Shown here: positions 1-40,814 of the stretch, one piece after another
Layout of the letters: each line of letters starts with the position of its first letter
Numbering within the stretch: the stretch's first letter is position 1
From: Acidobacteriota bacterium
GTDB lineage: Bacteria > Acidobacteriota > Thermoanaerobaculia > UBA5066 > Gp7-AA6
Length of the DNA: 40,814 bases
Assembly: GCA_003222385.1 (NCBI GenBank)
Contig: QHVV01000080.1
Span: 20,129 to 60,942 of the forward strand
Reading direction: 5' to 3'
Translations under genes and position numbers: made by a program
The notes under the pieces: generated by a model
What the model was told of the DNA's origin: nothing
Seen by the model: only the letters and a program-made list of their open reading frames with translations
Database searches by the model: none

Positions 1-1
1 C

Positions 2-85
2 GGATTCGCCTTCTCCGGCTTCGCGGATGCGGTGGCGGTCGGCGTGCTACTCTTCGGCCTCCTACGCCTGCGCCGGGCGCGGTGA
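2..85 (+). CDS. C-terminal tail of a membrane protein, possibly apolipoprotein N-acyltransferase (partial)
   Basis: The frame is open from the left edge to a TGA at 83-85. It encodes 27 residues: a hydrophobic stretch (ADAVAVGVLLFGLL) followed by a basic tail (RLRRAR), which is how an inner-membrane protein ends when its last helix exits into the cytoplasm. In many Gram-negative bacteria lnt, the last enzyme of lipoprotein maturation, lies directly upstream of prfB, and the length and basic end suit an Lnt C-terminus. That identity rests on neighbourhood and hydrophobicity only. No catalytic residue lies inside the window, so any other polytopic membrane protein remains possible. Confidence 0.4.
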   Translation, partial: GFAFSGFADAVAVGVLLFGLLRLRRAR

Positions 86-134
86 ACTGAGGCGGGAACT
101 GACCCTCCTGGATCAGACCCCGCGACGAATTGAG

Positions 135-1254
135 ATGACCGAACGCGACGACCTCCTCTCCTCTCTCTCCGACGCCTCGGAACGCCTGGCGGCGCTCCGG
201 GGCTATCTTTGATCGGGACGCCGCGCGGAGCGCGCTCGAGGAGCTGAGGCAGAAGACCGCCGCGACCGATTTCTGGGCCCGCCCCGAGGAGGCGCAGGAA
301 GTCCTCCGGACGATTCGCGGGCACGAAAAGACGCTCGAGACTGCGGATCGCCTGGACGAGCTCGCCGACGAGCTCACCACATTCGTCGAGCTCCTGAAAG
401 AGGGGGAGCCTGCCGAGCCGGATGCGCGCGAAGCGATCCGCTCCGTTCGGCAGTTCGCCGACGATCTCGAGCTCACCGTCAAGATGGGCGCCTCCGAGGA
501 TCCGAAGAACGCCTGGCTCATGATCCACGCGGGCGCCGGCGGGACCGAATCCCAGGACTGGGCGGAGATGCTTCTGCGGATGTACCTGCGCTTCGCCGAG
601 GAGCGCGGCTGGAAGGCGGAGCTGATCGAGAGGCAGGACGGCGAGGAGGCGGGCCTCAAGAGCGCGACCCTTCACGTCGTGGGTGACCACGCATACGGCT
701 ACCTGAAAGGCGAGATGGGGGTCCACCGTCTCGTCCGCATCTCCCCGTTCGACGCGGCCAAGCGCCGGCACACGTCCTTCGCCTCGATCTACGTTTCGCC
801 CGAGATCGACGAGGACATCCAGATCGAGATCGCCGACAAGGATCTCCGAATCGACACGTACCGCTCGAGCGGCGCCGGAGGGCAGCACGTCAACGTCACC
901 GACTCGGCCGTCCGGATCACGCACCTTCCCACGGGCATCGTCGTGACGTGCCAGAACGAGCGGAGCCAGGGGCGCAATCGCGACATGGCGATGAAGGTTC
1001 TGCGGGCGCGGTTGTACCAGAAAGCGCTGGACGAGCGGCGCGCCGAGGAAGAGCGGCGCGTCGGCGACAAGAAGTCGATCGAGTGGGGGAGTCAGATCCG
1101 GTCCTACGTGCTTCACCCGTACCGCATGGTCAAGGACCACCGGACCGGGTACGAGACCGGCAACACCGACGCGGTCCTGAACGGCTCCCTGACGCCGTTC
1201 ATCGAGGCGTACCTCATGGCGAGTCCGAAGTCCAAGGTCCAGACTCCGAAGTAG
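135..1254 (+). CDS. prfB: Peptide chain release factor 2, with programmed +1 frameshift
   Basis: Release factor 2 reads UGA and UAA in the ribosomal A site and triggers peptide release. The gene is in two frames. Codons 1-25 run from ATG 135 to CTT 207-209 and meet an in-frame TGA at 210-212. After a +1 slip translation continues from GAT at 211 for 347 codons to TAG 1252-1254, giving 372 residues, close to the 365 of E. coli RF2. The peptidyl-hydrolysis GGQ motif (GAGGQHVN) falls at about residues 248-250 and the SPF tripeptide that reads the stop codon is present (RISPFDAAKRR). Taking the 256-codon in-frame piece from ATG 484 as the gene would lose domain 1. The Nudix gene follows after 14 bp. 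Confidence 0.96.
199..212 (+). promoter_or_regulatory. prfB programmed +1 frameshift site
   Basis: An internal Shine-Dalgarno-like GGGG (199-202) lies just before TAT CTT TGA (204-212). This is the same order as in E. coli, where AGGGGG precedes UAU CUU UGA. When RF2 is scarce the ribosome pauses at UGA, slips +1 on CUU and makes RF2, so the protein controls its own level. The base after TGA here is T, whereas E. coli has the leakier UGAC context. Confidence 0.93.
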
Positions 1255-1268
1255 AGGTCGTGCGGGCG

Positions 1269-1820
1269 ATGAACTGGATGGAGGACATCGAGCGGCGCCT
1301 CGCCTCGCGGCCGCGCCGTGCTCCCGAGAAGGGCAACGCCCGGCGCGCCGCGGTCCTCGTGCCGCTCTTCGTTCGCGAGGGGATGCTCTGGATCGTCTTC
1401 ACCCGCCGCACCGAGACGGTGGAGCACCATCGGGGGCAGATCTCCTTCCCCGGCGGGGCGGAGGAGGAAGACGACCGAGACCTCTCGGCGACCGCGCTCC
1501 GAGAGACCCACGAAGAGCTCGGCATCCTTCCGCAAGACGTGCGGCTTCTGGGAGCGCTCACCCCGATCGTCACGGTCACCGACTTCTACGTGGCGCCGTT
1601 CGTCGCAGCGATCCCCCAGCCGTACGTGTTCGCGCCGGCGGAGAGCGAGATCGCCGAGGTCGTGGAGGCGCCGGTCGCGGCGCTCTCCGATCCGGCGATC
1701 AAGGAGACGAGAATTCTGCCGGGCCGCGACGAGCCGGTGCTCTTTTACCGGTATGGAGAGAACGTCATCTGGGGCGCGACCGCCCGCATCCTGTCGGAGC
1801 TGCTCGAAGCGGTGGCGTAG
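1269..1820 (+). CDS. Nudix hydrolase, CoA pyrophosphatase type
   Basis: This 183-residue protein carries a full Nudix box: a Gly-Gly start (FPGGAEEED), then RETHEELGI, matching GX5EX7REUXEEXGU. The Nudix box binds the catalytic metal. Just upstream is VEHHRGQISFPGG, the extra motif typical of the CoA-diphosphatase (YeaB/NUDT7) branch, so the likely substrates are CoA and acyl-CoAs, cleaved to 4'-phosphopantetheine and 3',5'-ADP. ATG 1269 was chosen; a GTG three codons upstream (1260) is possible. The gene lies 14 bp after prfB and is probably co-transcribed. Substrate choice is inferred from the motif. The Nudix fold is certain. Confidence 0.88.
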   Translation: MNWMEDIERRLASRPRRAPEKGNARRAAVLVPLFVREGMLWIVFTRRTETVEHHRGQISFPGGAEEEDDRDLSATALRETHEELGILPQDVRLLGALTPIVTVTDFYVAPFVAAIPQPYVFAPAESEIAEVVEAPVAALSDPAIKETRILPGRDEPVLFYRYGENVIWGATARILSELLEAVA

Positions 1821-1843
1821 ACCTTCACTGATGGGCGGGGGGA

Positions 1844-1935
1844 GGGGTCGGTCTCCACTTGCCACTTTGCCCGCAAAGCGGCAAGGACAGCCGTCTGACT
1901 TTCAGCCTGCAGGTAGTCAGTGAAGACCTGACCCC
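1844..1935. repeat. Inverted-repeat-bounded element, copy 1
   Basis: The left end reads GGGGTCGGTCTCCAC and the right end GTGAAGACCTGACCCC. They are imperfect inverted repeats (the left copy has lost one A). Between them lies a smaller hairpin, GCCACTTTGC ... GCAAAGCGGC. A second copy with the same architecture is at 15423-15516. The element sits between the Nudix stop (1820) and the convergent DUF1684 stop (1947). The terminal sequence resembles REP sequences that I associate with RAYT (TnpA_REP) transposases, but no such gene is in the window. It may also act as a two-way terminator. Confidence 0.8.
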
Positions 1936-1946
1936 GCGAATGCCTC

Positions 1947-2837
1947 TTAATGCCTGCCGTAGCTCTTCTCGCCGGCCGGAATCGGGATCGGCAGCCGGTT
2001 CTGCGGCGGGGGCAGGGGACACGTCGCGAACGGGGTGAACGCGCACGGGGGGTTGTACGCCTTGTTGAAGTCCACGACGGTCCTGCCGTCCTTGCCCGGC
2101 CGCGGCGCGTACAGGAACCGGCCCGCGCCGTACGTTTCGGTGCCGTTCGTCCGGTCTCCGAAGATCAGAAACATCTCGTCCTCGCCCTGCTCGTTGACGG
2201 CGTCCAGGCGATGCTCTTTCCCATCGATCCGGAAGACGACCGCTCCGGGCGACGGCTCCTGCGAGATCGTCCCCAGGATGCTGGGGATCGCGATCGTCTT
2301 GCCCGCCGGGTACGGTTCGAACCGCGCGTCGAGGCGCCACGCGGAGCGGACGGGGAAGGCGTCGATCCCGTGGAACGCCTTTCGCGCGGCGTTCGCGCTG
2401 TCCTTGACCCGGACTCCCAGCTTGTCGCCGCGTTTGATGAGATAGAAGGAGATCGTCCCGTGCCGGGCGATCGTCGGCTTGCCCGATTCGTCGGAGGCGA
2501 GATCGAGCGACCGAACCCTCTCGGGTCCGCTCGTGACCTCGACGCCCGGCGCCACCTCGAGGTGGGCCCTGCCGCCGGCGAGCCGGATCCGGCCGAGCTC
2601 GGAGGGCGCCTTGCCGGCCGGGAGAACGATCCGGTTCGAAGGCGCCGAACCGATCGGATTGTCGCCCGTCTCCAGCCACGAGAGCGCGATCACCGTCAAC
2701 CAGCCGTCGTCCGCGGTCAGATGCCGGATCCGCTCGGAGCGCCACTTCTCGATCTCGGCGCGATAGGCCGTCTCCGACGCCGGCGCCGCCGGGAGCGCGG
2801 CCGTCAACGAAAGGAGAGCGAAGAGAAGACGGACCAC
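1947..2837 (-). CDS. DUF1684 family secreted protein
   Basis: This is a 296-residue protein with a Sec-type signal peptide (MVRLLFALLSLTAALPAAPA, cleavage near residue 20). The rest matches the DUF1684 family: WRSERIRHLTADDGWLTVIALSWLETG near the N-terminus, a central domain with a PFPAGK-like YPAGKTIAIPS, and the C-terminal ending FNKAYNPPCAFTPFATCPLPP with two conserved cysteines, then IPAGEKSY. Family members are common in Acidobacteriota and Bacteroidota and their biochemical role is, to my knowledge, unknown. The gene starts 19 bp after the TPR gene stop on the same strand, so it may be the last gene of the kinase-TPR operon. It converges on the Nudix gene. Confidence 0.85.
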   Translation of the reverse strand: MVRLLFALLSLTAALPAAPASETAYRAEIEKWRSERIRHLTADDGWLTVIALSWLETGDNPIGSAPSNRIVLPAGKAPSELGRIRLAGGRAHLEVAPGVEVTSGPERVRSLDLASDESGKPTIARHGTISFYLIKRGDKLGVRVKDSANAARKAFHGIDAFPVRSAWRLDARFEPYPAGKTIAIPSILGTISQEPSPGAVVFRIDGKEHRLDAVNEQGEDEMFLIFGDRTNGTETYGAGRFLYAPRPGKDGRTVVDFNKAYNPPCAFTPFATCPLPPPQNRLPIPIPAGEKSYGRH

Positions 2838-2856
2838 CGTCGAACCGAGGACGGCT

Positions 2857-4500
2857 TCAGCTGGCAGCGCGGTCGAGCGCCAGGAGCTGTTCCGCCCGAT
2901 CGAGGTTTCCCCGGGCCGCGGCCGGAGGCGTCTCGAGCGACAGCGACTTGTGCAGAGCTTCGACCGAGCCGGCGAAGTCGGCCCGGCGCATCCGGACGAC
3001 GCCCAGGTCGTTCCAGAGCACCGCCGACTTCGGGCTCGCCTCGAGCGCCTGGACGAGCGCCGCCTCCGCCTCCGCGAACTTTCCGGAGTCCGCCAGCGCC
3101 GCGGCGAGGCCGCTCGCCGCCTCCTCGTTGCCCGGCTCGGCCTCGAGAGCCGAAGCGTAGGCCGCGCGCGCCTCCTCGACGTTCTTCCGCTCCGTCCTCA
3201 TGTGCCCGACGGCCGACCAGAGACCCGCGGTCGGCGGCCCGAGGCGCGCGGCTTCCGCCAGCTCCTGCTCGGCTTCCTTCTGCGATCCCTTTTTCCGGTA
3301 AGCCCGGCCGAGGTTCTCGTGGTACGCTCCCTCCTGCGGCTTGAGCTTCACGGCCTCCGAGAAGTGCTGGATCGCCTGATCCACGTCGCCCGCGCGGTAG
3401 AGCAGAACGCCGAAGTCGTTGTGCGCCTCGGGAAAGGTCGCATCGATTTCGATAGCGCGCCCGTACGCCAGCCGTGCCCCGCTCGTGTCGCCCGCGGCGT
3501 CGAGCGACCGCCCGAGGCCCGTCGCGGCGGCGAGATTGTGCGCATCGAGCTCGAGCGCGCGGCGATAGTGGCTCGCCGCCGTGTTCCACTTCTTCTGCTG
3601 CTCGGCGATCCGCGCGAGCCCGAACTCCGCCCGGCCGTTCGAAGCATCGAGAACGACGGCGGCCGTGAACTCGCGCTCCGCGTCCGCCTCCTGGCCTCCG
3701 GCGGCCGCGATCTCGCCCAGGAGACGGTGCGCCTCGGCGCTCCGGGGGTCGAGGTCCGCCGCGCGGCGCGCGTGCGTCGTGGCGCCGGCGAGGTCGCCCG
3801 CTTTCAACGCCTTGTCGGAGGCGTCCAAGAGCGGCAACACGTTGACGCCCGGCTCGATCGGCGTGGGGCCGGTTCCGGCAGGCGCTCCGGAGATCGGCGA
3901 CGAGGTCACGAGGCCCTTCTGCAGGTCGGACGCCCGCTTCCGGGCAGCGTCGGACTCGGCGGAACGGCCCAGCTTTTCGTACGCCTCGGCCAGGAGGAGC
4001 TGGACTTCCGGATCGTTCGAGCCGGCCGCCGTCTTCAAGTCGCCGATCGCTTCCTCCATCTTCCCGTCCGACATCTTTCGCCGCGCGCTCCGTTTCAGCT
4101 CCTTGAGCTCCGAAGGGCCGAGCAACGGCGTCGTCCCCCCGATCTCCGCCCGAACCGCCTGCGCCAGCCGCGCGAAATCCGGGCTGTAGAGATCGCCGAT
4201 CACGACGAGGTCCGGCCGCGCCGAGTAGGCGGCCTTCAGGTTGTCGCGCGCGCTCTTCGAATTCCCCGCGATGTAGAACGCCCACGCGCTGTTCAGATAC
4301 AGATCCGCCTTGCGGTCCGCGGGCGCGTCGGCGGAATCGGCGGCGCGAGCGTATTTTTCAGCGGCCTCCTTGAAGCGGCCGGAGTCGAATGCCCGCTTCG
4401 CCTCGGCCTCGAGCCTCTCGGCGTTCTGCGCGAACGCGATCGCGGCCGCGAGCAGAAGACCCGCGAGCCCGGCCAGCGCGCGGATCGCGCGGGGTCTCAC
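2857..4500 (-). CDS. Large tetratricopeptide-repeat protein, exported
   Basis: The protein has 547 residues. The start chosen is GTG 4500, whose GTGA overlaps the kinase stop codon and which gives a clean signal peptide (basic RPRAIRAL, then LAGLAGLLLAAAIAFA, cleavage after AFA). No closer start gives a sensible N-terminus. From about residue 30 to the end it is a run of 34-residue TPR units; typical helices are AEAHRLLGEIAAAGGQEADA, AASHYRRALELDAHNLAA and YHENLGRAYRKKGSQKEA. TPR arrays bind other proteins. Translational coupling to the membrane kinase suggests it works with the kinase's extracytoplasmic part, but this is inferred. No enzymatic domain is visible. Confidence 0.85.
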   Translation of the reverse strand: MRPRAIRALAGLAGLLLAAAIAFAQNAERLEAEAKRAFDSGRFKEAAEKYARAADSADAPADRKADLYLNSAWAFYIAGNSKSARDNLKAAYSARPDLVVIGDLYSPDFARLAQAVRAEIGGTTPLLGPSELKELKRSARRKMSDGKMEEAIGDLKTAAGSNDPEVQLLLAEAYEKLGRSAESDAARKRASDLQKGLVTSSPISGAPAGTGPTPIEPGVNVLPLLDASDKALKAGDLAGATTHARRAADLDPRSAEAHRLLGEIAAAGGQEADAEREFTAAVVLDASNGRAEFGLARIAEQQKKWNTAASHYRRALELDAHNLAAATGLGRSLDAAGDTSGARLAYGRAIEIDATFPEAHNDFGVLLYRAGDVDQAIQHFSEAVKLKPQEGAYHENLGRAYRKKGSQKEAEQELAEAARLGPPTAGLWSAVGHMRTERKNVEEARAAYASALEAEPGNEEAASGLAAALADSGKFAEAEAALVQALEASPKSAVLWNDLGVVRMRRADFAGSVEALHKSLSLETPPAAARGNLDRAEQLLALDRAAS

Positions 4501-6344
4501 TGTCCGCCCATTCCCTGTTCGACCGCCACGGCGGCGGGCGGAGTCCAGGGGGTCTCGCCCCGTTCCGGCACGGTGATCTGCTGCGTCACCGGCTGGAAGC
4601 CTTCGCGGTGGAGCGTGACGCTGTACGTGCCCTTGGGCATCCGGAGCCGCGAGGCCTGCGGAAGGCTGCCCTTGTACTTTCCGCCGATGATGACGGAGGC
4701 GCCCGCCCACGACGCGTCGGCCTTGATGACGAGATACCCGACCGGGAACTGGTACGCGATCGTGTTGGACTCCTTGGGCCCGACCTTGAAGTCCCGCTGA
4801 TAGGGCTCGAGCCCCTCGGCCTCGAAACGCACGCGATGGCTGCCCTCGGCGAGCTCCAGCGTCCGGGCCGGGATCGAGGGCCCGATCGGCTTCCCGTCGA
4901 CGTAGAGAGTCGCGACCGGGATCGAGCTGAACTGAACGCGCCGCTTCGAGATCGGAACGGGCGCCGGGGCTGCGGCCGGAGGCGCTTCCCGCGCGGACGC
5001 GTCCTTCGGCGGAAGCTCGACCTTCGCCTGCGCCGGCTTCTGCGGCAGCTTCGGAGCGTTCAACTCCTTGCCGAGCTGCGGCTCGGGAAATTCGATCGGC
5101 GCCGCCTTCTCCGCGGGTTTCGCGGCGGGCGCCGAAGGCACGGGAGGCGCTTGTGATTTTCCGCGACTCAAATACAGGAACGCGGCGACTCCCGCGACCA
5201 GGACCGCGGCAACCGCGATGAAGATCGGCGTGCGGCTCGGAGCAGCGGGCGGCTGAAGAGCGATCTCCGCGCTCTTGCCGGCGATCGTCGCTTCGCCTGG
5301 CAGGTCCTCGGGATCGCGGAAGTTCACGAGCTCGAGCCCCGCCTTTCTCTTGAGAGAGGCGGACGACGGCGTCGCGTCGAGCGCGGCCGGAACCCGCGCC
5401 AGAGAGCCGGAAGGAGGCGTGATCGAGGAGGGCACGATCCCGCCGGACGGCGTCATGACGGTCGCGTCGATGTCGTCGGCGGGCAGGACCGCCGTTGGGA
5501 ACTGCCCGGACGACCCGGCAATCGCGCGCTGCACGTTCAGCAGGTCCTCCTTGAACGTGTCCATCGAGGGATAGCGGTTCTCGCGTTGCTTCTCCATCGC
5601 GCGGCCGACCGCGGCGACCAGCGGAGGAGGAGAATCGGGCGAGAGCATTTCGATCGGCTCGGGCGTCTCGTTCAGGATCTTGTAGAGAACCGTCGAGAGG
5701 TGCTCTCCCCGGAACGGCTTGCGATAGGTCAGAAGCTCGTAAGCGAGGATGCCGAGGGAGAAGATGTCGGTGCGGCGATCGACCGGCTCTCCGCGAATCT
5801 GCTCCGGAGCGAGGTAGGCCGAGGTCCCGAGCGTGATGCCGGTCTGGGTCAGGTTCGATTCCGTCTGGAGCGATTTCGCGATCCCGAAGTCCATGATCTT
5901 GACCGACCCGTCGTCGAGGACCCTCACGTTCGCGGGCTTGATGTCCCGATGGATGATTCCCGCCGCGTGCGCGTACGCGAGCCCGTCGGCGATGGCGACC
6001 AGGATCTCGACCTTGCGCTGGGTCGGCAGCGGATCGGCGCGCTTGATCTTCCTGTCGAGGTCCTCTCCCGAGAGGAACTCCTGAACGATATAGGGAATGC
6101 CGTTCTCGACGCCGAAGTCGTAGATGGTCGTGATGTGGCGGTGGTGGAGGTTTCCGGCGAGCTCGGCCTCCCGGAAGAACCGGCTCTTGATCTCCTCGTC
6201 GTTCAGCTGGCAAGTCTTGATCGCGACCGTTCGCTTGATGTACGGGTCGCGGCCGCGGTACACGGCACCGAAGCCCCCGGAACCGATCTTTCCGGTGACT
6301 TCGTATTTGCCGATCTTCTCGGGCAACGGGGTTTCTTGCGGCAT
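4497..6344 (-). CDS. Membrane Ser/Thr protein kinase with PEGA repeats
   Basis: This 615-residue bacterial Hanks-type kinase has its catalytic domain at about residues 14-275: glycine loop GKIGSGGFGAVY, ATP lysine in VAIK (K43), catalytic loop HRDIKPANV (D134), DFG (D152) and the APE motif as APEQ. A proline/serine-rich linker leads to one transmembrane helix at about 373-394 (IFIAVAAVLVAGVAAFLYL). Beyond it, an Ala/Pro/Lys-rich stretch is followed by two PEGA-type beta modules (about 467-600; VATLYVDGKPIG and ASVIIGGKYKG). The kinase is therefore cytoplasmic with an outer PEGA sensor or wall-binding part. The start ATG 6344 gives the family N-terminus (LPEKIGKYEVTGKIG). It overlaps the TPR gene by 4 bp. 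Confidence 0.93.
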   Translation of the reverse strand: MPQETPLPEKIGKYEVTGKIGSGGFGAVYRGRDPYIKRTVAIKTCQLNDEEIKSRFFREAELAGNLHHRHITTIYDFGVENGIPYIVQEFLSGEDLDRKIKRADPLPTQRKVEILVAIADGLAYAHAAGIIHRDIKPANVRVLDDGSVKIMDFGIAKSLQTESNLTQTGITLGTSAYLAPEQIRGEPVDRRTDIFSLGILAYELLTYRKPFRGEHLSTVLYKILNETPEPIEMLSPDSPPPLVAAVGRAMEKQRENRYPSMDTFKEDLLNVQRAIAGSSGQFPTAVLPADDIDATVMTPSGGIVPSSITPPSGSLARVPAALDATPSSASLKRKAGLELVNFRDPEDLPGEATIAGKSAEIALQPPAAPSRTPIFIAVAAVLVAGVAAFLYLSRGKSQAPPVPSAPAAKPAEKAAPIEFPEPQLGKELNAPKLPQKPAQAKVELPPKDASAREAPPAAAPAPVPISKRRVQFSSIPVATLYVDGKPIGPSIPARTLELAEGSHRVRFEAEGLEPYQRDFKVGPKESNTIAYQFPVGYLVIKADASWAGASVIIGGKYKGSLPQASRLRMPKGTYSVTLHREGFQPVTQQITVPERGETPWTPPAAVAVEQGMGGQ

Positions 6345-6364
6345 CGTCCTCGAGGGGCGCGGCA

Positions 6365-6370
6365 AGTTTA
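6365..6370 (-). promoter_or_regulatory. Probable -10 box for the kinase-TPR operon
   Basis: On the minus strand this reads TAAACT inside the local palindrome GTTTAAAC, 20 nt before the kinase ATG, giving a short leader of about 13 nt. No convincing -35 box is visible. Confidence 0.4.
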
Positions 6371-6430
6371 AACGATCGGGCCCGCCGGCGAAACGCGATC
6401 CGGAGCGCCTTTCCGGCTGCCCGCTGCCGG

Positions 6431-6436
6431 TAAACT
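6431..6436 (+). promoter_or_regulatory. Probable -10 box, leaderless arrangement
   Basis: TAAACT ends 7 nt before the GTG start at 6444. A -10 box normally ends 6-8 nt before the transcription start, so the mRNA would begin at or next to the start codon. No Shine-Dalgarno sequence precedes the GTG. Confidence 0.5.
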
Positions 6437-6443
6437 CCGGGCC

Positions 6444-6989
6444 GTGACGGCGCCCGGTCGCCTTCTGCTCTTTTCCATCATCGGCTTCGCGCTCCTGCCC
6501 CCGGCATCCGGTTGCCGCCGCGGGAAGGCCGCCCTGGCCCGGGCGGCGAACTCGACCAAGCCGCTCCTGGCGCTCAAGTTCGTCCCGCCGCCGGACGGCC
6601 TCCTGACCGACCGCCATCTAGACCTCTACGTGAAGGTGCGACGCGCGGCGCACGACCGGTCCGAATCCGACGCGGCCCGGGCGCTCGGCGTCGACCCGGA
6701 CGAGTTCGCCTGGGTACGGGCCCGCATCGTCGAAGCCCTCGTGGCGCTCGACGAGACGCGGGTGCGCGACGCTTCTTCCGAGACGTACGCGCGAACGATC
6801 GCCTCGCTCCGGCAGACGCTCCGAAGCGTGCGAGACGCCCCGACCGCCCGGACGATCGAGTCGCAGATCGCGGGACTCGAGCGCGAACGGGGAGGCATGC
6901 GGCGGGCGGATCCCGTGCCGCCGGCGCTCGCCGCCAACACGCGGAAGGTTGCGGCCCGTCGAGCTGAGATCGAAGCGGCGCTCGAGTGA
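6444..6989 (+). CDS. Small hypothetical lipoprotein
   Basis: This protein of 181 residues starts at GTG. The N-terminus has a hydrophobic segment (LLLFSIIGFALLPPASGC) ending in an ASGC lipobox-like site, so lipid attachment at Cys24 is likely. The mature part is charged and mostly helical, rich in Arg, Ala and Glu, with regular heptad-like stretches (YARTIASLRQTLRSVRDAPTA). I recognise no family. It is divergent from the kinase operon and overlaps the following hydrolase gene by 4 bp (GTGA), so both are probably one transcript. Confidence 0.7.
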   Translation: MTAPGRLLLFSIIGFALLPPASGCRRGKAALARAANSTKPLLALKFVPPPDGLLTDRHLDLYVKVRRAAHDRSESDAARALGVDPDEFAWVRARIVEALVALDETRVRDASSETYARTIASLRQTLRSVRDAPTARTIESQIAGLERERGGMRRADPVPPALAANTRKVAARRAEIEAALE

Positions 6990-8023
6990 CCCGACTCGAA
7001 GAGCTCCTCGCCGGGGAGATCGAGAAGGGCTCGTTTCCCGGCGGAGTCGCCCTGGTCGGCGGCGTGGAGGGTGTGACCGACCTGGCTGCGGCGGGTTTCG
7101 CGGTCCGGGACCCCGAGGAAATCGCGGTCTCCGTCGACACGCTCTACGACCTGGCCAGCCTGACGAAGCCTCTCGTGTGCGGCGCGCTCGTCGCCGCGGC
7201 GCTTCCGGCGCTGGACTTGAAGTCTTCGCCGGCGCGGTATCTCCCGGAGTGGAAGGCCACCCGCTACGACGGCATCACTCTCGAGTCGCTGCTGACGCAC
7301 ACCTCGGGGCTCCCCGCCTGGTATCCGCTGTACGCGCGCGGCGAGGGTGCCGCAGCCTATCGGCGGACGCTCGGTTCGATCGAGCCCGAAGCGAAGCCGG
7401 GCGAGCGCGTGATCTACAGCGACTTGAACTTCCTCCTCTTCGGAGACCTGCTCGAGCTCCATCTCTCGGCGCCGCTCGATACGGCGTTCGCGAAGCTCGT
7501 CGGGCAGCCGGCCGGCTCGGCCGCCGCGTTCCTGCCGGGCCGGTCGCCGCGCGTGGCCGCCACCGAGAGGGGCGACGTCACGGAGAGACGGATGACGGCG
7601 GAGATGGGACTCTCCTATCCGCGGTTTCGCGACGGCGTAGTCTGGGGAGAGGTTCACGACGGCAACGCCTTCCGCCGCGGAGGCGTCGCGGGCAACGCGG
7701 GTCTCTTCGCTTCCGCGCGCGACGTGTGGTCGCTCGCCCGGCCGTGGCTCGACCCCGCGCGGGCGGAGATGACGCGCGACCGCACGGGAGAGCTGTCGGA
7801 GGCGCGCGGGCTCGCCTGGCAGGGCGGCCGCGGCGCCGGGTCCGCCGCCGCCTCGATGCCGGCCTCCGCCTTCGGCCATACCGGGTTCACGGGAACGTCC
7901 GTGTGGGTCGACCCGGAGGCCGGACGGATCGCCGTCCTGCTGACGAACCGCATCCATCCGCAAGCGCGTCCGATCGACTTCAACGGCGTGCGAAAACGCT
8001 TCCACGAAGCGGTCTGGAGCTGA
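6986..8023 (+). CDS. Serine beta-lactamase-fold hydrolase (class C / esterase family)
   Basis: This 345-residue protein has the fold motifs of penicillin-binding-protein-like hydrolases: the nucleophile SxxK as SLTK in YDLASLTKP, the second motif YSD in VIYSDLNFLLFG (Y-x-N in most relatives), and the third motif HTG in FGHTGFTGTSVWVDP. The segment LLTHTSGLPAW is also diagnostic. No signal peptide is visible, so it is probably cytoplasmic or held at the membrane by its partner lipoprotein. Relatives act as esterases, D-aminopeptidases or beta-lactamases, and the substrate cannot be read from sequence. The GTG start overlaps the upstream lipoprotein stop. Confidence 0.85.
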   Translation: MTRLEELLAGEIEKGSFPGGVALVGGVEGVTDLAAAGFAVRDPEEIAVSVDTLYDLASLTKPLVCGALVAAALPALDLKSSPARYLPEWKATRYDGITLESLLTHTSGLPAWYPLYARGEGAAAYRRTLGSIEPEAKPGERVIYSDLNFLLFGDLLELHLSAPLDTAFAKLVGQPAGSAAAFLPGRSPRVAATERGDVTERRMTAEMGLSYPRFRDGVVWGEVHDGNAFRRGGVAGNAGLFASARDVWSLARPWLDPARAEMTRDRTGELSEARGLAWQGGRGAGSAAASMPASAFGHTGFTGTSVWVDPEAGRIAVLLTNRIHPQARPIDFNGVRKRFHEAVWS

Positions 8024-8046
8024 CGAATCCAACCGGTTCCGCGTGG

Positions 8047-8052
8047 TATAGA
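8047..8052 (+). promoter_or_regulatory. Probable -10 box for the acyl-CoA operon
   Basis: TATAGA ends 7 nt before the thiolase GTG at 8060. It stands out as A+T-rich in a G+C-rich gap of 36 bp. Same leaderless layout as at 6431. Confidence 0.5.
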
Positions 8053-8059
8053 TAAAGAC

Positions 8060-9253
8060 GTGGAGCGCGAAAAAGAGATCGTCATCGTCGAAGGCGCCCG
8101 GACCCCGATGGCCGAATACAACGGGTCGTTTTCGGACGTTTCGGCGATCGACCTGGGCGTCGTGGCCGCAAAGGAGGCCCTGGCGCGCTCCGGCACCGAC
8201 CCCGCCGAGATCGACCACGTGATCTTCGGAAACGCGCTCCAGACCTCGGGCGACGCGATCTACGGCGCCCGGCACGTCGGATTGAAGGCGGGAGTCCCGA
8301 AGGAAGTGCCCGCGCTGACCGTGAACCGCCTCTGCGGCTCCGGCTTCGAATCGATCGTGCAGGGAGCTCAGCGGATCCTGCTCGGAGAGGCGACCACCGT
8401 GCTCGCCGGCGGCATGGAGAACATGTCGCAGGCTCCCCATGTGATCCGCGGAGCCCGGAAGGGCCTGCGCCTCGGCCAGGGACAGCTCGAGGACTCCCTG
8501 ATGGTCGCTCTGCTCGACAGCTGGTGCGGCCTGTACATGGCGCAGACCTCGGACCGCGTCGCCGCGAAATACGGGATCTCGCGCGAAGAGCAGGACGAGT
8601 ACGCCCTGTCGTCCCAGAAGCGAGCGGCCGCGGCGTGGGAGAGCTGCCGGATCTCCGAAGAGATCGTCGGGGTCGACGTGAAATCCGGCCGCAAGGCGGT
8701 CCGCGTGACCCGGGACGACCACATGCGGCCGGACACCACGATCGAAGCGCTCGCGAATCTGCCCCCCTCCTTCGGGAAGGACGGGCAGGTCACGGCCGGC
8801 AATGCGTCGGGAATCGTCGACGGCGCGGCCGCCGTCGTCGTCACCACCGCAGAGAACGCGCGGCGCAAGGGGAAGGAGCCGCTCGGCCGGCTGGTCTCCT
8901 GGGGAGTCGTCGGCTGTGAGCCGGAGTTGATGGGCCTCGGCCCGGCGCCCGCGGCGCGTCTCGCTCTCGAAAGAGCCGGGATCTCGAAGGAGGAGGTCGA
9001 TCTCTGGGAGATCAACGAAGCCTTCGCGGGCCAGATCCTCGGTGTCGTTCGCGAGCTCGGTCTCGACCTCGCGAAGCTGAACGTCAACGGAGGCGCGATC
9101 GCGCTCGGGCACCCGCTCGCCGCGACCGGCACCCGATTGACCCTGACCCTGCTAAAAGAGCTCCGGCGGCGCGGAACGCGGTACGGAGTCGCCGGCGCCT
9201 GCATCGGCGGCGGACAGGGGATCGCGGTCGTCCTCGAATCGGCCGCGTCGTAA
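8060..9253 (+). CDS. Acetyl-CoA acetyltransferase (thiolase)
   Basis: At 397 residues this is the normal thiolase length. The acylated nucleophile is Cys92 in NRLCGSGF. The other active-site elements are NEAF (WEINEAFAGQ), His351 in GGAIALGHPLAATG and Cys381 in GACIGGGQG. The enzyme condenses two acetyl-CoA to acetoacetyl-CoA, or runs in reverse to cleave 3-ketoacyl-CoA. It heads a set with a 3-hydroxyacyl-CoA dehydrogenase and an enoyl-CoA hydratase, the three consecutive steps of short-chain beta-oxidation or its reversal. Whether the net flux is synthetic or degradative cannot be told. The start is GTG, with a -10 box just upstream. Confidence 0.94.
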   Translation: MEREKEIVIVEGARTPMAEYNGSFSDVSAIDLGVVAAKEALARSGTDPAEIDHVIFGNALQTSGDAIYGARHVGLKAGVPKEVPALTVNRLCGSGFESIVQGAQRILLGEATTVLAGGMENMSQAPHVIRGARKGLRLGQGQLEDSLMVALLDSWCGLYMAQTSDRVAAKYGISREEQDEYALSSQKRAAAAWESCRISEEIVGVDVKSGRKAVRVTRDDHMRPDTTIEALANLPPSFGKDGQVTAGNASGIVDGAAAVVVTTAENARRKGKEPLGRLVSWGVVGCEPELMGLGPAPAARLALERAGISKEEVDLWEINEAFAGQILGVVRELGLDLAKLNVNGGAIALGHPLAATGTRLTLTLLKELRRRGTRYGVAGACIGGGQGIAVVLESAAS

Positions 9254-9259
9254 GAAGCA

Positions 9260-9601
9260 TTGCTGACCTGGACGGAAAGAATCCTCTCCTTTCCGGTCCG
9301 GACGGCGGCGGTCAGTGAATTCCTCCGCGAGCTCTCCGCGAAAGGCTGGGGCGACCTGAACGGAGTCTTGACGACTCTGAACGACAGGGAGCTCTGCCGC
9401 GAGGCGGTCGGCCACTGGATGGAACGGGGATGGATCGTCCCGGCGCCGAGCTCCGCGATCTCCGCGCTCACCGGTCCGAACTTCTCGCGCGAGCTGACGG
9501 TGCGCGAGTTCTGCGGCGAGGAGCCGGAGGCCGAAGAGATCGCGGAGGAGACGGAGGGGCCGGACCGCGCCGCCGCGCCTCCCGAAAAGGAAGAGCCATG
9601 A
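9260..9601 (+). CDS. Small hypothetical protein inside the acyl-CoA operon
   Basis: This 113-residue protein starts at TTG 9260, 6 bp after the thiolase stop, and its last codons overlap the next ATG (ATGA). The first 90 residues look globular (FLRELSAKGWGDLNGVLTTL; EAVGHWMERGWIV), and the last 25 are a Glu/Pro-rich acidic tail. I recognise no domain. Tight packing between two enzymes of one pathway supports it as a real gene, possibly an accessory or regulatory subunit. That role is a guess from position only. Confidence 0.65.
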   Translation: MLTWTERILSFPVRTAAVSEFLRELSAKGWGDLNGVLTTLNDRELCREAVGHWMERGWIVPAPSSAISALTGPNFSRELTVREFCGEEPEAEEIAEETEGPDRAAAPPEKEEP

Positions 9602-10452
9602 AGGTGAAGCGAGTCGGGGTACTCGGCGCGGGGCTGATGGGCTCCGGGATCGCGGAAGTATGCGCCCGGAACGGTTACGAGACGGTCGTCCGGGAGGTCT
9701 CCGACGCGCTCGCCGCCAAAGGCGTCGGGCGGATCGAGTCCTCGCTCGCGAAAGCCGTCGATCGCGGCAAGCTGGTGGCCACCGACCGGGACGCCGCCCG
9801 CGCCCGACTCTCGGCGACCACGAAGGTCGACGACCTGGCCGCGTGCGACCTCGTCGTCGAAGCCGTCGTGGAGAATCTGGAGACGAAAAAGGAGCTCTTC
9901 GCCGAGCTCGACCGAATTTGCGGCGATTCCGCGATCTTCTGCTCCAACACGTCGTCCTTGACGATCACCGAGCTGTCGGCGGCGACCCGGCGCCCCGACC
10001 GATTCGCCGGACTTCACTTCTTCAACCCCGTCCCGGTCATGAAGCTCGTGGAGGTCGTCCGCACGATCGCGACCTCCGACGAGACGATCGCGACGCTCGT
10101 CGATTTCGCGAAGTCGCTCGGAAAGGAGCCGGTGCTCGCGAAGGACAACTCCGGCTTCATCGTGAACCGTCTCCTCGTCCCGTACCTTCTCGACGCCGTG
10201 CGGGCGCTCGAAGAGGGAGTCGGCACCCGGGAGGACATCGACAAAGGAATGGAGCTCGGCTGCGGCCATCCGATGGGGCCGTTGAAGCTCCTCGACTTCG
10301 TCGGGCTCGACACGACCTATGCGATCGCGGAGATCATGTTCACGGAGTACCGCGAGAAACGGTTCGCGCCCCCGCCGTTGCTCAAGCGCATGGTGCTGGC
10401 CGGCCGATACGGGCGCAAGTCCGGCCGCGGCTTCTACGAGTACGGGTCGTGA
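9598..10452 (+). CDS. 3-hydroxybutyryl-CoA dehydrogenase (3-hydroxyacyl-CoA dehydrogenase family)
   Basis: The protein has 284 residues, the standard length of the stand-alone bacterial enzyme (Hbd/PaaH/FadB2). The N-terminal Rossmann motif GAGLMGSGIAEV binds NAD(P). The catalytic His lies in GLHFFNPVPVMKLVEV, together with SNTSSL and the family signature KDNSGFIVNRLLVPYL. The C-terminal helical domain ends in GRYGRKSGRGFYEY. It interconverts acetoacetyl-CoA and 3-hydroxybutyryl-CoA. ATG 9598 overlaps the preceding stop, and the enoyl-CoA hydratase GTG overlaps this stop, so the four genes are coupled. Confidence 0.94.
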   Translation: MKVKRVGVLGAGLMGSGIAEVCARNGYETVVREVSDALAAKGVGRIESSLAKAVDRGKLVATDRDAARARLSATTKVDDLAACDLVVEAVVENLETKKELFAELDRICGDSAIFCSNTSSLTITELSAATRRPDRFAGLHFFNPVPVMKLVEVVRTIATSDETIATLVDFAKSLGKEPVLAKDNSGFIVNRLLVPYLLDAVRALEEGVGTREDIDKGMELGCGHPMGPLKLLDFVGLDTTYAIAEIMFTEYREKRFAPPPLLKRMVLAGRYGRKSGRGFYEYGS

Positions 10453-11237
10453 GCGGCGGATTCGTCCGGGTCGAAAGTCCCGAGGAGGGAATCCGGGTCG
10501 TCACCGTCGATCGCCCCGAGAAGCTGAACGCGCTCAACTCGGAAGTGCTCGGCGAGCTCCGGGCCGCAGTCGAATCGGCCGCGTCGGACGCGGCGTTGCG
10601 GTGCCTGGTCTTCACCGGCGCGGGAGAGAAGGCTTTCATCGCCGGTGCGGACATCGGCGAGCTCGCGAAGCTGACGCCGATCGAGGGCCGCGAGCACTCG
10701 CGCCGCGGCCAGGCGCTCCTCGATGCGATCGAGTCACTCCCGGTTCCGACGATCGCCGCGATCAACGGCTACGCATACGGCGGAGGCCTGGAGCTCGCGA
10801 TGGCCTGCGCGATCCGGATCGCGTCGGAGAACGCGCGGATGGGTCTTCCCGAGACATCGCTCGGGATCGTGCCGGGCTACGGAGGAACGCAGCGTCTCGC
10901 GCGGCACGTCGGGCGGGCGCGCGCCTTCGAGCTCGTGCTGACGTCGGAGAAGGGATTGACCGCCGCCGAGGCCGAGCGCATCGGCCTCGTCAACCGCGTC
11001 GTACCGGCCGGGCAGGCGCTCGCGGCGGCGCTCGAAACGGCGCGGAAGATCCGGGCGAACGGGCCGGCGGCGTGCCGGTTCGCGCTCGAGGCCATCCGGC
11101 GAGGGCTCGACATGCCACTCGCCGAAGGACAGGTCCTCGAGGCCACGCTCTTCGGCCTCTGCGCCGCGACCGAGGACATGAAGGAAGGGATGAACGCTTT
11201 CCTGGAGAAGAGGCCGGCTCGCTTCCGCGGTCGCTGA
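10449..11237 (+). CDS. Enoyl-CoA hydratase (crotonase family)
   Basis: This 262-residue crotonase-fold protein has the oxyanion-hole segment AFIAGADIGEL and both catalytic glutamates of true hydratases, in YGGGLELAMAC and in LPETSLGIVPGYGGTQRL. It would hydrate crotonyl-CoA to 3-hydroxybutyryl-CoA, the step next to the upstream dehydrogenase. GTG 10449 overlaps the dehydrogenase stop by 4 bp. The C-terminus (MNAFLEKRPARFRGR) is the usual crotonase end. Last enzyme of the set. Confidence 0.94.
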   Translation: MSGGFVRVESPEEGIRVVTVDRPEKLNALNSEVLGELRAAVESAASDAALRCLVFTGAGEKAFIAGADIGELAKLTPIEGREHSRRGQALLDAIESLPVPTIAAINGYAYGGGLELAMACAIRIASENARMGLPETSLGIVPGYGGTQRLARHVGRARAFELVLTSEKGLTAAEAERIGLVNRVVPAGQALAAALETARKIRANGPAACRFALEAIRRGLDMPLAEGQVLEATLFGLCAATEDMKEGMNAFLEKRPARFRGR

Positions 11238-11260
11238 GCCGAAGACCTCGGGTCCGGCGG

Positions 11261-12373
11261 ATGACCGTCCCCTCCACCGGAGTCAGCGGTTTCGGACGCG
11301 CCCTTCTCGCGACCGCGGTTCTCCTCGTTCCCTTTTCCGCGGCCGGCCAGGCGGGGGACGAATCGGCCGAGTGGGGCCGTGCTTTCGGTCAGCGGAGCCT
11401 CTACGTCCTGCACGTGCCGCTGCTCGATTTCGGTCCCGCGGATCCGGAGCTCCCGCAGGCCGGGAGAGTTCAGTGGTCCTTCGAGGCGGGCTATGCAAAC
11501 TCGTTTTCACACAGCTGGCATGCCGTCACCTTTCACGGGTTCCTGGGCCCCTCCGGAACGCCGTTTCGCCGCGACGAGGCGGAGCGAATTCACCGAGACT
11601 TTCCGGATGAGACGGTCTGGTTCGTCGACGCCGACGTCCTGCGCACGGCGCTCGACGCGCGGATCGGCTTGACGGACACGACGTCTTTTTCCGTCGAGAT
11701 CCCTTACATCTCGCACCAGGCGTTTACGGGGGATCGCTTCATCTCCGGTTTCCATCGCGCGTTCGGTCTTTCGCAGGCAGGCCGCGGCGACTTTCCGGAG
11801 GGTGCGTTCGTCGCCATGACCCAGCCGGCCGGCGGCCCGCTCGGATTTTCCGCGCGGGCTCCGGCACCCGGCTTCGGGGACGCCGTCGCCACGTTCGGCT
11901 GGCGGCCACCTCCCGCCGGGTCCGGCGAGAGCTTTGGCGTGGACGTGGCCGTGAAGGCTCCCTCCGGGAGAGCGCGCGATTTCAACGGATCGGGAGGATG
12001 GGACGCGGGCGCGCTCTTCTTCCTCGCGAGGTCGGGAGCGAAGTGGCGTGTCGACGCGGAGGCGAGCGTCGTCGTTCCCGGGGCATGGAAGGTTCCGGTA
12101 GCCATCTCGACCGCGCCGTTCGGTCGCGCTCTCCTCGGAATCACGCGGCGGCTGGGGCAGCGAACCCGGATCGGGGCGTCCCTCACCGTCGGCCAGAGCC
12201 CGTTTCATCGCGCCGGCCTCGATGCGGTCTCACGCGTCGGAGCCGAGGTCGCCCTGGGACTCGAACGCGACTTCTCCCGCTGGACTCCGCGCCTCTTGCT
12301 CACGGAAAACCTGGCTCCCGCCGGAGACCGCGCCGACGTCGGGCTGACCCTCGGCATTCGCCTTCGGCCGTGA
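11261..12373 (+). CDS. DUF3187-like outer-membrane protein
   Basis: This protein has 370 residues with a signal peptide (ALLATAVLLVPFSAAGQA). The mature part has alternating hydrophobic/polar strands with aromatic residues and many Gly, ending in a strand (VGLTLGIRLRP), as in an outer-membrane beta-barrel. The early motif YVLHVPLLDFGPADPE and the barrel pattern agree with the DUF3187 family, whose function is unknown. It starts 23 bp after the hydratase gene and is probably still on that transcript, but no metabolic link is evident. Confidence 0.7.
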   Translation: MTVPSTGVSGFGRALLATAVLLVPFSAAGQAGDESAEWGRAFGQRSLYVLHVPLLDFGPADPELPQAGRVQWSFEAGYANSFSHSWHAVTFHGFLGPSGTPFRRDEAERIHRDFPDETVWFVDADVLRTALDARIGLTDTTSFSVEIPYISHQAFTGDRFISGFHRAFGLSQAGRGDFPEGAFVAMTQPAGGPLGFSARAPAPGFGDAVATFGWRPPPAGSGESFGVDVAVKAPSGRARDFNGSGGWDAGALFFLARSGAKWRVDAEASVVVPGAWKVPVAISTAPFGRALLGITRRLGQRTRIGASLTVGQSPFHRAGLDAVSRVGAEVALGLERDFSRWTPRLLLTENLAPAGDRADVGLTLGIRLRP

Positions 12374-12390
12374 GACCTCCGTCGCCGACT

Positions 12391-12420
12391 CCGAGATGCC
12401 TCGCTCCGCTCGGGATGACC
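12391..12420. repeat. REP-like intergenic hairpin sequence
   Basis: Part of a 79-bp gap. The strand reads GATGCCTCGCTCCGCTCGGG followed by ATGACC. Its reverse complement resembles the GTCAT-CCCGAGCG-GAGCGAGG intergenic repeats I know from many Acidobacteriota and other genomes. Only this one copy is in the window, so the call rests on recalled resemblance. Confidence 0.4.
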
Positions 12421-12437
12421 GCCTCGCGGGCACCTGT

Positions 12438-12443
12438 TAAACT
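12438..12443 (+). promoter_or_regulatory. Probable -10 box for the LeuA-like/xer/slt operon
   Basis: TAAACT lies 9 nt before GTG 12453. It is the same hexamer as at 6431 and leaves at most a 3-nt leader. No Shine-Dalgarno sequence is visible. Confidence 0.5.
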
Positions 12444-12452
12444 GAGATTCCC

Positions 12453-13703
12453 GTGCATCCGCCCGAGTCCGACCTCATCTACGACTGGAACCGGGCCGGG
12501 GGAGCGGTCTTCCCGGCGCGCGGAAAAGTCGAGCTGGACGACGAGACGCTGCGCGACGGACTCCAGTCCCCGTCGGTCAAGAGTCCTTCGATCGACCAGA
12601 AGCTGCAGCTGCTTCACCTGATGGAAGCCCTCGGAATCGACTCGGTCGACATCGGGCTGCCCGGCGCGGGACCGCACGTCGTCGCCACGGTGACACGGCT
12701 CGCTCGCGAGATCGTCGACAACGGCATGAAGATCCGTCCGAACTGCGCGGCGCGCACGGTCGAGGCCGACATCCTGCCGATCATCGAGATCTCGCAGAAG
12801 GTCGGTCTGCCGATCGAGGTCGCCTGCTTCATCGGCTCCTCGCCGATCCGCCAGTACGCCGAGGACTGGGATCTCGACCGCATGCTGCGGCTCTCGGAGA
12901 ACGCGGTCTCTCTCGCGGTCCGCGAGGGACTTCCGGTCATGTACGTCACGGAAGACACGATCCGCGCGCACCCCGACCACGTCCGCGCGCTCTACACGAC
13001 GGCGCTGCGCGCCGGAGCGAAGCGCATCTGCGTCTGCGACACGGTCGGCCATGCGACCCCGAACGGCGTCCAGAACCTGATCCGTTTCGTTTCCGACCTG
13101 GTCGACGAAGTGAATCGCGAGGCAAAGATCGACTGGCACGGACACCAGGACCGCGGGTTCGGCTTGCAAAACGCACTGTGGGCTCTCGAGGCCGGCGCGC
13201 ACCGGGTCCACGCCTGCGCGATCGGGATCGGCGAGCGGGTCGGCAACACTCCGATGGACCAGCTTCTTGTGAACCTGCAGCTTCTCGGATGGATCGACCG
13301 TGACCTGACGAAGCTCCATGAGTACTGCGAGCTCGCATCGGAGGCGACCGGTGTTCCGATTCCGGACAACTACCCGATCGTGGGTCGCGACGCGTTCCGC
13401 ACCGGCACCGGAGTCCATGCAGCGGCGATCATCAAGGCCCGCAAGAAGGGGGACGACTGGCTCGCCGACCGGGTCTACTCGGGCGTCCCGGCGTCGATGG
13501 TCGGCCGCGCGCAGACGATCGAGGTCGGACCGATGAGCGGCGTCTCCAACGTGCAGTGCTGGCTGGAGGACCACGGCATCGCCGCCCGTCCGGAGCTGGT
13601 CGACGCCGTCTTCCAGCGCGCGAAGGAAAGCGATCGCATTCTGACCGACGACGAGATCTTCGCCCTCGTCCACGGGCTCACTCCCGCGGCGGCCGCGCAC
13701 TGA
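12453..13703 (+). CDS. LeuA/homocitrate-synthase-like (HMGL-type) enzyme without regulatory domain
   Basis: At 416 residues this is a DRE-TIM TIM-barrel enzyme. DETLRDGLQ near residue 30 is the family's D-R-E loop, and HGHQDRGFGLQNAL carries the metal-binding His pair (HxH in 2-isopropylmalate synthase). Other family segments are IGSSPIR, CDTVGHATPNGV and GIGERVGNTPMDQLL. Family members add acetyl-CoA (or cleave) at a 2-keto acid: 2-isopropylmalate, homocitrate or citramalate synthesis. After the barrel only a short helical region remains, and the feedback-binding LeuA dimer domain (total length about 500) is absent. The substrate is open. It heads a coupled set with xer and slt. Confidence 0.75.
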   Translation: MHPPESDLIYDWNRAGGAVFPARGKVELDDETLRDGLQSPSVKSPSIDQKLQLLHLMEALGIDSVDIGLPGAGPHVVATVTRLAREIVDNGMKIRPNCAARTVEADILPIIEISQKVGLPIEVACFIGSSPIRQYAEDWDLDRMLRLSENAVSLAVREGLPVMYVTEDTIRAHPDHVRALYTTALRAGAKRICVCDTVGHATPNGVQNLIRFVSDLVDEVNREAKIDWHGHQDRGFGLQNALWALEAGAHRVHACAIGIGERVGNTPMDQLLVNLQLLGWIDRDLTKLHEYCELASEATGVPIPDNYPIVGRDAFRTGTGVHAAAIIKARKKGDDWLADRVYSGVPASMVGRAQTIEVGPMSGVSNVQCWLEDHGIAARPELVDAVFQRAKESDRILTDDEIFALVHGLTPAAAAH

Positions 13704-14665
13704 CTCGGCGAGCCCGCACCGCCTCCCGCTCTCCTTCTCCCTCGTCCGATTTCCTCGCGCGATCGCTGCCGACGTATCTCGACCACCTCTCCGTCGAGCG
13801 CGGTCTCTCGCGCGCGAGCGTCGACGCCTACCGGCGCGACCTCGAGGCGTTCGGACGCTGGATCGCGGCCGGCCGGACGCCGGCCTCCGCGGCGCGGCGC
13901 GCGGAGCTCGTCCTGTATCTGCGCCACCTGCGCGGCCGGGGTCTTTCGTCGCGATCCGCCTCCCGGGCGCTCTCCGCCGTCCGGGGGTTCTACCGGTTCG
14001 CGACGGCCCACCTCGGCTTTTCGTCCGATCCGACCGACGATCTCTCGAACCCGCGGATCGGCTTTGCCCTTCCACGAACGCTCACCGAGAAGGAGGTTGC
14101 CGCGCTGCTCGCCGCGCCCGACGTCGAAGAGGCCCTCGGCCTGCGGGACCGCGCGATGCTCGAGCTCCTGTACGCCTCGGGTCTGCGGGTGTCCGAGCTC
14201 GTGGCCCTGCCGCGGGACCGGATCGATCTCGAGACCGGGATCGTTCGCGTTTCGGGAAAAGGGGGACGGGAGCGCCTCGTTCCCTTCGGGGCGTCGGCCG
14301 AAGCCTGGATCCGGCGCTATCTGGCGGAAGTGCGGCCCCGCTTCGACCGGAAGTCGAGACCCGAGGCTTTTCTTTCGGCGCGGGGCGCGGCGATGACCCG
14401 CCAGCGGTTCTGGCAGCTCCTCTCGGGGTACGGCCGGAAGGCCGGCATCCGCCGCAAGCTCGCGCCCCACGCCGTCCGGCACGCCTTCGCCACGCACCTG
14501 CTGGAGCGGGGGGCGGACCTGCGGGCGCTGCAGATGATGCTGGGACACGCGGATATCTCGACCACTCAGATCTATACGAGGGTCTCGGCCGGGCGTCTGC
14601 GGGCGGTCTACGACCGATTCCACCCGCGGGCCCGTTCCGCGGGTCGTGGCAAGATAAAGGCATGA
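13700..14665 (+). CDS. Tyrosine recombinase, XerC/XerD family
   Basis: The protein has 321 residues if begun at CTG 13700. An N-terminal SAM-like core-binding domain (YLDHLSVERGLSRASVDAYRRDL) precedes the catalytic domain with the full RKHRHY set: R in LYASGLRVSEL, K in SGKGGRERLVP, HxxR in HAVRHAFATH, H in MLGHADISTTQIYTRV, and the nucleophile Tyr in that same motif. Xer recombinases resolve chromosome dimers at dif, and a candidate dif lies at 40510. In this frame no ATG, GTG or TTG occurs between GTG 13556 and the conserved N-terminus, so the start is CTG (overlapping the previous TGA as CTGA) or the protein overlaps the upstream gene by 148 bp. Confidence 0.88.
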   Translation: MTRRARTASRSPSPSSDFLARSLPTYLDHLSVERGLSRASVDAYRRDLEAFGRWIAAGRTPASAARRAELVLYLRHLRGRGLSSRSASRALSAVRGFYRFATAHLGFSSDPTDDLSNPRIGFALPRTLTEKEVAALLAAPDVEEALGLRDRAMLELLYASGLRVSELVALPRDRIDLETGIVRVSGKGGRERLVPFGASAEAWIRRYLAEVRPRFDRKSRPEAFLSARGAAMTRQRFWQLLSGYGRKAGIRRKLAPHAVRHAFATHLLERGADLRALQMMLGHADISTTQIYTRVSAGRLRAVYDRFHPRARSAGRGKIKA

Positions 14666-15423
14666 AGAGCGGGGAATTCGGTCCTTCGAAGGGCGGTTGG
14701 ACCGTTCGAATGCCCCGAATGTCCCATCTCGCGACGGCGGCTGCCTTAGCCGTCCTGTCCGGCGCCCTGCCCGCTCGTGCCGAGCTCGTGGTGTTCACGA
14801 ACGGCCGGACCGTCAAGGCGGCCGGATACCAGGTCGTCGGAGACGAGCTCGAGGTTCGACTCCGCGGCGGCGGCAGTTACCAGGTCGCCATGACGCTGGT
14901 CGACCGGATCGTGGAAGACGAAGTCGAGGTCTCCGACGTCGAGGTCAAAGAGGTCGGCTTCCCCGAGACGGTCGCCTACGACCTCTCATACAAGGAGGAG
15001 CGCAAGCCGCTCTTTGCGACCGCATACGACGCGATCATCCAGGCCGAGGCGAAGAAGCACGACGTCGACGCGTCGCTGGTCTCCGCGGTCATCCGCGCCG
15101 AATCGAACTATGAACCGAAAGCGGTCTCCCGCAAGGGCGCCCGCGGACTCATGCAGCTGATGCCGGCCACCGCCCAGCGGCTGGAGGTGCGGCGCCCCTT
15201 CGATCCGGCCTCGAACGTGGCCGGCGGGGTCCGGTACTTGAAAGAGCTCCTCGAGCGTTTCCACCACCGTCCCGAGCTCGTTCTCGCCGCATACAACGCG
15301 GGAGAGAACGCGGTCACGACCTACCACGGCGTTCCGCCGTATCGCGAGACCATCGGATACGTGAAGCGGATCCTCTCCTGGTGGACGCCGTCGATCGCGG
15401 CGGCCGTCGGACCCACGAAGTAG
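14662..15423 (+). CDS. Lytic transglycosylase, SLT domain
   Basis: This is a 253-residue exported protein with a signal peptide around residues 17-40 (MSHLATAAALAVLSGALPARA); an internal ATG 16 or 19 codons downstream may be the real start. A small N-terminal beta domain (LVVFTNGRTVKAAGYQVVGDELEVRL) precedes the SLT domain: catalytic Glu in AVIRAESNYEPKAVS, then GARGLMQLMPATAQRL, NVAGGVRYLKELL and LAAYNAGENAV. It cleaves peptidoglycan between MurNAc and GlcNAc with formation of 1,6-anhydro ends, in the periplasm. Its ATG overlaps the xer stop. A repeat element begins at its stop codon. Confidence 0.92.
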   Translation: MKSGEFGPSKGGWTVRMPRMSHLATAAALAVLSGALPARAELVVFTNGRTVKAAGYQVVGDELEVRLRGGGSYQVAMTLVDRIVEDEVEVSDVEVKEVGFPETVAYDLSYKEERKPLFATAYDAIIQAEAKKHDVDASLVSAVIRAESNYEPKAVSRKGARGLMQLMPATAQRLEVRRPFDPASNVAGGVRYLKELLERFHHRPELVLAAYNAGENAVTTYHGVPPYRETIGYVKRILSWWTPSIAAAVGPTK

Positions 15424-15516
15424 GGGTCAGGTCTCCACTCGCCACTTTGCGTTGCAAAGATGGCAAGGGCTCTTCGACACGGTCAACCTGCCAGCGGCTC
15501 GTGAAGACCTGACCCC
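15423..15516. repeat. Inverted-repeat-bounded element, copy 2
   Basis: The left end GGGGTCAGGTCTCCAC and right end GTGAAGACCTGACCCC are inverted repeats with one mismatch over 16 bp. The inner hairpin is GCCACTTTGC/GCAAAGATGGC. Its first G is the last base of the slt TAG stop and its last base is 1 bp from the convergent permease stop (15518), so it fills the junction completely. It matches copy 1 (1844-1935) at both ends and in the inner hairpin; the remaining interior has diverged. Confidence 0.82.
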
Positions 15517-15517
15517 G

Positions 15518-16303
15518 TCATTCCATCGCCAGCCGGCCCAGGTACCCCTTCTCCCGCACCCGTCGCATCATCCAGCCGAAGAAGGCGCCGGCCGCCGCCA
15601 GGTATAGGGCGTTCAGCGCGAGCGCCGGGACGAGCGGTCCGAGCGCGGGGCGGCCGGTCTCGAGCGTCGCGCGCATCCCCTCGAACACGTGGGTCGAAGG
15701 AAGCACACGCGCGATCGCCTGGAGCCAGCGCGGCAGCACCGCGAGCGGGTAGAAAACGGCGGAGATCGGCTGCAGGAGGAAGGGGGTGCCCCAGATGATC
15801 GCCTCGGCGGCGTGTCCGAATCGCAGGATGATCGCCATCGTGCACATTCCCACGGCCCAACCGAACAGCAGAATGCTCGCGAAGTAGGGGAGCAGAGCCG
15901 GACCCAGGCGGAGCAGGTCGAACGCATAAAGGAACCAGGCGAGGAGCCCCAGCACCGTCGTCGAAAGGAGCGCTCGGATCACTCCGAGCAGGCACGTTGC
16001 GAACACGACTTCGCTGATCCGCACCGGAGCGATGAAGACATTCAACAGGTTGCGGACCCAGATTTCTTCGGTCAGCGAGAGCGTGATCGCCTGCTGCGAG
16101 CGGTAGAAAACGTCCCAGAAGATGAGTCCCCCGAGCAGGAAGAGGACGGCCTTCGGAGCGCCGACCTGCCGGAAGTAGACGCTGACGAACCCCCAGACCA
16201 GCAGGTCCATGACCGGCCAGAAGAAGATCTCCATCGAGCGGGCGAGGCTGCGCCGGTACAGGTACAGGTAGCGCAGAAGCAGAGCGGCAACGCGGCCCCA
16301 CAC
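15518..16303 (-). CDS. ABC-2 type transporter permease
   Basis: This 261-residue integral membrane protein has about six hydrophobic segments, for example VLFLLGGLIFWDVFY, LLSTTVLGLLAWFLYAFDLL, LLPYFASILLFGWAVGMC and LVPALALNALYLAAAGAFF. The loop ISAVFYPLAVLPRWLQAIARVLPSTHVFEGMRA is the ABC-2 family signature seen in NodJ/daunorubicin-type exporters. GTG 16303 follows the ATPase stop by 2 bp, and the two form one exporter. The substrate (lipid, polysaccharide or drug) cannot be deduced. It ends against repeat copy 2. Confidence 0.87.
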   Translation of the reverse strand: MWGRVAALLLRYLYLYRRSLARSMEIFFWPVMDLLVWGFVSVYFRQVGAPKAVLFLLGGLIFWDVFYRSQQAITLSLTEEIWVRNLLNVFIAPVRISEVVFATCLLGVIRALLSTTVLGLLAWFLYAFDLLRLGPALLPYFASILLFGWAVGMCTMAIILRFGHAAEAIIWGTPFLLQPISAVFYPLAVLPRWLQAIARVLPSTHVFEGMRATLETGRPALGPLVPALALNALYLAAAGAFFGWMMRRVREKGYLGRLAME

Positions 16304-16305
16304 CG

Positions 16306-17049
16306 TCAGTTCTCCAGCCGCCCGCCGCGAGCGATCGTGATGAAGACTCTTTCGAGCGACTCCGAGTCGGCGCGCTCCAGGATTTCCCGCGGAGTGCCTT
16401 GCGCGACGAGCTTCCCATGCGAAAGAAAGATGACGCGATCGCAGACGAGCTCGATCTCCCGCATGTTGTGCGACGTGTAGACCATCGTCACGCCGCGCTC
16501 CCGCTGGACGCTTTTCAGAGCCGCGCGGACCTTTTCCGCGATGTCCGGATCCAGGCTCGCCGTGGGCTCGTCTAAGAAGAGGATCTCCGGGTCGTTCAGG
16601 AACGCTTTGCAGAGGTTGACCCGCGTGACCTGTCCCGACGACAGCTTTCCCGTGACCGAGTCGACCACCTCGGGAATCTCGAACAGCTCGAGGAGCTCCG
16701 CGATCCGGTGCCGCCGGTTCCGCACCCCGTAGAGCCGTCCGAAGACGTCGAGGTTCTCCCGGACGGACAGGTTGAACGGGAGCGAAATGTACGCCGAGGA
16801 GAAGTTCACGCGCTGCAGGATCTGCCGGCGGTGCTCGCGAAGGGGCAGCCCGAACAGCCGGATCGCGCCGGTCGTCGGGGTCGTCAGACCCAGCAGGAGC
16901 TGGATAGTCGTCGTCTTGCCGGCGCCGTTGGGCCCGAGCAGACCCAGGATCTCTCCGCGCCGCGCGGAGAAAGAGAGGTCGTCGACTGCGGTTACCTCGC
17001 CGAACCGCTTGGTCAGGCGCTCGACCTCGATGACGCGCTCCGGGGTCAA
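16306..17049 (-). CDS. ABC transporter ATP-binding protein
   Basis: The protein has 247 residues. Walker A is GPNGAGKTTT, the signature is degenerate as LSSGQ (usually LSGGQ), Walker B is ILFLDEPTASLD, and the H-loop is TSHNM. It is of the DrrA/NodI exporter type and drives the adjacent permease. The start is a TTG at 17049, 6 bp after the upstream cyclase gene; no ATG or GTG lies before the conserved IEVERLTKRFG. The Ser-for-Gly change in the signature is tolerated in active ATPases. Confidence 0.91.
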   Translation of the reverse strand: MTPERVIEVERLTKRFGEVTAVDDLSFSARRGEILGLLGPNGAGKTTTIQLLLGLTTPTTGAIRLFGLPLREHRRQILQRVNFSSAYISLPFNLSVRENLDVFGRLYGVRNRRHRIAELLELFEIPEVVDSVTGKLSSGQVTRVNLCKAFLNDPEILFLDEPTASLDPDIAEKVRAALKSVQRERGVTMVYTSHNMREIELVCDRVIFLSHGKLVAQGTPREILERADSESLERVFITIARGGRLEN

Positions 17050-17055
17050 GGGTTT

Positions 17056-17880
17056 TTACGGAACGAGCGCGATCGCGCGCAGAGGACCGCCCGAGCCACC
17101 CGCGATCTTCATCGGCAGCGCCACGACCCACGCGCCCGCCTCGGGAACGCTCTCGAGCCCGGTCAGGTTCTCCAGACCCGGAACGTTCGAAGCGGCGACG
17201 AGACGATGCACGGGGAAGTCGCTCGAGGGGCCGTGGTCGATCGAGGCCGTGTCGAGGCCGATCGCGCCGATGCGCCGTTCCCGGATGAGAAAGCCTACCG
17301 CCTCCGGGCCGAACGACGGGAAGTGCAGGTTCGAGGCGTCGCCCGGGGTGTCGTCTCCCAGGTATCGCTTCCGGTCGGGCCAGCGCTTGCTCCAGCCGGT
17401 GCGCAGGAGAACGATCGCGCCGCCCGGGATGGTGCCGTGTCTCTTCTCCCACCCGCGCACGTCGGCGAGCGAGAGCCGGTAGTCCGGGTCCCGCGCCGTG
17501 GCTTGGGTGACGTCGATCAGGGCGGCTGGCGCGACGAGCTGGCGCACCGGGACCTGGTCGACGGTCATCTGGCCGCGCCCGAAGTGAATCGGGGCATCCA
17601 TGTGGGTCCCGCCGTGCTCCGGCGCGCAGAACGAGTTTGCCGAGTAGAACCAGCCACCCGGCGTCATTCCCGAGGCCAGGGTCGTGAGCTGGAAGCGGGT
17701 CGGAGAGGTCGGCCAGTAAATCGTGGTCTCGTCGAAAGGATGCGTCAGATCGACCACGCGAGCGCTGCGGAGGTCGGGCGCTCCGACCGGCTTCGATGCG
17801 GCGCGGCGACTCGTCGCCGCGGCCCAACCGACGGCCAGGACCGCGGCGAAAAGAACGGCAACCCGTTTGCCGACGTTCAT
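17056..17880 (-). CDS. Cyclase-family metal hydrolase (kynurenine-formamidase-like), exported
   Basis: This 274-residue protein has a signal peptide (VAVLFAAVLAVGWAAATS). The family's metal site HGGTHMDAPIHF is present, as are the opening VVDLTHPFDETTIYWP and the later IGLDTASIDHGPSSDFPVHR. Members include kynurenine formamidase (KynB) and isatin hydrolase, which open or deformylate with Mn or Zn. An exported location argues against KynB itself, so the substrate is unknown. It lies between the ParB-like gene (4 bp away) and the ABC ATPase (6 bp), probably in one operon without an obvious common theme. Confidence 0.83.
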   Translation of the reverse strand: MNVGKRVAVLFAAVLAVGWAAATSRRAASKPVGAPDLRSARVVDLTHPFDETTIYWPTSPTRFQLTTLASGMTPGGWFYSANSFCAPEHGGTHMDAPIHFGRGQMTVDQVPVRQLVAPAALIDVTQATARDPDYRLSLADVRGWEKRHGTIPGGAIVLLRTGWSKRWPDRKRYLGDDTPGDASNLHFPSFGPEAVGFLIRERRIGAIGLDTASIDHGPSSDFPVHRLVAASNVPGLENLTGLESVPEAGAWVVALPMKIAGGSGGPLRAIALVP

Positions 17881-17884
17881 GACT

Positions 17885-18832
17885 TCACTCCTCCGGCGGA
17901 CCTCCGGCCCGCGCGAGATGCTCCATCTTCACGGAGCCCGCCTTGAAACTGCGCGCGGACGCCAGCATCTTTGCGATCGTCGCGTCGAAACCGGGCGCCG
18001 CCCCGCGATGAAAGCGCAGCGGGTTGACGCGCGCCACGACGAAGGCTCGCAGGTACGGGCTCTGCAGGCCCCGCTCCTTGAGAGCCGCGACCGACTCCGT
18101 CACCGCGCGGTCGAGCTCCAGGACCTTTTCGCTCTTCTCCCCGCGCAGTTCGAGCGCCCGGGGAAGCGGCGCATCGAAGAACTCGTCGATCTTCTTGAGC
18201 ACGGAGTGGTACGCCCCTCCCGAGAACCGGCCGTTCTCCTCGTAACAGAGACCGAGGGTCAGGAAGGCCGGCTCCTCGAACTCGAGCGCGTAGTCCTTTT
18301 CGGCCGACGAGGGCTGCTTCACCGCGAGATCCCGCGCCATCCGGATCGTCTCGAGCGCCTTTTCGCGGAGGTTGTGCGCCTTCTCGGTGTTGAGGGCGAG
18401 GATCTTGTACGCGAGCTCGGGATCCGGCAGCACGAGCGCGGTGACCGACTTTGCTCCGAGCGCCTTCAGCGCCATCAGTCGATGGTGTCCGTTGGGGGTC
18501 CAGTACGACCCGTCCGACCCCCGAACCGCGATGATCGGATCGAGGAACCGGTCCAGCCGGTCGATGACGGCAGCCAGCCGCGAGACGTGGGCCGGCGACA
18601 CGTCCCTCTGAAACGGGGTCGGCGCGACCTTCTCGACGGGCAGGCCGGCCAGCACCTGCCACTTCGAGCCGAGCGGGTCGCGGTAGACGCCGAGCACCGA
18701 TCCGCCGTCCGCCTCGATCTGCCGCTCGAGCTTCGCGACCTCCGTCGGCGCGTCGGCCGCGGCGAGATCTGCCGGAGCCAGGCCCCGCGAGGCCGGCTCG
18801 GCCCCTTTCTTCTTTTTTCGGCGAGGCGGCAT
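17885..18832 (-). CDS. ParB-like nuclease-fold protein without DNA-binding domain
   Basis: The protein has 315 residues. A lysine-rich start (MPPRRKKKKGAEPA) precedes a ParB/sulfiredoxin-fold domain at about 60-165: VEKVAPTPFQRDVSPAHVSRLAA, then DPIIAVRGSDG, then NGHHRLMALKALG in place of the ParB G-E-(R/H)-R box, then LNTEKAHNLREKALE. True ParB has a helix-turn-helix after this, and none is visible here. The C-terminal half is helical and unfamiliar. With no parA beside it, chromosome partition is unlikely. Stand-alone ParB folds can be nucleotide-binding switches or nucleases. The gene is divergent from the threonine-dehydratase-like gene. Confidence 0.72.
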   Translation of the reverse strand: MPPRRKKKKGAEPASRGLAPADLAAADAPTEVAKLERQIEADGGSVLGVYRDPLGSKWQVLAGLPVEKVAPTPFQRDVSPAHVSRLAAVIDRLDRFLDPIIAVRGSDGSYWTPNGHHRLMALKALGAKSVTALVLPDPELAYKILALNTEKAHNLREKALETIRMARDLAVKQPSSAEKDYALEFEEPAFLTLGLCYEENGRFSGGAYHSVLKKIDEFFDAPLPRALELRGEKSEKVLELDRAVTESVAALKERGLQSPYLRAFVVARVNPLRFHRGAAPGFDATIAKMLASARSFKAGSVKMEHLARAGGPPEE

Positions 18833-18853
18833 CGCGTCGTTTCCGGAGCAACC

Positions 18854-18859
18854 TATATT
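18854..18859 (+). promoter_or_regulatory. Probable -10 box in a divergent promoter
   Basis: TATATT lies 8 nt before ATG 18868. On the other strand the same A+T patch offers TAGGTT or TATAGG for the ParB-like gene starting at 18832. Only 35 bp separate the two starts, so both promoters must overlap here. Confidence 0.55.
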
Positions 18860-18867
18860 GTCACGCG

Positions 18868-19848
18868 ATGCCCGGTGAATGGCCGATCGAGTTCTCCGAC
18901 GTCCTGGAGGCGCGCCGGCGCATCGGTTCCCATCTCCCGCCGACGGCGATGCGCAATTACGCGGCCCTCGATCGAGCCCTCGGGAACGGAATTCGCGTCT
19001 GGGTCAAGCACGAAAACCACAACCCGACGAACTCGTTCAAGGCGCGCAACGCGATGTCGGTGCTGACCACGCTGTCCGCGGAAGAGAAGAAGAGGGGCGC
19101 GATCGGCGCCACGCGGGGAAATTACGGGCAGGGGCTCGCGTGGGCCGGTGCGATCCTGGGCATACCGGTCACGGTCTGCGTCCCGCTCGGGAACAACCCC
19201 GAAAAGAACGAGGCGATGCGCGGCTTCGGTGCGGAGCTCGTCGAGGAGGGCCACGACTACGACGAGTCCGTCGAGGTCGCGGAGCGTCTCGTCCGCGAGC
19301 GGGGCTTGCGCCTGGTTCACTCGACCAACGAGCCGCAAGTCATCGCCGGCGCGGCGACGCTGTCCCTCGAGATCCTCGAGGAGCGACCGGAGATCGAGGC
19401 GATCGTGGTCGCGGTCGGAGGCGGATCGCAGGCGGTCGGCGCGATGACGGTGGTCCGGGAGATCGCGCCGGCCGTGCGCGTTTACGGGGTCCAGGCGGAG
19501 CGCGCCGCCGCCATCCATGATTCCTGGCACGCGGGGCGCGTCATCACCCTGCCGTCCGCCCACACGTTCGCCGACGGCCTGGCGACGAGGCAACCCTACG
19601 ACCTGACGTTCCCGGCGCTTCGACGGGGTCTCTCGGGCTTCGTCACGGCGAGCGAGTCCGAGATCGCCTCGGCCGTACGCCTTCTCCTCTCGACGACGCA
19701 CAACCTCGCGGAAGGAGCCGGAGCCGCCGGTCTCGCGGGCCTGCGGCGATTGAGGGAGGAGCTCTCCGGGCGCCCGGTCGCGGTGATCCTGTCGGGAGGG
19801 AACATCGACGCCGCGACACTCGGCAAAGTCGTTGCAAGAGAGTTATGA
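18868..19848 (+). CDS. Threonine/serine dehydratase-like PLP enzyme
   Basis: At 326 residues this is a fold-type II PLP enzyme. The Schiff-base lysine is in NPTNSFKARNA, the substrate/PLP loop in GATRGNYGQGLAWAG, and the glycine-rich phosphate-binding loop in VVAVGGGSQAVGA. The C-terminal LSGGNID motif is that of threonine dehydratases. It would deaminate threonine or serine to the 2-keto acid. The ACT regulatory domain of biosynthetic IlvA is absent, so it is the short catabolic or related type (serine racemase, hydroxyaspartate lyase). ATG at 18868 fits both the -10 box and the family start. Confidence 0.85.
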   Translation: MPGEWPIEFSDVLEARRRIGSHLPPTAMRNYAALDRALGNGIRVWVKHENHNPTNSFKARNAMSVLTTLSAEEKKRGAIGATRGNYGQGLAWAGAILGIPVTVCVPLGNNPEKNEAMRGFGAELVEEGHDYDESVEVAERLVRERGLRLVHSTNEPQVIAGAATLSLEILEERPEIEAIVVAVGGGSQAVGAMTVVREIAPAVRVYGVQAERAAAIHDSWHAGRVITLPSAHTFADGLATRQPYDLTFPALRRGLSGFVTASESEIASAVRLLLSTTHNLAEGAGAAGLAGLRRLREELSGRPVAVILSGGNIDAATLGKVVAREL

Positions 19849-19900
19849 GACGGCCGGAGGGATATCGCGTCCCGTCCGGACCCGATCGTCGGACTCTGAG

Positions 19901-19906
19901 AGGAGG
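19901..19906 (+). promoter_or_regulatory. Strong Shine-Dalgarno sequence AGGAGG
   Basis: A perfect AGGAGG sits 7 nt before ATG 19914. It decides the start of the WxxGxW protein against the upstream in-frame start at 19845. Such strong sites are rare in this window. Confidence 0.85.
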
Positions 19907-19913
19907 AATCGAG

Positions 19914-20219
19914 ATGAAGAAACCCCGGACTCTCCTGCCTGCGGCCGGTCTCCTGGCTCTTTTCCTCGGATCCGCCCCCATTGCGGCGGTGCCGATCTAC
20001 GTCCGGATCCGGCCGCCCCGGATTCGAGTCGAGAGACGGGGGCCTGCGCCGTCGCGCAACCACGTCTGGCAGCGCGGCTACTACCGCTGGGACGGGGCGG
20101 CCTACGTCTGGGTGCCGGGCCGCTGGGAGATCGGTCCCCGGCCGCACGCGCGCTGGGTGGAGGGACACTGGCGGCACGGGCGCCGCGGCTGGTTCTGGGT
20201 CGAGGGCCACTGGCGCTAG
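19914..20219 (+). CDS. WxxGxW-repeat small exported protein
   Basis: This 101-residue protein has a signal peptide (KKPRTLLPAAGLLALFLGSAPIAA). The mature part is rich in Arg, Trp and Tyr and holds three WVxGxW units at about residues 66-71, 81-86 and 95-100 (WVPGRW, WVEGHW, WVEGHW), as in the YXWGXW/WxxGxW repeat family. These proteins are small, periplasmic or surface-associated and of unknown function. The strong ribosome site suggests high expression. It converges on the phosphatase gene, 13 bp away. Confidence 0.83.
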   Translation: MKKPRTLLPAAGLLALFLGSAPIAAVPIYVRIRPPRIRVERRGPAPSRNHVWQRGYYRWDGAAYVWVPGRWEIGPRPHARWVEGHWRHGRRGWFWVEGHWR

Positions 20220-20232
20220 AAGCCGACGCTCG

Positions 20233-22122
20233 CTAGTCGAGCGTCACGATCACGAGCGTCCGGTCGTCTTCGGGCGGCGCTCCTCCGGTGTGGGCTTCCG
20301 TCTCGCGGAGGATCGCGTCCCGGATCGAAACGGCGTCGGACGACGCCTCGCGGGCGAGGATCGCCTCGAGCCTTTCGAAACCGAAGGGCTCGCCGGAAGG
20401 GCTCGTGCACTCGACCAGCCCGTCGGTCAAGAAGACGACCTTGTCCCCGGACGCCAGAGGCCAGGCCCGTGTCGCGAACTTCGAGCTCTCCGAGATCCCG
20501 AGCGGAAAGGAGGGCAGAGACAGGCTCGCGACGCCGGCTCCCGAAACGCGGTAGGGGGCGAGTTGCCCGGCGTTGGTGAGGTCCCCCTGTTTCGCCGCGG
20601 AATCGAGGATGAGGAGAGAGAGCGTCATGTAGTTTCGGGAGTCGGTCGAGCGGTGAATCAGGTCGTTCAGCCGCTGGAAGATCTCGGAACCCCGGAGGCC
20701 GGTCTCGATCAGCGTCGTCAGAGCGGCTTTCGCCATCGCGACGAGGAGTCCGGTCGGCAGGCCGTGGCCCGAGACGTCTCCGATGACGATCGCCGTCCGT
20801 CCGTCGGGCGTCGAAAGATAGTCGTAGTAGTCGCCGCCGATCTCGGCGACGGACTGGACGTGCGCGAGCACGCGGGCGCCGGCGAGCTCGGCGGAAGCCG
20901 GAGGGAGAAGTTTCTGCTGGATCGTCCGGGCGACCGCGATCTCCCCCTCGAGCCGCTCTTTGCGAGCCGTGTCGAGGAGGAGACGCTGGATGGAGTCGGC
21001 CATACCGTCGAACGAACGCGCGAGGTCGCCGATCTGATCACGTGACTTCGTGTTGACGCGGACGGAGAAGTCTCCCGCCGCGATGGCGGTCGAGGCGCGG
21101 GTCATGCGGTTGACGTTCCGCGTGATGCTCGCGACGAGACCGAACGCGAGCGCGAGGGCGACGAGATAGACGCAGAGCAGCGCCGCAGCCAGACCACCCA
21201 TCACGGTGAGAATGATCCGGCTCGCGCCCGGCACCCAGTTCGAGAAGAACTCGTTGTAGAGGAAGAGCGGCGACGTTCGTCCGACGACGGCGACGACGCG
21301 CTCCGAAGCCGGCTCCGAGGATCCGAAAACCGCGATCGGGTGAGCCAGGAAGACGCCGACGAGGCTCTCGCGGTGCAGCCAGCCGCGGCCCGGTTTCTCC
21401 GCCGTGCGGGGACGCACCATGTTATTGAGGGACACGTCCGGATTCGGGTCCGACTTCTTTTTTCCAGGAGCGACGCGGACGGTGTAGGCGCGGCCGCTGC
21501 TGTTTCGCCTTCCGGGACCCGCGACCACGGAGTAACCGGTCCGGTCGGCGAGCTCCTGCAACGCTTCCCGGTTCTGCAGCGGAACGAGGAGGAGGCGTCC
21601 CTGCCCGTCTACCGCACGGCCTGCGACGAGCCAGATCCGCTCCTCCTCCAACAGGAACTTCGGGTCCTCCTCGTGCTCCGCCCACGGCGCCAGCGAGCCT
21701 TCGGGGAGCCAGGCGAACGACGATCGGGCGACGCGGCCGTCCCGCACTTCGATCGCGCTCGCGCCCGGCGTGTGATCGCTCGCTTGCGCCGCGATCGCCT
21801 GGAGCTCGCGCCGGATCCGGGTGCCGACGAATTGAAAAGACAGGAGGTAGGCGACCGAGAGGAGAAGGAGCGCGAGCAGAGGGATCGGCACGATGCCGAT
21901 GAGGAAGTACGAGAACGCGAGCCGGAGCGAGAGACGCCGAACGATGGCGCGGAAGGCCGCGCGAACCGCGCGAAACAGGAGCAGGATCCCGGCGGTCCAC
22001 GCGACGATCCAGGCGACGACCCCGAGCGCTCCCAGCCGGTGGGCGCCGCCATCGATCACCAGCAGGAGGCACGCGGTCGCGAAGGCCGTGAGCCATCTCT
22101 TCGTCGATTTGCGGACGGTCAC
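20233..22122 (-). CDS. Membrane SpoIIE-type PP2C phosphatase with HAMP domain
   Basis: The protein has 629 residues from GTG 22122; upstream starts would overlap the divergent gene. The N-terminus has several membrane segments (WLTAFATACLLLVIDGGA, VVAWIVAWTAGILLLF, FLIGIVPIPLLALLLLSVAYLL), then an extracytoplasmic region of roughly 200 residues, another helix (VMGGLAAALLCVYLVALALAFG), a HAMP domain (TRASTAIAAGDFSVRV) and the PP2C/SpoIIE domain: QQKLLPP, GGDYYDY, IGDVSGHGLPTG, FLTDGLVE and EDDRTLVIV, holding the metal aspartates. Such RsbU-like enzymes dephosphorylate anti-sigma-factor antagonists in partner switching. No such partner is adjacent. Confidence 0.91.
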   Translation of the reverse strand: MTVRKSTKRWLTAFATACLLLVIDGGAHRLGALGVVAWIVAWTAGILLLFRAVRAAFRAIVRRLSLRLAFSYFLIGIVPIPLLALLLLSVAYLLSFQFVGTRIRRELQAIAAQASDHTPGASAIEVRDGRVARSSFAWLPEGSLAPWAEHEEDPKFLLEEERIWLVAGRAVDGQGRLLLVPLQNREALQELADRTGYSVVAGPGRRNSSGRAYTVRVAPGKKKSDPNPDVSLNNMVRPRTAEKPGRGWLHRESLVGVFLAHPIAVFGSSEPASERVVAVVGRTSPLFLYNEFFSNWVPGASRIILTVMGGLAAALLCVYLVALALAFGLVASITRNVNRMTRASTAIAAGDFSVRVNTKSRDQIGDLARSFDGMADSIQRLLLDTARKERLEGEIAVARTIQQKLLPPASAELAGARVLAHVQSVAEIGGDYYDYLSTPDGRTAIVIGDVSGHGLPTGLLVAMAKAALTTLIETGLRGSEIFQRLNDLIHRSTDSRNYMTLSLLILDSAAKQGDLTNAGQLAPYRVSGAGVASLSLPSFPLGISESSKFATRAWPLASGDKVVFLTDGLVECTSPSGEPFGFERLEAILAREASSDAVSIRDAILRETEAHTGGAPPEDDRTLVIVTLD

Positions 22123-22155
22123 CGCCGCGAAGGATAGCCGCAGGCGGGGCGCGGT

Positions 22156-22161
22156 TAGAAT
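22156..22161 (+). promoter_or_regulatory. Probable -10 box with overlapping minus-strand -10
   Basis: TAGAAT lies 9 nt before TTG 22171. Its complement, shifted by one base, reads TATTCT, a good -10 box for the phosphatase gene 34 nt away on the minus strand. Divergent transcription would start from one symmetric patch. Confidence 0.55.
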
Positions 22162-22170
22162 AGCGGCAGG

Positions 22171-22680
22171 TTGAAGTTCTTCCGGCATACGGCGCTTCTC
22201 CTCCCTTCCGCTTTCCTCCTGGGCGTCCTCCTCTTCCTGCTGACGCACGGCCGCCAGGACGCCGGGTTCGCGAGCTATCCGTTTTTCGAGCAGTGGGGTG
22301 TCGCGAGCGCGGCCCGCTCCACGCCGGAGTTCCGGTTCCTGGAGCAGTGCATCGTCTTCTTCCTCCCGCTGTACCTCGTGACGCTTCTTTTCGTGCTCTG
22401 CATCGCGGTCGCGGAGACCGCGCTCTATGGTCCCCGGCGGCCGGTCGCGCGCTCCGCGTTCGACCGCGCCTTTCGGAGAGCCTTTCCGCTCCTCTACCTC
22501 TTGACCGTGGCGGCGCTGGTGATGGCGGGTGATCGGCTCTCGCGGGCGTACGCCCCCGGCGCGCTCGTGACGCCGGTCATCGTGGCGCTCGCCCCCTTTC
22601 TCGGGGCCGCCGGGGCGATCGTGCCGGCCTCGCTCCTCGCCGCTCCGGCGGCGGTGATCTCGCGGGCGAGGGTCTCGTGA
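22171..22680 (+). CDS. Hypothetical inner-membrane protein
   Basis: This 169-residue protein starts at TTG. Four hydrophobic segments are visible: LLLPSAFLLGVLLFLLT, IVFFLPLYLVTLLFVLCIAVAET, PLLYLLTVAALVMA and VTPVIVALAPFLGAAGAIVPASLLAAP. No family is recognised. Its stop overlaps the guaA GTG (GTGA), so it is translationally coupled to GMP synthase, yet nothing in it suggests a purine role. Confidence 0.7.
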   Translation: MKFFRHTALLLPSAFLLGVLLFLLTHGRQDAGFASYPFFEQWGVASAARSTPEFRFLEQCIVFFLPLYLVTLLFVLCIAVAETALYGPRRPVARSAFDRAFRRAFPLLYLLTVAALVMAGDRLSRAYAPGALVTPVIVALAPFLGAAGAIVPASLLAAPAAVISRARVS

Positions 22681-24212
22681 CGGCGCCCGCTCGTTCGATC
22701 GTCGTCCTCGATTTCGGCGGCCAGTACGCGCAACTGATCGCGCGGAGAGTCCGCGACGCGCGGGTCTTTTCCGTCGTGCTGCCTCCCGACGAGACCGAAG
22801 AGGGGATCCGGCGCTGGAACCCGGCGGGAATCATCCTTTCGGGAGGGCCGCAGAGCGTCTACGACGAAGGAGCCCCGCTGCCGCGGACCGATCCCCGCGC
22901 ATTCGGAGTGCCCGTGCTCGGGCTCTGTTACGGAATGCAGTGGATGGCGCACGTGAGCGGGGGAGAGGTGACGCCCGCGAACGGCCGCGAGTACGGGCGG
23001 GCGGTCGCGCGTCTCGCGACCGATTCGGAACTCTTTGCGGGCCTGGAGCCGGAACAGACGGTCTGGATGAGCCACGGCGACTCCGTCATCAAACCGCCTC
23101 CGGGATACCGGGTCACGGGCTCGACGCCGTCCACTCCGGTCGCCGCATTCGAGGACGCGGAGCACCGCATCTACGGCCTGCAATTTCACCCGGAGGTTCG
23201 TCACACCGAGCACGGCTCGGCGATCCTCGAGAACTTTCTCTTCCGCGCGTGCCGCGTTCGGCCCGACTGGACGATCGAATCGTTCCGGCACGAGAAGGTC
23301 GGCGCGATCCGCCGCCAGGCGCCGGCGGGGTCGGTCGTCTGCGCTCTCTCCGGAGGCGTGGACTCCGCCGTCACCGCTCTTCTCCTGCGGGAGGCGCTGG
23401 GTAATCGGGTCCATCCGATTCTCGTGGATCACGGCCTCCTGCGGGCGCACGAGGCGCGGCAGGTCCAGGAAGCCTTCGGCCGCCTGGGGATCGAGATCCG
23501 CGCCGTGGACGCTTCGGACCTCTTCCTCTCGCGGCTCGAAGGGGTCACCGATCCGGAGGAGAAACGCCGCGTCATCGGCCGGACGTTCATCGAGGTCTTC
23601 GAGAGAGAGGCGCGGGAGATCCCGGACGCGAAATACCTGGCGCAGGGCACGCTCTATCCGGACGTGATCGAGTCCGTCTCGATCAAGGGGCCGTCCGCGG
23701 TGATCAAGACGCATCACAACGTCGGCGGTCTGGCGGAGAAGCTCGGGCTCGAGCTGATCGAGCCGGTGCGGGAGCTGTTCAAGGACGAGGTTCGGCGCCT
23801 GGGCGGGGAGCTCGGCCTGCCGCAGGAGTTCCTGTCGCGCCATCCGTTCCCCGGTCCGGGCCTCGCGGTGCGGATCCCGGGAGAAGTCACGCGCGAGAGG
23901 GTCGCGATCCTGCAGCGGGCGGACGAGATCGTGCAGATCCGCTCGGCCGGGCTTTACGACGCGATTTCCCAGGCGTTCGCGGTGCTGCTGCCGGTCAAGT
24001 CGGTCGGCGTGATGGGCGACAACCGGACCCACGACTTCGTCTGCGCCGTGCGGGCGGTCCAGACCACCGACTTCATGACGGCCGACTGGTTCCGGATGCC
24101 GCACGAACTGCTGGACCGGATCGCGAGCCGCATCGTGGGGACCGTGCGCGGCATCAACCGCGTCGTCTACGACGTCACGTCCAAGCCTCCCGCGACGATC
24201 GAGTGGGAGTGA
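22677..24212 (+). CDS. guaA: GMP synthase (glutamine-hydrolysing)
   Basis: At 511 residues this is the normal length. The N-terminal class I glutamine amidotransferase has nucleophile Cys in VLGLCYGMQ and His/Glu in LQFHPEVRHTEHG. The central ATP pyrophosphatase has the PP-loop LSGGVDSAV. The C-terminal dimerisation domain ends in the family signature TSKPPATIEWE. It converts XMP, ATP and glutamine to GMP. GTG 22677 overlaps the upstream membrane-protein gene, and the GTG gives the family N-terminus (SIVVLDFGGQYAQLIARRVR). Confidence 0.97.
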   Translation: MTAPARSIVVLDFGGQYAQLIARRVRDARVFSVVLPPDETEEGIRRWNPAGIILSGGPQSVYDEGAPLPRTDPRAFGVPVLGLCYGMQWMAHVSGGEVTPANGREYGRAVARLATDSELFAGLEPEQTVWMSHGDSVIKPPPGYRVTGSTPSTPVAAFEDAEHRIYGLQFHPEVRHTEHGSAILENFLFRACRVRPDWTIESFRHEKVGAIRRQAPAGSVVCALSGGVDSAVTALLLREALGNRVHPILVDHGLLRAHEARQVQEAFGRLGIEIRAVDASDLFLSRLEGVTDPEEKRRVIGRTFIEVFEREAREIPDAKYLAQGTLYPDVIESVSIKGPSAVIKTHHNVGGLAEKLGLELIEPVRELFKDEVRRLGGELGLPQEFLSRHPFPGPGLAVRIPGEVTRERVAILQRADEIVQIRSAGLYDAISQAFAVLLPVKSVGVMGDNRTHDFVCAVRAVQTTDFMTADWFRMPHELLDRIASRIVGTVRGINRVVYDVTSKPPATIEWE

Positions 24213-24234
24213 AGCCGCCCCGGGCGGCGACGTC

Positions 24235-25689
24235 ATGACCGACGCGGCCGATCCGCGCGGGTTCCACATGACGTCCGACGAGTTCCGACGCAACGGCCGC
24301 GCGGCCGTTGACTGGATCGCGGACTACATGGACCGGATCGAGAGCTTTCCGGTCCTCTCCCGCGTCCGGCCGGGCGAGATTCGCGCACACCTTCCCGCCG
24401 TTCCCCCGGCGGAAGGGGAGCCCTTCGACGCGATGCTCGCCGACGTAGACCGGCTGATCCTGCCGGGGATCACGCACTGGCAGTCCCCGAATTTCTTCGC
24501 GTACTTCCCCTCGAACAACTCGGGCCCGGCGATCCTGGGCGAGCTCCTCTCGGCGGGCGTGGGCGTCCAGGGGATGCTCTGGGCGACCAGCCCTGCCTGC
24601 ACCGAGCTCGAGACCCACGTTCTCGACTGGCTGGTCGGAATGCTCGGCCTCCCGTCGAAGTTCCGCTCGGACGGGACCGGGGGCGGCGTCATCCAGGACA
24701 CCGCTTCGAGCTCGGCTCTCTGCGCGCTGCTCGCGGCCCGCGAGCGCGCGACCGGCTTCCGAGTCAACGAGGTCGGCGCCGACGGGAAGCTCACGGCATA
24801 CGCCTCCTCACAGGCGCACTCGTCGATCGAGAAGGCCGTGAAGATCGCGGGGCTCGGGAGAGAAAACCTCCGTCTCGTCGAGGTGGACGGCCGGTTCGCC
24901 ATGCGACCGGACGCGCTCGCGCGGAGGATCGCCGAAGATCGGGGCGCCGGAAAAGCGCCCTGCTTCGTCTGCGCGACGGTGGGAACGACTTCGTCGAACG
25001 CGATCGACCCCGTGGCCGAGATCGGCAGGATCTGCCGCGACGAAGGGATCTGGCTCCACGTCGACGCGGCCATGTCGGGCACCGCCGCGCTCTGCCCGGA
25101 GTTCCGGGGCATGCAGGAAGGGCTCGATCTCGCCGACAGCTATTGCTTCAACCCGCACAAGTGGATGTTCACGAATTTCGACTGCGACTGTTTCTGGATC
25201 GCGGACCGAGAGGCCCTCATCCGCACGCTCTCGGTCGCGCCCGAGTACCTCAAGAACCAGGCCTCGGAATCGGGCGCGGTCTTCGACTACCGGGACTGGC
25301 ACGTTCCCCTGGGCCGCCGGTTCCGCGCGCTGAAGCTCTGGTTCGTGATCCGCCACTACGGCGTCGAAGGCCTTCGCCACCACGTCCGCCGTCACGTCGA
25401 GCTCGCGCAGAAGTTCTCGGACTGGATCGACGCCTCCGGCCGGTTCGAGCTGGCCGCGCCGGTCCCCCTCAACCTGGTGTGCTTCCGCCACGTCGGCGGA
25501 GACGAGATCAACCGGCGGCTGCTCGAGAGGTTGAACGCCGGCGGCCGGCTGTACCTGACCCACACGACGCTCGGGGGCCGATACACGCTGCGGTTGTCGA
25601 TCGGACAGAGCCGGACGGAGGAGCGGCACGTCTCTTCCGCGTGGCGGACGATCCAGGAAACGGCAGCGGAGCTCGAAAGAGAGGGCTGA
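24235..25689 (+). CDS. Aromatic-L-amino-acid decarboxylase family (PLP group II)
   Basis: This 484-residue protein has the group II decarboxylase pattern: the N-terminal FRRNGRAAVDWIADYMDRI, the substrate-side HWQSPNFFAYFPSNNS, the PLP-stacking His in SSQAHSSIEKA, the PLP aspartate in LHVDAAMSGTA, and the Schiff-base Lys in NPHKWMFTNFDCD. It most resembles DOPA/tryptophan/tyrosine decarboxylases, yielding an aromatic amine and CO2. An aminotransferase and an amino-acid permease lie convergent to it. Only 3 bp separate its stop from the aminotransferase stop, and a 5-bp hairpin (GAGGG-CTGA-CCCTC, 25681-25694) spans both ends and might help termination. Confidence 0.92.
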   Translation: MTDAADPRGFHMTSDEFRRNGRAAVDWIADYMDRIESFPVLSRVRPGEIRAHLPAVPPAEGEPFDAMLADVDRLILPGITHWQSPNFFAYFPSNNSGPAILGELLSAGVGVQGMLWATSPACTELETHVLDWLVGMLGLPSKFRSDGTGGGVIQDTASSSALCALLAARERATGFRVNEVGADGKLTAYASSQAHSSIEKAVKIAGLGRENLRLVEVDGRFAMRPDALARRIAEDRGAGKAPCFVCATVGTTSSNAIDPVAEIGRICRDEGIWLHVDAAMSGTAALCPEFRGMQEGLDLADSYCFNPHKWMFTNFDCDCFWIADREALIRTLSVAPEYLKNQASESGAVFDYRDWHVPLGRRFRALKLWFVIRHYGVEGLRHHVRRHVELAQKFSDWIDASGRFELAAPVPLNLVCFRHVGGDEINRRLLERLNAGGRLYLTHTTLGGRYTLRLSIGQSRTEERHVSSAWRTIQETAAELEREG

Positions 25690-25692
25690 CCC

Positions 25693-26760
25693 TCACGGCG
25701 CCGCGAGGCAGGCGGCGATCGCTTCCAATCCCTTCTCGACGTCTTCCGGCGCGCCGCCGTACGCGATCCGGAAGTGGGACGGCGAATCGAAAAAGACGCC
25801 CGGAACCAGCGCGACGCCGTGGTCGCGGAGGAGTTTCCGGGCGAACGGATCCGCGTCGCGACCGTCGCGAAAGCGCGGGAAGGCAATCGTCGCGCTCGAG
25901 GAGACACACTCGAGCTCGGGGCGTGAGTCGAGGAATGCCTGGACGAGAGGCGCGTTCGACCCGACGATTTGCCGGGCGCGATCGTGCAGGCGGTCGAGAC
26001 GGCGGAAGGCGACCACCGAAAGACGGTCCGCCGGGATCGCGCTCCACACGTCCACGGCGTTGCGCGCCCGGCGGATCTCCTCGGTGACCTCCGGTGACGC
26101 GAGAGACCAGCCGCAGCGCAGAGAAGCGAGCCCGTACGCCTTCGTCAGGCTGTTGGTGGAAACGAAAGCGGGGGAGAGCGTGGCGGCCGGCGCGTGTCCG
26201 GAAGAGGCGAGATCGAGGTAGACCTCGTCGACCATGACCGCAAAACCGTGGCGTTCCGCGAGGCGGCCGATTTCGCGCAGGTCGTCCACGCCAGCCAGTA
26301 CCCCCGACGGGTTGTGGGGCGACGACAGGACGACGGCGCGCGTTCGCGGAGTCACCGCCCGCTCGATCCGGTCCGGATCGAGCCGGTAGCCCTCCTCGAA
26401 CCGCCGGTCGAACCGCGACACGTCCGCCCCGAGCATCGTGGCCGCGGCGGCGAGGGGGTCGTATCCGGGCCGCTCCAGGAGGACTTCGTCTCCCGGCCCG
26501 ACGAACGCGGCCAGCGTCAGGAAGTTGGCGCCCGAGCAGCCGACCGCGGTCGCGACGTTGTCGGGTCCGACACCGTAGCGCGCCGCGATCGCCTCGACGA
26601 GCGGCGCAAACCCGTTCGGACTTTCGCCCGAGATGTCGAGAGCCTCCCGCGCACCGGGGAGATCGTCGAGCGAGCACGCGAGCAAGTTCGATCCGGCGAG
26701 ATCGATCGCCGGCTTCGCCCGGTGCTTCGCCCAGTCCATGTAGCGCGCGCGCGCTTTCAT
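25693..26760 (-). CDS. Class I/II PLP aminotransferase
   Basis: The protein has 355 residues. Fold-type I landmarks are VGCSGANFLTLAAFVGPGDEVLLERPGYDP (substrate and PLP phosphate region), SSPHNPSGV with the conserved Asn, MVDEVYLDL with Asp, and the PLP lysine in NSLTKAYGLASLRCGW with the distal Arg in HFRIAYGG. The N-terminus is short compared with aspartate aminotransferase. The amino donor cannot be told. ATG 26760 overlaps the APC permease stop by 4 bp, so import and transamination of an amino acid may be linked. Confidence 0.88.
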   Translation of the reverse strand: MKARARYMDWAKHRAKPAIDLAGSNLLACSLDDLPGAREALDISGESPNGFAPLVEAIAARYGVGPDNVATAVGCSGANFLTLAAFVGPGDEVLLERPGYDPLAAAATMLGADVSRFDRRFEEGYRLDPDRIERAVTPRTRAVVLSSPHNPSGVLAGVDDLREIGRLAERHGFAVMVDEVYLDLASSGHAPAATLSPAFVSTNSLTKAYGLASLRCGWSLASPEVTEEIRRARNAVDVWSAIPADRLSVVAFRRLDRLHDRARQIVGSNAPLVQAFLDSRPELECVSSSATIAFPRFRDGRDADPFARKLLRDHGVALVPGVFFDSPSHFRIAYGGAPEDVEKGLEAIAACLAAP

Positions 26761-28082
26761 CCGGCCTCGCCCGGGGTTCTTCGCCGCGTGAAGAACCGGT
26801 AGACCGGGAGACCCGTCGCGAGAAGGACGACGCCGACCAGCGACCGGCCGGGACTCGATCGAATCGCGCCGGCGACGACGACCGCGGCGGCCAGCACGAA
26901 GAGCGCCGGAATGACCGGATACCCCGGTGTGCGAAAGGCGCCGGGCTCCCGGCTCGCGACCGGGAGGCGCCGGCGGAACACGAAGATCGCGGCTCCTGTC
27001 AGCCCGAAGAAGATCCAGTCGCCGAAAACGACCGAATCGACGAGCTCAGCGAAGGTCCCGGTCAGCGCGAGGAGGATTCCCCATCCCGCCTGGAGGAGGA
27101 TCGCGAGCGCCGGTGTCTGGAACTTCGGATGCAGGCGCGCGAGGCCGGGCAGGAACACCCCGTCGCGGCCCATCGCGAAATAGATGCGCGTCTGGGCGAG
27201 CAGCGTCAGATCGAGGAACCCGAACGCGGAGATCGCGATCGCCGCCGCGACCAGCCGGTCCGCCCCCGGTCCGTAGATCCGGCGGAGAGCGTCGGCGGCC
27301 GGCGTCCCTGTGGCCGCCAGGCCGGGGCGCGACAGCACCTGCAGGTAGACGACGTTCGCGAGCATGTAGACGAGGATGACGATCGCCATTCCGGCCAAGA
27401 GCGCGATCGGAAGCGTGCGGCGTGGCTCCCGGGTCTCCTCGGCGACCAGGTTGACGCTCTGCCATCCGCCGTAGGCGAAGAGGATGGGGACGAGGGCCGC
27501 GCCGAGACCGAGCCAGGCGGAAGTGGGGGCGGGCCCGGATGGCGCCGGTCCGTTGGAAGAGGCTCGGGGAAGGAGCAGTCCGCCCAGGATCAGGGCCCCG
27601 AGCGCCCCCATCTTCGAGATGACCAGGACGTTCAGCAGCCGGCTGCCGGGCTTCGCCCCGAGCACATTGACGGCGGCCACGACGGTGATCGCCGCGGCGC
27701 TCCACGCGGCCGCGTTCGAAGCGTCGCGGCCCATCCACGTCAGAGCGTAGTGCGCGAACGTGACCGCGACCGCGGCGAGGCCGCCCCCCTGGATCATCAG
27801 GAGCGAAGCCCAGCCGAACAGGAACGCGACCAGCGGATGGTACGCCTCGCGCAGATAGGCGTACTCCCCGCCGGCCTGCGGGAAGAGCGCCGCGAGCTCC
27901 GCGAACGCGAACGCTCCTGCGAGCGCGATCCCTCCGCCGACGAGCCACGCCGCGAGAACGAGAGCGGAGGTCGGGAGCCGCTGCGCAACGACCGCCGGGA
28001 CGACGAAGATGCCGGAGCCGATGATGCCGCCGACGACGACCATCGTCGCGTCGAAGGGACCGAGCGCGCGTTTGAGCGACAT
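26757..28082 (-). CDS. APC-superfamily amino-acid permease
   Basis: This 441-residue polytopic protein has about 12 hydrophobic segments. The first-helix signature VVVGGIIGSGIFVVPAVVA (substrate carboxylate binding G-S/T-G) and FAFAELAALFPQAGGEYAYLREAYHP are typical of the LAT/amino-acid exchanger branch; later come FAYGGWQSVNLVAEE and a C-terminal pair of helices. It probably moves an amino acid across the inner membrane. It is first in a two-gene operon with the aminotransferase and is divergent from dnaE, 50 bp away. Confidence 0.9.
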   Translation of the reverse strand: MSLKRALGPFDATMVVVGGIIGSGIFVVPAVVAQRLPTSALVLAAWLVGGGIALAGAFAFAELAALFPQAGGEYAYLREAYHPLVAFLFGWASLLMIQGGGLAAVAVTFAHYALTWMGRDASNAAAWSAAAITVVAAVNVLGAKPGSRLLNVLVISKMGALGALILGGLLLPRASSNGPAPSGPAPTSAWLGLGAALVPILFAYGGWQSVNLVAEETREPRRTLPIALLAGMAIVILVYMLANVVYLQVLSRPGLAATGTPAADALRRIYGPGADRLVAAAIAISAFGFLDLTLLAQTRIYFAMGRDGVFLPGLARLHPKFQTPALAILLQAGWGILLALTGTFAELVDSVVFGDWIFFGLTGAAIFVFRRRLPVASREPGAFRTPGYPVIPALFVLAAAVVVAGAIRSSPGRSLVGVVLLATGLPVYRFFTRRRTPGEAG

Positions 28083-28117
28083 CCGTCTGGCGAAGCCTAG
28101 GGTCTTCCAAACTCCCG

Positions 28118-28123
28118 TACAAT
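28118..28123 (+). promoter_or_regulatory. Probable -10 box for dnaE
   Basis: TACAAT lies 9 nt before ATG 28133 in the 50-bp gap to the divergent permease gene. The leader would be at most 3 nt. No Shine-Dalgarno sequence precedes the ATG. Confidence 0.5.
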
Positions 28124-28132
28124 CGGTCTTCG

Positions 28133-31100
28133 ATGCCCGCCGACTTCGTCCATCTCCATCTCCACACGCAGTATTCGCTTCTCGACGGCGCCAACCGGCT
28201 GGGAGAGCTGTGCCGCCGCATCCGCGAGCTCGAGATGCCGGCGGTCGCCGTGACCGATCACGGCAACATGTTCGGGGCGTTTTCCTTCTACCACGAGGCT
28301 CTCAAGCAGGGCGTCCGGCCGATCCTGGGCGTCGAGGCGTATATCGCGCCGGCGGACCGGCGCGACCGCGAAGCGCAGGCGTCGAGCGAGTCGGGCGACG
28401 GGTACGCGTATCACCTGACGATCCTGGCCGCGACCCAGACGGGTTACCGGAATCTCGTCCGTCTCGTGTCCGAAGCCTATCTCTCGGGTTTCTACCACCG
28501 CCCGCGCATGGACAAGGCCCTCCTGCGGGAGAACGCGGAGGGCCTGATCGGCCTGTCCGGGTGCTTGAAGGGTGAGGTCGCAGGAGCCCTGTCCCGCGGC
28601 AACCGGGGCGCGGCGGCGAGGGCGGTCCGCGAGTACCAGGAGATCTTCGGCAAAGACAATTTCTTCATCGAGCTGATGGACCACGGGCTGCCGAAGCAGA
28701 CCGAGATCCTCCCCGATCTCCTGCTTCTCTCGGGCGAAACCGGGGCTCCGGTCGTCGCGACGAACGACGCCCACTATCTGCGGCGCGATGACGCGTTCGC
28801 GCACGAGGTGCTGCTCTGCATCGGCATGGGCAAGACCCTCGAGGACGAGCGGCGGATGCGCTTCTACAACGACGAGTTCTACGTCAAGAGCGCAGACGAG
28901 ATGCGCGAGCGGTTCCGGCGCTGGTCCGAGGAATCCCTGACGAACACGGTCGCGGTCGCGGAGCGCTGTGGCGTGACGTTCGACACCGAGGGACTCCACC
29001 TTCCGAGCTTTCCGGCTCCGGACGGGAAGACGCCGGGGGAGCACTTCGCGGATCTCGCGCGCGAGGGGCTCGAACACCGCCTCGCGGGCCTTCAGCCCTT
29101 TTTCGCGGCCGGAAAGATCCCGAACCCGCCGGAGAAATACCGGGAGAGGCTCGAGTACGAAATCGGCGTCATCGAGAAGATGGGATTCCCCTCCTACTTC
29201 CTGATCGTCTCCGACTTCATCCGGCAGGCCCGGGAGAGCGGCATTTCGGTGGGGCCCGGTCGCGGCAGCGCGGCCGGCTCCATCGTCGCATGGTCGCTCA
29301 GGATCACAGAGATCGATCCGCTCCGCTACGACCTCCTCTTCGAAAGGTTCCTGAACCCCGAACGGATCTCGATGCCCGACATCGACATCGACTTCTGCCA
29401 GGCGCGCCGCGCCGAGGTGATCGAGTACGTCACGAGGAAGTACGGCCGTGAGAACGTCGCGCAGATCGTGACGTTCTCGCAGCTGAAGCCGAAGCTCGCC
29501 GTCCGCGACGTCGCACGGGTGCTTTCGCTCCCGGTCGCGATCGGCGACCGCATCGCGAAGCTCATCCCGGACGGCATCGACGTGAACTTCGAACGGGCCC
29601 TGAAAGAGTCGGCGCCGCTGCGGGAAGCCATCCAGGCGGACGAGTCGGTCGCGAAGGTCGTTCGGATCGCGGAACGGCTGGAGGGCCTCTCGCGGCACGC
29701 CGGGATGCATGCGGCGGGCGTCGTCATCGCGCCCCGGCCGATCACCGACTACCTCCCGCTCTACCGCACCAACACGGGCGACGTGACGACCCAGTTCGAC
29801 ATGAACGCGGTCGAGAAGATGGGCCTCTTGAAGATCGACTTCCTCGGCCTGATCACGCTCGACGTCATGGACGCGGCCGTGGCGGGCATCCGGGAGCGAA
29901 CGGGGGACGTCGTCGAGCTCGATCGCATCCCGCTGAACGACGAGAAGACGTTCGAGCTCTTCCGGTCGGGCAAGACCGCGTGCGTGTTCCAGTTCGACTC
30001 GTCCGGCATGCGGGATCTCCTGCGGCGCGCGAAGCCCAAGGTGTTCTCGGATCTCGCGCTCCTGAACGCTCTCTACCGGCCGGGCGCGCTCGACGTCGGG
30101 ATGGTCGAGGAGTACGTCCGTCGGCGCAACGGAACCCGGAAGGTTACCTATCCGCTGCCGGAGATCGAGGACATCCTCAAGGAGACGCTCGGGATCCTCG
30201 TCTACCAGGAGCAGGTCATGTTGATCGCCTCGCGGATCGCGGGCTACTCGCTCGCCGAGGCGGATCTCCTGCGGAAGGCGATCGGCAAGAAGAAGCGCGA
30301 GATCATGGCCGCGGAACGGGAGAAGTTCCTGGGCCGGGCCGCCGAGCACGGCACGACGAAGGACAAGGCGAAAGAGCTCTGGGCTCTGATCGAGCCGTTC
30401 GAGCGCTACGGCTTCAACAAGTCTCACGCCGTGGCGTACGCGCTGGTCGCCTACAAGACCGCTTACCTCAAGGCCCACTACCCGGTGGACTTCCTGGCCG
30501 CCGCGCTCTCCGCGGAAATCGGCTCGACCGACGGGATCGTCAAGGTGATCGGAGACTGCGTCGAGATGGGGATCCCGGTGCTGCCACCGGACATCAACGA
30601 ATCTTCCAAGAATTTCGCGGCGGTTTCTTCCGCGATTCGTTTCGGTCTCGCCGCGATCAAGGGAGTCGGGGACCAGGCGGCGGAGTCGATCCTCGAGGAG
30701 CGGCGCAGCCGGCCGTTCGCCTCGTTCAGCGACCTGGCCGATCGGCTGGACCTGCGCGTCGTCAACAAGCGCACCCTCGACGCCTTGATCTGCGCCGGGG
30801 CGCTCGACTCGCTCGGCCGGAACCGCGCGACGCTCGCCGCCAATTCGGAAAAGGTCGTCGCGATGGCCGCGCGGCGGCGGGAGGAAGTCGAGCTCGGTCA
30901 GTCCAACCTGTTCGGCGCGGGGGAGGACGAAGACTTTCCCTCCGACCAGTTCTCCGAAGAGCCGGAGTGGTCGCTCGAAGAAAAGCTCCGTCGGGAAAAA
31001 GACGTTCTGGGGTTCTACGTCACGGGGCATCCGCTCACGAAGTACCTGGAAGAAGTCGACCGGTTCGCCGACGTCCGCGTCCAGGATCTGCCGTCCCGCG

Positions 31101-31621
31101 TCGACCAGACCGTGCGGATCGCCGGCGTGCTCGTCAACGTCAAGAAGCAGAAGATCAAGAAAGGCGTCAACGAAGGCAAGACGATGTTGAAGGCGACGCT
31201 CGAGGACACGACGGGCGGCGTGGCGGTCTGCGTCTTCGCCAACCTCTACGAGAGAGTCGCCTCCTGGATCCGCGCCGACCTGCCGGTCCTCGCGACCGCC
31301 GTCGTCCGCGAGTCCGGCGGCGCTCTCGAGCTGACGGTCTCGGACGTGGCGCCGCTCGAGGGGATCCGGGAGCGGCTCGCCCGCGAGATGGAAATCCGCA
31401 TCAACCTGACGCTCGCCGACGAAAAACTCATGGGCAGGTTGAAGGAGCTCCTGAAGCTGCACTCCGGCACCACGCCGCTCGCGCTGCGTCTCATCCGACC
31501 CGGCGATTTCGAGGTGAAGCTGAAGGCGGCGGATTCCATACGCGTCACGCCCTCGCCCAGACTGACCGGAGAGGTGCGGGCGTTGACGGGCGAGGACTCC
31601 GTCCGCTTCCACTTCGAGTGA
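28133..31621 (+). CDS. dnaE: DNA polymerase III alpha subunit
   Basis: The replicative polymerase catalytic subunit, 1162 residues, normal for DnaE (E. coli 1160). The N-terminal PHP domain begins at once (HLHLHTQYSLLDGANRL, then VTDHGNMFGAF). The palm has VGPGRGSAAGSIVAW and the catalytic aspartates in MPDIDIDFCQ, with a third acidic site further on. SHAVAYALVAYKTAYLKAHYP and the (HhH)2 region near LAAIKGVGDQAAESIL follow. An OB-fold (VRIAGVLVNVKKQKIKKG) and a C-terminal domain close the protein. A long minus-strand frame opposite this gene is only a G+C shadow. The GTG of the next gene overlaps the stop. Confidence 0.97.
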   Translation: MPADFVHLHLHTQYSLLDGANRLGELCRRIRELEMPAVAVTDHGNMFGAFSFYHEALKQGVRPILGVEAYIAPADRRDREAQASSESGDGYAYHLTILAATQTGYRNLVRLVSEAYLSGFYHRPRMDKALLRENAEGLIGLSGCLKGEVAGALSRGNRGAAARAVREYQEIFGKDNFFIELMDHGLPKQTEILPDLLLLSGETGAPVVATNDAHYLRRDDAFAHEVLLCIGMGKTLEDERRMRFYNDEFYVKSADEMRERFRRWSEESLTNTVAVAERCGVTFDTEGLHLPSFPAPDGKTPGEHFADLAREGLEHRLAGLQPFFAAGKIPNPPEKYRERLEYEIGVIEKMGFPSYFLIVSDFIRQARESGISVGPGRGSAAGSIVAWSLRITEIDPLRYDLLFERFLNPERISMPDIDIDFCQARRAEVIEYVTRKYGRENVAQIVTFSQLKPKLAVRDVARVLSLPVAIGDRIAKLIPDGIDVNFERALKESAPLREAIQADESVAKVVRIAERLEGLSRHAGMHAAGVVIAPRPITDYLPLYRTNTGDVTTQFDMNAVEKMGLLKIDFLGLITLDVMDAAVAGIRERTGDVVELDRIPLNDEKTFELFRSGKTACVFQFDSSGMRDLLRRAKPKVFSDLALLNALYRPGALDVGMVEEYVRRRNGTRKVTYPLPEIEDILKETLGILVYQEQVMLIASRIAGYSLAEADLLRKAIGKKKREIMAAEREKFLGRAAEHGTTKDKAKELWALIEPFERYGFNKSHAVAYALVAYKTAYLKAHYPVDFLAAALSAEIGSTDGIVKVIGDCVEMGIPVLPPDINESSKNFAAVSSAIRFGLAAIKGVGDQAAESILEERRSRPFASFSDLADRLDLRVVNKRTLDALICAGALDSLGRNRATLAANSEKVVAMAARRREEVELGQSNLFGAGEDEDFPSDQFSEEPEWSLEEKLRREKDVLGFYVTGHPLTKYLEEVDRFADVRVQDLPSRVDQTVRIAGVLVNVKKQKIKKGVNEGKTMLKATLEDTTGGVAVCVFANLYERVASWIRADLPVLATAVVRESGGALELTVSDVAPLEGIRERLAREMEIRINLTLADEKLMGRLKELLKLHSGTTPLALRLIRPGDFEVKLKAADSIRVTPSPRLTGEVRALTGEDSVRFHFE

Positions 31622-32856
31622 CCCGGCCGCCGGTCGGCGCGCTTCCTCCCGATGTCCTCCGGCGGATCGCGCCGGTCCGGAAGCTCGCCCTCGAGACCGG
31701 GACGACCCTCTACCTCGTGGGTGGCGCGGTGCGGGATCTCCTTCTCGGCCGCGCGATCACGGACCTCGACCTCGTCGTCGAAGCCGACGCGGTCGTCTTC
31801 GCGCGCCGGCTCGCGCATGATCTCCATGCCGCCGTCGAGACCCACCGCCGCTTCGGTACCGCGGTATTGCGGCTTCCGGAGGGGGAGCGTCTCGACGTCG
31901 CGACGGCGCGGGCCGAGGACTACGAAACGCCGGGCGCGCTGCCGAGAGTCCGCGCCGGTTCCATCGACGACGACCTCGCGCGGCGGGACTTCACGGTCAA
32001 CGCGATGGCGATGCGAATCGGCCGATCGAACCGACCGGATTTCCTGGATCCGTTCGGAGGACGGAGGGATCTTCGAGCGAGGCTCGTGCGCGCCCTCCAT
32101 CCGCGATCGTTCTTCGACGACCCGACCCGCGCCTTTCGGGCCGTCCGCTATGCGAACCGGCTCGGTTTCCTAATCGAGCGGTCGACCCGCGCCGCGATCC
32201 GCGCCGCGGTCGCGGCCGGCGCGGTGGACCGGATCTCGGGCGACCGGCTCCGACGGGAGATCGTCCTTCTCTTCGCGGAGCCGGACCGGGCCGCCGCCGT
32301 CTCCGAAATGGCGGCCCTGGGTCTTTCCCGGACCATCCATCCCGCTCTCGCGTCCGACCAGGGCGTCGCCCGGCGACTGCGCCGCGCCGAGCGCATCGCG
32401 ACGCAAACCGGCCGGAACGGGAGCTGGCTCGTGTACCTTCTGTCCTGGATGGGGGACCTCCCGACCGACGCCGCCGCCGCGGTCGCGCGCCGGCTGAACC
32501 TTTCGACCGCCCCGGCGAAGGCCGTCCGCGGCTGGCCGATGGCGCGGAAATCGCTCGGCGAATCGGCTGATTTGGGCGCCGCCCGGCTCGCCGAGCGGAT
32601 CGAGGCGCTCGACGACGACTCCGTGGTCGCGGCCGCCGCGGAGGCGTCGGCGCCGCTCGCCCGCCGGATCCTTTCGATCGCGGAAGCTGCTCCGCAGTTT
32701 CGGCTCACGATTCGCGGCCAGGATCTGGTGGCGGCCGGGATTCCGCCGGGTCCCGCGATCGGCCGCGCGCTGTCGGCGACGCTCTCGGCCCGACAGGACG
32801 GCGCGATTCAGCCGGAGCAGGAGCTGGCGTTCGCACTGAAGGCCGCCCGGTCGTGA
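31618..32856 (+). CDS. Class II tRNA nucleotidyltransferase / poly(A) polymerase family (CCA-adding)
   Basis: The protein has 412 residues from GTG 31618, which overlaps the dnaE stop. The nucleotidyltransferase head has YLVGGAVRDLLLG and TDLDLVVEAD with the catalytic carboxylates, RRDFTVNAMAM, and the neck FDDPTRAFRAVRYANRLGF with RISGDRLRREI. These are shared by CCA-adding enzymes, A-adding enzymes and poly(A) polymerases, which sequence reading alone cannot split. The C-terminal part resembles the archaeal/deinococcal-length form and shows no HD phosphohydrolase motif. No second family member is in the window. Confidence 0.87.
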   Translation: MTRPPVGALPPDVLRRIAPVRKLALETGTTLYLVGGAVRDLLLGRAITDLDLVVEADAVVFARRLAHDLHAAVETHRRFGTAVLRLPEGERLDVATARAEDYETPGALPRVRAGSIDDDLARRDFTVNAMAMRIGRSNRPDFLDPFGGRRDLRARLVRALHPRSFFDDPTRAFRAVRYANRLGFLIERSTRAAIRAAVAAGAVDRISGDRLRREIVLLFAEPDRAAAVSEMAALGLSRTIHPALASDQGVARRLRRAERIATQTGRNGSWLVYLLSWMGDLPTDAAAAVARRLNLSTAPAKAVRGWPMARKSLGESADLGAARLAERIEALDDDSVVAAAAEASAPLARRILSIAEAAPQFRLTIRGQDLVAAGIPPGPAIGRALSATLSARQDGAIQPEQELAFALKAARS

Positions 32857-33485
32857 CGGCGGTCGTTGCGCTCCTTCTCTTGAGTGCCCGTTCGACGCCG
32901 GCTCCCGGGGCCGTGCCCTCGAAGTCGACTTTCTGCGTGGAATGGGTGCGGCAGTCGCGCGAAGGCTACGAACGGATGACGCTCTTCTCCGACCGGACGG
33001 TCGTGTGGAAGACCTCGGATGCACGAGGGGAGGAGGTCCGCCGCAAGACCGTCTCTCCCGAGGAGCTCGCGTTCTACTGCTCGTACTTCTCTCGCCGCGA
33101 GTTCTGGGAGTTGCCGGACGATCTACGCAGCGGCCTGGGAAGCGAGTTCGCGGGAAAGTCTTCGGTGACGCTCGCGCGCTCCGACGGGTTTCAAAAGCGC
33201 GTTCGCTTCGACGACCTGTCCGCGCTTTCGGCGGACGCCGGCGGCCTCCGCGCCGCGCTCGACGGGCTGAAGACGATCTTCACCAACCCCCTCGCGCCGG
33301 CTTCGCGATTTACCCCAGACGTGCTGGCCCCCGGAACGCTCCTGAAGCGCTTCGACGGAGCGGTCTTCCGCGTCCGGAGGCTCGAGAAGGAAAAAGGGTT
33401 CGTCGAGATCGTCGGGGTGATCGAGCCGTACTCGCAGTTCGTGAAGATCGAGGAGCTCCGGTACCAGTTCTCGCCGCCGGAGTGA
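32853..33485 (+). CDS. Hypothetical exported protein
   Basis: This 210-residue protein has a short hydrophobic start (TAVVALLLLSARSTPAPGAV) that may be a weak signal peptide, then a compact domain: FCVEWVRQSREGYERMTLFSDRTVVWKT, YCSYFSRREFWELPDD, and a C-terminal beta-rich segment. No family is recognised. GTG 32853 overlaps the upstream nucleotidyltransferase stop, and its stop overlaps rsmD, so three genes are coupled behind dnaE. The first domain has the look of small lipoproteins that compare light stimuli of growth, but I cannot assign a role. Confidence 0.65.
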   Translation: MTAVVALLLLSARSTPAPGAVPSKSTFCVEWVRQSREGYERMTLFSDRTVVWKTSDARGEEVRRKTVSPEELAFYCSYFSRREFWELPDDLRSGLGSEFAGKSSVTLARSDGFQKRVRFDDLSALSADAGGLRAALDGLKTIFTNPLAPASRFTPDVLAPGTLLKRFDGAVFRVRRLEKEKGFVEIVGVIEPYSQFVKIEELRYQFSPPE

Positions 33486-34033
33486 AGCCTCCTTCCGCGG
33501 TCCGCATCGTGGCCGGCCGCTGGAAGGGGAGGAGACTGGTCGTTCCGCGGGGCGCCCGGCCGACTTCGGGTCGCGCCCGCGAGGCCCTCTTCGACATCCT
33601 GCAGGACTCGGTCGCCGGGATCCGCGTGCTCGACCTCTTCGCGGGAAGTGGCGCGATCGGACTGGAGGCCCTCTCGCGGGGGGCCTCGGAGGTCGTATTC
33701 GTCGAGAGCGACCGGGACGCCCTCGAAACGAACCTCGTCCGGCTGGCAGCGCGCGAAGGAGAGGTCCGGGTCCTCGCGAAAGACGCGCGGGCCGCCGCGA
33801 CCGATCTCGCGCGCGCGGGGGAGCGGTTCGACCTCGTGTTCGCCGATCCGCCCTACGGTCGGGGAAACGCCGGTCTCCCGCGATCGATCGCAGACCTGGT
33901 CGCCGCGGGAGGCAGACTCGTTCTCCAGACCGACTCGGACGAATCGCCCCCGGAGGTCCGCGGCCTCGAAGTCGTGTCGAGGAGGGCGTACGCGCGCAAC
34001 GTTTTCTGGTTCCTGGCGCGAACCGGCGGCTGA
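33482..34033 (+). CDS. rsmD: 16S rRNA (guanine(966)-N2)-methyltransferase
   Basis: The protein has 183 residues. The N-terminal motif [33 protein letters not shown] is the RsmD hallmark. SAM motif I is [20 protein letters not shown], and the catalytic motif is FADPPYGRG (DPPY of amino-methyltransferases). It methylates G966 of 16S rRNA during 30S assembly. GTG 33482 overlaps the upstream stop. In many genomes rsmD is followed by coaD, whereas here metK follows after a 76-bp promoter gap. Confidence 0.93.
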
Positions 34034-34037
34034 GCCG

Positions 34038-34066
34038 TTGCTCTCGTCCGGCCGGAATGCTAGTCT
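34038..34066 (+). promoter_or_regulatory. Probable sigma-70-type promoter for metK-ahcY
   Basis: TTGCTC (34038-34043), 17 nt, then TAGTCT (34061-34066), 43 nt before metK. It is the only promoter in the window with a recognisable -35 box at the standard spacing. No SAM riboswitch fits in the remaining leader of about 36 nt. Confidence 0.45.
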
Positions 34067-34096
34067 GCCGCGTTTTGATCCCGCCTCGACCCAAGC

Positions 34097-34102
34097 AAGG
34101 AG
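34097..34102 (+). promoter_or_regulatory. Shine-Dalgarno sequence of metK
   Basis: AAGGAG, 7 nt before ATG 34110. It sets the start against the long open frame upstream and shows metK has a normal leader, unlike the genes with a -10 box next to the start codon. Confidence 0.85.
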
Positions 34103-34109
34103 TGCGTTG

Positions 34110-36631
<2,522 letters not shown>

Positions 36632-36636
36632 GTCGG

Positions 36637-37515
36637 GTGCTGAAGACCTGCTCCCCGGCTTCGCCGCTCCCCGGAGAAGATCTCGCCGCCGAACTCGAGT
36701 CGGGCAAGATCCTCTTTTTCGCCGAGCCGCCGTTTCCGATCCCGGACCGCGAGCTCTTCAACGGCCTCGATCCGGGTCGCGCCCGTTTTCACAAGAACAT
36801 CGCTTACCGTCCCGCCAGCCGCCGCCTGACGGGGGCGTCCGGCATCCCGTCCGGTCAGCGGGCGCCTCTGCGATCGGCGCTGGAGCGATACTCGTCGAAC
36901 GCCGTCTCGTTCCTGGCCCGCCTCTTTCCACGCTACGCGCCGGCCTGGCGGATCGACTACGCGAGCTTCCGGCCGTTCGAGGAGGAGGGCCGCCCGCTGT
37001 CGCCGAAGGCGAGAAACGACCTGGTCCACGTGGACTCGTTTCCGAGCCGCCCGACCGAGGGCGACCGCATCCTCCGTTTCTTCACGAACGTCCACCGAGA
37101 GAAGCCGCGCGTGTGGATCTCGGGCGGGACGTTCGACCGTCTGGCGGAGCGGTACGCGGTCGCCTCGGGGATCCTCCCGCACGTCACGGCGATCCGGCCT
37201 CCGGGGGTGCTCGCCCGGGCTCTCGCCGCGGTCGGGTTGCGCAAGGGCATCCGGTCCCGGTACGACGAGTTCATGCTGCGCTTTCACGACTACCTGAAAG
37301 AGAACGAGGAACTGCAGGCGGAGGCGCGCCGGGAGCCGTTCTCCTTCCCGCCCGGATCGACGTGGATCGCCTACACCGACATGGTGAGTCACGGCGTCCT
37401 CTCCGGGCAGTCCGCCCTGGAGCAGACGATGATCATCTCGAAGAGCACGATGGCGCTCCCGGAGAAGGCGCCGATCGCGATCCTGGAACGGTTGTCCGGT
37501 GAGCCGCTCGCGTAG
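36637..37515 (+). CDS. kdoO: Kdo hydroxylase family protein (KdoO-like dioxygenase)
   Basis: This 292-residue protein starts at GTG 36637, 5 bp after ahcY. It matches the Kdo_hydroxy family: GKILFFAEPPFPIPDREL near the N-terminus, HKNIAYRPASRRLTG, the iron site NDLVHVDSFPSRPTEGDRILRFFTNVH (H-x-D), a distal SHGVLSGQSALEQT with the second His, and the closing AILERLSGEPLA. These Fe(II)/2-oxoglutarate enzymes convert Kdo in LPS inner core to Ko (3-hydroxylated Kdo), which stiffens the outer membrane. It supports an LPS-bearing organism. The family match is strong; activity on Kdo is inferred. Confidence 0.88.
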   Translation: MLKTCSPASPLPGEDLAAELESGKILFFAEPPFPIPDRELFNGLDPGRARFHKNIAYRPASRRLTGASGIPSGQRAPLRSALERYSSNAVSFLARLFPRYAPAWRIDYASFRPFEEEGRPLSPKARNDLVHVDSFPSRPTEGDRILRFFTNVHREKPRVWISGGTFDRLAERYAVASGILPHVTAIRPPGVLARALAAVGLRKGIRSRYDEFMLRFHDYLKENEELQAEARREPFSFPPGSTWIAYTDMVSHGVLSGQSALEQTMIISKSTMALPEKAPIAILERLSGEPLA

Positions 37516-37543
37516 CGCGACCGCCGCCGGCCGCGGAGGCTTC

Positions 37544-38077
37544 TCAGAGGTGGAAGCCGAGCCCGGCGTCGACGAAAGCGACGACCTGCCGCGGGTGGTA
37601 AGGGGCGTAGTGGACGTCGAGCTCGGTCCACACCGAGAAGTGCTTCCAGATCGGGAAGCCGCGGAGCAGCGAGACGTGCGGGCCCCAGCGGTGGTCGAAC
37701 GTGCGGTGGCCGCTTTCCGTGCGCGGCGGCGAAGCTTCCTCGAACCGGACGAACCCGATTGCAACGTCCGCCGGAAGAGAGGTCAACCTCCGGGTCAGGA
37801 CTCCGTCCAAGCCCAGATAGTCCAGATCGTCGTCCCCGACGCGGCGGGGCAGATTCTTTTCCCGCTCGAGCGACCCCTGGAGGTAGCGGATCCGGATCCG
37901 GTCGCCGGCGAACGTCACGGCGAGGGCACCGAACTTGTGACCTTCGACGTCGCGGTCGGCGCTCGCGAACAACGACCCGACGCCCCCTCCTCCCCAGAGC
38001 GAAACCGTCTCGGAGAGGGCGCGGGGACAGAGCGCCGTTGCGAGCAGAAGCGCGAGAGATGCGCTCCTCCGGTTCAC
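37544..38077 (-). CDS. Hypothetical outer-membrane beta-barrel-like protein
   Basis: The protein has 177 residues. GTG 38077 gives a signal peptide (NRRSASLALLLATALCPRALS). The mature part is a series of short amphipathic strands ending in FVDAGLGFHL, with a terminal aromatic pattern common in outer-membrane barrels (GPHVSLLRGFPIWKHFSVWTELDVHYAP). It resembles small acyloxyacyl-hydrolase/PagL-like or generic opacity-type barrels, but I cannot place it. It converges on kdoO (28 bp) and follows the LPS-export gene, so an envelope role is plausible. Confidence 0.65.
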   Translation of the reverse strand: MNRRSASLALLLATALCPRALSETVSLWGGGGVGSLFASADRDVEGHKFGALAVTFAGDRIRIRYLQGSLEREKNLPRRVGDDDLDYLGLDGVLTRRLTSLPADVAIGFVRFEEASPPRTESGHRTFDHRWGPHVSLLRGFPIWKHFSVWTELDVHYAPYHPRQVVAFVDAGLGFHL

Positions 38078-38097
38078 TCCGCCGATTCTCTCACCGG

Positions 38098-40380
38098 TCA
38101 GGTCCGCAGGCGCGCGAGCAGGAAGGCCGCGCCGGTCGAGAACAGGACGTGCGGTGACCAGGCGGCGAGCGGGGGAGGCAGGGCTCCGACGTCTCCCAGC
38201 TTCGAGAAGAGGGCGCTCGCGATCAGGAAGACCATCCCGAGCACGAGCCCCACTCCGATTCCGGCGAGCGTCCCGCGCCTGCCGATCCGGAACGCGAAGG
38301 GGATCCCGAGCAGAGCCATCAGGGGAACGAGCAGCGGCCGCGCGATCTTCGACTGGAGCGCTGTCTCCAGCGAGGCCGTCGGGTATCCGCTCCGCTGGAG
38401 CCGCCGCGTGAAGCGCTGGAGCTCGCGGAACCGCATCTCCTCGGGGGTCCGGTGTTCGGCGGAGAACGCCGGGGGCGGATCGCCCGCCGTCCTCTCTTCC
38501 AGGAACGTCGCGAAGGAGATCGTCTCGCCTCCCGAGAGCTCCCGCGTCCAGCCCTGCCGGAGAACCCAGGTCCGTGAGTCGGCGTCCCACGTCGCTTCAC
38601 GCGCGGACGTCCGTCGCACCAGGTCGAACTCCCGGTCGAACTGATAGATCGACGGCGAGGCGAGCGCTCGCCCGGCCTCGCTCTCCTCGCGGTGCCAGAT
38701 CCGACCGTCGCGCGCGTAATACCAGTTCCGCTCGGAGGGCGTCCGCAGCTTCCAGTCGGCGGGATGTCCCGCGATCCGGTTGCGATAGCGGATCTCCTTC
38801 TGCTTGGCGATCGGGAGGGCATATTCGCCGATCGAGAAGGCGAGGAGCGCGCCGACCGCGGCTGCCACGAAGATCGGCGCTCCGAGACGACGGACCGAAA
38901 CGCCGCCCGCCTTGAAAGCCGTGTCCTCGTTGTTCCTGGAGAAGATCCCGAGGCTGACGAGGGTCGCGATGAGGACGGCGAACGGCGCCAGCTCCATCGC
39001 GATCGACAGGAGAAAAGCCTGGTAGTACCCGACGACCACGACTCCGGGCGGCTTGTTCGTCAGGATCTCGTCCGCCTTGTCCGAATAGTCGACGACGACC
39101 GAAAGGAGGAGGACCGATGCGAAAACGTAGAGGAGCGTCGAGAAGAAGCGGGCGAGCACGTACCGATCCATCAGAGCCGGAAACCGCAGGATCCCGCCGA
39201 GCCAGGCGCGGCGGGAGGATTCCACCGCGGCGGCGGGGGCTCCGCGGCGCCGGAGCTTCCAGGTCCACCGGCCGCGCTCCTTCCCGGAGCGCCGCGCTGC
39301 GACGAGACCGAGCCCGATCAGCACGAGGTTGGGGAGCCACATGGCAAGCGCCGGGCTCATCCTTCCGTCCTCGGCCCACGACTCTCCGTTGGAAATCAGG
39401 ACGTAGTACACGACCAGGATCGCGAGAGAGATCGCGAAGCCGCTGCCCTTTCCGCCGCGGCGAAACGTGTCGGCGAGCGGGATGCCGACGAACGCAAAGG
39501 CGAAGCACGCGAACGGAATCGAGAACTTCTTGTGGATCTCGACGAGCGCCAGGCGGCGTCTCTCCGGGGACACGTTGCGCTGCCGGACGACCTGGAGGAG
39601 CTCCGGCAGCGACTGGGCGCGCAGACCCTTCTCGTAGGTGATTCGCGACTGGACGGCCTCCTCGATGTCCTCGGAAAAAAGGATCCGCTGGAACTCGTTG
39701 CGATTCGTGCGATAGCGCGACGGATTGGCGGGATCGACGTCGTGGACGACCGAAGCGAAGAGGTCGAGCCAGAGCCGGCCGTGATCGAGCGCGAGCGCAC
39801 CCCGGCGGGCGACGATGACCCGGTCGTTCCTCTCGTCGTCCTCGCCGAGCTTCAGGAAGACTCCCTCGAAAGACCGGCCGTCGACACCGATGCGGTCGAA
39901 GAAAAGCGTGACCCCGGCTCGCGGCTCGCGAAAGGTCCGGGGCTCGACGAGGTTGACGACCGAGGTCGCCGCGAGCCGTGCCATCGACCTCGTCAGCGCT
40001 TCGTTCGCTCGGGGCAGCACGAGGTTGTAGAAGAGAAACACCCCGGCCGAGAGAAGTGCCGCGGCGCCGAGCGCCGGCCGGTAAACAGCCCAGGGGCCCA
40101 CGCCGCAGGACCGCATCGCGACGAGCTCCGAGTCGCCCGAGAGCCGTCCGATCCCGATCAGGACCCCGAGCAGGAACGCCATCGGCAGCGTCAGCACGAG
40201 AATCCACGGAATCGATAGGAGAACGAGCCAGCCGACCTCGGAAAGCGATGCGCTGCGCCGCACAAAGAACTCCGTCATCAGGAAGATCGTCCGCACGAGC
40301 AGGATGAACGTGTAGGCCGCGAACCCCAGCAGGAACGGCGGCCAGATCTCTCGGACGACGGACCGGGAGAGGAGCCTCAT
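38098..40380 (-). CDS. Fused LptF-LptG lipopolysaccharide-export permease
   Basis: This 760-residue protein consists of two YjgP/YjgQ permeases in one chain. Residues 1 to about 365 are LptF-like (MRLLSRSVVREIWPPFLLGFAAYTFILLV, GRLSGDSELVAMRSCGVGPWAVYRP, and the closing helices ISLAILVVYYVLISNGE). A basic linker (about 366-400) leads to an LptG-like half starting MDRYVLARFFSTLLYVFASVLLLS, with the periplasmic domain and closing GIGVGLVLGMVFLIASALFSKLG. Together with LptB they form the ABC motor that pulls LPS from the inner membrane toward LptC/A. Usually lptF and lptG are separate genes of about 360 codons each. No stop or frameshift separates the halves. ATG 40380 matches the family start. 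Confidence 0.92.
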   Translation of the reverse strand: MRLLSRSVVREIWPPFLLGFAAYTFILLVRTIFLMTEFFVRRSASLSEVGWLVLLSIPWILVLTLPMAFLLGVLIGIGRLSGDSELVAMRSCGVGPWAVYRPALGAAALLSAGVFLFYNLVLPRANEALTRSMARLAATSVVNLVEPRTFREPRAGVTLFFDRIGVDGRSFEGVFLKLGEDDERNDRVIVARRGALALDHGRLWLDLFASVVHDVDPANPSRYRTNRNEFQRILFSEDIEEAVQSRITYEKGLRAQSLPELLQVVRQRNVSPERRRLALVEIHKKFSIPFACFAFAFVGIPLADTFRRGGKGSGFAISLAILVVYYVLISNGESWAEDGRMSPALAMWLPNLVLIGLGLVAARRSGKERGRWTWKLRRRGAPAAAVESSRRAWLGGILRFPALMDRYVLARFFSTLLYVFASVLLLSVVVDYSDKADEILTNKPPGVVVVGYYQAFLLSIAMELAPFAVLIATLVSLGIFSRNNEDTAFKAGGVSVRRLGAPIFVAAAVGALLAFSIGEYALPIAKQKEIRYRNRIAGHPADWKLRTPSERNWYYARDGRIWHREESEAGRALASPSIYQFDREFDLVRRTSAREATWDADSRTWVLRQGWTRELSGGETISFATFLEERTAGDPPPAFSAEHRTPEEMRFRELQRFTRRLQRSGYPTASLETALQSKIARPLLVPLMALLGIPFAFRIGRRGTLAGIGVGLVLGMVFLIASALFSKLGDVGALPPPLAAWSPHVLFSTGAAFLLARLRT

Positions 40381-40549
40381 CGCGAGAGAAGCCTCCGCGG
40401 TGGATGGCCGAGAGTCAAGGGGACCGCCGGGGAAGGGTTTCCGGGCCGGGGTCTGCCGGTCGCGCGGCCCCAATTCGAGCCATCGACAACGTCCGATAGC
40501 CGATCCGTAATGTCTGATAAGATAGATTATGTAAAATCACGGTCGGGGC
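40381..40549. other. Intergenic region between lptFG and the MerB-like gene
   Basis: 169 bp. The first 110 bp are G+C-rich with a weak potential hairpin (GGGCCG ... CGGCCC, near 40443-40472) and must carry the minus-strand lptFG promoter, for which I see no clear boxes. The last part, around 40500-40540, turns sharply A+T-rich and holds the dif-like site. Confidence 0.5.
40510..40537. other. Candidate dif (XerC/XerD recombination) site
   Basis: The 28 bp divide as 11+6+11: left arm ATGTCTGATAA (40510-40520), centre GATAGA (40521-40526), right arm TTATGTAAAAT (40527-40537). The right arm differs by one base from the E. coli XerD arm TTATGTTAAAT and by one from the B. subtilis arm TTATGTAAACT. 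The left arm keeps the ATAA core end of XerC arms. The arms are inverted repeats at 7 of 11 positions. Such an A+T-rich block is out of place in this sequence. Confidence 0.65.
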
Positions 40550-40814
40550 TCAGCCGAACTCGTCCGATTCGGGATCCCAGAAAGGCCCCTCGAGCCCGAT
40601 TCCCGCGAAGATCCGGCGGATCTCGTCGGGCTGCGGCCGGCGCGCGCCGGGCGTCAGCCGGGTGTCGTACCAGGCCACGGCGCGGCGCCACAGCTGGTCG
40701 AGCGAAAGGATCGGTCGCCTCGGGATCCCGCGCTCCCGGCACCAGGCGCCCACGCTTTCCTCCGACCGGAAGATCGTGCTTCAGGTGTAGACGAGGTCCG
40801 CCCACCACTTCGCG
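40550..40814 (-). CDS. Organomercurial lyase (MerB)-like protein with predicted selenocysteine, C-terminal part
   Basis: The frame enters at the right edge as AKWWADLVYT, meets an in-frame TGA (40783-40781), and continues STIFRSEESVGAWCRERG and a conserved-looking tail (LSLDQLWRRAVAWYDTRL, then IGLEGPFWDPES) to TGA at 40552-40550: 88 codons including both TGAs. As I recall the MerB-like (alkylmercury lyase) family, its C-terminal part has WW-DD-(I/V)-(F/Y)-T-C-S-T-I ... FRSEE ... W, with Cys where TGA stands. In MerB proper this position corresponds to Cys159, a catalytic residue with Cys96 and Asp99. Coding character on both sides of the TGA is intact, so selenocysteine is the best reading. 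A nonsense mutation is the alternative. The N-terminal part, with Cys96, is outside the window. Confidence 0.7.
40751..40778 (-). promoter_or_regulatory. Predicted bacterial SECIS element
   Basis: On the mRNA, starting 3 nt after the UGA, an outer stem CACG/CGUG (4 bp) and an inner stem UCUUCC/GGAGGA (6 bp, one G-U) are separated by a small asymmetric loop (A opposite AAG) and closed by the tetraloop GGUC. Bacterial SECIS elements need a hairpin just downstream of UGA with G/GU in the apical loop for SelB binding. Here the loop G is 14 nt after the UGA, slightly nearer than the usual 16 or more. Confidence 0.55.

Follow-up and report, generated by a model that had tools for sequence, protein, structure and literature searches.

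The window, by which we mean the whole stretch of 40,814 nucleotides analyzed here from an Acidobacteriota bacterium, encodes both LptF and LptG, each of them complete, in a single reading frame (Table 1). The translation of this open reading frame (ORF) runs uninterrupted, with 0 stop codons between the two halves, and the Pfam family LptF_LptG (PF03739) matches the product in two stretches with a summed score of 493.8 bits. Residues 4-362 match the NCBIfam LptF model TIGR04407 with 309.1 bits (cut-off 230), and residues 404-757 match the LptG model TIGR04408 with 347.5 bits (cut-off 240). In addition, a profile built from 41 fused proteins and compared with the PDB (E <= 0.001) matched 18 distinct sequences, the first half taking 10 of 10 LptF sequences and the second half 8 of 8 LptG sequences. 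A preliminary description of this DNA had claimed two complete permeases in one frame, joined by a basic linker of about 35 residues; the first claim is borne out by the score of each half above its own NCBIfam cut-off, with the exact coordinates confirmed, and the linker was measured at 37 residues with a net charge of +8.

Table 1. Coordinates in the window of the fused gene, its two halves, the linker and the coupling-helix glutamates
Feature	Position	Strand	Remarks
Fused LptF-LptG (LptFG)	38098..40380	-	760 aa; ATG at 40380, stop at 38098-38100
LptF half, residues 1-364	39289..40380	-	TIGR04407; six long helices, beta-jellyroll between helices 3 and 4 (AlphaFold2)
Coupling-helix glutamate E85, LptF half (= E. 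coli LptF E84)	40126..40128	-	Aligned to position 84 of 7efo_F
Linker, residues 365-401 (37 aa), net +8	39178..39288	-	Between LptF and LptG profile ends; predicted disordered
LptG half, residues 402-760	38101..39177	-	TIGR04408; six long helices (third in two pieces) and beta-jellyroll (AlphaFold2)
Coupling-helix glutamate E485, LptG half (= E. coli LptG E88)	38926..38928	-	Aligned to position 88 of 6mit_G

The neighbourhood of lptFG includes, at a distance of about 0.6 kb, a gene for a Kdo hydroxylase, which modifies the LPS core (36628..37515, plus strand; PF11004 Kdo_hydroxy, 268.7 bits) and is mentioned here as context only. The ORF of about 174 residues between the two genes (37544-38068, minus strand) has no Pfam match at E 0.01; its similarity to the outer-membrane protein family PF17251 is below threshold (13.1 bits, cut-off 22.4).

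The AlphaFold2 model, which was run on a 41-row alignment of fused proteins (pLDDT 85.7, pTM 0.79), predicts for each half the LptF/LptG permease fold, in which a periplasmic beta-jellyroll is inserted between the third and fourth of six helices. Residues 2-373 of the model align with the LptF chain 9doh_F (Z 25.7, rmsd 3.4 A, 352 residues; VIA-align), and residues 400-759 with the LptG chain 6mjp_G (Z 25.9, rmsd 4.5 A, 352 residues; VIA-align). The fold by itself cannot separate LptF from LptG, as four G-labelled chains (6s8h, 6mhu, 7efo and 6mi7) find their best alignment in the first half of the model. The preliminary description had reasoned that an even number of transmembrane helices in the first half would keep the second half correctly oriented, and the six long helices predicted there agree with this expectation; because there are six helices per half, the linker would connect two termini that both face the cytoplasm. 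The coupling-helix glutamates of both halves are invariant in alignment A1 (17 rows) and in alignment A2 (41 rows), and for this reason both ATPase docking sites seem to be kept. The E. coli counterparts of these residues are shown to be central to LptB coupling in PMC5082905.

Within the linker, residues 371-399 have pLDDT values below 50. Of the 53 fused loci chosen for comparison, 52 have a linker of net positive charge; the median values are 51 residues and +7 in Acidobacteriota and 47 residues and +8 in the phylum that contains Rokubacteria. The one exception, locus L157, has a computed linker of 3 residues with charge 0, probably because the boundary of LptF was placed too far downstream. 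Separate tandem pairs, which occur in Nitrospirota, in the phylum of Trichlorobacter and Geobacter and in part of the Rokubacteria-containing phylum, share the gene order and orientation of the fused genes (all 32 pairs studied are in tandem on one strand) but consist of two ORFs, and the distance from the end of the LptF domain to the start of the LptG domain is shorter than the fused joint, with a median of 27.5 codons (range 8-66, n=32). A start codon near the LptG boundary is found in all 32 separate pairs and in just 19 of the 53 fused loci. Likewise, a Shine-Dalgarno-like match of at least 5/6 precedes this start codon in 14 of 32 separate pairs versus 0 of 53 fused loci, and one of at least 4/6 in 19 of 32 versus 2 of 53. 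In the window copy, residue 404, at the N terminus of LptG, is encoded by an ATG, and the best Shine-Dalgarno-like match upstream of this codon is only 2/6. The fusion probably originated from a tandem lptF-lptG pair that lost the stop codon and the lptG start signals and gained a longer joint.

Two alternatives to a genuine single chain have to be weighed. The gene could be an artefact of sequencing or assembly that erased a stop codon or frameshift separating two normal genes; in favour of this, the MAG of origin is fragmented (genome G000; 3.6 Mb, 231 contigs, 95.3% complete), and the start of lptFG is 434 bases from a contig end. We reject this reading, which the preliminary description had named as a possible refutation, as having a negligible chance of being correct, because the same open frame recurs in other assemblies. 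PF03739 matches are present in 38 of the 40 closest-kin genomes (G000 included), and both halves are in one frame in all 38, that is, in 37 relatives other than our own genome. The fusion is also found in genomes assembled as single contigs, namely G049 (frame of 814 residues), G065 (756), G129 (815), G153 (776) and G094 (987), and fused loci lack, at the frequencies given above, the start and Shine-Dalgarno signals that mark lptG in separate pairs. The preliminary description had also held that separate intact copies elsewhere would count against the fusion; no separate intact lptF or lptG was found in the 231 contigs of this 95.3%-complete genome, in which no other PF03739 match is above the cut-off and four further matches score 10.1-12.5 bits.

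The other alternative accepts the single ORF and supposes that LptG is also, or mainly, made from an internal start, or that the linker is cleaved; either would yield the usual two-chain complex. The ATG of the window copy lies exactly where such a start would be expected, two of the fused loci show the weaker Shine-Dalgarno-like match, and the linker, being disordered and basic, is probably open to proteases. These points are outweighed by the scarcity of start codons and Shine-Dalgarno-like matches at the boundary in fused loci relative to separate pairs, and by the poor match in the window copy itself; an internal LptG start is unsupported, and we consider the two-chain outcome very unlikely. 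Our preferred reading, to which we assign a probability of about 93%, is that the ORF encodes a single-chain LptF-LptG that would form the entire transmembrane part of an LPS-extracting ABC transporter (type VI, LptB2FG).

The survey of relatives that the preliminary description had in view indicates that the fusion is not confined to the closest kin. PF03739 matches occur in 293 of 297 genomes drawn from the phylum, and the frames among the matches listed are at least 756 residues long, except in G309, where the gene is apparently divided over two contigs, and in G051:C48, which is a single-domain second copy alongside a fused one. From this draw, 47 genomes were taken on purpose, to include families not yet listed as well as odd cases, and both halves are present in one frame of at least 747 residues in 44 of the 47; the exceptions are the split gene of G309 and one fragment each in G219 and G257. 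Among the matches listed, a PF03739 match within a frame of that size is found in one or more genomes of 79 of the 80 numbered families, family f11 being absent among these matches, and entries known from the draw alone often show just one of the two matches. Fused LptFG looks like the usual arrangement across the phylum Acidobacteriota. Viral relatives of fused LptFG were sought and none was confirmed.

An alignment-based scan of contigs gives a similar picture: the best 80 of 95 relatives comprise 68 fused loci, 11 loci with separate ORFs and one (L108, from a Rokubacteria MAG) that is cut by a contig end. These relatives are mainly Acidobacteria MAGs, many of them labelled Thermoanaerobaculia, which places the window in Acidobacteriota and probably in the class Thermoanaerobaculia. 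The 11 separate-ORF loci belong to records titled Geobacter, Geobacteraceae, Trichlorobacter, Deltaproteobacteria and Nitrospirota. Some fused loci also carry other titles, such as 'Deltaproteobacteria' (L043) and Candidatus Fischerbacteria (L094), the latter pairing with an Acidobacteriota sequence in our tree with a support of 100.

LptF-LptG fusions are also present in at least two phyla beyond Acidobacteriota. In the phylum of L108, 68 of 70 genomes have a match, and both fused and separate genes are common among the matches listed; 25 loci chosen from this phylum comprise 14 fused, 10 separate and 1 partial. In the phylum of the Trichlorobacter locus L107, which we take to be Desulfobacterota, 69 genomes were searched and the fusion is present in 3 of the 65 with a match (G491, G497 and G512). 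The Nitrospirota record L114 represents a phylum in which 71 genomes were searched; 67 have a match, and in none of these are both halves in one frame.

Whether these fusions share one origin was addressed with an unconstrained tree of 85 concatenated LptF and LptG sequences, from which L122 was omitted as partial. The fused proteins of the Rokubacteria-containing phylum form a clade (support 100) whose sister group consists of the separate pairs found in that phylum (92) and which stands apart from Acidobacteriota, with a split support of 87 and with one Acidobacteriota fusion, L149, on the wrong side. Long-branch attraction may account for the position of L149, which groups with two sequences from Nitrospirota (support 79). 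On the opposing view, a single old fusion would be common to Acidobacteriota and the Rokubacteria-containing phylum, through ancestry or transfer. An approximately unbiased (AU) test in which all fused proteins were forced together does not reject this view (p = 0.302; log-likelihood difference 4.96, 80 sequences, 714 columns, after the five divergent sequences L147, L148, L149, L150 and L153 had been dropped), and the linkers of the two groups are similar in median length and charge. The sister relationship of the fused Rokubacteria-phylum clade to its own phylum's separate pairs rather than to Acidobacteriota argues against it, as do the three fusions in the Trichlorobacter phylum, which suggest that fusing recurs. 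We hold a single shared origin of the two large groups to be rather unlikely, and several independent fusions to be likelier.

The genome of the window also encodes the expected partners of an Lpt exporter. A cognate LptB is represented by one match above the cut-off (349 bits; G000:C122:12662-13372), and LptD by a match of 70.6 bits. LptC and LptA are found together in one 658-residue ORF (L178:4511-6487, minus strand, equivalent to G000:C122:13511-15487), with the LptC domain at residues 97-197 (51.1 bits, cut-off 38) and the LptA domain, separated from it by a long stretch, at residues 524-652 (73.5 bits, cut-off 71.7); downstream of this ORF come lptB and rpoN. In a survey of 30 relatives (our own genome included), 26 give a match, 16 of these over at least about 580 residues in one frame, and G006 shows the LptA end only, in a frame of 168 residues. 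The presence of the LptB, LptD, LptC-LptA and Kdo hydroxylase families suggests that LPS is the substrate of LptFG.

Compared with the LptB2FGC LPS exporter, for which structures are available from Escherichia, Klebsiella, Enterobacter, Vibrio, Acinetobacter and others, both subunit folds are alike, and the F-then-G order, the coupling-helix glutamates and the occurrence of LptB, LptC, LptA and LptD in the genome are common to both. The difference is that a 760-residue chain with a 37-residue basic linker takes the place of two chains of about 355-375 residues each. Type VI ABC transporters share six plus six transmembrane helices according to the part of PMC8386196 concerned, and here the 6 + 6 would be on one chain; a table in the same source gives LptB2FG(C) as '6 + 6 Heterodimer', the entry 'Single chain' standing in the type V row. 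The two separate chains by which LptB2FG is described are replaced here by one open frame with no internal start signal, and we therefore class LptFG as a single-chain variant rather than as an ordinary two-chain member.

Most likely, judging from these family assignments, the protein would work like an ordinary LptB2FG whose membrane part is one chain. The disordered basic linker, presumably cytoplasmic, would tether LptF to LptG, and two LptB ATPases would dock at the two coupling helices of the chain. ATP-driven collapse of the cavity would then push LPS onto the LptC/LptA beta-jellyroll bridge, in a cycle presumed to be that of E. coli. The fusion would fix the F:G ratio at 1:1 and prevent F-F and G-G pairing, a presumed benefit to stoichiometry. 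A more far-reaching version, which we put forward as unlikely, is that Acidobacteriota have a phylum-wide Lpt machine with a reduced number of chains (LptB and one LptFG chain, together with one LptC-LptA chain in the genome of the window), in which the obligatory F-G linker, lying at the cytoplasmic foot of the gate between LptF-TM5 and LptG-TM1, would by that position alter gating or regulation beyond the saving of a subunit; on this view, fusion would have recurred in other phyla because a tied heterodimer is selected for. This gate is the site of LPS entry and of residence of the LptC helix, according to a passage of PMC10094684.

Fused LptFG conflicts with the published absence of these proteins: an outer-membrane gene survey describes lptF and lptG as 'apparently lacking in Acidobacteria' (PMC8871954). 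The fusion offers a possible explanation, in that LptF and LptG would be present and joined in one chain, and, if this is true, an odd absence would be removed from the argument on the origin of the outer membrane. An LptF/LptG permease has been noted in an acidobacterial MAG, in a passage that does not mention a fusion (PMC8787282). Among the titles and opening lines of abstracts listed by full-text searches, whose scope takes in few, if any, subscription papers or preprints, none describes a natural LptF-LptG fusion. The significance of the present case, a conserved single-chain LptFG that looks functional, lies in its apparently phylum-wide occurrence and in the conflict with the published absence; the mechanism is not new. 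In addition, a natural single-chain LptFG with fixed F:G stoichiometry may be useful for structural work and for studying the division of roles between the halves, and fused lptFG may serve as a marker gene architecture for a phylum.

Several loci depart from the common form. Among the 38 kin genomes, G010 has a shorter frame of 559 residues with a partial LptF, as at a contig end, and G002 has a partial LptG match. In this close relative the fused gene (L018 and L037, G002:C74) loses homology, within the same frame, from about residue 682 onward, a pattern that resembles a frameshift near the 3' end; row L018 was excluded from the profiles of LptF and LptG. Three loci of the Rokubacteria-containing phylum have frames of 1125-1145 residues and were considered as triple fusions; the additional residues precede the start of LptF and, judged by eye, look like chance open frame. 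In the same phylum, a 702-residue frame (G342:C275:4412-6475) holds LptF, 18 bases and an LptG match that begins at profile position 28, and it is either a misassembly or a fused protein whose LptG has a shortened N terminus. Members of the Acidobacteriota family f33 (for example, G065:C1:1647827-1650034, which is L147, and G129, which is L148) are strongly diverged yet still fused, their PF03739 matches being broken into 3-4 pieces of low score. In some Acidobacteriota genomes a separate LptF/LptG-like pair or a single-domain copy is present in addition to the fusion, at G039:C21:12684-14797, G051:C48:17344-18399, G157:C53:540-1595 and G268:C32:1876-2919, with a weak one in G094, and G054 apparently contains two fused copies (C134 and C163).

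Follow-up and report, generated by a model that had tools for sequence, protein, structure and literature searches.

At the right-hand end of an Acidobacteriota contig, a minus-strand frame resembling the organomercurial lyase MerB runs through an in-frame TGA. Does this codon end a gene, mark a decaying one, or encode selenocysteine (Sec) in the active site of an enzyme, and what might such an enzyme act on? The window, the whole 40,814-nucleotide stretch of DNA analyzed here (G000:C132:20129-60942), shares its right edge with the end of its contig (C132, 60942 bases). The MerB-like gene leaves the contig at this end, with no rightward extension of the frame within the assembly. The first-pass annotation had described one continuous minus-strand frame across a TGA at 40783-40781, and translation of 40550-40813 confirmed it: from 40813 to 40550 the frame reads AKWWADLVYT-U-STIFRSEESVGAWC...PESDEFG-stop, or in full, with U at the in-frame TGA, AKWWADLVYT-U-STIFRSEESVGAWCRERGIPRRPILSLDQLWRRAVAWYDTRLTPGARRPQPDEIRRIFAGIGLEGPFWDPESDEFG-stop. 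These 87 codons plus stop (40550..40813, minus strand) constitute the 3' part of a gene that we call Sec-MerB. The terminal TGA stop lies at 40550..40552 (minus strand), and in close relatives the protein likewise stops near this point, following FWDPESD. The fragment expected from a standard gene caller is a 67-amino-acid ORF starting with GTG at 40753 (40550..40753, minus strand), which is present in the ORF list just as the annotation had stated.

To place the in-frame TGA (40781..40783, minus strand) in an evolutionary context, we searched 61 related genomes with the fragment, and 149 genomes of the class (Thermoanaerobaculia) and 396 of the phylum (Acidobacteriota) with profiles. A contig scan yielded one locus, and the remaining relatives came from the whole-genome profile searches. 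Six other genomes matched the fragment (E<=9.1e-14), five with one internal TGA and one, G006, with none. A Thermoanaerobaculia MAG (CALZIK010000025.1) supplied a full-length close relative, 67% identical over its best segment, and the full-length relative L012 is 67-70% identical to the window fragment. Overall, a UGA occupies the same column in 31 genomes, 22 in the class and nine more in the phylum, spanning many families of the class as well as other parts of the phylum. The column and the residues before it read YTU, FTU, FNU or YNU in these relatives, and Cys stands there in G006 (codon TGC), G066, G091, G072 and G461. Homologues thus carry Sec or Cys throughout, as the first-pass annotation had anticipated, with Trp in G300 as the single exception in the alignment. 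The Sec genes contain no internal stop besides the Sec UGA, and the further stops that would mark a pseudogene are absent from the intact full-length relatives, which also keep the equivalents of Cys96 and Asp99.

The window gene is 70% identical to its nearest relative (dN 0.18 and dS 0.68 over ~84 codons aligned across the TGA). Its changes fall mostly at third codon positions (10, 16, 32; dN/dS ~0.27), suggesting that purifying selection acts on both flanks of the TGA. Because homologues in many other genomes have a TGA in the same column, and given this dN/dS, an open frame across the TGA is far beyond chance. The alignment shows the UGA to be a conserved, predicted Sec/Cys position homologous to Cys159 of MerB, and we rejected a plain stop or a pseudogene on grounds of this conservation. 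Two groups of homologues deviate from the common pattern. In L095 (G300:C12:54973-55626), the Trp codon is one base away from TGA and the Cys96 region is altered; the active site has possibly been lost. In the Cys homologues L058, L059, L061 and L098, CxWC replaces CxWD, placing Cys at the Asp99 site; these genes may form a further branch, possibly with different chemistry.

The RNA past the UGA can fold, as judged from its base pairing, into a GGUC-loop hairpin of the bacterial SECIS (bSECIS) type. In the relatives the hairpin is UUCUUCC-GGUC-GGAAGAA, with stems of 6-7 bp and an exact GGUC apical loop that starts 19 nt past the UGA in 20 of the 21 examined. The window counterpart, UCUUCC-GGUC-GGAGGA (40758..40773, minus strand), has a 6-bp stem and the same loop. 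A published review models the bSECIS as a stem of 4-16 bp capped by a loop of 3-9 nt; G stands in the first two loop positions, and G or U often comes next. The window hairpin and those of the relatives agree with the model in both loop and stem. The same model places the loop 16-37 nt from the UGA, a distance obeyed by most, not all, bSECIS according to the review. In the window copy this distance is 13 nt and falls short of the range, six nucleotides between the UGA and the hairpin being deleted relative to all relatives examined. The GGUC apical loop is that of the SECIS in the E. coli formate dehydrogenase (fdhF) mRNA.

Pairing in the stem appears to be maintained among the relatives. The outer stem pair covaries between C-G and U-A (Fisher p=0.003), and the closing pair, once the double-Sec genes described below are added, is C-G in 19 sequences and U-A in 16. 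The switch at the closing pair turns an Arg codon into Trp, and the accompanying change in a Ser codon is silent. Two-sided pair changes numbered 22, where shuffles gave 7.7 and slid controls 0-1; these counts are partly inherited. The Cys members G006, G066 and G091 have no such hairpin, and a fourth, G072, has a different one. The free energy of the hairpin is not exceptional (z ~-0.7), and Rfam contains no model matching it. The conserved FRSEE peptide past the active site seems to result largely from the SECIS hairpin, and thus appears to be a case of protein sequence shaped by RNA structure.

A selenoprotein gene would also need a host able to decode it, and the search for selA, selB, selC and selD proposed in the annotation recovered all four in G000. 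This genome encodes two tRNA-Sec genes (73.6 and 72.5 bits, anticodon UCA), SelB (324 bits), SelA (462 bits) and SelD (250 bits), the last with an in-frame TGA of its own. Tallies of tRNA-Sec and SelB over the 61 genomes counted high-scoring matches only, as other tRNAs and translation GTPases also match at low score. The two tRNA-Sec genes (L067:917-1010 and L068:951-1046) differ from each other, one having an unusual acceptor stem and lying on a 3.7-kb contig; the pair reflects either a second gene or a contaminant contig. The selD gene with the in-frame TGA (G000:C76:2899-3829; L081, L082) falls into two parts in different frames, which suggests an assembly indel. It is hardly credible that the TGA of the window gene is an ordinary stop followed by a relic or a separate small protein. 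Standard callers do end the gene at the TGA, and a GTG start is available at 40753, but the same TGA recurs in the genes of 31 genomes, homologues carry Cys in its place, the protein is conserved on both sides, and the SECIS-like hairpin is accompanied by complete Sec machinery.

Granting that the family encodes real selenoproteins, the window copy could still be decaying, or misassembled near the contig end. The six-base deletion, which places the loop 13 rather than 19 nt from the UGA and is found in no relative examined, may be a misassembly close to the contig end, a variant that the gene tolerates, or a sign of decay. Contig C132 ends only 31 nt upstream of the TGA, and the split frames of selD hint at assembly indels elsewhere in G000. 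However, the deletion keeps the frame, the 6-bp GGUC hairpin is still present, and third-position changes dominate with dN/dS ~0.27, so that we regard a defective copy as unlikely. The missing 5' half may also be at hand. When G000 was searched with the N-terminal half of L012, FDTRVKTAIYRRVVETARAPGVAEIAAALAAPPEEIRG was recovered at G000:C122:1-115 (L129; minus strand, E=0.0049, 46% identity). This match runs off the left end of contig C122, placed and oriented as expected for the missing 5' end. Despite the modest E-value, we favor this assignment because a match in the right orientation at a contig end is unlikely by chance: C122:1-115 is probably the 5' end of the window's own gene, with C122 adjoining C132. 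The gap between the two contigs would comprise ~100 codons (~300 bases), and the Cys96/Asp99 part of the window gene would fall there.

We next turn to the family to which the encoded protein belongs. L012 matches the Pfam MerB model PF03243 with 108.6 bits (E=2.6e-31; gathering score 27 bits), with 8/8 rows matching at E<=1. The window fragment alone scores 19.3 bits (E=0.0011), below the gathering score because it is truncated; accordingly, a PF03243 search of G000 returned nothing at E<=0.001, an outcome that reflects the low score of the fragment and not absence of the gene. A profile search of the PDB with the full-length relatives recovered MerB2 (5c17, E=1.3e-20) and MerB (3f2g/1s6l), and their catalytic Cys aligns with the Sec column, within TCK in 5c17 and FCS in the C160S mutant 3f2g. 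The first-pass annotation had aligned the TGA motif with the Cys159 region of MerB-like proteins, and this search bears the alignment out. Full-length Sec relatives combine an N-terminal winged-helix domain with a MerB domain, and their NCxWD motif supplies the equivalents of Cys96 and Asp99; Asp99 is kept in nearly all Sec members (Glu in G094). An AF2 model of L012 (pLDDT 96) gave 11 Foldseek matches at E<0.001, all of them MerB chains (best TM 0.69/0.75). The N-terminal domain also gives weak scores with GntR and other HTH models.

At the level of curated families, the scores are 68.1 bits against the NCBIfam MerB model NF009710 (cut-off 193 bits) and 56 bits against NF033555 (cut-off 200 bits), and L012 reaches 46.7 bits against the SaoL model NF040728 (cut-off 140 bits). 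In the single-Sec members, U is preceded by T, N or A, and the CU motif of SaoL is absent; SaoL membership was rejected on both the NF040728 score and the motif. Since these scores lie far below the NCBI MerB and SaoL cut-offs, the window gene is, by its sequence relationships, a member of a distinct Sec-MerB branch, apart from curated MerB and SaoL.

What would such an enzyme do? The neighbors of Sec-MerB genes that we examined include no mer gene and no shared gene, except for AraC-type regulators common to two loci. MerA exceeds its cut-off in 15 of the 149 class genomes and in none of the 22 with Sec-MerB; the tested link between the two was not found, and the lack of overlap is itself not significant (chance of zero overlap = 0.08). 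The absence of mer neighbors and of MerA speaks mildly against activity on mercury, and the lack of this context for mercury leads us to infer a carbon-metal(loid) lyase role. We conclude that the window probably contains the 3' part of a MerB-superfamily selenoprotein gene with Sec at the Cys159 position, encoding a putative organometal(loid) lyase. Its natural substrate is probably an organometal(loid) and need not be an organomercurial. The annotation's proposal that selenium replaces the catalytic sulfur stands as far as the alignment of the Sec column with MerB Cys159 goes.

The MerB analogy and the retention of Asp99 point to a lyase mechanism. SelB with Sec-tRNA(Sec) would decode the in-frame UGA. 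Cys96 and Sec159 would then jointly clasp a soft metal or metalloid borne by an organic group, and Asp99, as in MerB, would donate a proton to release the hydrocarbon. At neutral pH the selenolate would be ionized, binding and attacking soft centers faster than a thiolate would.

A selenoprotein of the same structure that is no lyase is possible, though we favor it less: Cys96 and Sec159 could form a selenenylsulfide, the protein serving in redox catalysis, in metal(loid) scavenging or as a winged-helix sensor. Redox catalysis is the presumed role of most known bacterial selenoproteins (PMC9312934). The weak scores of the N-terminal domain against GntR and other HTH models, the absent mer context and the replacement of Asp99 by Cys in some Cys relatives (CAWC) point the same way. 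On the other hand, ordinary MerB also has an HTH-like domain, and nearly all Sec and all double-Sec members retain Asp99, the residue on which proton transfer in the lyase reaction depends. Selenium has a high affinity for mercury. This affinity, together with the preserved equivalents of the Cys96/Asp99/Cys159 triad, would suit a true organomercurial lyase acting on methylmercury, in which selenium speeds the attack and Hg(II) is passed to low-molecular thiols instead of MerA. We consider this rather doubtful, as MerA is above its cut-off in 0/22 genomes, mer neighbors are absent, and the very tight binding of Hg to Se should hold back product release. The organometal(loid) lyase remains our preferred reading.

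The low-scoring matches of the first profile revealed a separate MerB clade with two UGAs, comprising 16 full genes (L063, L064, L065, L066, L070, L071, L103, L106, L107, L115-L120 and L128). The first UGA lies at the Cys96 site (AUxxD), with Asp99 kept in 16/16, and the second at the Cys159 site, where Y or F precedes U (e.g., FYU or DFU) and FFWSEEHA follows. No Cys version was seen among these 16 genes. Each UGA is followed by its own hairpin: the first is GCCCUU-CGUGC-AAGGGC, two of whose stem pairs show compensatory changes, and the second is of the GGUC type, 19 nt on. The clade is supported (100/97), with long branches that leave its placement among MerB proteins unsure. Its members score 47 bits against Pfam MerB, and a structural model folds as MerB (Foldseek E down to 5.7e-13). 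A double-Sec member reached no NCBI model at its cut-off (SaoL NF040728, 39.1 bits vs 140), and G000 has no double-Sec copy at E<=1e-5. We tentatively suggest, with somewhat less than even confidence, that Acidobacteriota harbor mono-Sec (Cys159) and di-Sec branches of the MerB fold that act as lyases for a non-mercury organometal(loid), outside any mer system. If true, the di-Sec branch would present a MerB-type metal site of two selenolates and one carboxylate.

Gene callers shorten the Sec-MerB enzymes and so miss them. Cys96, Asp99 and Cys159 are treated as essential in MerB (PMC8261052, PMC4525700); the Cys159 equivalent is lost when the TGA is taken for a stop, and searches that need Cys159 would therefore miss such genes. 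A mer-gene survey of some 80,000 bacterial genomes lists no MerB in Acidobacteria (PMC8261052). The Sec-MerB family would offer naturally occurring mono- and di-seleno forms of a Cys/Asp/Cys active site that has been studied in depth, making the effect of selenium on metal-carbon cleavage and product release directly testable.

Compared with known systems, Sec-MerB resembles MerB (PF03243; NF033555, NF009710; PDB 1s6l, 3f0o, 3f2f) in its fold, its winged helix and the position of the third catalytic residue, and the full-length Sec relatives share Cys96 and Asp99. It differs in having Sec for Cys159, a longer C-terminal tail (AWY...FW) and no mer operon, and in scoring 56-68 bits against curated cut-offs of 193-200. 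The closest solved structure is Bacillus megaterium MerB2 (5c17; Foldseek E=2.8e-13), whose catalytic Cys aligns with the Sec; MerB2 has Cys and not Sec, shares 24% identity, and carries Ser at the Asp99 position of Sec-MerB. The hairpin resembles the E. coli fdhF-type SECIS in being small, following the UGA and exposing a GGUC apical loop, and the window copy differs in its shorter spacing of 13 nt. SaoL (NF040728; Haft and Gwadz 2023), a MerB-like organometallic lyase selenoprotein with a CU motif as listed in PMC13188914, is likewise MerB-like with one Sec, but Sec-MerB, at 47 bits, stays below the SaoL cut-off of 140 bits, and its U follows T, N or A instead of the C of the listed CU motif. 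Among the predicted selenoproteins listed in PMC7435645 is an "Organic mercuric lyase MerB2", comparable here by name alone and an earlier prediction of Sec in a MerB-like protein. Sec in MerB-like proteins is thus already known from the entries for SaoL and MerB2 (PMC13188914, PMC9312934, PMC7435645); what appears new, as far as we have seen, is a separate Cys159-Sec branch in a phylum listed without MerB, and a branch in which both catalytic Cys are Sec.
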